NCBI GenBank assembly: GCA_021773135.1
Contig: JAJFKP010000001.1
Location: forward strand, 1 to 35,087
DNA from: Woeseiaceae bacterium
Lineage (GTDB): Bacteria; Pseudomonadota; Gammaproteobacteria; Steroidobacterales; Woeseiaceae
Direction: 5' to 3'
Length of the DNA stretch: 35,087 nucleotides
A program made the position numbers and the translations under genes. This document shows, one piece after another, positions 1 through 35,087 of this stretch (positions are counted from its first letter, which is position 1; each line of letters opens with the position of its first letter). The notes beneath the pieces are model-generated. The model saw only the letters and a list, made by a program, of their open reading frames with translations. It ran no database searches and was not told where the DNA came from.

Positions 1-1059
1 CAGGTATCGGATCTGCTCGCACCATTCGATCTGGATGCCGACGTTATGGTTCCAGCCATGACCGAACTCCTCGCGGACAGCCTGCCGCGAAACCAGCGGT
101 TACAGAGCTATGCCGACAACGTGTTCCGTGACTGGTCCTGGAACAATGGCGAGAACGCAGCGTTGATGAACGGCATTGAAGGCCTGCTTGCTGCCGACTC
201 TCGTGATTCGCTCGGTGCCGTACTGACACTGGGCGCCGGCGCCGGGCGGCTGGCATACGACGCGCATCTGCAGTTCTCCCCGAAGCTGTCGGTATTGCTC
301 GATCTCAATCCGTTGTTGCTATCTGTCGGTGCGAGAATTATCCAGGGACAAAAAGTATCCCTTTACGAGTTTCCCATTGCACCGCTCGATGAAGATTCGG
401 GCGCCGTCCTGCAGAATTGCAGCGCGCCAAAGCGCCTGGGTCTCGGCACCGCTGACAATTTCCGCTTTGTGCTCGGCGACGCAACTTGCCCACCGTTTGC
501 GAACGGCAGTTTTGATACTGTCATCACGCCATGGTTGATCGACATACTGCCGCAGGACCTGCGCGAGTTTGTACCGCAACTCAACCGGCTATTGCCGGTG
601 GGCGGCCTGTGGGTCAATACCGGTACGTTGAATTTCGTGCACGACGATCCCTGTCGTCAATACAGCGAAAAAGAGACCCTGGAGCTGGTGGAAGAATGCG
701 GATTTGAAATTGTAGGTATAGATCACCGTACGATTTCGTACCTGAAATCCCCGCATAGTGCACATGGACGCTCTGAGCGGATCACCAGTTTTACAGCACG
801 AAAACGCCGCGATGTGACGCAGTCCGGATCGTCTGCGTTGATGCCGGAATGGCTCCGGGACACCGCTCTCAGTGTGCCCATGTCGCCGGAAACGTCAATC
901 GCATCATCGAGCCACCTGTTAACGGCACAGGTTCTGGCTGCCATCGACGGCAAACGATCGATCGATGCCATCACCAAGCTGGTCTCGCGGGAATACAATC
1001 TGCCCATCGAGGAATGTTCGCTTGCCGTGAGACGAATATTGCTGGGCATTCAGAAATAG
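1..1059 (+). CDS. N2227-like SAM-dependent methyltransferase with PqqD-like tail (5' end outside window)
   Basis: The frame is open from the first base and an ATG at 46 lies inside it, so the true start is probably upstream of the window. The glycine-rich SAM-binding motif TLGAGAGR lies at about nt 226-249, followed by the acidic LDLNPLLL strand and later the motifs PPF, TPWLIDILP, GGLWVNTG, QYSEKET and YLKSPHS. This order is typical of N2227 (carnosine N-methyltransferase-like) proteins; the bacterial substrate is unknown. The last ~45 residues (nt ~916-1056, VLAAIDGKRSIDAITKL) resemble a PqqD-type winged helix, the fold used as a peptide-recognition element in RiPP enzymes. That second assignment rests on pattern only and is less secure. 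No neighbour explains the substrate. Confidence 0.7.
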   Translation, partial: QVSDLLAPFDLDADVMVPAMTELLADSLPRNQRLQSYADNVFRDWSWNNGENAALMNGIEGLLAADSRDSLGAVLTLGAGAGRLAYDAHLQFSPKLSVLLDLNPLLLSVGARIIQGQKVSLYEFPIAPLDEDSGAVLQNCSAPKRLGLGTADNFRFVLGDATCPPFANGSFDTVITPWLIDILPQDLREFVPQLNRLLPVGGLWVNTGTLNFVHDDPCRQYSEKETLELVEECGFEIVGIDHRTISYLKSPHSAHGRSERITSFTARKRRDVTQSGSSALMPEWLRDTALSVPMSPETSIASSSHLLTAQVLAAIDGKRSIDAITKLVSREYNLPIEECSLAVRRILLGIQK

Positions 1060-1152
1060 GCACCGGCAAGGTCGAATCCGGAGTACGGCCGCACATAATC
1101 AGTTACTAAAGGCGATCGCTAGCCAGGTCGCGATTCCGCACAGTTTTGCCTT

Positions 1153-2790
1153 ATGATTGATCGCATGAAGATGCCGATCTGGATTATTGGTTTCGCGGCG
1201 CTCGCCACCACACTGTCATGGCAGGCGCATGCAGCCGTGGAACCTGAAGTCATGCCCGAAGTTGCAGCCGGATTTACACGACTGCTTGAAAAAGACGAAG
1301 CCCGCGCGATTGCAATCGGACTGTACGACAATGGCGTTAGTCGCGTCGTTGGCATGGGCAAACTCAGCGACCAAAACCCTGCTGCTCCAGCGAACGACAC
1401 GCTGTTCGAAATCGGCTCAATCAGCAAGGTTTTTACCGCATTGCTAACCCAGGTTCAGGTTGACGCAGGCAGGCTCGACTGGAACGGGGCAATCGCCGAA
1501 TATTTGCCCGAGGTCAAGTTTGCCAATGCAGACGTCGCAGCAATTCGATTGCAGGAGCTTGCGACGCACACGTCCGGATTGCCAAGACTTCCCGACAATA
1601 TGCGTTTCGAGAACCCTTCGAATCCTTATGCGGGTTATGGGCGCGACGACCTGCTGGCATTTCTTGCCGCATTCGATCCGGAGTCACTGCAAAAAAACTA
1701 CGCATACTCAAACCTTGGAGCGGGTCTGCTCGGCGTGATCGCGGCGGATGCTGCCGGCGAAGACTATGGCGCAGCGATGTCAACCGCTGTGCTGGCGCCA
1801 CTGGACCTTGCAGACACCAGCAGCGGCCTGCGACAGGATTTCATGGGCCGGCTTGCAGTTGGTTTCAGCGGCGGTGCGGACATGCCGAATTGGGATGGCT
1901 TCGATGCATTGGCTGGCGCGGGCGCATTGGTTTCAAGTGTAAAAGACATGCTGATGTTTATCGAACGGTCACTGGACGGTCATGCGCTCAATGGCGCAAT
2001 TAAGAAGATCCAGGCCAGTCAGGGCGATGGAACGACGGGTCTCGCCTGGCATTTGCAGCATACGGATGACGGCGAAACCATCGTCTGGCACAACGGCGGG
2101 ACTGGCGGCTATGCAAGCTTTATGGGGTTAAGACCCGATAAGAATACCGGGGTCATCATCCTGACGACATCAACCGCCTATACGCGCGTAACCGAACTGG
2201 GTCTGCAGCAAATCTCCGGTCAGGCAGCGCCAAAACCGGCGGTGGATCTGGCCCCCTACGAGGGCGCATACAGGCTGGATGAAAATTTTGTTTTGACGAT
2301 ATTTGCCGACGATGGCGAACTGTTCGGCCAAGCGACAGGCCAGGGCGCGTTCCCCCTTGGCTATACGTCCGCAGACAGGTTCAGTTTTGCCGCTGCCAAT
2401 ATAGAAATCACCTTCAGACGAGATTCTGATGAACGCGTCAATGAACTGACTTTGCTGCAGGCAGGTACCGCCACCACGGCGATACGGGTCGACGATGCCC
2501 TGGGCGTACAGCGGCGGACGGAAATTTCACTCGACCCCGAAGTCGTCGCCCAGTACGCCGGACGCTATCGACTGACGCCGGACGCCGTCATTTCCATAGA
2601 GACGCGAAACAATCAGCTGTATGCCACGCTGACCGGACAACAGTCCATTCCTGTATTCCCATTCGCGGCTGACAAATTTTTCTATCGAGTCGTTGACGCA
2701 GAATTACACTTCGAAAGAGATGCCGACGACCGGATTGTCGCCGTCGTATTGCACCAACAGGGACAGCAGCGCGCGCCCCGAGTCGACTAA
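1153..2790 (+). CDS. Exported serine hydrolase, beta-lactamase family (class C/PBP4*-like)
   Basis: 545 residues. A signal peptide occupies roughly residues 1-27, with likely cleavage after AHA. The three serine beta-lactamase/DD-peptidase motifs are present in order: SISK at 89-92 (nucleophile S89, K92), YSN at 185-187 and HNG at 313-315. Two similar beta-rich repeats follow the catalytic domain (about 367-438 and 465-537, each starting Y-x-G-x-YRL and ending near LLQAG or LHQQG), resembling DUF3471-type C-terminal domains. The protein probably acts in the periplasm as an esterase or peptidase; the family is too broad to name a substrate or claim antibiotic resistance. The start is uncertain: ATGs at 1153, 1165 and 1171 are in frame and none has a clear ribosome-binding site. 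It stands alone between a methyltransferase and an EF-G gene. Confidence 0.82.
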   Translation: MIDRMKMPIWIIGFAALATTLSWQAHAAVEPEVMPEVAAGFTRLLEKDEARAIAIGLYDNGVSRVVGMGKLSDQNPAAPANDTLFEIGSISKVFTALLTQVQVDAGRLDWNGAIAEYLPEVKFANADVAAIRLQELATHTSGLPRLPDNMRFENPSNPYAGYGRDDLLAFLAAFDPESLQKNYAYSNLGAGLLGVIAADAAGEDYGAAMSTAVLAPLDLADTSSGLRQDFMGRLAVGFSGGADMPNWDGFDALAGAGALVSSVKDMLMFIERSLDGHALNGAIKKIQASQGDGTTGLAWHLQHTDDGETIVWHNGGTGGYASFMGLRPDKNTGVIILTTSTAYTRVTELGLQQISGQAAPKPAVDLAPYEGAYRLDENFVLTIFADDGELFGQATGQGAFPLGYTSADRFSFAAANIEITFRRDSDERVNELTLLQAGTATTAIRVDDALGVQRRTEISLDPEVVAQYAGRYRLTPDAVISIETRNNQLYATLTGQQSIPVFPFAADKFFYRVVDAELHFERDADDRIVAVVLHQQGQQRAPRVD

Positions 2791-2834
2791 GCAGCCTGCA
2801 GTGGACCCGGGTGGCGTGCCCCGCTCCGCAGGAT

Positions 2835-2859
2835 GGCTGGGCCCGCGGAAGGGCCAGCC
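2835..2859 (+). terminator. Hairpin downstream of the serine hydrolase
   Basis: GGCTGGGCCC (2835-2844) pairs with GGGCCAGCC (2851-2859) with one bulged G and a six-base loop. A T-rich stretch follows at ~2869-2879, about 10 bases from the stem, so this is an imperfect intrinsic terminator. Confidence 0.35.
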
Positions 2860-2980
2860 GCCGGGCCTGTTTAGTTTTCATGGACCCCGTGGCTGCTGCC
2901 TGCCCTTGATTTTTCTAATATTTAGACCAATTCGGGGTGATTAGGCGGAGTTCCGCTGGTAATATTCCCGCCCGGATTGT

Positions 2981-3029
2981 GAGGCCGGTCGAGTAGCCTC
3001 GGGATTGGCTTTTTGGACAGGCCAATTTT
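2981..3029 (+). terminator. Double hairpin ending in TTTT, terminator or leader attenuator
   Basis: GAGGC (2981-2985) pairs with GCCTC (2996-3000), then ATTGGC (3004-3009) pairs with GCCAAT (3021-3026) and runs into TTTTC. It lies 140-190 bases before the EF-G start, so it could end upstream transcription or act within the EF-G leader. Confidence 0.35.
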
Positions 3030-3168
3030 CAGCCTGGATTCAGCAGGCAAACACTATTGAGAGCAAGATGTCGGTCGCCCCGTGAGCGCGTGGCCGAATT
3101 TGTGACGCACCTCGAAAAGACCTGATTCGCGGCGGCGTTTTTAAACAGGACGATTAAAAGAGCAGATC

Positions 3169-5253
3169 ATGACAGAGCTTAGCAATTACAGAAATATTGG
3201 GATTTTCGCGCACGTAGACGCGGGTAAGACCACCACCACCGAACGTATTCTGAAACTCACCGGCAAAATCCACAAGATCGGTGAAGTACATGACGGCGCG
3301 GCAACCACTGATTTCATGGATCAGGAACAGGAGCGCGGCATTACGATTCAGTCGGCGGCGACGACCTGTTCGTGGGATGACCATCGGCTGAATATCATCG
3401 ACACTCCGGGGCACGTCGACTTCACCATTGAAGTCTATCGGTCATTGAAAGTGCTCGATGGCGGCGTCGGTGTGTTCTGTGGTTCCGGCGGCGTAGAGCC
3501 GCAGTCGGAAACCAACTGGCGTTACGCGAACGAATCCAAAGTCGCGCGCATCATCTTTGTCAACAAACTTGATCGAGTCGGCGCAGATTTCTATCGGGTC
3601 GTAAAGCAGGTCAAGGATGTGCTGGGCGCTAACCCGCTGGTCATGACCTTGCCGATTGGTACCGAAGACGACTTCGTTGGCGTGGTCGATCTGTTAACGC
3701 GAAAGGCGTGGAAATGGGACGGCTCAGACGATCCAACCAAATACGAAATCACCGAACCCCCTGAAGACATGAAAGATAAAGTCGAGGAGTATCGCGAAAT
3801 GCTCGTCGAAACCGCACTCGACCAGGATGATGACCTGATGGAAGCCTACCTCGACGGCACGGAGCCTTCCGTTGAGGACCTCAAGCGGTGCATCCGCAAG
3901 GGCACGATCGCGCTCGACTTCTTCCCGACGTTCTGTGGCTCGGCGTTCAAGAACAAAGGCGTGCAGAATGTACTGAATGCTGTCGTCGACTTCTTGCCAA
4001 GCCCGAATGAGGTCAGCCCGCAGCCCGAGATCGATCTTGAAGGTAATGCGACCGGCGGCAAAGCACTGGTCGATCCTGACTATCCGTTGCGCGCACTGGC
4101 ATTCAAAATCATGGATGACCGTTACGGTGCGCTGACCTTTACGCGTATCTACTCGGGGCGCCTGAAGAAAGGCTCGAGCGTTCTTAATACTTTCACGGGA
4201 AAAACTGAACGTATCGGCCGCATCGTCGAAATGCATGCTGACTCTCGTGAAGAACTCGAGTCAGCTCAGGCAGGCGACATTGTCGCGTTGCTGGGCATGA
4301 AAAATACGCGCACGGGTCACACGTTGTGTGATCCCGACAAACCGGCGACGCTGGAACCGATGGTATTTCCCGACCCGGTGATCTCAATCGCGATCGCGCC
4401 GAAAGACAAGGCGGGCATGGAGAAAATGGGTGTCGCGTTGAACAAGATGATCCAGGAGGACCCGTCCTTCCGCGTTGAGACAGATGACGATTCTGGCGAG
4501 ACACTTATTAAGGGTATGGGTGAGCTTCATCTGGACATCAAGGTCGATATCCTGAAGCGTACCCACGGCGTCGAAGTGCAAATGGGCAAGCCCCAGGTTG
4601 CCTACCGTGAAACGATCACGCAGGCGGTCGAAGATACATACACTCACAAGAAACAATCGGGTGGTTCCGGCCAATACGGCAGAATCGACTATATAGTCGA
4701 ACCCGGAGAGACCAACAGTGGCTATCAGTTTGAGTCCAAAGTCACCGGTGGTAACGTACCGCGCGAATACTGGTCAGCAATTGAAAAAGCGTTTGGCGTC
4801 AGCATGGAAGAAGGCACGCTCGCCGGTTTCCCGTTGCTCGATGTCAAGGTAACGTTGCTGGATGGTGCCTACCATGCAGTGGACTCGTCTGCGATGGCAT
4901 TCGAACTCGCAGCGAAAGCCGCCTATCGACAGACGATACCGAAAGCGGCACCCCAGCTCCTGGAGCCAATTATGAAGGTGGATGTCTATACGCCGGAGGA
5001 TCATGTGGGTGACGTTATTGGTGACCTAAACCGCCGGCGCGGCATGATCAAGTCCCAGGAACCGGGTCCGACGGGCGTGCGGGTGAAGGCGGATGCCCCT
5101 CTGTCGGAAATGTTCGGTTACATCGGTCACCTTCGTACGATGACCTCGGGTCGCGGTCAGTTTTCGATGGAGTTCTCGCATTACGCACCCTGCCCGGCTA
5201 ATGTTGCCGAAGATGTGATCAAAGAGACGCTGGAACGCAAAGCGGCCAAGTAG
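3169..5253 (+). CDS. fusA: Translation elongation factor G (EF-G paralogue outside the str operon)
   Basis: 694 residues, normal length for EF-G, the GTPase that drives ribosomal translocation and helps ribosome recycling. GTPase motifs are complete: AHVDAGKT (14-21), RGITI (56-60), DTPGH (78-82), NKLD (132-135) and GSA (257-259). Later domains follow EF-G order, including [42 protein letters not shown] and the C-terminal PLSEMFGY. There is no rpsL, rpsG or tuf beside it; greB follows instead. Some usually conserved spots differ from E. coli EF-G (CGSGGVEPQ rather than CAVGGVQPQ, NKLD rather than NKMD), which suggests an EF-G2-type paralogue, though it could be the only copy. The start ATG has only a weak ribosome-binding site (AAAGAG). 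Confidence 0.93.
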
Positions 5254-5282
5254 GCGCTGGCCGGCAGATCTTGCTGAAGACG

Positions 5283-5309
5283 TTGGCTCGGGAGCAACTC
5301 CCGAGCCAA
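5283..5309 (+). terminator. Perfect 11-bp stem-loop after the EF-G gene
   Basis: TTGGCTCGGGA (5283-5293) pairs exactly with TCCCGAGCCAA (5299-5309) around the loop GCAAC. It begins 30 bases after the EF-G stop. A real T-tract is missing, so it may be a transcript-end stabiliser or partial terminator between EF-G and greB. Confidence 0.55.
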
Positions 5310-5340
5310 TGATTTCCATCAGCCAAGCGGGAGGCATTCC

Positions 5341-5841
5341 ATGGGACGCTGGCGACCACCATCTCCGGAATCTTCGCCGTATATTACGCCTGCGGGTTTT
5401 GACGTCCTGCAGAAGGAACTCGACGATATCTGGGTGCGCCGTCGCGACGTTGTGAAAGCCCTTGCCGCCGCCGCTGCGGAAGGCGATCGTTCAGAGAACG
5501 CCGAATATATCTATCGTAAAAAGGAACTGGGTGGACTGGATCGGCGTATCCGGTACCTCCAGAAGCGCCTGCCCGTTCTGAAAGTCGTGCGCGCCAGCCC
5601 AGCCGGCGACGCCGTCTATTTTGGGGCACTGGTCGAAGTCTGTGACGACAGCGGTGTGACGCAGAGTTATCGAATCGTGGGGCCGGACGAAGCCGACAGC
5701 AAGGAAGCTGCGATCAGCATGGATTCGCCGCTGGCAAAGGCGCTACACAAGAAAGGTGTGGCTGAGAAAGTGCAGGTCACGATTGGCGAGGTGACCAAGA
5801 CACTCACCATCTTGTCTGTAAGCTACGACCAAAAGCAGTAG
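5341..5841 (+). CDS. greB: Transcription elongation factor GreB
   Basis: 166 residues. GreB binds the secondary channel of RNA polymerase and stimulates cleavage of backtracked transcripts. The N-terminal coiled coil carries the acidic tip GDRSENAEY (about residues 48-56), followed by KKELGGLDRRIRYL, and the C-terminal FKBP-like domain contains YFGALVEVCDDSGVTQSYRIVGPDEAD and ISMDSPLAKAL. The E-x-x-x-LDRRIRYL region and the IVGPDE block match GreB rather than GreA. The start is supported by GGGAGG at 5329-5334, six bases before ATG. It follows the EF-G gene by 87 bases with a stem-loop between them. Coupled expression of a translation and a transcription elongation factor is possible but not shown. 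Confidence 0.95.
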   Translation: MGRWRPPSPESSPYITPAGFDVLQKELDDIWVRRRDVVKALAAAAAEGDRSENAEYIYRKKELGGLDRRIRYLQKRLPVLKVVRASPAGDAVYFGALVEVCDDSGVTQSYRIVGPDEADSKEAAISMDSPLAKALHKKGVAEKVQVTIGEVTKTLTILSVSYDQKQ

Positions 5842-5939
5842 GTAACCGGCGTTTCCGGACCGCCATTTGCGGCGACTCAAGAAAGCGTTGTGCAACTATG
5901 GAGTGTTTGCGGCACAGCCCAATACACTGCAGTTTCGAT

Positions 5940-5983
5940 AAGTGCGAATCCTGTCATTGGCTTTTCGCACGAATTCCTGTGAA
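5940..5983 (+). promoter_or_regulatory. Conserved upstream block, copy 1 (before tfpZ-like gene 1)
   Basis: This 44-base block aligns without gaps to 6972-7015, upstream of the second tfpZ-like gene; I count 32 of 44 identities, concentrated in AAGTGCGAA, TGTCA, TGG, CGAATT and CTGTG. Within it GTGCGAA (5942-5948) is also inverted as TTCGCAC (5964-5970). It ends 32 bases before the ATG, so it may be a promoter or operator region. Confidence 0.45.
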
Positions 5984-6015
5984 CTCATCGGCTTGGCAAA
6001 CACAGGATCCAAGAG

Positions 6016-6768
6016 ATGAGCAGATTCCGAGCTTCGTTTATTCATTTATGTATTAGTGCAGTGCTCGTGGCTGCCGTGCTCGGCATCATATTGAAAGTGT
6101 GGTATCCGGAGCCGTTGCTTGAGGTTGCGGGGGCGTTTCCGGTGGTTCGGCTGCTGGTACTGGTGCACCTGGTGATCGGACCACTGCTGACGCTGGTGGT
6201 TTATTTGCCAGGAAAGGCGGGGCTGAAATTCGACCTGACGGTAATTGGAATCTTGCAAATTGCCGCTCTTTTTTATGGCTCTTACAGGCTCTACGATGAA
6301 AAGCCTGATTACCTGGTGTTTGCTATTGATAGAGTGGAATTTCTTTCCTCCAAGCAGATTGATGTGTCGGCCATGCAATTTGACGGAACCGACACGGAGC
6401 GATACGCCAAACTTCCGCAGGTGTTTGCCAGGCCTCCTGAGAATCCCGAGGAACATCGGCGATACCTGGCAAGCCTCACGACCGGGCAACCCGACCTGGA
6501 AAGGCGTGCGGAATATTGGGAGCCGTGGGCTGCCGGCGCTGTAGCCATTCGCAATCGAGTGAAGCCTATTGACGAGATCGAAGTGTCCTCTGACCGGGAG
6601 CGCGAGAATATTCGTTTGGCAATCGCCGAATTTGGAGCTTCACATCCCAATCTTGGGGTACTTCCGATCGGCGGTATTCAGAGAGATTTGGGCATGCTGA
6701 TCGATCGAGATACGCTGGAAATACTCGATATGCTTGACGCCAACCCATGGCCTTTGGATGCGTCCTGA
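6016..6768 (+). CDS. TfpX/TfpZ-family type IV pilin accessory protein, copy 1
   Basis: 250 residues. The N-terminus MSRFRASFIHLCIS leads into about three membrane segments (roughly 8-27, 40-62 and 72-92), with the family-typical pattern WYP...RLLVLVHLVIGPLLTLVVY and GKAGLKFDLTVIGILQIAAL. A soluble domain of ~150 residues follows, presumably periplasmic. In Moraxella and Acinetobacter such proteins assist assembly or stability of the major type IV pilin and are usually encoded next to it; no pilin gene is present here. It is colinear, without length change, with the next gene. AGGA eight bases before ATG supports the start. The family call rests on the N-terminal half; the C-terminal domain is not recognised beyond its paralogue. 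Confidence 0.75.
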   Translation: MSRFRASFIHLCISAVLVAAVLGIILKVWYPEPLLEVAGAFPVVRLLVLVHLVIGPLLTLVVYLPGKAGLKFDLTVIGILQIAALFYGSYRLYDEKPDYLVFAIDRVEFLSSKQIDVSAMQFDGTDTERYAKLPQVFARPPENPEEHRRYLASLTTGQPDLERRAEYWEPWAAGAVAIRNRVKPIDEIEVSSDRERENIRLAIAEFGASHPNLGVLPIGGIQRDLGMLIDRDTLEILDMLDANPWPLDAS

Positions 6769-6971
6769 CCGTGCAGGTATGCTGCCTTACTGCTGTGTTG
6801 TTCTCTTGATGCACCGATTCTAAATATCAACAATTAAGAATGTCCCAATAATCACATTGCTGCTCACCAGAAAGTAAAACGGGCGTCCTGAACCAACCTC
6901 TGGACTCCTGAGTCAATGCGTCCCGCGACCTGCGTCTTCTGGCTACATCCCAACCCGTTACCAATTTCAAA

Positions 6972-7015
6972 AAGTGCGAAATATGTCACTGGATCCGGGC
7001 GCGAATTGCTGTGGA
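6972..7015 (+). promoter_or_regulatory. Conserved upstream block, copy 2 (before tfpZ-like gene 2)
   Basis: Same motifs, order and internal spacing as 5940-5983 (AAGTGCGAA, then TGTCA at offset 12, CGAATT at offset 30, CTGTG at offset 37), but the block ends 100 bases before the start codon instead of 32. The internal inverted repeat seen in copy 1 is not kept. Confidence 0.45.
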
Positions 7016-7049
7016 ATTATTAGCCTGCTATTCGCTTCAGAATTGAATC

Positions 7050-7078
7050 ATCGAGGCGACTTGTCAAGTCGTCTTGAT
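7050..7078 (+). promoter_or_regulatory. 14-bp leader hairpin before tfpZ-like gene 2
   Basis: ATCGAGGCGACTTG (7050-7063) pairs with CAAGTCGTCTTGAT (7065-7078): 12 Watson-Crick pairs plus two G-U pairs. The real loop would have to open a few inner pairs. It lies 37 bases before the ATG, without a T-tract, so a 5' leader structure is more likely than a terminator. Confidence 0.4.
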
Positions 7079-7115
7079 CGTGACCGCAAGGACAGACTGA
7101 GACAGGACATTAAAG

Positions 7116-7868
7116 ATGAGCAGGTTTAAAGCTTCTCTTATTCATCTATGTATTAGTGCCTTACTCGTGGGTACAGTGATCGGCATGGTTTACTGGATCT
7201 GGTATCCGGCGCCGACGCTCGAAGTCGTCGGTGCCTTTCCGATTATTCGGCTGCTGGTATTGGTCGACCTGGTGATTGGCCCGCTGCTGACGATGATCGT
7301 TTATGTGCACGGCAAGCCGGGACTCAAATTTGACCTGACGGTCATCGCCTTATTGCAGATTGCCGCTCTCGTCTATGGCTCCCACAGGCTCTATGAAGAA
7401 AGGCCGGAGTTCCTGGTTTTTGCTATCGATAGAGTGGAATTTGTTGCCGCCAGGCAAGTTGACGAATCGGCTATTGACTTCGAACTGACCGACGCAGCGC
7501 GTTTTGCCAATCTCGTCCAGGTATTTGCCAGACTCCCGGAAAGTCCCGCAGCCCATCAACGCTACCTTGAAAGCATTATGGCGGGACAACCGGATCTGGA
7601 GAGGCGCGCGGAGTTTTGGGAGCCCTGGGCTGCGGGTGCCGATGACATTCGCAAGCGAATTAAGCCAATTGACGAAATCAAGGCGTCTTCGACGAGGGAA
7701 AGCGAGAACATTCGTCAGGTAATCGACGAATACGTAGATCTGCATCCCAATCTTGGTGTACTCCCCATTGGCGGTATCGAGAGAGATTTGGGCATGCTCA
7801 TCGATCGCGAAACGCTGCAGGTGCTCGATGTCCTCGACGCTAATCCCTGGCAGTCGGATGAGTCCTGA
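7116..7868 (+). CDS. TfpX/TfpZ-family type IV pilin accessory protein, copy 2
   Basis: 250 residues, exactly the length of the preceding paralogue and alignable to it without gaps. Shared stretches include IHLCISA, RLLVLV-LVIGPLLT, GLKFDLTVI, VFAIDRVEF, GQPDLERRAE-WEPWAAGA, HPNLGVLPIGGI and RDLGMLIDR. Three N-terminal membrane segments precede a conserved soluble domain. Conservation of the C-terminal half in both copies suggests both are functional products of an older duplication. Divergence is scattered (hydrophobic swaps in the membrane segments, charged swaps in residues 110-150), which fits two proteins serving different partners, for example two pilins. ATG is preceded by AGGA nine bases upstream. 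The family name is inferred from the membrane half. Confidence 0.75.
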   Translation: MSRFKASLIHLCISALLVGTVIGMVYWIWYPAPTLEVVGAFPIIRLLVLVDLVIGPLLTMIVYVHGKPGLKFDLTVIALLQIAALVYGSHRLYEERPEFLVFAIDRVEFVAARQVDESAIDFELTDAARFANLVQVFARLPESPAAHQRYLESIMAGQPDLERRAEFWEPWAAGADDIRKRIKPIDEIKASSTRESENIRQVIDEYVDLHPNLGVLPIGGIERDLGMLIDRETLQVLDVLDANPWQSDES

Positions 7869-7870
7869 TT

Positions 7871-7949
7871 AAGGGGACATTCTGCTTTATCGTTGATCCA
7901 TTCTGTAACTTGTTGATTTATATAAATAATAAAGCAGTATGTCCTCTTT
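7871..7949. repeat. ~80-bp inverted-repeat element (MITE/REP-like), also a possible bidirectional terminator
   Basis: GGGGACATTCTGCTTTAT (7873-7890) is the reverse complement, with two mismatches, of ATAAAGCAGTATGTCCTC (7929-7946); the flanking AA and TT bases extend the symmetry. The ~38-base centre is AT-rich and unrelated. It sits between convergent genes, starting two bases after one stop codon and ending just before the other. The GGGGACA...TGTCC(C/T) ends look like small non-autonomous repeats common in proteobacteria, but copy number cannot be judged here. Confidence 0.5.
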
Positions 7950-7951
7950 CT

Positions 7952-8827
7952 CTAAGACAGTTCGCGTTCAAACAAGTCCAGTAACCGACTCCAGGCCCTT
8001 TCTGCCTGCTCCTCGTGATAAACGGCTGAGTCGGGAGGACACCAGCCATGCAGGGTGTCTTTGTAGACTTCGATTTCGGCATCAACGCCGTTAGCATCGA
8101 AAGCCTCTCGCAGGCGGACTTTTTCCTCCGGATTGCGCTCATCGTCATTTTCCGCAATTGCGATCAGGAACCCTGCATCCATTTGCGCCGCCAGCAGGTG
8201 CGGACTGTCATCTTCATCCGTTGCCAGGCCACCACCGTGGAAAGAACCCCCGGCGCCGATGCGATCCGGAATTGCCGCGGCCAGCCGCATGACATAGGAG
8301 CCGGTCATGCAATAGCCTGTGGTACCAATTTTGCGAGCGGTATCGACTGATGGTTGCTGATCGAGATACTCCACGAACGCGCGTCCGTCACTGACACAGG
8401 TTTCCGGTGACAACGTTCGGGCATGTGGCATCAGCAGTTCGCGAATACCCGGATCGCGAAACGTCTTGCCTTCCGGCACGACAGCGCCACGTGCCGTACG
8501 GTAGTACGGATTGACGACCAGTACCGAGTAGCCTGACTCGGCGAGTCGCTTGCCCATGGCTCGAAAAGCGGGACGAATACTGACAATGTCAGGCCATACG
8601 ATTACGGCAGCATGCTGGCCGCTCGTCGGATGTACAAAATAGCAATCCGCCATGCCATCCGGCGTTTCAACCATGACGTCCTGCTCGACAACATCCAGGG
8701 CATTCGCAACAGGTGGCAGTAACATCGTCAATGCGGCAGCCGCGCCGTGTTTATTGAACTGCCGTCGCGTAATGGCATTGCGGCGCAGGTATTTCTCGGC
8801 GTCTTTCGCGGTCAGTTCGTCACACAT
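7952..8827 (-). CDS. Dienelactone hydrolase family protein with Tat-type signal
   Basis: 291 residues from the ATG at 8827. The N-terminus carries a twin-arginine motif T-R-R-Q-F-N-K (20-26) followed by a hydrophobic stretch AAAALTMLLPPVANALD, so Tat export is likely. The alpha/beta-hydrolase domain has the DLH nucleophile elbow GYCMTG with C173, an acid in ENDDERN (D228 or D229) and H260 in LHGWC, the Cys-Asp-His triad of this family. The start at 8827 is chosen because AGGAG (8834-8838 on the opposite strand) lies six bases upstream and because the Tat motif then sits near the N-terminus. The frame stays open upstream to 9082, but that extension is basic, unlike the family and has no ribosome-binding site. 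The substrate is unknown. Confidence 0.87.
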   Translation of the reverse strand: MCDELTAKDAEKYLRRNAITRRQFNKHGAAAALTMLLPPVANALDVVEQDVMVETPDGMADCYFVHPTSGQHAAVIVWPDIVSIRPAFRAMGKRLAESGYSVLVVNPYYRTARGAVVPEGKTFRDPGIRELLMPHARTLSPETCVSDGRAFVEYLDQQPSVDTARKIGTTGYCMTGSYVMRLAAAIPDRIGAGGSFHGGGLATDEDDSPHLLAAQMDAGFLIAIAENDDERNPEEKVRLREAFDANGVDAEIEVYKDTLHGWCPPDSAVYHEEQAERAWSRLLDLFERELS

Positions 8828-9036
8828 TGTGTTCTCCTGGAAAGATTTGCTGTTATTCGTGCCGGTATAGTCAACCATCGCCGGCAGATGCTCAAGCCTG
8901 CGGATGGCACCTGCTGCATGCCTGGTTATCCTGAATACCGTCGCGCGCAGATGTTTCATCAGAAACTTAATTGCCAGACGCCTGACTCTGGCGAAGGAGA
9001 GCCAATCGTCGCGGCGCTCGTTGCATCGCCTGATTT

Positions 9037-9057
9037 CGTGAATCAGTTCACGTTTTT
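9037..9057 (+). terminator. Orphan intrinsic-terminator-like hairpin 1
   Basis: CGTGAA (9037-9042) and TTCACG (9047-9052) pair around TCAG and are followed directly by TTTTT. Polarity is rightward only. No rightward gene lies upstream within 1 kb, so it may end a small RNA or a transcript antisense to the hydrolase leader. Confidence 0.45.
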
Positions 9058-9100
9058 GATAACAATTCCGGCCCCGGGGCACGCTCCAAGTGGCCGCATT

Positions 9101-9120
9101 CAGAATAAGCTTCTGTTTTT
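9101..9120 (+). terminator. Orphan intrinsic-terminator-like hairpin 2
   Basis: CAGAA (9101-9105) pairs with TTCTG (9111-9115) around TAAGC, followed by TTTTT. The stem is short, so it is weaker than the hairpin 44 bases upstream, but it has the same polarity. Confidence 0.3.
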
Positions 9121-9311
9121 GTTAATAATAATGTGTGCAGATGCCAATTCGGTGATTTCCGCCTGCCGTCTGACGCTAAAGAAAACGCGCACCCGGGCCG
9201 ACTATAGCTATGAGTTAAGTTAAATGTGGTCAGAGCCGGTTTGCCGGGTAGTTTACGCGGCGAGCGTCTGGCCCCGCCTGGTAGCCAGGGGTTGCCGCAG
9301 GGAGTGGGAAA

Positions 9312-10418
9312 ATGATCAATAAATCTATGCTATTCACACTATTGGGTACGCTCGCCTTTGGCGTGGCCTTTAGCCAGCAAAACGCTGGACTCGATGCGCG
9401 AGCAAGTTATCCACAGGACACGGGGATAAGTTATCCACAGGACCCTGTAATGTCGGCTGAGGCCGCATCCAGCTTCGATCTGCGCGGCATCCTGATCACC
9501 CGGTCTTCTCGTGCTGCCATGCTAAATGGCAAAGTTCTCCGCGAAGGCGACGTTCTGAATGGTGCAGAGATTCTGGCTATTGCCGAGCGCGAGGTGCGGA
9601 TTCGCATCGGCTCGGAGGAGCGCATCCTGCGGGTTGGATCAACGGTAATTCCGGGGCAAGCCAGGCCGCCACAGATGCATATCGTCCGGAACGTGCGACC
9701 GGTCCCCAATTCACCACAGCAGGAACGGCCGATTTCGGTGGAACCCGCCCCGGTGCCCACGTTGGCAACGGCAGACGTTGAGGAGCGCATTCACAACGTA
9801 AGGCAAGGCGAAACCCTTTCCGGAATCGCCGAAAATTATCTCGTCGGCAATACAACCCGAAACCAGGTCACCATCGCATTGTTTGCAGCAAATCCGCAGG
9901 CGTTCCGTGGCAACATCAACGCCCTGCGTGCCGGAGCGAAATTACGCATCCCGAGCGAACAAGAGATGCAACGTCAGACAGCGGCTGCGGCTACAGCCGA
10001 AGTGGTCGCCCAGACTGACCGGTGGCGAGGCACGGATGTTTCGCCAGTCAGACTGGCCGGTACAACCAGTGAGCGACCATACGGTCCGGTCACCTACGGC
10101 GACACCTTATCCGGCATCGCCGAGGAAGTTTTGCGCGAGGGATTTTCGCTGGACCAAATGGTGATCGCACTATTCGATGCAAACCCGCAGGCTTTCGATG
10201 GCAACATTAACGCGTTGCATCAAGGTGCTCTGCTACGCATTCCTGATGATTCAGAACTAAAGCACAGAGCGCACAGTACGGCCAGTGCTGAGGTAGTGGC
10301 GCAAACCATTGCGTGGCGAAATCGAGCCGTGCAGCAGGCACGATCGGATGACCTGTATACCAGGGTGACCGCCGCGACCGTTTCGTCTCCGCAGGCGTTT
10401 GTACCACCCTTTGAATAG
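9312..10418 (+). CDS. Secreted FimV-like double-LysM protein with MshK/GspB-like N-terminal domain
   Basis: 368 residues with a signal peptide (about 1-21). Residues ~55-112 (LRGILITRSSRAAMLNGKVLREGDVLNGAEI) resemble the small beta domain of MshK, GspB or PilP pilus/secretion proteins. Two related modules follow at 161-218 and 257-316: a LysM-like core (GETLSGIAENYL, GDTLSGIAEEVL), then IALF-ANPQAF-GNINAL--GA-LRIP, the signature of FimV/HubP proteins. The role is probably periplasmic peptidoglycan binding linked to pilus or secretion assembly. There is no membrane anchor or acidic cytoplasmic part as in true FimV. GGGAG before the ATG supports the start. The N-terminus encodes a tandem SYPQD repeat whose DNA carries two DnaA boxes. 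Confidence 0.75.
   Translation: MINKSMLFTLLGTLAFGVAFSQQNAGLDARASYPQDTGISYPQDPVMSAEAASSFDLRGILITRSSRAAMLNGKVLREGDVLNGAEILAIAEREVRIRIGSEERILRVGSTVIPGQARPPQMHIVRNVRPVPNSPQQERPISVEPAPVPTLATADVEERIHNVRQGETLSGIAENYLVGNTTRNQVTIALFAANPQAFRGNINALRAGAKLRIPSEQEMQRQTAAAATAEVVAQTDRWRGTDVSPVRLAGTTSERPYGPVTYGDTLSGIAEEVLREGFSLDQMVIALFDANPQAFDGNINALHQGALLRIPDDSELKHRAHSTASAEVVAQTIAWRNRAVQQARSDDLYTRVTAATVSSPQAFVPPFE
9407..9439 (+). repeat. Two perfect DnaA-box 9-mers in a 24-bp tandem repeat
   Basis: TTATCCACA occurs at 9407-9415 and 9431-9439, inside the longer repeated stretch AAGTTATCCACAGGAC. Both match the strict DnaA-box consensus in the same orientation. They lie inside the 5' coding part of the LysM gene, where they encode SYPQD twice. 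Whether DnaA binds here or the match is a coding coincidence is unknown. Confidence 0.5.
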
Positions 10419-10425
10419 CAGGCGG

Positions 10426-10463
10426 CGTCTGCTATAAGCGGACGAATATTAGTCCGAGCGGAC
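10426..10463. terminator. Two hairpins between convergent genes
   Basis: CGTCTGC (10426-10432) pairs with GCGGACG (10438-10444) with one wobble, and GTCCG (10452-10456) pairs with CGGAC (10459-10463). They fill the 53-base gap between the converging LysM and acyl-CoA synthetase genes; T-tracts are poor. Confidence 0.4.
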
Positions 10464-10471
10464 CTGAGTGA

Positions 10472-12157
10472 TTACTCACTGGCAGCCGCCAGTTCAGCGG
10501 CCATGACTTCGCTCATTTTGAATTTCTGAATCTTGCCGGTAACGGTCATCGGAAATTCGTCAACCATGCGAATATGTTTCGGCACTTTAAAGTGCGTAAT
10601 CTGTCCACGGCAAAATGATTTCACCTCGTCTTCAGTCAGCGACGCGCCGCTCGCCAGCTGAATCCATGCGCAGACCTCTTCACCCATTTTTGAGTCGGGA
10701 ATGCCGAATACCTGCACTTCTTCTATTGCGGGATGTGTATAAAGAAATTCTTCAACTTCGCGTGGATAAATATTTTCTCCACCGCGGATAATCATGTCAT
10801 TGATGCGACCGACGATGCGCAGGTAACCTTCGTCGTCCATGACGCCCAGGTCTCCCGAATGCAGCCAGCGGGCTTCGTCAATTGTGCTTCTCGTCTGCTC
10901 TTCATCATTCCAGTAACCGAGCATGACTGAATACCCACGCGTACATACTTCGCCTTTTTCACCAACAGGAACCACCCTACCGTCGGCATCGATAAGCTTG
11001 ATCTCCAGCCACGGTACAGCTCTGCCAACCGTTTCCACGCGTTTCTCGAGCGGGTCTTCCGGCAAAGTCAGGTGATTGATAGGACTTAGCTCAGTCTGGC
11101 CGTAACCGATCAGAATATGCTTCATGTGCATGTCGGCTATGACCCGCTGCATGACATCGACCGGACAGGGCGCACCCGCCATGACCCCGGTGCGCAAACT
11201 CGACAGGTCGAATTGATCGAAGTTTGGGTGGCCCAGCTCAGTGACAAACATGGTTGGCACACCGTGCAAACCGGTGCACCGCTCGGTTTCGACAGCCCGT
11301 AGTGTCGACTCGGGATCGAATGCATCATTCGGATACACGGCGGTCGCACCATGAGTAAAGCAGGCGAGATTTCCAAGCACCATGCCAAAACAGTGATAGA
11401 GCGGCACCGGAATGCACAAACGTTCCGTCGGCGACAGCTGCATGCCGGCTCCAGTAAGGTAGCCGTTGTTCAGGATATTACAGTGCGTCAGCGTGGCGCC
11501 TTTCGGGCTGCCGGTCGTGCCGGACGTGAACTGGATGTTGATCGCGTCGTCAGGTCGCAGCTCACGCTTCAACTCTTTTATGCGGGCCTTTTCTGCTGCG
11601 CCGCCCGCTCGGCAGACATCCGGAAAATTAAACATTCCAGCTGACTTTTCGTCTCCCATGCGAATAACAAGCTCCAGGTTCGGCAGTTTGGCCGAATTCA
11701 ACACACCCGGTTCGCTTGCATGTAATTCTGGCGCCAGTTCATACAGCATTTCGAGGTACCTGCTGCTCTTGAACTGTTCGGCACTGACGATCGCCCGGCA
11801 CCCGGACTTCTTGAGCGCGTACTCCAGCTCATAAAGCCGGTATGCAGGATTAATGCAGACGAGAATTGCGCCCATCTTCGCGGTTGCCATCTGGGTGAGC
11901 ACCCATTCGTGACCGTTCGGCCCCCAGATCCCGACCCTGTCGCCTGTGCCGACTCCAAGTTTGAGCAATCCGGCAGCGAGGTCATCGACTTTCTGATTGA
12001 ACTCGGAATAGCTCCAGCGAATGTCCTGGTGGCAAACGACCAGAGCTTCCGTTTCGGGATTGCGCTCAGTTACCTGGTCAAGGTAGTTGCCGATCGTCTC
12101 GTAAATTATCGGCTCCGTGGAAGCGCCACAGCTATAACTCTGCGTTAGTCGTGTCAT
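10472..12157 (-). CDS. AMP-binding acyl-CoA synthetase
   Basis: 561 residues, usual length for fatty-acyl-CoA synthetases of the ACSF2/FadD-like group, which activate a carboxylate with ATP and join it to CoA. Adenylation motifs are complete: TSGTTGSPKG (211-220, phosphate binding), GYGQTE (351-356), SGDLG (434-438), GRINDMIIRGGENIYP (450-465) and the C-terminal catalytic lysine K542 in MTVTGK. There is no signal peptide. The chain length preferred is not readable from sequence; medium or long chain acids are likely. It lies 85 bases downstream of the FAN1-exonuclease gene on the same strand, with no functional link apparent. GAGAAAGG lies just before the ATG. Confidence 0.9.
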   Translation of the reverse strand: MTRLTQSYSCGASTEPIIYETIGNYLDQVTERNPETEALVVCHQDIRWSYSEFNQKVDDLAAGLLKLGVGTGDRVGIWGPNGHEWVLTQMATAKMGAILVCINPAYRLYELEYALKKSGCRAIVSAEQFKSSRYLEMLYELAPELHASEPGVLNSAKLPNLELVIRMGDEKSAGMFNFPDVCRAGGAAEKARIKELKRELRPDDAINIQFTSGTTGSPKGATLTHCNILNNGYLTGAGMQLSPTERLCIPVPLYHCFGMVLGNLACFTHGATAVYPNDAFDPESTLRAVETERCTGLHGVPTMFVTELGHPNFDQFDLSSLRTGVMAGAPCPVDVMQRVIADMHMKHILIGYGQTELSPINHLTLPEDPLEKRVETVGRAVPWLEIKLIDADGRVVPVGEKGEVCTRGYSVMLGYWNDEEQTRSTIDEARWLHSGDLGVMDDEGYLRIVGRINDMIIRGGENIYPREVEEFLYTHPAIEEVQVFGIPDSKMGEEVCAWIQLASGASLTEDEVKSFCRGQITHFKVPKHIRMVDEFPMTVTGKIQKFKMSEVMAAELAAASE

Positions 12158-12242
12158 TACCTTTCTCGACGGTATATTCGCCAGGGCATCAGGTTACCGC
12201 AAACGTCCGCACATCTTTATGCTTTCCTTCACCATGGAATCG

Positions 12243-14417
12243 CTAGGCCTGCGCGCGTTTCTCGTTGATCAGCAGCAACAGTTCGGCAGCAGCCTCCGCA
12301 TCGCAGAGGGCACGATGGTGTTGCCTGAGTGGAATATCGAATGCCCGCGTAAGCGCCGCGAGACTGTAGGACCTGTGACCGGGATACAGCCGTCGCATCG
12401 AAGCACACGTGCACAGCTTGGCATGCCGGAACGACCGACCCAGGCGCTTGCACTCCGCCGCGATAAATCCATAGTCAAACTCGACGTTATGCGCGACAAA
12501 TATTGCGTCTTCCATAAACGACTCAAACTCGTCGGCAACATCTGCGAAGTACGGTGCATCGGCGACCATTTCGGGCGTGATGCCAGTGAGCCTGGAAATA
12601 TTGGACGGTATGTTGCGCTGCGGGTTAAGCAAGGTCTGAAACTGATCGACAACCTTGCCGCCCCTGACCTTGACGGCACCAATTTCCGTGACGCGATGGT
12701 TGGCGCCGCGCCCGCCGGTGGTCTCAACATCAACAACCACGTAGGTCTGTTGCGGGTCCAGAACCCATTGTACGCGCAGAACCTCTGCGCGGAAGCCGGC
12801 ATCCCGTAACTGCCTCAATCTAAGCAATTGGTTGCGACGCAGCTGGTCACCTTCTGTTTTCACCTCGACAAAGCGTATCCCTTTGTCATCAACGACCATC
12901 AGGTCCGGATAACCATAGCGAGCGGCGACATAATCCTGGCACAGTCGCCGCAATATGACCGTGAGAGCATCACTGTCGGCATGATCGATTAACGAGAAAA
13001 CCGCATCGTTCAACGACTGCCGCCAGCGAAACACGCCATTGGGCGTACCGTAGTAACGGGTACTCACTTTGAGCAACTGCCGTTTTGTAGCGACCGGATC
13101 GCACAGCATGGCTAATTTCACTTCGAGCACGTCCTGATTCCTCGCATAGAACGAATTGTTAGTAAGCGCCGCTGGCAGAAATTCAAACGGAGAATTAACG
13201 CTGGCTCCGGCGTCAACAAACAGTTCATCCCAGAACAGCAGGCCGAAGAAGGTTCGCCAAAGCTGATTCTCTGTACGAAAGGCGGTAATTCCCTGTTTTT
13301 CGAAATGTTCTACCACCGCACGTTCCGGGGATCCGCTTCTGGACTCATCGATTTCGATTGATTCGCCGGCACGAAGTGCATCGGTCACCATGGACGTCCG
13401 CTTTTTCTTGAATTTTCGCTCGTATATGTCTCGCGCGACCAGCCATTCTTCATCGCTGCGCGGGTCGTCAAGACATTTTTCGAGAAACGACCTTGCGGCT
13501 TCACGCTGGTCGTTACCCAGCAAAAGCCTGGCCGTTCTTTCGCTACATTCTGCCGATTCTCCCTGCTCAAAAAATGCCAGAGCGATATCGATCATGTTGC
13601 CGCGTTCTGCTTTCCGCCCGAGTTTGCACGCAAGCTCATCGCGCAGAGCCGCACTGCCGGGGAAATTCGTTTCCGGCCACTGCGCAATTTCTGCTCGCAA
13701 GGCCGGCAACTCTGTCTCGGTAGTCGCCTTGAGTGATCGGATGCGGGTTGCGAAATAATAGTGCTCAAGGGCCTCGGTACGGTCGCCGAAACGAGGTTCA
13801 TAGGAATCGCTGAGACTCTGCGTTCGTACCAGCCCAAGATCACGCATGGTAAACGCCGACAGCCCATCCTGTATGCGGCCAAAGAACAGGTACAAGAGAT
13901 AGTGCGTGGCGTCGCTGCGCCGTTGCACGACCAGGCGTGACAGGTCGAGGTCATCGATGAACGCCTCGGCAGAAACGTTTTCGCGCACAAATGCCAGCAA
14001 TTCACTTTTTTTGAGCGAGCGGCCCAGTCCGGCGTGTTTCGGCAGCAGCGCCTTGTAGATTTCACTTTTTGTCAGGAATCCCAATACGTCAGCGAAATGC
14101 AGCACGGTGGGACTTCCGATCCAGCCTTTCTCGCGCAGTTCAGATAGTAACGGCCGGATCTCGCCAAGCTCGGGATAACGCAAACGGTTGACGGCGAAAA
14201 TACGCCCTTTGCGATTGACCAGGCGGACATAGAGACACTGCGCTTCCCGTGAAAGATCTTTAAACTCATTCAGGAATGCGATATGGGTGTCGAACAACGC
14301 GTGTTTATAGTGCTCTCCGACAAATTCAAGCATCTCCACGAAATGCTCGTGGTAGTAAAATGTCGGAAGCGGGCGCCGCTGCTGCACAGGCACCCAGTGG
14401 GTCTGGTCATAATTCAC
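12243..14417 (-). CDS. FAN1-type VRR-NUC nuclease fused to a DEDDh 3'-5' exonuclease
   Basis: 724 residues, against ~550 for bacterial FAN1. The N-terminal ~550 residues follow FAN1: helical region, then RNQDVLEVKLAMLCDP (426-441) and the VRR-NUC core GYPDLMV...FVEVKTEGDQLRRNQ with likely metal residues D505, E518 and K520. FAN1 is a structure-specific nuclease that unhooks DNA interstrand crosslinks. After a short linker a second nuclease starts at ~559: VVDVETTG (D563, E565), HNVEFDYGF (D648) and H701-x4-D706 complete a DnaQ-type DEDDh exonuclease like DNA polymerase III epsilon. All metal ligands of both domains appear intact, so both should be active. The start is GTG without a clear ribosome-binding site; a nearby ATG is out of frame. 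Confidence 0.9.
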   Translation of the reverse strand: MNYDQTHWVPVQQRRPLPTFYYHEHFVEMLEFVGEHYKHALFDTHIAFLNEFKDLSREAQCLYVRLVNRKGRIFAVNRLRYPELGEIRPLLSELREKGWIGSPTVLHFADVLGFLTKSEIYKALLPKHAGLGRSLKKSELLAFVRENVSAEAFIDDLDLSRLVVQRRSDATHYLLYLFFGRIQDGLSAFTMRDLGLVRTQSLSDSYEPRFGDRTEALEHYYFATRIRSLKATTETELPALRAEIAQWPETNFPGSAALRDELACKLGRKAERGNMIDIALAFFEQGESAECSERTARLLLGNDQREAARSFLEKCLDDPRSDEEWLVARDIYERKFKKKRTSMVTDALRAGESIEIDESRSGSPERAVVEHFEKQGITAFRTENQLWRTFFGLLFWDELFVDAGASVNSPFEFLPAALTNNSFYARNQDVLEVKLAMLCDPVATKRQLLKVSTRYYGTPNGVFRWRQSLNDAVFSLIDHADSDALTVILRRLCQDYVAARYGYPDLMVVDDKGIRFVEVKTEGDQLRRNQLLRLRQLRDAGFRAEVLRVQWVLDPQQTYVVVDVETTGGRGANHRVTEIGAVKVRGGKVVDQFQTLLNPQRNIPSNISRLTGITPEMVADAPYFADVADEFESFMEDAIFVAHNVEFDYGFIAAECKRLGRSFRHAKLCTCASMRRLYPGHRSYSLAALTRAFDIPLRQHHRALCDAEAAAELLLLINEKRAQA

Positions 14418-14643
14418 GTTGATAATGTAACAAACGTAGCGACGGCTTTTCGACCGAAAATAGAACCAGGCAGTTTGTAAACGGGGCCGGCGTCAGCTTG
14501 TCACTAAATCGACAATAGGTGAGGACCTGGCGAGCCGCCTACGTAACAGCGCACGAATACTGTCCAGCTTATGCTCGATAGATTGGCCGAGCGGTGTGAC
14601 ACAAGGTAGAGTTGTTGCTCGTTGATTTCTTAGGACTTCTTGA

Positions 14644-16272
14644 GTGAAGCGCCGTTTTTCAAGCTTGTTACCGCTACTTTTGCTCGACTTACTGGTGTCG
14701 GTAAGCCTGGCTCAGACCGGCCAGGAAGCAGACTCAAGGCCCAATATCCTTCTAATTGTCGCAGATGACCTTGGCTACGCCGACGTTGGCGCGTACGGCA
14801 GCGACATCAACACGCCTAATATCGATTCGCTGGCCGCCGCAGGCATGCTGTTTACCCACTTTCATACCGGACCTTCCTGCGGGCCGACACGCGCCATGCT
14901 GATGAGCGGCAACAATAATCACGTAGCGGGCATGGCGCGGCAACTCAGCATCGGACTGCTCGGTTCACCGGTGCGTGGCTATGAGAACAGCCTGTCTGAT
15001 CGTATCGTGCCCTTCCCAAAGCTTTTGCAGTCGGCCGGTTACGACACCTACATGGCCGGAAAGTGGCACCTTGGGCTCAATGTTGAAAAAAGCCCGCACG
15101 CCGCCGGTTTCACGCGTTCGTTTGCGTTGCTCGATGGCGGCGGCAGCCACTTTGATGCCAGGGGACTTCGAGAGGGGGGCAATTCGTTCCGCGAAGATGA
15201 GGTATTGGTGACTTATCCGACGGGCCGATTCTCCTCAGAGTTGTATACAGATCGGCTAATAGGTTTTATTGACGAAGGCAAAAATAACGACAAACCGTTC
15301 TTCGCGTTTGCCTCATATACGGCGCCGCACTGGCCACTGCAGGTGCCGGATGAATATCTCGACATGTACGCGGGCCACTACGATGACGGCTATGATTCGC
15401 TGCGAGAACGCCGTTTCAGGTCGCTGCAGGAGGCTGGCATCATTCCGTTGACGTCGGAACTGCCGCCACGAATTGACGCGATCACTCCCTGGGACGATCT
15501 TAGCCCGGACCAGCAGCGCTATGAATCACGAAAAATGGAGCTGTATGCCGCTCTTCTGGACAATCTGGACGATAATATCGGCCGCCTTTTTGATTACCTG
15601 AAGGAAAACAACCTGTTTGACAATACGCTGATTGTTTTCATGTCAGACAACGGAGCGGATGGTGGCGACCAGTATGAACGTGGCCCGTACAAGGAATATC
15701 TCCGCTCACAGTTCGACAATTCCTATGACAAGATGGGTACGTCGGAATCATTTGTAGCCTACGATGCGCCCTGGGCCGAAGCCGCCACTGCCCCGTTTCA
15801 TCGTTTCAAAGGTTATTCCCGCCAGGGAGGCATCGTGTCAGCCATGATCGCCGCAGGCCCGGGTGTCGCCAGTCGCGGCGTAATTGATTCCACCTACCTT
15901 ACCGTCATGGATATTGCGCCAACCTTTCTCGACATCGCTGGCGCAGAGTACCCAATCGATGCTGCAATCGAACCCATGGTCGGCGAAAGCATGGTGGCGT
16001 TTCTTAGCGGTCGTACGGATTCCGTTCACGACGACGACTATGTGACGACAATGTTCCATCGAAGTCATGCATACCTGCGGCAGGGCGACTGGAAAATCTC
16101 CAATCTGAATCCGCCATTCGACGAGTCCTCATTTGAGCTCCACAATCTGCGGGAAGATCCGGGCGAATCAAGAAACCTCGTGCAGGACGAGCCCGAAAAA
16201 CTGGCAGAACTAATTGCACTATGGCGTCAGGAAAGGAAACGATTCGGCATAATCCTGCCAGAGGATCTTTGA
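14644..16272 (+). CDS. Exported sulfatase (arylsulfatase family S1)
   Basis: 542 residues starting at GTG, with AGGA eight bases upstream. A signal peptide covers about 1-23 and cleavage near SLAQ is likely. The sulfatase signature C-x-P-x-R is CGPTR (79-83), where C79 would be converted to formylglycine; the metal-binding DD (41-42), the GKWHLG block and FMSDNGADGG are also present. It probably hydrolyses sulfate esters in the periplasm, for instance from algal polysaccharides or aryl sulfates. The activating enzyme (FGE-type) is not in the window, nor are polysaccharide lyases or transport genes, so it is not part of a visible utilisation locus. It is transcribed divergently from the FAN1 fusion gene across 226 bases. 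Confidence 0.9.
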   Translation: MKRRFSSLLPLLLLDLLVSVSLAQTGQEADSRPNILLIVADDLGYADVGAYGSDINTPNIDSLAAAGMLFTHFHTGPSCGPTRAMLMSGNNNHVAGMARQLSIGLLGSPVRGYENSLSDRIVPFPKLLQSAGYDTYMAGKWHLGLNVEKSPHAAGFTRSFALLDGGGSHFDARGLREGGNSFREDEVLVTYPTGRFSSELYTDRLIGFIDEGKNNDKPFFAFASYTAPHWPLQVPDEYLDMYAGHYDDGYDSLRERRFRSLQEAGIIPLTSELPPRIDAITPWDDLSPDQQRYESRKMELYAALLDNLDDNIGRLFDYLKENNLFDNTLIVFMSDNGADGGDQYERGPYKEYLRSQFDNSYDKMGTSESFVAYDAPWAEAATAPFHRFKGYSRQGGIVSAMIAAGPGVASRGVIDSTYLTVMDIAPTFLDIAGAEYPIDAAIEPMVGESMVAFLSGRTDSVHDDDYVTTMFHRSHAYLRQGDWKISNLNPPFDESSFELHNLREDPGESRNLVQDEPEKLAELIALWRQERKRFGIILPEDL

Positions 16273-16290
16273 CACGCCCGGTCAACGGTA

Positions 16291-16319
16291 TTCAACCCAA
16301 TCCGAAAAAACAGGTTGAA
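16291..16319. terminator. Weak stem-loop between convergent genes
   Basis: TTCAACC (16291-16297) pairs with GGTTGAA (16313-16319) around a 15-base A-rich loop. It lies between the sulfatase and the leftward oxidoreductase; there is no downstream T-tract. Confidence 0.25.
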
Positions 16320-16342
16320 GCAGTTTGTCAGTGCAATGGTCA

Positions 16343-17950
16343 TCACTTTCGGTCATGCAATATTCGTTTGGCTGCATTGTGACCCGGCGCGCCGGTCACG
16401 CCTCCGCCCGGATGCGTGCCCGATCCGCAAAGGTAAAGACCACCAATTGGTGTCTGATATCTCGACCAGCCCGGTAGCGGGCGCATGAAAAACATCTGGG
16501 CCAGGTTGATGTCCCCGTGGAATATGTTGCCCTCTGTAATGCCGAAAGTCTCTTCCAGGTCGAGCGGTGTATAAACTTTTCGGGCGATCACTGAGGAAGG
16601 AACATTCGGCGCGTACCGGCCAATGATGTCGACAACCTTGTCTCCGAGCTCGTCACGACGCTGCGACCAGTTTCCCTGTTTCAGTGCGTAGGGCAGATAC
16701 TGGACAAAGCAGGTCATGACATGTCGGCCGTCCGCTGCCAATTGCGGATCGACGTTGGATGCCACAACGCAATCAACCCACAAATCGTCGCCCAACTCGC
16801 CGCGCGCAGATGCATTGTAGTTGTCTTCGGCCTCCTGCAATGAAGGCGCTAAGGTGAATAAACTACGTTGCGCCGGCGTATGTTCTTCAGGCATGCCTTG
16901 CACACGTGGCTCTTCCGCGAGCACCAGGTTTACTTTCCCACAGGGCCCCGCCATCTTGATGTTCTCTACATCGCGCCGGAAATCATCGCTCAGACCTGAT
17001 GCGGCCAGCAGACCGAGAAAAGTACGCTTCGGATCGGCATTGGAAACTACGGTTGGCGCCTCTATCGTGTTGCCGTCGTCAAGCGTTACGCCGCGAACCT
17101 TGCCGTTGACCTGATTGATCCTCGCCACCGGACAATCGGTTCTGATATCTACACCGGCAGCGCGACAGGAATTGGCCATTGCCTCGGTGATCGAACCCAT
17201 ACCGCCGAGCACATGCCCGGCGAATCCCTGGCGCTCTTCTTCGCCGCCCACCAGCAGGTGAAACAGCAGGCCCATCGCCGTCCCGGGCTGATACGGTCCG
17301 CCGTGCTTTCCGTACAGGCTGTTAGACAGGATCAATCGCTTGGTCAACTCCGAGTTAAAATTGTCATCCAGAAACTTGCCCAGTGAGCCGGTCATGAATT
17401 GCACCAGCCCGCTGATTTCAGTTTCGCTGATTCCGCGGAATCGCTTGCCGAAACGCAACAGTTCGAACAGGCGCGACATACCCCGCCGCCCGGGATCGGG
17501 TGGTGCCTCTAAAAAAAATGGTTGTATATAAGCCGCCAGTCGCTGCAGCTCTTCTTCAATTTCGAAAAAGCGATCCGCGTCCTCTGGCGCTTTCTGCTTC
17601 AGCTCTGCGCGCATGCGATCCGGGTCAGACCACCAGGAGATGACGCGACCATCAGGCATTGCGGTTTGCACGCCCGGGTCGCAGGCCACCATTTTCAGTC
17701 CGAAGTCGGCCAGCCGCAGGTCCCGAATAACCTCGGGCCGCAGCATGCTCGCGATATACGAGGCAGTCGAAACCCGGCAACCCGGTGCAAGGTCCGGATC
17801 AATAACCTCGGTGACGGCACAACCACCAACAATACTGCGCCGCTCAAGGACGACTGTTTTCAGGCCTGCCCGAGATAAATAAAATGCCGTGGTTAGCCCG
17901 TTGTGACCTGCTCCGATTACCACCGCATCGTAGATTGACTGATCACTCAT
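16343..17950 (-). CDS. FAD-dependent oxidoreductase, phytoene desaturase/PYROXD2-like
   Basis: 535 residues. The N-terminal Rossmann motif VVIGAGHNGLTTAFYLS (10-26) with VVLERR and GGCAVTE binds FAD, and the C-terminal block GGLYLCGSGTHPGGGVTGAP is the second flavin-binding signature of the CrtI/PYROXD2 group. There is no signal peptide. Bacterial members are annotated as phytoene dehydrogenase-like, but no carotenoid gene (crtB, crtY, idi) is nearby, so a carotenoid role is not supported and the substrate is unknown. It converges with the sulfatase gene and diverges from the homocysteine methyltransferase gene across 239 bases. The ATG lacks a clear ribosome-binding site (AT-rich upstream). 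Confidence 0.82.
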   Translation of the reverse strand: MSDQSIYDAVVIGAGHNGLTTAFYLSRAGLKTVVLERRSIVGGCAVTEVIDPDLAPGCRVSTASYIASMLRPEVIRDLRLADFGLKMVACDPGVQTAMPDGRVISWWSDPDRMRAELKQKAPEDADRFFEIEEELQRLAAYIQPFFLEAPPDPGRRGMSRLFELLRFGKRFRGISETEISGLVQFMTGSLGKFLDDNFNSELTKRLILSNSLYGKHGGPYQPGTAMGLLFHLLVGGEEERQGFAGHVLGGMGSITEAMANSCRAAGVDIRTDCPVARINQVNGKVRGVTLDDGNTIEAPTVVSNADPKRTFLGLLAASGLSDDFRRDVENIKMAGPCGKVNLVLAEEPRVQGMPEEHTPAQRSLFTLAPSLQEAEDNYNASARGELGDDLWVDCVVASNVDPQLAADGRHVMTCFVQYLPYALKQGNWSQRRDELGDKVVDIIGRYAPNVPSSVIARKVYTPLDLEETFGITEGNIFHGDINLAQMFFMRPLPGWSRYQTPIGGLYLCGSGTHPGGGVTGAPGHNAAKRILHDRK

Positions 17951-18058
17951 TTAATTATTTCTCAATGCGGCGCCAATAATCAGCCGGGGTGCGGATCGAA
18001 TTGCAACTCGGTGATAACGGGTCGGTCCGGTCAACTGCACCAGCGAGCGATCGAAACG

Positions 18059-18072
18059 TCAAGATATATTGA
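18059..18072. promoter_or_regulatory. Imperfect palindrome upstream of the homocysteine methyltransferase gene
   Basis: TCAAGATATATTGA has symmetric TCAA...TTGA ends, lies ~118 bases before the start and could be an operator of a methionine-cycle regulator. This rests on one site; no regulator gene is nearby. Confidence 0.2.
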
Positions 18073-18189
18073 TTGCCGGCGCAGAACCAGCGTTTCGCAA
18101 CCTGAAGCGCACGCTTCTTTTTGTGCCACTAACTGCTACTCTCAGGCTCGCACCGACGTCATATTGAAAAGCGAAAGGGGAAGATCAAC

Positions 18190-19245
18190 ATGTCAGCAAG
18201 AACAGCCACGTCTCCAGGCCTGCTGGAACGACTGGATGCCGGCCCCGTCATCTGCGCCGAAGGTTACCTGTTTGAGCTCGAGCGCCGCGGCTATGTTCAG
18301 GCGGGAGCGTTTGTGCCCGAAGTGGTGCTTGAACATCCGGAAAAGGTGTACGAACTTCATCGCGAGTTTGTTCACGCCGGCTCAGATGTCGTTGAAGCGT
18401 TCACCTACTACAGCCATCGTGAGAAAATGCGCGTCATCGGCAAGGAGCATTTGCTGGAACCCATGAACCGCAATGCGTTGAAAATTGCGGCTGAAGTCGC
18501 TACTGAAAACGGTGCTCTGCTGGCAGGCAATATTTGCAACACTAACGTCTGGGAGCCTGACGACGCCAGGACGCAGGCAGCTGCCCGCAACATGTTTGAA
18601 GAACAGATTGGCTGGGCTGTCGATGCCGGCGTTGACTTCATCATCGGGGAAACATTTTGCTGGGTCGACGAAGCGCTGGCGGCACTGCAGATTATTCAGG
18701 CAACCGGCAAGCCGGCAGTCATCACGTTTGCCCTCGACGCGGACGGTCTGCATGACGGCGCAGATGGCGTGACCGCCTGTCGCAAGCTGGCCGATGCCGG
18801 TGCCGAGGTTGTTGGACTCAACTGTTCGCGAGGACCCGCTACCATGCTGCCAATAGTCACGGAAATCCGTGCTGCAGTGTCATGTCACGTTGCTGCCCTG
18901 CCGGTTCCCTACCGAACAAACCCGAATGTACCCACCTTCCAGTTGCTCAATGATGAAGGCTGCGGCTGCATTCCTGGCAGCGGGACATTTCCGACGGCGC
19001 TGGATCCGTTTGTCTGTAACCGCTACGAGATCGCTGAATTTGCTAAAGACGCACATGGCAATGGCATCAGCTACCTTGGATTGTGCTGTGGGGCCGGTCC
19101 GCACCATGTGCGCTCTATGGCAGAAGCACTAGGTCGCAAGCCCGGCGCGAGCCGCTACTCTCCTGATATGAGCAAACACGCTTACCAGGGCACAGACGAG
19201 AACGTGCCGGACTACTACAAGAATCTCGGCAAGATGTACGAGTAG
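18190..19245 (+). CDS. Homocysteine S-methyltransferase family protein (betaine-homocysteine type)
   Basis: 351 residues forming a (beta/alpha)8 barrel of the Pfam S-methyl_trans family. The zinc-binding cysteines are visible: C212 in GLNCSRGP and C299-C300 in LGLCCGAGP. EGYLFELERRGYVQAGAFVPE near the N-terminus resembles betaine-homocysteine methyltransferase more than the MetH/MmuM N-terminal domain. The likely reaction transfers a methyl group from glycine betaine or a related donor such as DMSP to homocysteine, giving methionine. AGGGGAAG eight bases before the ATG supports the start. The MFS carrier gene begins six bases after its stop, so the two should be co-transcribed. The donor specificity is inferred, not seen. 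Confidence 0.85.
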   Translation: MSARTATSPGLLERLDAGPVICAEGYLFELERRGYVQAGAFVPEVVLEHPEKVYELHREFVHAGSDVVEAFTYYSHREKMRVIGKEHLLEPMNRNALKIAAEVATENGALLAGNICNTNVWEPDDARTQAAARNMFEEQIGWAVDAGVDFIIGETFCWVDEALAALQIIQATGKPAVITFALDADGLHDGADGVTACRKLADAGAEVVGLNCSRGPATMLPIVTEIRAAVSCHVAALPVPYRTNPNVPTFQLLNDEGCGCIPGSGTFPTALDPFVCNRYEIAEFAKDAHGNGISYLGLCCGAGPHHVRSMAEALGRKPGASRYSPDMSKHAYQGTDENVPDYYKNLGKMYE

Positions 19246-19251
19246 CTTGTA

Positions 19252-20559
19252 ATGACGCCTCGCAGGACAGGAATCCGCTGGCTTGTCCTCGCGCTGATAA
19301 TTCTTGCAAGTGGGGTTTCGTACATCCTGCGCACCAATGTATCGGTCATCGGCGAAACCATGATGACCGACCTTGGGCTGAACGAAATCCAGCTTGGCAT
19401 GATATTTTCGGCATTCGCTGCAGGCTATGCGATCTTCCAGTTCCCGGGCGGCGTATTTGGTGAGAAGACCGGGGCGCGGTTCGCACTGACCGTCGCCGCT
19501 GTCGCCTGGGGCGTACTCACACTCCTGACGGCGCTGATTCCCGGCAGCGACACTATATCAATTGGCGGCGTGCTAACGATGCTGATTGTTGTGCGCTTCC
19601 TGGTCGGCGCAACACATGCACCGGTTTTCCCTGTTGCATGCGGCGGCGTGATCTCGCGATGGTTTCCGGTGGGCAGCTGGGGATTACCAAATGGCCTGTC
19701 CAGCACCGGCCTCACTCTGGGGGCTGCCGCGACGGCACCGTTTCTCGTCTGGCTGATGGAGATGTATGGCTGGCGCGGTTCACTGCTGATATCAACGCCG
19801 ATCGCATTTATTCTCGCAATCGCCTGGTGGTTTATCGTCAGGAACGATCCCGCTGATCATCCGCTGGTCGGCCCTGAAGAACTCACACTGATCAACACCG
19901 GAAGGCCGCCGGACGAGTCTGCCGGCAAGACCCGCGGCGACTGGAAGCAGGTGATTCGAAACCGGGATATTCTGCTGCTGACAGTCAGCTATTTCTGCAT
20001 GAACTATGTTTTCTACCTGTTTTTCAACTGGTTCTTTTTCTACCTGGTCGATGTAAAAGAATTTGCCGCGCAGGAAGCCGGCTCTCTGATGGCCGCCCTG
20101 TGGGTCATCGGCGCGATCGGCGCGACAATTGGCGGATTCTCATGTGACCGCCTGATCGGTCGATTTGGTTTCCGCTGGGGCCCGGGTGGTATGGCAAGCA
20201 TCAGCCTCTTTCTTTGCGCTGCATTCCTGGTTGCCGGGGCTTTGGCTAACAATCCGTATGTCGCTGTTGTCCTTCTATGCATTTGTTTTGCCTGCACGCA
20301 AATTACCGAGGCCGCTTTCTGGGCAACAGCGATAGCGATCTCAGGGAAACACGCCGCAGCCGCAACTGGCATCATGAACACAGGCGGAAATGTTGTCGGC
20401 TTTATTGGTGGAATGTTGGTTCCCGTGACCGCCAAGATGTTTGGCTGGGTAACCGCTATGTCCACGGGTGCCATTTTCGCATTCGTTGGGGCCGTTATCT
20501 GGTTATTCATTCGCGGCGACAGGCCAATGCTCGATCAAAGTATCGAACCCCGCAACTGA
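19252..20559 (+). CDS. MFS transporter, probably anion:cation symporter (ACS)-like
   Basis: 435 residues with about 12 hydrophobic segments and a central hydrophilic loop (about 205-225), as in the major facilitator superfamily. FSAFAAGYAIFQFPGGVFGEKTGARF after helix 2 is the MFS motif A region, and the layout resembles hexuronate/galactonate-type carriers. The start codon is six bases after the methyltransferase stop, which implies translational coupling in a two-gene operon. The transported compound may therefore be a methyl donor or an organic acid related to it, but this is only context. It sits in the inner membrane. Confidence 0.83.
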   Translation: MTPRRTGIRWLVLALIILASGVSYILRTNVSVIGETMMTDLGLNEIQLGMIFSAFAAGYAIFQFPGGVFGEKTGARFALTVAAVAWGVLTLLTALIPGSDTISIGGVLTMLIVVRFLVGATHAPVFPVACGGVISRWFPVGSWGLPNGLSSTGLTLGAAATAPFLVWLMEMYGWRGSLLISTPIAFILAIAWWFIVRNDPADHPLVGPEELTLINTGRPPDESAGKTRGDWKQVIRNRDILLLTVSYFCMNYVFYLFFNWFFFYLVDVKEFAAQEAGSLMAALWVIGAIGATIGGFSCDRLIGRFGFRWGPGGMASISLFLCAAFLVAGALANNPYVAVVLLCICFACTQITEAAFWATAIAISGKHAAAATGIMNTGGNVVGFIGGMLVPVTAKMFGWVTAMSTGAIFAFVGAVIWLFIRGDRPMLDQSIEPRN

Positions 20560-20721
20560 TCCGCCCGTTGAGCCTTGCCATTCGGCACGGAGCATTCAAT
20601 CCACAAAACCGCTGCCAGAACCTGGGTACGTCAATCGGTAACAGTCTGTAACGATGCGAGCATGCGGGTTCTCAGCACTGCTTCTCGGTGATAACGTCGA
20701 TTTCCCTAACCGAGCGGCATC

Positions 20722-21819
20722 ATGAAAATTAGTCTCGCCCTCCTGCTGACCTTTATTACATTGCAACCAGTCGTTGCCGAGGTGACCGTGCGCCTGACAG
20801 ACGCTCCTGACACCGGCACGCTTGTTTTCCAGGTTTATGATGCTGCCGACACGTTCCGGGGTTTTCGCGATCCTGCACAATCTTTCACTTTGCCTGCTAG
20901 TGGAGATGACGACTATTTCCTCGCCAATGTCAGCGGCAGGAACATTGCACTGCTTGTTTATCACGACAGCAATGCCAATGGCAGGATCGACAAGAATTTT
21001 ATCGGTATCCCGCGTGAGCCGCTCGCGCTGTCAAACAACTATCGGCCAAAAGGCCCGCCGAGTTTTTCGCGTGCAAAGTTCGACGTTCCGGAGGCAGCTG
21101 GCCACACCGTCGACATGCAAATGTACCAACTGCTTGGCGAGCGCGGACGTTTCGGTGTTGGTATTGGCGGCATCGGAAGAAGCAGTCCTTACCTCGATTC
21201 GACCCAAACCGCCTCTCAGGCGATACCCGCCATCACTTATGTTGGCGAGCGACTGCAGTGGTTCGGACCGGCACTGCGCTATGGCCTGAAGGGAAGCGGC
21301 AGACTTCGACTGGGTCTTGCTGCCGAATACCGGATTGCGAGCTATGAGGAAGACGATAGCAACGTGTTGCAGGGTCTTGGAGATCGCGAAAGCACGCTCA
21401 CGGCGGGCTTAAACGTACAGTATGAGATCTCCAACGGGTTCGAGCTGGATCTCGGTTACCAGCATGATGTGCTCGACAGAATCGGCGGAGGGCTCGCCAA
21501 CGCCCGTTTGTCACGCGGCTTACCGATTGGAAGAATCACGTTTGTTCCGCAGATCTCCGTGAACTGGCTCAGCAGCGAGATGAGCAACCACAATTTCGGT
21601 GTCCCGGCGGCGGCAAGCCGCTCAAACAGGCCAGTCTATCGCCTCGGAAATACAACGAGTTTTGAACTGGGCGTGGGTACGTTCATCGAACTCTCAGAGG
21701 ATTGGCAGGTTGTTCTCAACATTTCCGCTGAGCGACTGAGCAGTGAGGTGACCGCGAGCCCTATTGTCGGAGACCGGAATCTGGTCAAGGGCTTTGCAAT
21801 GATCGCTTACGTGTTTTAG
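20722..21819 (+). CDS. Outer-membrane protein: DUF2141 domain fused to MipA/OmpV barrel
   Basis: 365 residues with a signal peptide (1-19). Residues ~20-125 match DUF2141: a beta-sandwich ending in LLVYHDSNANGRID, FIGIPREPLALSNN and PPSFSRAKFDV. The D-x-N-x-N-G-x-x-D stretch (82-90) looks like an EF-hand-type calcium loop. From about residue 140 the protein resembles MipA/OmpV outer-membrane barrels (alternating beta strands, AITYVGERLQWFGPALRYGL, terminal phenylalanine in IAYVF). MipA was described as a scaffold between a murein hydrolase and a murein synthase; OmpV is an osmotic or immunogenic porin-like protein. Both halves occur separately elsewhere, so the fusion is notable. The next gene follows after 12 bases. 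Confidence 0.75.
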   Translation: MKISLALLLTFITLQPVVAEVTVRLTDAPDTGTLVFQVYDAADTFRGFRDPAQSFTLPASGDDDYFLANVSGRNIALLVYHDSNANGRIDKNFIGIPREPLALSNNYRPKGPPSFSRAKFDVPEAAGHTVDMQMYQLLGERGRFGVGIGGIGRSSPYLDSTQTASQAIPAITYVGERLQWFGPALRYGLKGSGRLRLGLAAEYRIASYEEDDSNVLQGLGDRESTLTAGLNVQYEISNGFELDLGYQHDVLDRIGGGLANARLSRGLPIGRITFVPQISVNWLSSEMSNHNFGVPAAASRSNRPVYRLGNTTSFELGVGTFIELSEDWQVVLNISAERLSSEVTASPIVGDRNLVKGFAMIAYVF

Positions 21820-21831
21820 CAGGCAGGCGAT

Positions 21832-22047
21832 GTGAATCCGGTCAATCCAAAGAAATTGCAGAACAGCAAGTGGACAGCGGTCGAACCCGCGAATTTCGAG
21901 AAGCATTTCCTGGTCGTCGAGGTGCAGCATGACCTCGCCGGACTTCCCAGCCAGTGCGTCCTGGAGGCAGTGTACAGCGGCCGGGAAACCAGACTCGCGT
22001 GGCGGGATCTCGCGAACTCAGACCGGTGGCAGATTGGCTGGCAGTAA
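21832..22047 (+). CDS. TIGR02450-family small protein
   Basis: 71 residues starting at GTG, 12 bases after the barrel gene. The sequence NPKKLQNSKWTAVEP, KHFLVVEV, VLEAVYSG and the closing WRDLANSDRWQIGW fit the short tryptophan-rich TIGR02450 proteins of gammaproteobacteria, whose function is unknown. It has no signal peptide. Tight spacing suggests one transcript with the gene before it and possibly the DUF427 gene 41 bases later. AGGC before the GTG is a modest ribosome-binding site. Confidence 0.8.
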   Translation: MNPVNPKKLQNSKWTAVEPANFEKHFLVVEVQHDLAGLPSQCVLEAVYSGRETRLAWRDLANSDRWQIGWQ

Positions 22048-22072
22048 AGTGCGCATAACCCTACTCATAACC

Positions 22073-22091
22073 AGAAAGGAAGCTTGTTATT
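22073..22091 (+). promoter_or_regulatory. Ribosome-binding site deciding an AUU start
   Basis: AGAAAGGA (22073-22080) lies eight bases before ATT (22089-22091), the best placed start for the DUF427 reading frame. There is no in-frame ATG, GTG, TTG or CTG between the upstream stop at 22068-22070 and codon 55. Confidence 0.5.
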
Positions 22092-22589
22092 TCCAGTCAC
22101 TCACGACCTGACTTTGCGATTGAGCCAGGACCTGGCCAGGAGTCCGTATGGGACTATCCGCGTCCGCCCGCTCTAGCGCGTTGCAGCAAGCTCATCGAAG
22201 TCAGGGACGGGGACACGGAAATTGCGCGTTCCGAGCGCGGCTTCCGCGTATTGGAAACAGCAAGCCCGCCTACCTATTACCTGCCATCAGAGGACGTAGC
22301 GTGGGAGCTCCTGGTGAGTACGCCAGGCAACTCTGTATGCGAATGGAAGGGTTTTGCCGTTTACTGGGCGCTGGCTGTCAGTCCGGCGGCGCCAGTTGCC
22401 TGGAGCTACCCGCGACCGAGGGCCCGGTTTTCGAAACTGAAAGACTACGTAGCTTTCTACCCCGGCAGGGTTGCCTGCTTCGTCGCCGGCGAACGGGCGC
22501 AGCCTCAGGCCGGGCGTTTTTATGGCGGCTGGATTACCGCAGAAGTGGTTGGCCCGTTCAAGGGTGAACCCGGCACAGGTCACTGGTAA
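22089..22589 (+). CDS. DUF427 domain protein, apparent AUU start
   Basis: 166 residues if read from ATT. DUF427 features are clear: VWDYPRPP, ARSERGFRVLET-SPPTYYLP, CEWKG, YW, AWSYPRP, FYP and the closing GGWIT-EVVGPFKGEPGT. The conserved N-terminal part VWDYPRPP (nt 22146-22169) is in frame with the rest but precedes every normal start codon; the first in-frame one is TTG at 22251, which would cut off a third of the domain. With AGAAAGGA upstream, ATT at 22089 is the best start. An error or mutation of an original ATG is the alternative. The function of DUF427 is unknown. Confidence 0.75.
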   Translation: MSSHSRPDFAIEPGPGQESVWDYPRPPALARCSKLIEVRDGDTEIARSERGFRVLETASPPTYYLPSEDVAWELLVSTPGNSVCEWKGFAVYWALAVSPAAPVAWSYPRPRARFSKLKDYVAFYPGRVACFVAGERAQPQAGRFYGGWITAEVVGPFKGEPGTGHW

Positions 22590-22725
22590 CTGTCTTCGTT
22601 CCTTTGCGCCTGCATAACGACCGGTATTTACAAGGTAATATTGACCGTCTTCGCGAGGTCTTATTCAGTGCGATTTATGCACAGGCCCTAACAATTATTT
22701 CAGCAGGAACAGAGGTCATAACAAT

Positions 22726-23937
22726 ATGCACAGTAAGAAAGTCGAGTTTGACAACCAGAGCGGACAGAAACTCTCCGGCATTCTCGATCGGCCGGATAGT
22801 GTGACCGTTGGTTATGCTCTATTCGCTCACTGCTTCACCTGCTCCAAAAACCTGAAAGCAGCGAGCAACATTGCACAAGCGTTGAATGCTGCCGGCATTG
22901 CAGTGCTACGGTTCGATTTTACGGGTCTTGGTCAAAGCGAGGGCGAATTCGCAGACACCAATTTTTCATCCAATGTTGCCGACCTGCTCGCAGCGGCCGA
23001 CTACCTGGCCCGCGAGCATGCAGCGCCTGCTATCCTGGTCGGACATTCCCTCGGTGGCACGGCGATTCTACAGGCAGCGGCGCAGATCGATTCTGCGGTG
23101 GCGGTGGCGACAATCGCCTCTCCCTCTGAACCTACGCATGTAACGAGTATGCTTGCCGGATCAGAAGAAGATCTGCGCGAACGCGGTGAAGCAACGATAA
23201 GCCTGGGCGGCAGACCCTTTTTAATGAGGAAACAGTTTCTCGACGACCTGGAACGACAAAACGTCAGCTCATCAATCGGGTCGCTTCGCAAAGCACTGCT
23301 GATAATGCATGCGCCGCTCGACGACATTGTGCAGATCGATAACGCCTCGTCGCTTTTCGCAGCGGCAAAGCATCCGAAGAGTTTTATCAGCCTCGATAAG
23401 GCCGACCACCTGCTAAGCCAACCGGAAGACTCGAGATATGCGGGGCGGGTGCTGGCAGCATGGGCGTCACGATACCTGACTACGGCTGCCGCCACCGATG
23501 AGTTGCAGGCAACCGACGGCGAGGTCATCTCCAGAACAAAAGTTGGCGGATTTCGTACTGACGTGCGCCTGGGCGAGCACAACCTGGTTGCTGATGAACC
23601 GGTTTCTGTTGGCGGCACGAATCTTGGCCCGACGCCCTACGACCTGCTGTCGGCAGCGTTGGCAACGTGCACCTCGATGACACTGCGAATGTACGCTGAT
23701 CGCAAGAAAATCGATCTCACCTCGGCAACCGTTCGCGTAGAACACAGTAAAATTCACGCCGATGATTGTGTTGACTGCGAAACCACGGATGGCAAAGTTG
23801 ATGAATTTCGCCGCACGATTGCGCTGGAGGGCGATCTGACGGAGACGCAACGAAACCGCATGCTCGAAATCGCCGACCGCTGCCCTGTGCACCGGACGCT
23901 ACACAGTGAAACTAAAGTGCGTTCGACCCTTGAATGA
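22726..23937 (+). CDS. Alpha/beta hydrolase-OsmC fusion protein
   Basis: 403 residues in two domains. Residues ~1-255 form an alpha/beta hydrolase with nucleophile S108 in GHSLGG and probable D199/D200 and H228 partners. Residues ~265-400 are OsmC/Ohr-like, with the two redox cysteines C315 (ALATCTSMTLRMYADRK) and C386 (DRCPVHRTL). OsmC proteins reduce organic hydroperoxides through this cysteine pair; the hydrolase half may release acyl hydroperoxides or their products. The same fusion is widespread in proteobacteria, so the architecture is not new. It has no signal peptide and is probably cytoplasmic. AGAGG lies 10 bases before the ATG. It probably has its own promoter in the 136-base gap. 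Confidence 0.9.
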   Translation: MHSKKVEFDNQSGQKLSGILDRPDSVTVGYALFAHCFTCSKNLKAASNIAQALNAAGIAVLRFDFTGLGQSEGEFADTNFSSNVADLLAAADYLAREHAAPAILVGHSLGGTAILQAAAQIDSAVAVATIASPSEPTHVTSMLAGSEEDLRERGEATISLGGRPFLMRKQFLDDLERQNVSSSIGSLRKALLIMHAPLDDIVQIDNASSLFAAAKHPKSFISLDKADHLLSQPEDSRYAGRVLAAWASRYLTTAAATDELQATDGEVISRTKVGGFRTDVRLGEHNLVADEPVSVGGTNLGPTPYDLLSAALATCTSMTLRMYADRKKIDLTSATVRVEHSKIHADDCVDCETTDGKVDEFRRTIALEGDLTETQRNRMLEIADRCPVHRTLHSETKVRSTLE

Positions 23938-24032
23938 CACTCGGGAACGTGGATCCAGACTAAATACTCCAAGTCCGGCAATGCCTGGCTTGTTATCATG
24001 CAGCGCTCGAACCCATCCTGGAGTATGCCAAC

Positions 24033-26174
24033 ATGCATTCCCCGCTTCTCGTTCTTGGCCTGGCGCTTTTCTTTCTGACTGCCGGCTGCGGCGACAATGA
24101 GTCACCAGAGCAAATTGTGAACCAACCAGACGACCGCACGAACCCGTTCTTCACCGCTAGCACGTTACCTTACGGCCTGCCGCCATTCGACCTGATTGAA
24201 GACGAGCACTACGTGCCGGCTTTCGAGCGTGGCATGGCTGAAGAGCTGCGCGACATTGAAAATATTGCGATGAATACCGAGCCCGCGACGTTCGAGAACA
24301 CAATTGTTGCCTTGGAACTCACCGGTGACTTGCTGAGCCGAGCGCGGCGTGTATTTGGGGCGATGACCAGTGCGCACACAAACGACGAGCTGAAAAAAAT
24401 TCAATCGTCGATGGCGCCACAATTTGCTTCGCATAGCGATGACATTCTGCTTAATCCTGATCTGTTCGCACGCGTAGCTTCTCTTTACAAGACACGCGAC
24501 ACTCTCGAACTCGATCCTGAATCGTTGCGCTTGCTCGAACGCTACTATCTGGATTTTGTGCGTGCGGGAGCAAAACTTTCTGCACAGGAGAAGGCGAGGC
24601 TACGCGAGATCAACGCCGAGGACGCAGAGCTGTCTACACAGTTCAGCCAGAATTTGCTTGAAGAAGTTAATTCGTCCGCGATTGTCGTTGACTCACGAGC
24701 TGACCTGGCAGGCCTGTCCGAGAACGATATTGAGAGCGCCGCTACCGAGGCGAGCGAGCGCGGACTGGACGGAAAATTCGTTATTACCCTGCGCAATACG
24801 ACCCAGCAACCGTTGCTGTCTTCCCTGCAAAATCGTGACCTGCGCCGGCGCATACTGCTCGTTTCGATGGCGCGCGGCAGCCAGGGCAACGAATATGATA
24901 ATCGGGAGATCGTAACCAGGGTTCTCAGACTACGGGCAGAACGTGCGGCGTTGCTGGGTTACGAGAACCATGCCGCCTATGTACTGGAGGATCGCACTGC
25001 GGGTTCGATTGGCGCGGTCAACGACATGCTCGGCCGGCTGGGACCACGTGCAGTTGCCAACGCCCGTCGCGAAGCCGCGGAACTGCAGGCGTTGATTAAC
25101 GCGACCGAAGCGCAGCCCTTCGAGATTGCCTCCTGGGACTGGCTTTACTACAGCGAGATCATGCGGCAAAAACTCTATGATTTTGACGCCGACCAGCTGA
25201 AACCCTATTTCGAAATCGATCGTGTACTGCACAATGGCGTGTTCTATTTTGCACAGCGTCTGTATGGCGTGACCTTTAAGGAGCGCACTGATCTTCCGGT
25301 CTACCACGAGGACGTGCGAGTTTTCGAGGCATCGATTGACGACGCGCCTCTGGGCCTGTTCCTGTTTGATCCTTACGCCCGGGAATCAAAGCGCGGCGGC
25401 GCATGGATGAATTCGTATGTGCTGCAGTCAGATTTGCTGGGAACGCAACCAATCGTTGCCAATCACCTCAACATTGTCAAGCCACCGGCGGGCGAGGTGA
25501 CACTGCTAACGCTGGGCGAAGCAAACACGATGTTCCACGAATTCGGACATGCACTGCATGGTTTGTTTTCGACCGTTACCTACCCGCGTTTTTCAGGAAC
25601 ACGTGTGCCCCGGGATTTCGTCGAGTATCCCTCGCAGGTACACGAGATGTGGGCGACCTGGCCGGAGGTACTTGCCAACTATGCCGTTCATCATGAAACC
25701 GGTGCACCCATTCCAAAGGAACTCCTCGACCGCGTGCTGGCAGCCAAAAAATTTAACCAGGGATTTGAACAAACAGAATACCTGGCGGCTGCGATCGTCG
25801 ACCAAGCCTGGCACCAGCTTGAAGCGGATGACATTCCACCGGCGGAAGCGGTGCGAGAATTTGAGGCGAAAGCACTGGCAGATGCCGGCGTGGATTTTGA
25901 GCTCGTCCCACCGCGCTACAGCACGCCCTATTTCCGCCATATCATGGGCGGGTATTCCGCTGGCTATTACTCCTACATTTGGAGCGAGGTGCTCGATGCC
26001 GATTCGGTGCAATGGTTTAATGAAAACGGCGGCCTGAATCGAGAGAACGGCGATCACTTTCGCAACACCCTTCTCTCCAAGGGTGGCAGCCAGGACGCCA
26101 TGGAACTGTTCAGGAATTTTCGCGGTGAAGACCCGTCGATTGAGCCGTTACTGGAGCGATTGGGGCTGAACTGA
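24033..26174 (+). CDS. M3-family oligopeptidase/peptidyl-dipeptidase lipoprotein (Dcp-like)
   Basis: 713 residues. The N-terminus is a lipoprotein signal with lipobox LTAGC (C19), so the enzyme should be membrane-anchored facing the periplasm. The zinc site is intact: HEFGH (502-506) with E531 in FVEYPSQ as third ligand, as in thimet oligopeptidase and Dcp. The C-terminal Y-rich block GGYSAGYYSYIWSEVLDAD is the substrate-binding hallmark of Dcp. It would trim short peptides, likely for nutrient recovery. E. coli Dcp lacks a lipobox; lipoprotein versions are common in marine bacteria. GGAG lies ten bases before the ATG. It converges with the ferritin-like gene. Confidence 0.92.
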   Translation: MHSPLLVLGLALFFLTAGCGDNESPEQIVNQPDDRTNPFFTASTLPYGLPPFDLIEDEHYVPAFERGMAEELRDIENIAMNTEPATFENTIVALELTGDLLSRARRVFGAMTSAHTNDELKKIQSSMAPQFASHSDDILLNPDLFARVASLYKTRDTLELDPESLRLLERYYLDFVRAGAKLSAQEKARLREINAEDAELSTQFSQNLLEEVNSSAIVVDSRADLAGLSENDIESAATEASERGLDGKFVITLRNTTQQPLLSSLQNRDLRRRILLVSMARGSQGNEYDNREIVTRVLRLRAERAALLGYENHAAYVLEDRTAGSIGAVNDMLGRLGPRAVANARREAAELQALINATEAQPFEIASWDWLYYSEIMRQKLYDFDADQLKPYFEIDRVLHNGVFYFAQRLYGVTFKERTDLPVYHEDVRVFEASIDDAPLGLFLFDPYARESKRGGAWMNSYVLQSDLLGTQPIVANHLNIVKPPAGEVTLLTLGEANTMFHEFGHALHGLFSTVTYPRFSGTRVPRDFVEYPSQVHEMWATWPEVLANYAVHHETGAPIPKELLDRVLAAKKFNQGFEQTEYLAAAIVDQAWHQLEADDIPPAEAVREFEAKALADAGVDFELVPPRYSTPYFRHIMGGYSAGYYSYIWSEVLDADSVQWFNENGGLNRENGDHFRNTLLSKGGSQDAMELFRNFRGEDPSIEPLLERLGLN

Positions 26175-26232
26175 CCGGCGTTACGTGTAATCGAAATCCT
26201 GTTCCTGGCAGCTGCGGCCGGATCGGGGGAAA

Positions 26233-26256
26233 CGACTGGCCCGGTCCAGGCAGTCG
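26233..26256. terminator. Stem-loop between convergent genes
   Basis: CGACTG (26233-26238) pairs with CAGTCG (26251-26256) with a 12-base GC-rich loop, in the 91-base gap between the peptidase and the ferritin-like gene. There is no T-tract on either side. Confidence 0.3.
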
Positions 26257-26265
26257 GTCCGTGTT

Positions 26266-27084
26266 TCAACTCGGCCGATCTTCTGCCAGTGATAACGTGT
26301 TGAATTCAATTTGCACTGTGCTGTCAGGCCCTCGACATTCTTCGCGAATAACCGTGTCGATAAAGGTTGGCTGGCGTCTGTCCGTAACGAGATCTTCCGC
26401 CAACCGGCTGAAAGACATCCAACGTCGCCAGACTGTTCCCGGCGACAGTTTGAGGTCTCGCATGGCGGCGCGGTGATCCAGATAGACAACGACTGCCGCT
26501 GCAACCGTTGCGGAACGCCATGCGCCGGTAAAAATAAGACGGCGCCACCAGGTTTGAGTCTGCGTTCGCAGGAAGCTGCTGTGGAACCTGAGGTGCGCAT
26601 GTTCATCGGTCACAATCTGTGCGAGTAATGACCTGTGCCGGCCTGCCGGTAGCCGGGATGCCAGCAACTGGTAGTAGCAGATGCCGACGACTTCAGCTAC
26701 CAGGAGAACCAGTACTTTAAGGCGCAGGCCAATCAGACGTCTCGCGAACACGAAAAGACTGGCGGTCCAGTTGCTGTTGATCAGCGAGCCGCCGAGATTG
26801 CGGACGCAGATTGCCAATAATTCCGCATGGCGATGCTCTTCTTTGACAAAAAGTTCCAGCGCTTCGACATAGTGATCGTCGACTTCATCGATGGAACTCA
26901 AGCGCGCCTGCTCAATTATCGTACCCCCACCGGACTCTCCCAATTGGAAAATAGCGAGTGATTGCGCCACGGATTCCGGCACCCCTGTGTAGTCTGCCGG
27001 ATCAAACAGCGTCGGCAATTGACGCTCGCTCCGTGCCTTGAAGAATCGTTTCCACCGTGCCCAGTTGCCGCCTTCTGTGTTCAT
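26266..27084 (-). CDS. Ferritin-like diiron-carboxylate protein
   Basis: 272 residues from the ATG at 27084, supported by AGAGGTG a few bases upstream. The metal-ligand pattern of a four-helix diiron protein is present: E50, E83-x-x-H86 (KEEHRHAE), E131 and E161-x-x-H164 (TDEHAHLRFH). Hydrophobic stretches around 108-135 and near 185-200 suggest membrane contact or a hydrophobic substrate tunnel. Such proteins store iron, reduce oxygen or peroxide, or hydroxylate substrates; the family cannot be pinned down. The frame is open upstream to 27246, but that part overlaps the leader of the divergent ankyrin gene and has no ribosome-binding site. No electron-transfer partner is nearby. Confidence 0.7.
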   Translation of the reverse strand: MNTEGGNWARWKRFFKARSERQLPTLFDPADYTGVPESVAQSLAIFQLGESGGGTIIEQARLSSIDEVDDHYVEALELFVKEEHRHAELLAICVRNLGGSLINSNWTASLFVFARRLIGLRLKVLVLLVAEVVGICYYQLLASRLPAGRHRSLLAQIVTDEHAHLRFHSSFLRTQTQTWWRRLIFTGAWRSATVAAAVVVYLDHRAAMRDLKLSPGTVWRRWMSFSRLAEDLVTDRRQPTFIDTVIREECRGPDSTVQIEFNTLSLAEDRPS

Positions 27085-27257
27085 TCCTGCACCTCTTTGC
27101 GTTTGCTTTGACCTATTTGTAACAGTGGAATCTGGCGTTATTCCGGACCGAATGTGTGCAAATGTGGCAACCACGTCTGGACGCTCCAGTCCGACCCAAA
27201 CGATATCGATCGCCGGTAATGCCTGCGCTACACTGGCCAGCGCCAATGCAACAAAAG

Positions 27258-28997
27258 ATGCAGATGACGAAGCTCGAAGACATTGACGCGCTCAATTACC
27301 AGATTCGTAACGGGTCGCCGGGTGCCTTGACCGCTCTACTAGCGCTGCCGTCGCCGTGCGTCATCGATTCCGATGGTCAGTCGCCTCTCAATGTTGCGAT
27401 TCAGTTTGGTAATGCAGAGGTAACCACCAGCCTGATTGAAAACGCGGAAACGCTGGAATTTGCGCCGACAGTTCACCCAACGGACAGCGTAAGACTCATG
27501 CGGATGATTTATAGCAGCGAAAGTCTCGACAACTTGGAACTTGCTGAGCAGCGTGTGCTTGGGCCGGCCGGTGTCCCACCCTATTGGCAGCGTACGCCGC
27601 TCTTGCAGGCGTGCCGTTACCGGAATAAAGATGCGATTCATCAACTGATCGACCGCGGCGCAAGACTGAATGCCAAAGACCTGGTGGGCGAAACGCCGCT
27701 GTCTATGTGCATACGTTCGGGCGGCACCGACCTGGCGAAGCATTTTGTACAATCATGTATCGACGCAAACAGGCCGTTTCCTTTTACGGAGGAACTACTT
27801 GCCAATATCTGCAATTCGCCTGCGCTTTACGAACTGGCAATCACGCATGGACGCCCGAACGCAGGTGCTAAACGGTTCATGTTTAATTTCGCCTGCGCGA
27901 TGCTCGATCTATCAACGGTTGCGAAAATGCAGCACGTGGGCTTCGACATCAACTCTGCGATCACGCAAATGACCGACCCGGTCACTGAGACAATGACATC
28001 CCGTCTCGCATGGATGCATGAGGCACCTGGCTGGCAAGAACTTGCTGCAGGCTATGCGCATGTGAACGGTCATTCGGCAACGACATCGATATCCATTCCC
28101 AATGATCCGGGTCCAAACGACCTTACTTACGGCGAAACGGTTGCTCTGCACGCTGAACTGAATGCCTCTGTTCGGCGCAAGGAGTGCAACCCGAAATTCA
28201 TGTCTGGTGAGGAACGCCGGGAACGTCTCACGCTGCTTGGCTTGCTGATCGATAGCGGGCTGAATGCGGCGAAAGTGGAACACAAACGCGACTTCCCCCT
28301 CTCCGGGGACGTAGTTGCTACCAATGAACCGGAATTTTTCGTTGCACTAACGGATGCGGGATTCAACCTGGGCCCGAAAGACAAATATGATGATATGCAG
28401 ATTGCAACGGCTATCAGGCACGGCCTGTTCGACATGGTCGACCCGCTCGAGCGATGCGGCCATAAACCAGCAAACTTAAAGTCAGTTCCCGGCGACAGGC
28501 TGGATGAGTACCGCCGGTGGCAGGATAGCGTTGATAGCTCCGCCGACATTGAAATTACGGCGCCGGCTCGACGGCCGGAAACCCGGCAACCGGAAACATC
28601 CTGGGAACTCGATGGAGAGTCGGTTCTTACTGCCGAGACTGAGCCACAGTCGCCGCAGGCGGGCAAATCATGCACGTTACGCCTGTGGCATAGTAATGTT
28701 TATGGTCCGCGCACCGCAGTTCAATTCGAGATTCGCGTCCGCAATAACGATGACGATACGGCAGGCAACAATTGGCAGCGCGTGCAGCTCGTTAGAGAGA
28801 CGGTCGATATTGATGGCGCAGAGGTGGACCTTGCCGAATTGGACGAACCACCCATAGGCGAAACGCCGTGGGTGGGTCTGTTCGAATCAACCGTAACGTT
28901 GCGTGAGGACAGCAATCATGTCGACATTCGCATTACGGCGACCGATACGGATGCTGGCGGCACGCTTACCGATTGGGTAGTGAACACGAAACACTAG
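27258..28997 (+). CDS. Ankyrin-repeat protein with C-terminal beta-rich domain
   Basis: About 579 residues. Ankyrin-like repeats are visible at ~37-66 (DSDGQSPLNVAIQFGNAEV), ~112-142 (RTPLLQACRYRNKDAIHQLI) and ~143-172 (LVGETPLSMCIRSGG), with weaker helical repeats to about residue 420. The last ~100 residues (after an acidic, proline-rich linker) look like a beta-sandwich: TLRLWHSNVYGPRTAVQFEIRV, then SNHVDIRITATD. There is no signal peptide or membrane segment, so it is probably a cytoplasmic protein-protein interaction factor. I do not recognise a defined family. ATGs at 27246, 27258 and 27264 are all possible starts and none has a convincing ribosome-binding site. Confidence 0.75.
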   Translation: MQMTKLEDIDALNYQIRNGSPGALTALLALPSPCVIDSDGQSPLNVAIQFGNAEVTTSLIENAETLEFAPTVHPTDSVRLMRMIYSSESLDNLELAEQRVLGPAGVPPYWQRTPLLQACRYRNKDAIHQLIDRGARLNAKDLVGETPLSMCIRSGGTDLAKHFVQSCIDANRPFPFTEELLANICNSPALYELAITHGRPNAGAKRFMFNFACAMLDLSTVAKMQHVGFDINSAITQMTDPVTETMTSRLAWMHEAPGWQELAAGYAHVNGHSATTSISIPNDPGPNDLTYGETVALHAELNASVRRKECNPKFMSGEERRERLTLLGLLIDSGLNAAKVEHKRDFPLSGDVVATNEPEFFVALTDAGFNLGPKDKYDDMQIATAIRHGLFDMVDPLERCGHKPANLKSVPGDRLDEYRRWQDSVDSSADIEITAPARRPETRQPETSWELDGESVLTAETEPQSPQAGKSCTLRLWHSNVYGPRTAVQFEIRVRNNDDDTAGNNWQRVQLVRETVDIDGAEVDLAELDEPPIGETPWVGLFESTVTLREDSNHVDIRITATDTDAGGTLTDWVVNTKH

Positions 28998-29052
28998 CGC
29001 GCAAGGCGAGCGTTGCATCTTTACTGCCCATTCGCATTGATGTCAGTTGGCC

Positions 29053-29595
29053 CTATCCGCCTATCTTTATATAACCGTTCTGTGCGAAATCAATAAGCGT
29101 CGTTAGCGCCCAAAGGTCGAGTTGAATCTCTTCCTGAATCTCACTCGGGTCGTAATTTCGCGCGGTTACGCCTTGCCCGCAAACATGAAGCGCGACACCG
29201 GCCGCATGCAGGTTGCGGATCAACTCGATGTTGGGGTTGTCGTGGCCATCATGGCGCGACTTGAAGGCTTCATTCTTCAGCACTACCGGCCCGGCTGCCT
29301 GGTGAAAAACAACTGCAATCTTGCGATTTTCCGGCGGCACGCCGTATTTCGCCAGTGTATTGACGTACCGAGCAACAGCAACAAGCATAGGATTTACATC
29401 ATCGATGTTTTCAGCCGCCATTACTGCATCGAAGACCACTTTGTGCTCGATGTCTGGATTGGGCAGCACTTGAGCATTGGGCACGTCACGCGCTGCCGGG
29501 TAGCCCGGTATAGGTAATTTCTCCTGAGCCGCCACCACGCCTGACGTGGCCATCGCTACCACCGCGAAAACCGCAAGTCTAAACAAACTCTTCAT
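29053..29595 (-). CDS. Secreted DsrE-like protein, copy 1
   Basis: 180 residues from the ATG at 29595, with AGGGGA seven bases upstream. A signal peptide (1-23, ending VVAAQ) indicates periplasmic location. The body has the DsrE/DsrF fold pattern: KVVFDAVMA, VARYVNTLAKYGVPPENRKIAVVFH, a DNPNIELIRNLHAAGVALHVCGQG segment with the single conserved cysteine C139, and a C-terminal LTTLIDFAQNGYIKIGG. Cytoplasmic DsrE relays carry sulfur as a persulfide on such a cysteine. Secreted versions are little studied; a persulfide, thiol-redox or metal role is possible. It is colinear with the gene upstream on the same strand. The frame is open upstream to 29715, but that runs into the neighbouring gene. 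Confidence 0.82.
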   Translation of the reverse strand: MKSLFRLAVFAVVAMATSGVVAAQEKLPIPGYPAARDVPNAQVLPNPDIEHKVVFDAVMAAENIDDVNPMLVAVARYVNTLAKYGVPPENRKIAVVFHQAAGPVVLKNEAFKSRHDGHDNPNIELIRNLHAAGVALHVCGQGVTARNYDPSEIQEEIQLDLWALTTLIDFAQNGYIKIGG

Positions 29596-29649
29596 GTTGA
29601 TTCCCCTAAGCAGATGCAGCAAGAAAAAAAAAGGAAAATAAAGGAATAA

Positions 29650-29694
29650 AGGGGTCGAACCGGATTTGCTAACCTTAAGCGCGGTTCGACCTCT
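29650..29694 (-). terminator. Stem-loop with U-rich tail between the two DsrE-like genes
   Basis: GGTCGAACCG (29653-29662) and CGGTTCGACC (29682-29691) form a perfect 10-bp stem with a 19-base loop. In the direction of transcription (leftward) it is followed by CCTTTATTCCTTTATTTT and a run of nine T. It would reduce read-through into the downstream copy and may set the ratio of the two proteins. Confidence 0.6.
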
Positions 29695-29704
29695 CAGGGT
29701 ATTG

Positions 29705-30247
29705 CTAGCCGCCAATCGTCACATAGCCCTGCCGGCCCAGCTCGATCAGGGTAGTCAATGCCCAGTAATCGATTTGAATCTCATCGAGGAGGTCGTCTTC
29801 TTCTAGTCCGCGAGCCGCTACGCCCTGGCCGCAAATATGAAAGGACACACCTGCCCTGTGCAGCTTCTGGATTAGCTCGATGTTTGGATTGTCTTTGCCA
29901 TCATGACGGGCCTTGAATTCCTCGTTCTTCAGGCCGATCAGCCCGGAACCGCGATGCAGGACCACCGCAATTTTTCGATTCTCCGGCGGCACACCGAATT
30001 TGCCCAGCGTATTCATGTAAATCGCGATCGGTGCCAGCATCGGATAAGGATCGTCGAGGTTGTCGTCATCGACGACGAGATCGAACACCACCTTGTACTC
30101 AACATTCGGATCCGGCGCCAGGTGCGCACCCGGAACGTCTCGGCCGGCAGGGAAGCCTTCGACGAGCATTTTCTCCTGGGCGACGGCGGCGCCGGCAAGC
30201 GTGCCGACAATCGATGCAACTACCACGAGCGTCAATAACTTTTTCAT
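29705..30247 (-). CDS. Secreted DsrE-like protein, copy 2
   Basis: 180 residues from the ATG at 30247, chosen because AAGGGA lies eight bases upstream and because the length then equals that of copy 1. An ATG two codons earlier is possible but too close to the ribosome-binding site. Signal peptide 1-23. It aligns with copy 1 without gaps: GVPPENRKIAVV-H, LKNE-FK-RHDG-DNPNIELI--LH-AGV, H-CGQGV and the YWALTTLI end, again with one conserved cysteine, C139. Both copies share the acidic DDDNLDDPYPM / AENIDDVNPM loop. It is 44 bases downstream of the DUF305-LVIVD gene and probably co-transcribed with it. Function beyond the DsrE-like fold is unknown. Confidence 0.82.
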   Translation of the reverse strand: MKKLLTLVVVASIVGTLAGAAVAQEKMLVEGFPAGRDVPGAHLAPDPNVEYKVVFDLVVDDDNLDDPYPMLAPIAIYMNTLGKFGVPPENRKIAVVLHRGSGLIGLKNEEFKARHDGKDNPNIELIQKLHRAGVSFHICGQGVAARGLEEDDLLDEIQIDYWALTTLIELGRQGYVTIGG

Positions 30248-30291
30248 ATTCATTGTCCCTTGCAATTATTTGTCCTGCTAACGCGATGACA

Positions 30292-32733
30292 CTACCGAAT
30301 TCTGGCTGCAATGCCGTCGAGGGTCCCGGCCAAAGCCGTTCGCCGCTTGACGGTTTGCGCATCGTTTCCATTCGCATCCAGGTTCGCCGCTAACGTTGCA
30401 AGCCTGGTCGCAAGGTTGCGATCTCTGCCGCCATTTTCGAGGCGCGCCGCAGCGCGGTCCAGCGCTGCATTCAGGTCGGACCGCGAGGAATCGGACAGCG
30501 CTCCGCTGCGTGCCAGCTGATCGATATATGCACGCGCGACGACTGGCTCGTCGGGCCAGGTTACGGGGAACTGCTGCTGCGGGTTAAACAATTCTCCCTG
30601 GTTCGCAATTTTTGCGGCCGCAATTTCATTCTCAGTGAGATGCTCACTGGGCACCAGGGACATCACGTCGAGGCCGCGCGCGATTTCGGTGGCGTAAATC
30701 AGGCCTTTATACCAGTACGTTGACCAGTAGCCACCCAGGATCAGGTGTTCCTCATGAATCGGACCACGGTCAAAGTAGGCAATCTCGACAGGATTTGATG
30801 AATCCGTGAAATCAATGACGGAGAGCCCACCCTGGTACCAGGCCTGCGCGAAAATGTCGCGACCCGGAACAGGTACGACGGAGCCATTGTGCGCCACGCA
30901 GTTTTCCTGCTCGACCTGTGGCGCCGGCAGTTTGTAATAGCTTCTGAACTCGAGCTTGCCGTCAACGATGTCGTAAATAGCATCCGCACCCCATTCCTTA
31001 GGGTCATAGGTTCGACAGCGCGGACGGGCGCCTCCGCCCCACTCGTCCGTGAAGAGCACCTTTGTGCCATCGTTGTTAAACGTCGCCGAGTGCCAGTAGG
31101 CAAACCCCTTGTCAACGACCTCATCCATGCGGGTCGGTTTCAGGGGATCGGAAATATCGAAAATAATGCCGTTGCCCGAACACGCGCCAGCAGCGATTCC
31201 TGCTGCCGGAAACACCGTAATGTCATGACACTGGTTGGTCAGGTTGGTCTCCTGGGTATCCTCCCCGTGATCACCACCCTGCCACAATCCCGCAAGACGT
31301 CCGGTCTCCGGATCCGCGAACACTGCGGGGCTGTCAACGATTCGGGCCTTGGACGGGTCGTCGACCGGAATTTCTATGACGTCGATGCGGAACAGCGCGG
31401 TTCTCTCATCACCGGGAATCTCACCAACACAGCCTTCCAGCTCTTCACCATCCCGTACCGAAGAGGTACCTGAGTTGTAAACAATTATCTTTCCATCTTC
31501 ATCGGGACCAGAAACGATCGAGTGAGTGTGTGAGCCACGGCAGGTTTGAACCTGACCTACCTGCATCGGTCGTGCCAGGTCGCTGATATCGAAGATGCGA
31601 ATGCCGCGGAAGCGCACCGGGCTAACATCCTGATTGATGCCCTGTAGGCCGCAGTCGACCCTGCCACGTGTCTGTTCCACCGACATGATGAGGAGGTCAC
31701 CTACAATTGAAACGTCACCCTGGCCGCCCGGGCAGACCACCGAACTGTAAAGCTTCGGCAAGCCATCCTCCTGCAGTTGGTACACGTTGAAACCGTGGTA
31801 ACTACCGGTGACCATCTTGTCACCGGAGAACGCCATATCAGTGTTGGAGAAACTCAGGAGCGGCGACCGTTCGCCCCACTCTGTGTCATCAACGCTCTGA
31901 CCATCGTCGTCCGTGGACTGATTGGAATCCTCCGGTGGCTTCGCCGGCGGCAATCCGGCAGGATTTTGCGGGTCGAAGAACCCCGGTGGCTTGGGCAATG
32001 CAGCCACGAGCTCCAGGTTCATCAGCGCCTGGCCCGCGTCCTCAAATCCCGGCGAGAGATCCGCCCTGGCATCGCCGGACAGGCTGGCCAGCATCGCATT
32101 CATGCGTTCGATCTCGGACGTCTGGTCATTGGTGACGTCGTTCGTGAACTCGAACAACACGGGATCGTAAGCTGAGCCGGGCTGTTCAAGCAGTTCCTCA
32201 ACCATCTTCACAGCACCCTCGTGATGCGCAATCATCAGTTCGAGGAATAAGCGGTCAAAATCCGTGCCCTCGACCTGTGCGAGCTCGGCCATTTGCTCTG
32301 GCGACGCCATGCCGGCCATTGTATGAGACGTGTGCATTGCATCGTGCTCGGTTGGATCTGGCACCTCTTCACCGCGATCCCGCAACCATTGCTGCATAAA
32401 TTCAATCTCATCAAGCTGCGACGCGTCAATGCGCCCGGCCACATCCAGCAATTCCTGGCGATTCGTGCGATCCGCCACGAGTGCGGCCATCTGTACCGCC
32501 TGGTTGTGATGCGGAATCATGTCCTGCATGAACAACACGTCGTCGGGCGAATGGCTGGTATTGGCAATTTCGATTGCCTCGTCGGCGCTTAACTGCTGCA
32601 CCGTTTCGCCCGGGGCGCCCGGCAATATGATGGGGACGTCCTGGCCGAAACTGGCACTCGCAAGACCAAGCAGAATCATGCTCAGGAATACGCGAACAGA
32701 TTGTCGAATAGTGGAATCAGGGGCTGCGGTCAC
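30292..32733 (-). CDS. Secreted DUF305 domain-LVIVD repeat beta-propeller fusion
   Basis: 813 residues from GTG at 32733, where AAGGAG lies eight bases upstream; a GTG at 32742 abuts that site and is less likely. A signal peptide ends near ASASFGQ. Residues ~50-220 are DUF305, a helical domain with paired histidines in MIPHHNQAV (75-76) and MIAHHEGAV (170-171) and a Met/His-rich loop HDAMHTSHTMAGM, suggesting copper or other metal binding. After an acidic, proline-rich linker, residues ~285-690 form LVIVD-type propeller repeats (IRIFDISDLARP, IIFDISDPLKP, LSVIDFTDSSNP) with many cysteines. A helical tail follows. It probably works in the periplasm or on the surface. Two DsrE-like genes follow it. 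Confidence 0.82.
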   Translation of the reverse strand: MTAAPDSTIRQSVRVFLSMILLGLASASFGQDVPIILPGAPGETVQQLSADEAIEIANTSHSPDDVLFMQDMIPHHNQAVQMAALVADRTNRQELLDVAGRIDASQLDEIEFMQQWLRDRGEEVPDPTEHDAMHTSHTMAGMASPEQMAELAQVEGTDFDRLFLELMIAHHEGAVKMVEELLEQPGSAYDPVLFEFTNDVTNDQTSEIERMNAMLASLSGDARADLSPGFEDAGQALMNLELVAALPKPPGFFDPQNPAGLPPAKPPEDSNQSTDDDGQSVDDTEWGERSPLLSFSNTDMAFSGDKMVTGSYHGFNVYQLQEDGLPKLYSSVVCPGGQGDVSIVGDLLIMSVEQTRGRVDCGLQGINQDVSPVRFRGIRIFDISDLARPMQVGQVQTCRGSHTHSIVSGPDEDGKIIVYNSGTSSVRDGEELEGCVGEIPGDERTALFRIDVIEIPVDDPSKARIVDSPAVFADPETGRLAGLWQGGDHGEDTQETNLTNQCHDITVFPAAGIAAGACSGNGIIFDISDPLKPTRMDEVVDKGFAYWHSATFNNDGTKVLFTDEWGGGARPRCRTYDPKEWGADAIYDIVDGKLEFRSYYKLPAPQVEQENCVAHNGSVVPVPGRDIFAQAWYQGGLSVIDFTDSSNPVEIAYFDRGPIHEEHLILGGYWSTYWYKGLIYATEIARGLDVMSLVPSEHLTENEIAAAKIANQGELFNPQQQFPVTWPDEPVVARAYIDQLARSGALSDSSRSDLNAALDRAAARLENGGRDRNLATRLATLAANLDANGNDAQTVKRRTALAGTLDGIAARIR

Positions 32734-33032
32734 GGGCGTCACTCCTTATTTAGAATTTGTATTTGGGTCGCCGGTCCTTTATTCAGGGTAATTTACCAGA
32801 TTGGCGAGCAGAGGTGCTGGAAACGGCGGTCACTCCCGGTCATTCGAAGCGGCAATCCCCGAATTTGCAATTGGTCGGGCGCGACAAGGTCGTGACCAAC
32901 AGTCGCTGCAACTCTTGAGTTATCAGGTGCTCCCGAGCTCCGCCGGGCAACGTGATTCAAGTGTTTTTTCATGGCGTTGGAATCTGCCAAAACCATCAGG
33001 CTGACGCGAAAACTTTGTTGTCGCAGTCGAAT
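32734..33032. other. 299 bp region between nhaR and the DUF305 gene
   Basis: I see no gene. It holds a palindrome near the DUF305 start (32787-32797), a hairpin at the nhaR stop and presumably the DUF305 operon promoter. Confidence 0.45.
32787..32797. promoter_or_regulatory. Palindrome GGTAATTTACC upstream of the DUF305 operon
   Basis: GGTAA-T-TTACC is a perfect 11-base palindrome 54 bases before the start of the DUF305-LVIVD gene, in a position suited to an operator. No regulator is assigned. Confidence 0.25.
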
Positions 33033-33042
33033 CTAGCTGCGA
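33021..33042 (-). terminator. Stem-loop overlapping the nhaR stop codon
   Basis: TCGCAG (33021-33026) and CTGCGA (33037-33042) pair around a 10-base loop containing the end of nhaR. Leftward, a modest T-run follows (AAAGTTTTC). Confidence 0.35.
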
Positions 33043-33941
33043 TTTGAAAAGAGCCCTTTACGCGCTACGTCGGTAATCGCGACAACGGCGGAGTGCTTTA
33101 ACTTGCGCTCCGGCGAGATCGCATAGAAGGTCTCCTGAATTTCCGGTGCATTACCGATTACGCTCGATCGATACATTCGACAGATTTCTTCTTCGATGAC
33201 CGCAGGTCCGGCAAATATTCCGACGCCCGCTTCACCGAACGCCTTCAACAAAGCGCTGTCATCGAATTCACCTACGACCTCGGGTGCGATGTCATTGTTT
33301 TCGAACCAGTCATCAAGACGACGCCGCAGCGCGGAGTTTCTCGACGGCAGGAGCATTGGTGCCTGATCAAGTGACGCTGGGAACTTTCTCCGCAGTGCGG
33401 CAGCACCCTTTCGCTGCGCAAAGAATGAAAGTCCACTCTCGCCGAGGCGATGGTTGTATGCGCGCAGGCCAAGGCCGCCTGGCATCGGCTGATCTGACAA
33501 AACCAGGTCGAGTCGGTGAATTGCGAGATCGGCCAACAGCTGTTCCAGGTTCGCTTCCGTGCAGCGAACATGAATCGCATCCTTGCCGACCAGCGCCGGC
33601 GCAACGATGCGTTCGACGACAAGCTTCGGCATCGAGTTCAAGACGCCAACATTGAGGGTGGACGGGCCGTCCAGGCTCCCACCGCGTACAACATTCGCAA
33701 GTTCCGCGCCAATCGAGAAGATTTCGTCCGCATAGTCATACACAACCCGCCCGATCTCCGACAGGATGAGACGTCGCCCGGAACGAAGGAATAGCGGTTG
33801 ACCGATTGCCTCATCGAGCAGCTTTAGTTGTCCACTGATGGTTTGTGGCGTCAGGTGCAATACTTCAGCGGCCTGCACGATGCTTCCCTCCCGGGCAACT
33901 GTCCAGAAGTATTGGAGATGGCTGTAGTTCAGGTGTCGCAA
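33033..33941 (-). CDS. nhaR: LysR-family activator NhaR
   Basis: 302 residues, matching NhaR in length and order. The N-terminal helix-turn-helix is LNYSHLQYFWTVAREGSIVQAAEVLHLTPQTISGQLKLL (~4-43), followed by the LysR effector domain with LDLVLSDQPMPGGLG, LLPSRNSALRRRLDDWFE and GEFDDSALLKAFGEAGVGIF. NhaR senses sodium and activates nhaA in E. coli. The start is TTG, preceded by GGGGTG six bases upstream, and lies three bases past the nhaA stop, so the two genes form an operon nhaA-nhaR as in enterobacteria. Confidence 0.93.
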   Translation of the reverse strand: MRHLNYSHLQYFWTVAREGSIVQAAEVLHLTPQTISGQLKLLDEAIGQPLFLRSGRRLILSEIGRVVYDYADEIFSIGAELANVVRGGSLDGPSTLNVGVLNSMPKLVVERIVAPALVGKDAIHVRCTEANLEQLLADLAIHRLDLVLSDQPMPGGLGLRAYNHRLGESGLSFFAQRKGAAALRRKFPASLDQAPMLLPSRNSALRRRLDDWFENNDIAPEVVGEFDDSALLKAFGEAGVGIFAGPAVIEEEICRMYRSSVIGNAPEIQETFYAISPERKLKHSAVVAITDVARKGLFSNRS

Positions 33942-33944
33942 CCG

Positions 33945-35087
33945 TTACACCCCGGCATTGTGTCGGGTGGCGCGTTTCAGCAGCAGATAACCCGCCACTG
34001 CGGAGACGACCGAGCCGGCAAGGACCCCTACCCGCGTCGCGGCGAGATAATCAAACTGGCCGCGCTCGAACGCCAGTGAGCCAATGAAAAGACTCATCGT
34101 GAAACCGATACCCGCGAGTAAAGCGATCCCGTAAACAGACGCCCAGTTAGCGCCATCGGGTAAGCGCGCCCACCCCAGCTTCACCAATAACCAGGCCGGA
34201 GCGAATACGCCGAGCTGTTTGCCGAGGAACAGTCCAAGCGCAATACCAATCGATACCGGACCAAAGAGAACTTCGGAACTGATACCACCGAAGGAGACGC
34301 CGGCATTGGCAAACGCGAAAACCGGCAGGATCGCGTACGCGACCCAGGGGTGGAGCGTATGTTCGAGATGGCGCAAAGGTGAGTCCTGACCGTCTGGAGT
34401 CTTTAGCGGAATCGCCATCGCGATTGCGATACCGGCCAAAGTCGCGTGCACGCCGCTTTTCAGGACACATGTCCAGACGAAAACCCCAACCAATATATAC
34501 GCTGAAATCCGCGTTACGCCGGCTAGATTGAGCAACACCAGGCCCGCCACGCCGACTGCTCCCCAGGTCAGCGCCATTACTGACAGGTCCTGCGTATAAA
34601 AGACTGCAATGACGAGAATAGCCGCCAGATCGTCAAAAATTGCAATCGTTGTCAGAAATACCTTAAGTGACAAGGGCACGCGACTGCCGAGCAGAGTCAA
34701 GACGCCCAGTGCGAACGCAATATCAGTCGCCGCCGGGATAGCCCAACCCTCCAATGTCTGCGGTGAATTCCAGTTGATGCCAACGTAAATGGCGGCCGGC
34801 ACAATGAAACCACCAAGCCCTGCAACCGCCGGCAAGACCAGCTGGTCCCAGGAAGACAGCTCGCCATCCAGAAACTCGCGCTTCACTTCAAGCCCGATGA
34901 GCAGAAAGAAAACGGCCATCAGCCCATCGTTTATCCACAACAACAGAGGCTTGTCTATGCCCATTTCCCCAAGTGCTATGGAAAGAGGTAAGTCGAGTAC
35001 GTAGCGGTAAAGCTCCTGGAGCGGTGAATTTGACACTATCAATGCAAGAACGGCGGACAGCACCAGCAAAATGCCGGCGGTCGACTC
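33945..35087 (-). CDS. nhaA: Na+/H+ antiporter NhaA (5' end outside window)
   Basis: At least 380 residues are visible and the frame runs open to the right edge, so roughly 10-20 N-terminal residues are missing. Hallmarks of NhaA are clear: LLWINDGLMAVFFLLIGLEVKREFLDGEL, GWAIPAATDIAFALGVLTLLGSRVP, the ion-binding aspartate pair in AIFDDLAAI, VLKSGVHATLAG, LHPWVAYAILPVFAFANAGVS and GIGFTMSLFIGSLAF. NhaA exchanges two protons for one sodium across the inner membrane and protects against salt and alkaline pH. It is followed after three bases by nhaR. Sodium dependence fits a marine host. Confidence 0.95.
   Translation of the reverse strand, partial: ESTAGILLVLSAVLALIVSNSPLQELYRYVLDLPLSIALGEMGIDKPLLLWINDGLMAVFFLLIGLEVKREFLDGELSSWDQLVLPAVAGLGGFIVPAAIYVGINWNSPQTLEGWAIPAATDIAFALGVLTLLGSRVPLSLKVFLTTIAIFDDLAAILVIAVFYTQDLSVMALTWGAVGVAGLVLLNLAGVTRISAYILVGVFVWTCVLKSGVHATLAGIAIAMAIPLKTPDGQDSPLRHLEHTLHPWVAYAILPVFAFANAGVSFGGISSEVLFGPVSIGIALGLFLGKQLGVFAPAWLLVKLGWARLPDGANWASVYGIALLAGIGFTMSLFIGSLAFERGQFDYLAATRVGVLAGSVVSAVAGYLLLKRATRHNAGV

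What the first reader, a model, noticed from the sequence alone, without database searches (positions are those of the whole stretch)
12243..14417. FAN1 nuclease and DEDDh exonuclease on one polypeptide
Seen: a complete VRR-NUC core (D505, E518, K520) followed after ~40 residues by a complete DnaQ-type DEDDh set (D563, E565, D648, H701, D706). Known: FAN1 unhooks interstrand crosslinks by stepwise incisions near 5' flaps; DEDDh enzymes degrade DNA 3' to 5'. Inference: one protein could incise and then trim or proofread, a combined crosslink-repair machine. Ordinary bacterial FAN1 ends before the second domain.
Basis: partly seen in the sequence, partly recalled or inferred. Interest (0 to 1): 0.7.

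Follow-up and report, generated by a model that had tools for sequence, protein, structure and literature searches.

The report
FAN1–DEDDh exonuclease fusion, SOS-linked subfamily
A bacterial relative of the human DNA-crosslink-repair nuclease FAN1 carries a second DNA-trimming enzyme fused to its end; the fusion is a conserved protein type found in several bacterial groups and, in many relatives though not visibly in this organism, sits behind a DNA-damage switch, which suggests a two-step DNA repair enzyme.

Summary
Confirmed: one uninterrupted 724-aa frame (14417-12243, minus strand) carries FAN1_HTH, VRR_NUC and RNase_T/DnaQ domains with both active sites complete. It is neither an artefact nor a one-off: 78 of the 80 named relatives kept (of 199 found) are full-length single-frame fusions, from Woeseiaceae, Alteromonadales, Alphaproteobacteria, Verrucomicrobia and Bdellovibrio-type bacteria. 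The junction is exactly 7 residues in 53 of 53 aligned proteins. In my tree one branch separates fused from stand-alone FAN1 (support 0.88). Stand-alone FAN1 has a DinG-type helicase gene nearby in 24 of 33 loci, fused FAN1 in 0 of 89. Fused genes often carry lineage-specific LexA boxes: 18 of 22 alphaproteobacterial, 5 of 7 verrucomicrobial, 17 of 20 Alteromonadales-type with one mismatch allowed. The window's own gene has none, and stand-alone FAN1 often has one (12 of 33). Best reading: a FAN1 subfamily that incises flaps or crosslinks with VRR-NUC and trims the facing 3' end with a rigidly docked DEDDh exonuclease. Architecture and boxes are shown by sequence; the mechanism is inferred. 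New variant of a known kind.

The parts
12243..14417 (-). FAN1-DEDDh fusion gene, 724 aa, GTG start at 14417, stop included
   Evidence: 78 of 80 named loci have it as one full-length frame
14118..14360 (-). FAN1_HTH domain, residues 20-100
   Evidence: Pfam PF21315
12765..13058 (-). VRR-NUC nuclease domain, residues 454-551, with D505, E518, K520
   Evidence: Pfam PF08774; catalytic residues invariant
12744..12764 (-). seven-residue junction, residues 552-558, between VRR-NUC and exonuclease
   Evidence: exactly 7 residues in 53 of 53 aligned fused proteins
12276..12740 (-). DEDDh (DnaQ-type) exonuclease domain, residues 560-714, with D563, E565, D648, H701, D706
   Evidence: Pfam PF00929; Foldseek to S. 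aureus DinG exonuclease, rmsd 1.3
14418..14617 (-). 200 bases upstream of the start codon; no CTGT-N8-ACAG box, even with one mismatch
   Evidence: one mismatch, 200 bases; exact, 14381-14700; the genome's own lexA promoter has CTGTTTATCTATACAG

Best explanation
The gene encodes a FAN1-family structure-specific nuclease with a rigidly attached DEDDh 3'-to-5' exonuclease, used to repair replication-blocking lesions such as interstrand crosslinks or flapped intermediates. Shown by sequence and model: both complete active sites, a FAN1 body that matches PaFAN1, an exonuclease domain of the DnaQ/ExoDinG type, a junction of fixed length, and LexA boxes in front of many relatives. Inferred: the VRR-NUC half binds a 5' flap and incises past the branch, while the exonuclease shortens the facing 3' end (or a 3' flap), to open or keep the gap next to which FAN1 cuts, or to clean the end for resynthesis. 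Also inferred: the fused exonuclease is an alternative to the DinG-type helicase-nuclease whose gene accompanies stand-alone FAN1.
For: Domains and active sites. AlphaFold2 model pLDDT 90.2, pTM 0.79; best Foldseek matches are PaFAN1 on 5'-flap DNA, 1-nt and 2-nt flaps with a gap among them (5y7q E 4.3e-27, TM 0.73 by target, rmsd 5.8), and the exonuclease matches S. aureus DinG at rmsd 1.3. Junction 7 residues in 53 of 53; exonuclease the most conserved of five regions (0.71, VRR-NUC 0.55). Boxes in the 170 bases around the start: alphaproteobacterial GTTC-N7-GTTC exact 18 of 22 (0.07 expected), verrucomicrobial TGTTC-N4-GAACA exact 5 of 7 (background 0 of 467 windows), Alteromonadales-type CTGT-N8-ACAG with up to one mismatch 17 of 20 (1.07 expected), exact 4 of 20 (0.07 expected). 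The verrucomicrobial box also lies 23 bases before lexA in one of these genomes. Precedents, abstracts only: S. aureus DinG needs its exonuclease and helicase for crosslinker resistance (PMC12345164); MrfB is a DEDDh 3'-5' exonuclease for mitomycin C damage (PMC11194089).
Against: The window's own gene has no box and its Woeseiaceae-type relatives show none beyond chance (0 of 25 exact, 2 of 25 with one mismatch, 0.79 expected). 0 of 11 same-genus genomes have the gene (8 of the 11 are under 90% complete), so it may be dispensable. No neighbour gene recurs across the groups. SOS boxes are also found before stand-alone FAN1 (12 of 33, 2.6 expected), so SOS control is no mark of the fusion. Activity, direction and substrate of either nuclease were not measured; the exonuclease could act on RNA.
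Confidence: 0.6

Rival explanations
1. It is a general branched-DNA or replication-fork nuclease for SOS conditions, with no special role in crosslinks.
For: LexA boxes say DNA damage, not crosslinks. FAN1 enzymes cut flaps without any crosslink (PMC4103454 passages).
Against: PaFAN1 and human FAN1 are described as crosslink-repair nucleases (PMC9635880 passages), and two bacterial DEDDh enzymes serve crosslinker or mitomycin C resistance (abstracts).
Confidence: 0.2
2. The exonuclease trims or proofreads the 3' end made during gap filling after FAN1 incision; it serves resynthesis and not the incision step.
For: The domain is of the family that holds the proofreading exonucleases.
Against: The fixed junction favours work on the same DNA junction (inference). 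In a panel of five fetched exonucleases the closest were those fused to GIY-YIG nucleases (40-45% identity). Most neighbour genes were not annotated, so a polymerase partner is not excluded.
Confidence: 0.15
3. A defence or anti-mobile-element nuclease that uses FAN1 and DEDDh parts.
For: PADLOC hits, all on the exonuclease half (PDC-S48, DEDDh, Effector). A plasmid copy in Bradyrhizobium sp. 172 has a gene named 'GTPase-associated system all-helical protein GASH' about 3.2 kb away.
Against: The PADLOC hits cover only the DnaQ-type domain, which is widespread. No match to the FAN1 half in 50,697 phage records at E 1e-5. LexA boxes fit repair. Most neighbours were not annotated, so defence context was not tested systematically.
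Confidence: 0.04
4. The fusion is an assembly or sequencing artefact, or one active site is dead.
For: Two of 80 relatives are split or cut (L114, L153).
Against: 78 of 80 full-length single-frame fusions with invariant catalytic residues.
Confidence: 0.01

Closest known systems
PaFAN1 / stand-alone bacterial FAN1 (PDB 4R89, 5Y7G)
   Same: Aligns over the whole FAN1 part with the same D/E/K set; best fold matches
   Different: Ends after VRR-NUC; sampled stand-alone proteins are 23-28% identical to the window protein and have a DinG-type helicase gene nearby in 24 of 33 loci against 0 of 89 for fused
Human FAN1
   Same: HTH and VRR-NUC regions align; fold match
   Different: No DEDDh domain in the matched chains; extra N-terminal domains (PMC9635880 passage)
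ExoDinG (S. aureus DinG)
   Same: DEDDh domain of very similar fold (rmsd 1.3, 37% identity) fused to a second DNA-repair module; crosslinker resistance needs both activities (abstract)
   Different: Partner is an SF2 helicase and the exonuclease is N-terminal; a review passage, seen cut off, says ExoDinG is not LexA-regulated (PMC11981726)
DnaQ-GIY-YIG fusions (L008-L011)
   Same: Closest exonuclease in my panel of five (40-45% identity), also joined to an endonuclease domain
   Different: GIY-YIG domain and not FAN1; exonuclease at the N-terminal side
B. subtilis MrfB
   Same: DEDDh 3'-5' DNA exonuclease of a mitomycin C repair pathway (abstract)
   Different: Separate protein that goes with helicase MrfA (abstract)

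Membership tests
FAN1 family | FAN1_HTH domain | tested here: met
   PF21315 at 20-100, 2.1e-21
FAN1 family | VRR-NUC domain with PD...ExK residues | tested here: met
   PF08774; D505/E518/K520 invariant in 81 of 81 rows
FAN1 family | SAP domain | tested here: inconclusive
   PF18081 found in one stand-alone FAN1 but not in the window protein; the region aligns with PaFAN1
FAN1 family | overall FAN1 fold | tested here: met
   Foldseek PaFAN1 5y7q E 4.3e-27, TM 0.73 by target, rmsd 5.8
FAN1 family | 5'-flap endonuclease and crosslink unhooking | not testable with these tools
   needs enzyme assays
DEDDh (DnaQ) exonucleases | complete D-E-D-H-D set in an RNase_T fold | tested here: met
DEDDh (DnaQ) exonucleases | 3'-to-5' exonuclease activity | not testable with these tools
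   needs assay
ExoDinG | SF2 DinG helicase on the same chain | tested here: not met
   no helicase domain in the protein
FAN1-EndoDinG gene pair | EndoDinG-type gene beside FAN1 | tested here: not met
   0 of 89 fused loci against 24 of 33 stand-alone loci; window neighbours are an AMP-binding enzyme and a sulfatase
SOS (LexA) regulon, relatives | lineage LexA box in the promoter | tested here: met
   18 of 22 alphaproteobacterial, 5 of 7 verrucomicrobial, 17 of 20 Alteromonadales-type with up to one mismatch; not met in Woeseiaceae-type, Bdellovibrio-type and three other gamma loci
SOS (LexA) regulon, window gene | CTGT-N8-ACAG box in the promoter | tested here: not met
   none up to one mismatch in 200 bases; own lexA promoter does carry it

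The most novel reading that the evidence does not exclude
Bacteria have two arrangements of FAN1-based repair: stand-alone FAN1 working with a DinG-type helicase-nuclease, and a one-piece 'FAN1-Exo' in which a rigidly docked DEDDh exonuclease takes the partner's place, so that one enzyme incises one strand and trims the facing 3' end from a single binding event. LexA boxes of three different kinds in front of the same fused gene in three groups would mean that it is a recurrent SOS crosslink-repair enzyme that has gone undescribed.
Probability: 0.35. Interest if true: 0.75.

Novelty: new variant of a known kind. Interest (0 to 1): 0.55.

Why it matters
FAN1 is studied in people for crosslink repair, and in bacteria mainly as PaFAN1. 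A natural FAN1-exonuclease chain with both active sites intact and a junction of fixed length, present in cultured species (Alteromonas, Asticcacaulis, Aliidiomarina), gives a way to ask what a 3' exonuclease adds to FAN1, and the absence of the DinG-type neighbour suggests which step that may be. The LexA boxes make a DNA-damage role directly testable and add a candidate to the SOS regulon of three bacterial groups.

Tried and rejected
Frameshift or assembly artefact: rejected. Single odd protein: rejected. Phage gene: no match to the FAN1 half in 50,697 records. Plasmid gene: 14 of 72,556 records match, 356 kb to 3.5 Mb long; two were opened and hold fusions of 718 and 723 aa; the other 12 were not opened. 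Conserved repair operon for the fused gene: no neighbour cluster spans the groups, but I scanned only five neighbours with Pfam, so most are unnamed. Window gene as LexA-regulated: not supported; the exact motif is hardly more frequent in the own genome than its reversed control (57 against 51 sites), so it means something only by position. Bdellovibrio-type LexA motif TTAC-N3-GTAA (PMC8565304 passage): 0 of 3 loci. Anti-phage defence: PADLOC hits are to the exonuclease half only, but a GTPase-associated-system gene lies near the plasmid copy.

Limits of the counts. The named scan found 199 relatives and kept the best 80, so the sample leans towards the fused clade. The verrucomicrobial and Bdellovibrio-type loci are all from metagenome-assembled genomes (titles). 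The tree used 83 fused and 15 stand-alone rows; L114, L153, L059, L080 and L081 were dropped, L065 is a fragment, and nine fused and 18 stand-alone loci found later were not added. The 33 stand-alone loci are all from the window's own class, one of them (L069) without upstream sequence. Alignment A2 and the model used the window and 52 of the 80 loci. Group labels for the box counts are mine, from record titles and the tree; L135 and L136 are Oceanospirillales-type but counted with Alteromonadales. Box windows run from 160 bases before to 10 after the first aligned residue, not the true start codon. Related loci are not independent. The verrucomicrobial motif is recalled as that of Erill 2016, whose text was not held. 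One search read minus-strand loci in the wrong orientation and is superseded.

Full report
Observation. The window holds one open frame of 724 aa on the minus strand, 14417 to 12243, with a GTG start. Pfam finds FAN1_HTH at 20-100, VRR_NUC at 454-551 and RNase_T at 560-714. PaFAN1 chains align from residue 10 or 17 to 554 and DnaQ-type chains from about 557 to 717. In the own genome the only other match is to the exonuclease half.

It is a family. Among 396 genomes of the order, 38 had a match, own genome included: the window and 26 others are full-length single-frame fusions, two are fused but split or in pieces (G288, G319), one is a contig-end piece (G085), and eight are stand-alone-type or short matches. 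Among 369 genomes of the class, 20 had a match, own included: three more full-length fusions, one broken (G740), 14 stand-alone and one short match. Among 398 genomes of the phylum, 55 had a match; the new fusions opened as loci are L162-L170, nine genomes, four of them of another class, one of which (G786) has two copies; the remaining matches are mostly stand-alone, in frames without room for the second domain. In the named collection 199 stretches encoded relatives and the best 80 were kept. Of these 80, 78 are full-length fusions in one frame; L114 is split and L153 runs off its contig. Titles include Woeseiaceae, Alteromonas, Aliiglaciecola, Aliidiomarina, Pseudoalteromonas, Thalassolituus, Hellea, Asticcacaulis, Robiginitomaculum, Akkermansiaceae and other Verrucomicrobiales, Bacteriovoracaceae and Bdellovibrionaceae; the verrucomicrobial and Bdellovibrio-type records are metagenome-assembled. 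Three of 14 plasmid records carry an annotation at the match, 'exonuclease domain-containing protein'.

Constraint. D505, E518, K520, D563, E565 and D648 are the same in 81 of 81 rows, H701 and D706 in 80 of 81, the exception being the cut sequence. Between W551 and Y559 lie 7 residues in 53 of 53 aligned proteins, and the exonuclease is the most conserved of five regions (0.71; VRR-NUC 0.55). A loose tether would be expected to vary in length, so I infer a fixed docking. The AlphaFold2 model is confident (pLDDT 90.2, pTM 0.79).

Two lineages. A FastTree tree of the FAN1 part (83 fused, 15 stand-alone rows) has one branch that separates them, support 0.88, with one stand-alone protein (L066) next to the fused clade. 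Support is moderate and the stand-alone sample small. Near stand-alone FAN1 lies a gene for a DEAD_2/Helicase_C_2 helicase, with a PDDEXK match in one of the two scanned, the type that PMC11981726 calls EndoDinG (passages and section 3.7; the main text has no 'FAN1' or 'VRR'). It was found in 24 of 33 stand-alone loci and 0 of 89 fused loci. Whether fused genomes keep EndoDinG elsewhere was looked at only in the window's genome: its one Helicase_C_2 hit shows no PDDEXK match in a 533-aa frame that runs to the contig end, so a missing N-terminus is not excluded.

LexA boxes. I compared 170 bases around each start with the other 170-base windows of the same loci. Alphaproteobacterial loci: 18 of 22 have an exact GTTC-N7-GTTC or its complement, 0.07 expected. 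Verrucomicrobial: 5 of 7 have an exact TGTTC-N4-GAACA, background 0 of 467. Alteromonadales-type: 4 of 20 exact CTGT-N8-ACAG (0.07 expected), 17 of 20 with up to one mismatch (1.07 expected). Woeseiaceae-type: 0 of 25 exact, 2 of 25 with one mismatch (0.79 expected). Bdellovibrio-type 0 of 3, other gamma 0 of 3. The E. coli and alphaproteobacterial motifs are stated in PMC8565304 (passages). The verrucomicrobial motif I recalled. In five of these genomes it has 32 sites against 3 for the reversed pattern. Of 17 sites fetched, four are the fused FAN1 genes already counted, one lies 23 bases before lexA and one 35 bases before ssb; others adjoin genes without a known SOS link (an integrase, rhomboid proteins, permeases, TPR proteins, a transposase), and two had no long frame behind them. 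The Bradyrhizobium plasmid copy has a box 41 bases before its start. Stand-alone FAN1 also has gamma-type boxes, 12 of 33 with up to one mismatch, 2.6 expected. In P. aeruginosa PA1044 and PA1045 (DinG) are reported as directly LexA-regulated though not altered by UV-C (PMC12796719 passage); I did not establish that PA1044 is PaFAN1. So SOS control appears in both kinds of bacterial FAN1.

Against a simple story for the window. Its gene lacks the box although its genome's lexA promoter has CTGTTTATCTATACAG. 0 of 11 other genomes of its genus have the gene, 8 of them under 90% complete. Its neighbours are an AMP-binding enzyme and a sulfatase. The damage-induction argument reaches this protein only by homology.

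Mechanism. FAN1 proteins cut 5' flaps near the branch and show 5'-to-3' exonuclease activity (PMC4103454 and PMC9635880 passages). A DEDDh domain works from the 3' end. On one flap junction the two would attack different strands: the flap strand and the facing 3' terminus. The best fold matches include PaFAN1 on 5' flaps with a gap; an exonuclease that trims the facing 3' end would make such a gap. This is inference. Two bacterial precedents for DEDDh enzymes in crosslinker or mitomycin C resistance are S. aureus DinG and MrfB (abstracts). The exonuclease is most like those of DnaQ-GIY-YIG fusions in a panel of five, which also pair an exonuclease with an endonuclease domain.

Novelty. Of ten library searches, seven bore on FAN1, VRR-NUC or such fusions and three on LexA. 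None listed a paper whose title or shown abstract start describes a FAN1-DEDDh fusion; I looked inside eight papers only, and subscription papers, among them Iyer 2006 (recalled), are not held. The parts are known, so this is a new variant of a known kind. Interest 0.55: conserved, intact, not described as far as I could see, and directly testable, but not outside known enzymology.

Noticed in passing
L189 5158-5907 and 5983-8139 (Bradyrhizobium sp. 172 plasmid p172_1): On a conjugative plasmid an SRAP (YedK/HMCES-type) gene lies directly before the fused FAN1 gene, which has its own GAAC-N7-GAAC box at -41; a 90% identical SRAP frame lies in L164. SRAP proteins bind abasic sites (recalled), so a link to abasic-site crosslinks is possible.
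   Followed up: partly
L160 5574-5879 and nine similar Alteromonas-type loci: A small gene of about 100 aa (HNH domain by Pfam in L160, the one scanned) lies 24-296 bases upstream of the fused gene on the same strand.
   Followed up: partly
L193 1862-4159, L194 1792-4110: Stand-alone bacterial FAN1 overlaps a DinG-type helicase gene in these two loci, and such a gene is found in 24 of 33 stand-alone loci; the DinG review's main text mentions neither FAN1 nor VRR.
   Followed up: partly
L109 5185-5874: A uracil-DNA glycosylase superfamily gene lies 52 bases upstream of a fused FAN1 gene in a gammaproteobacterial draft genome.
   Followed up: no
window 30292-32742: 816-aa protein of which only residues 68-218 match a Pfam family, DUF305, at the threshold used.
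   Followed up: no
window 6016-6768 and 7116-7868: Two neighbouring plus-strand ORFs of equal length (250 aa) without a Pfam match at the threshold used; possibly a tandem pair, not compared.
   Followed up: no
L008-L011: DnaQ exonuclease joined to GIY-YIG in four genomes of the order, another exonuclease-endonuclease pairing.
   Followed up: partly
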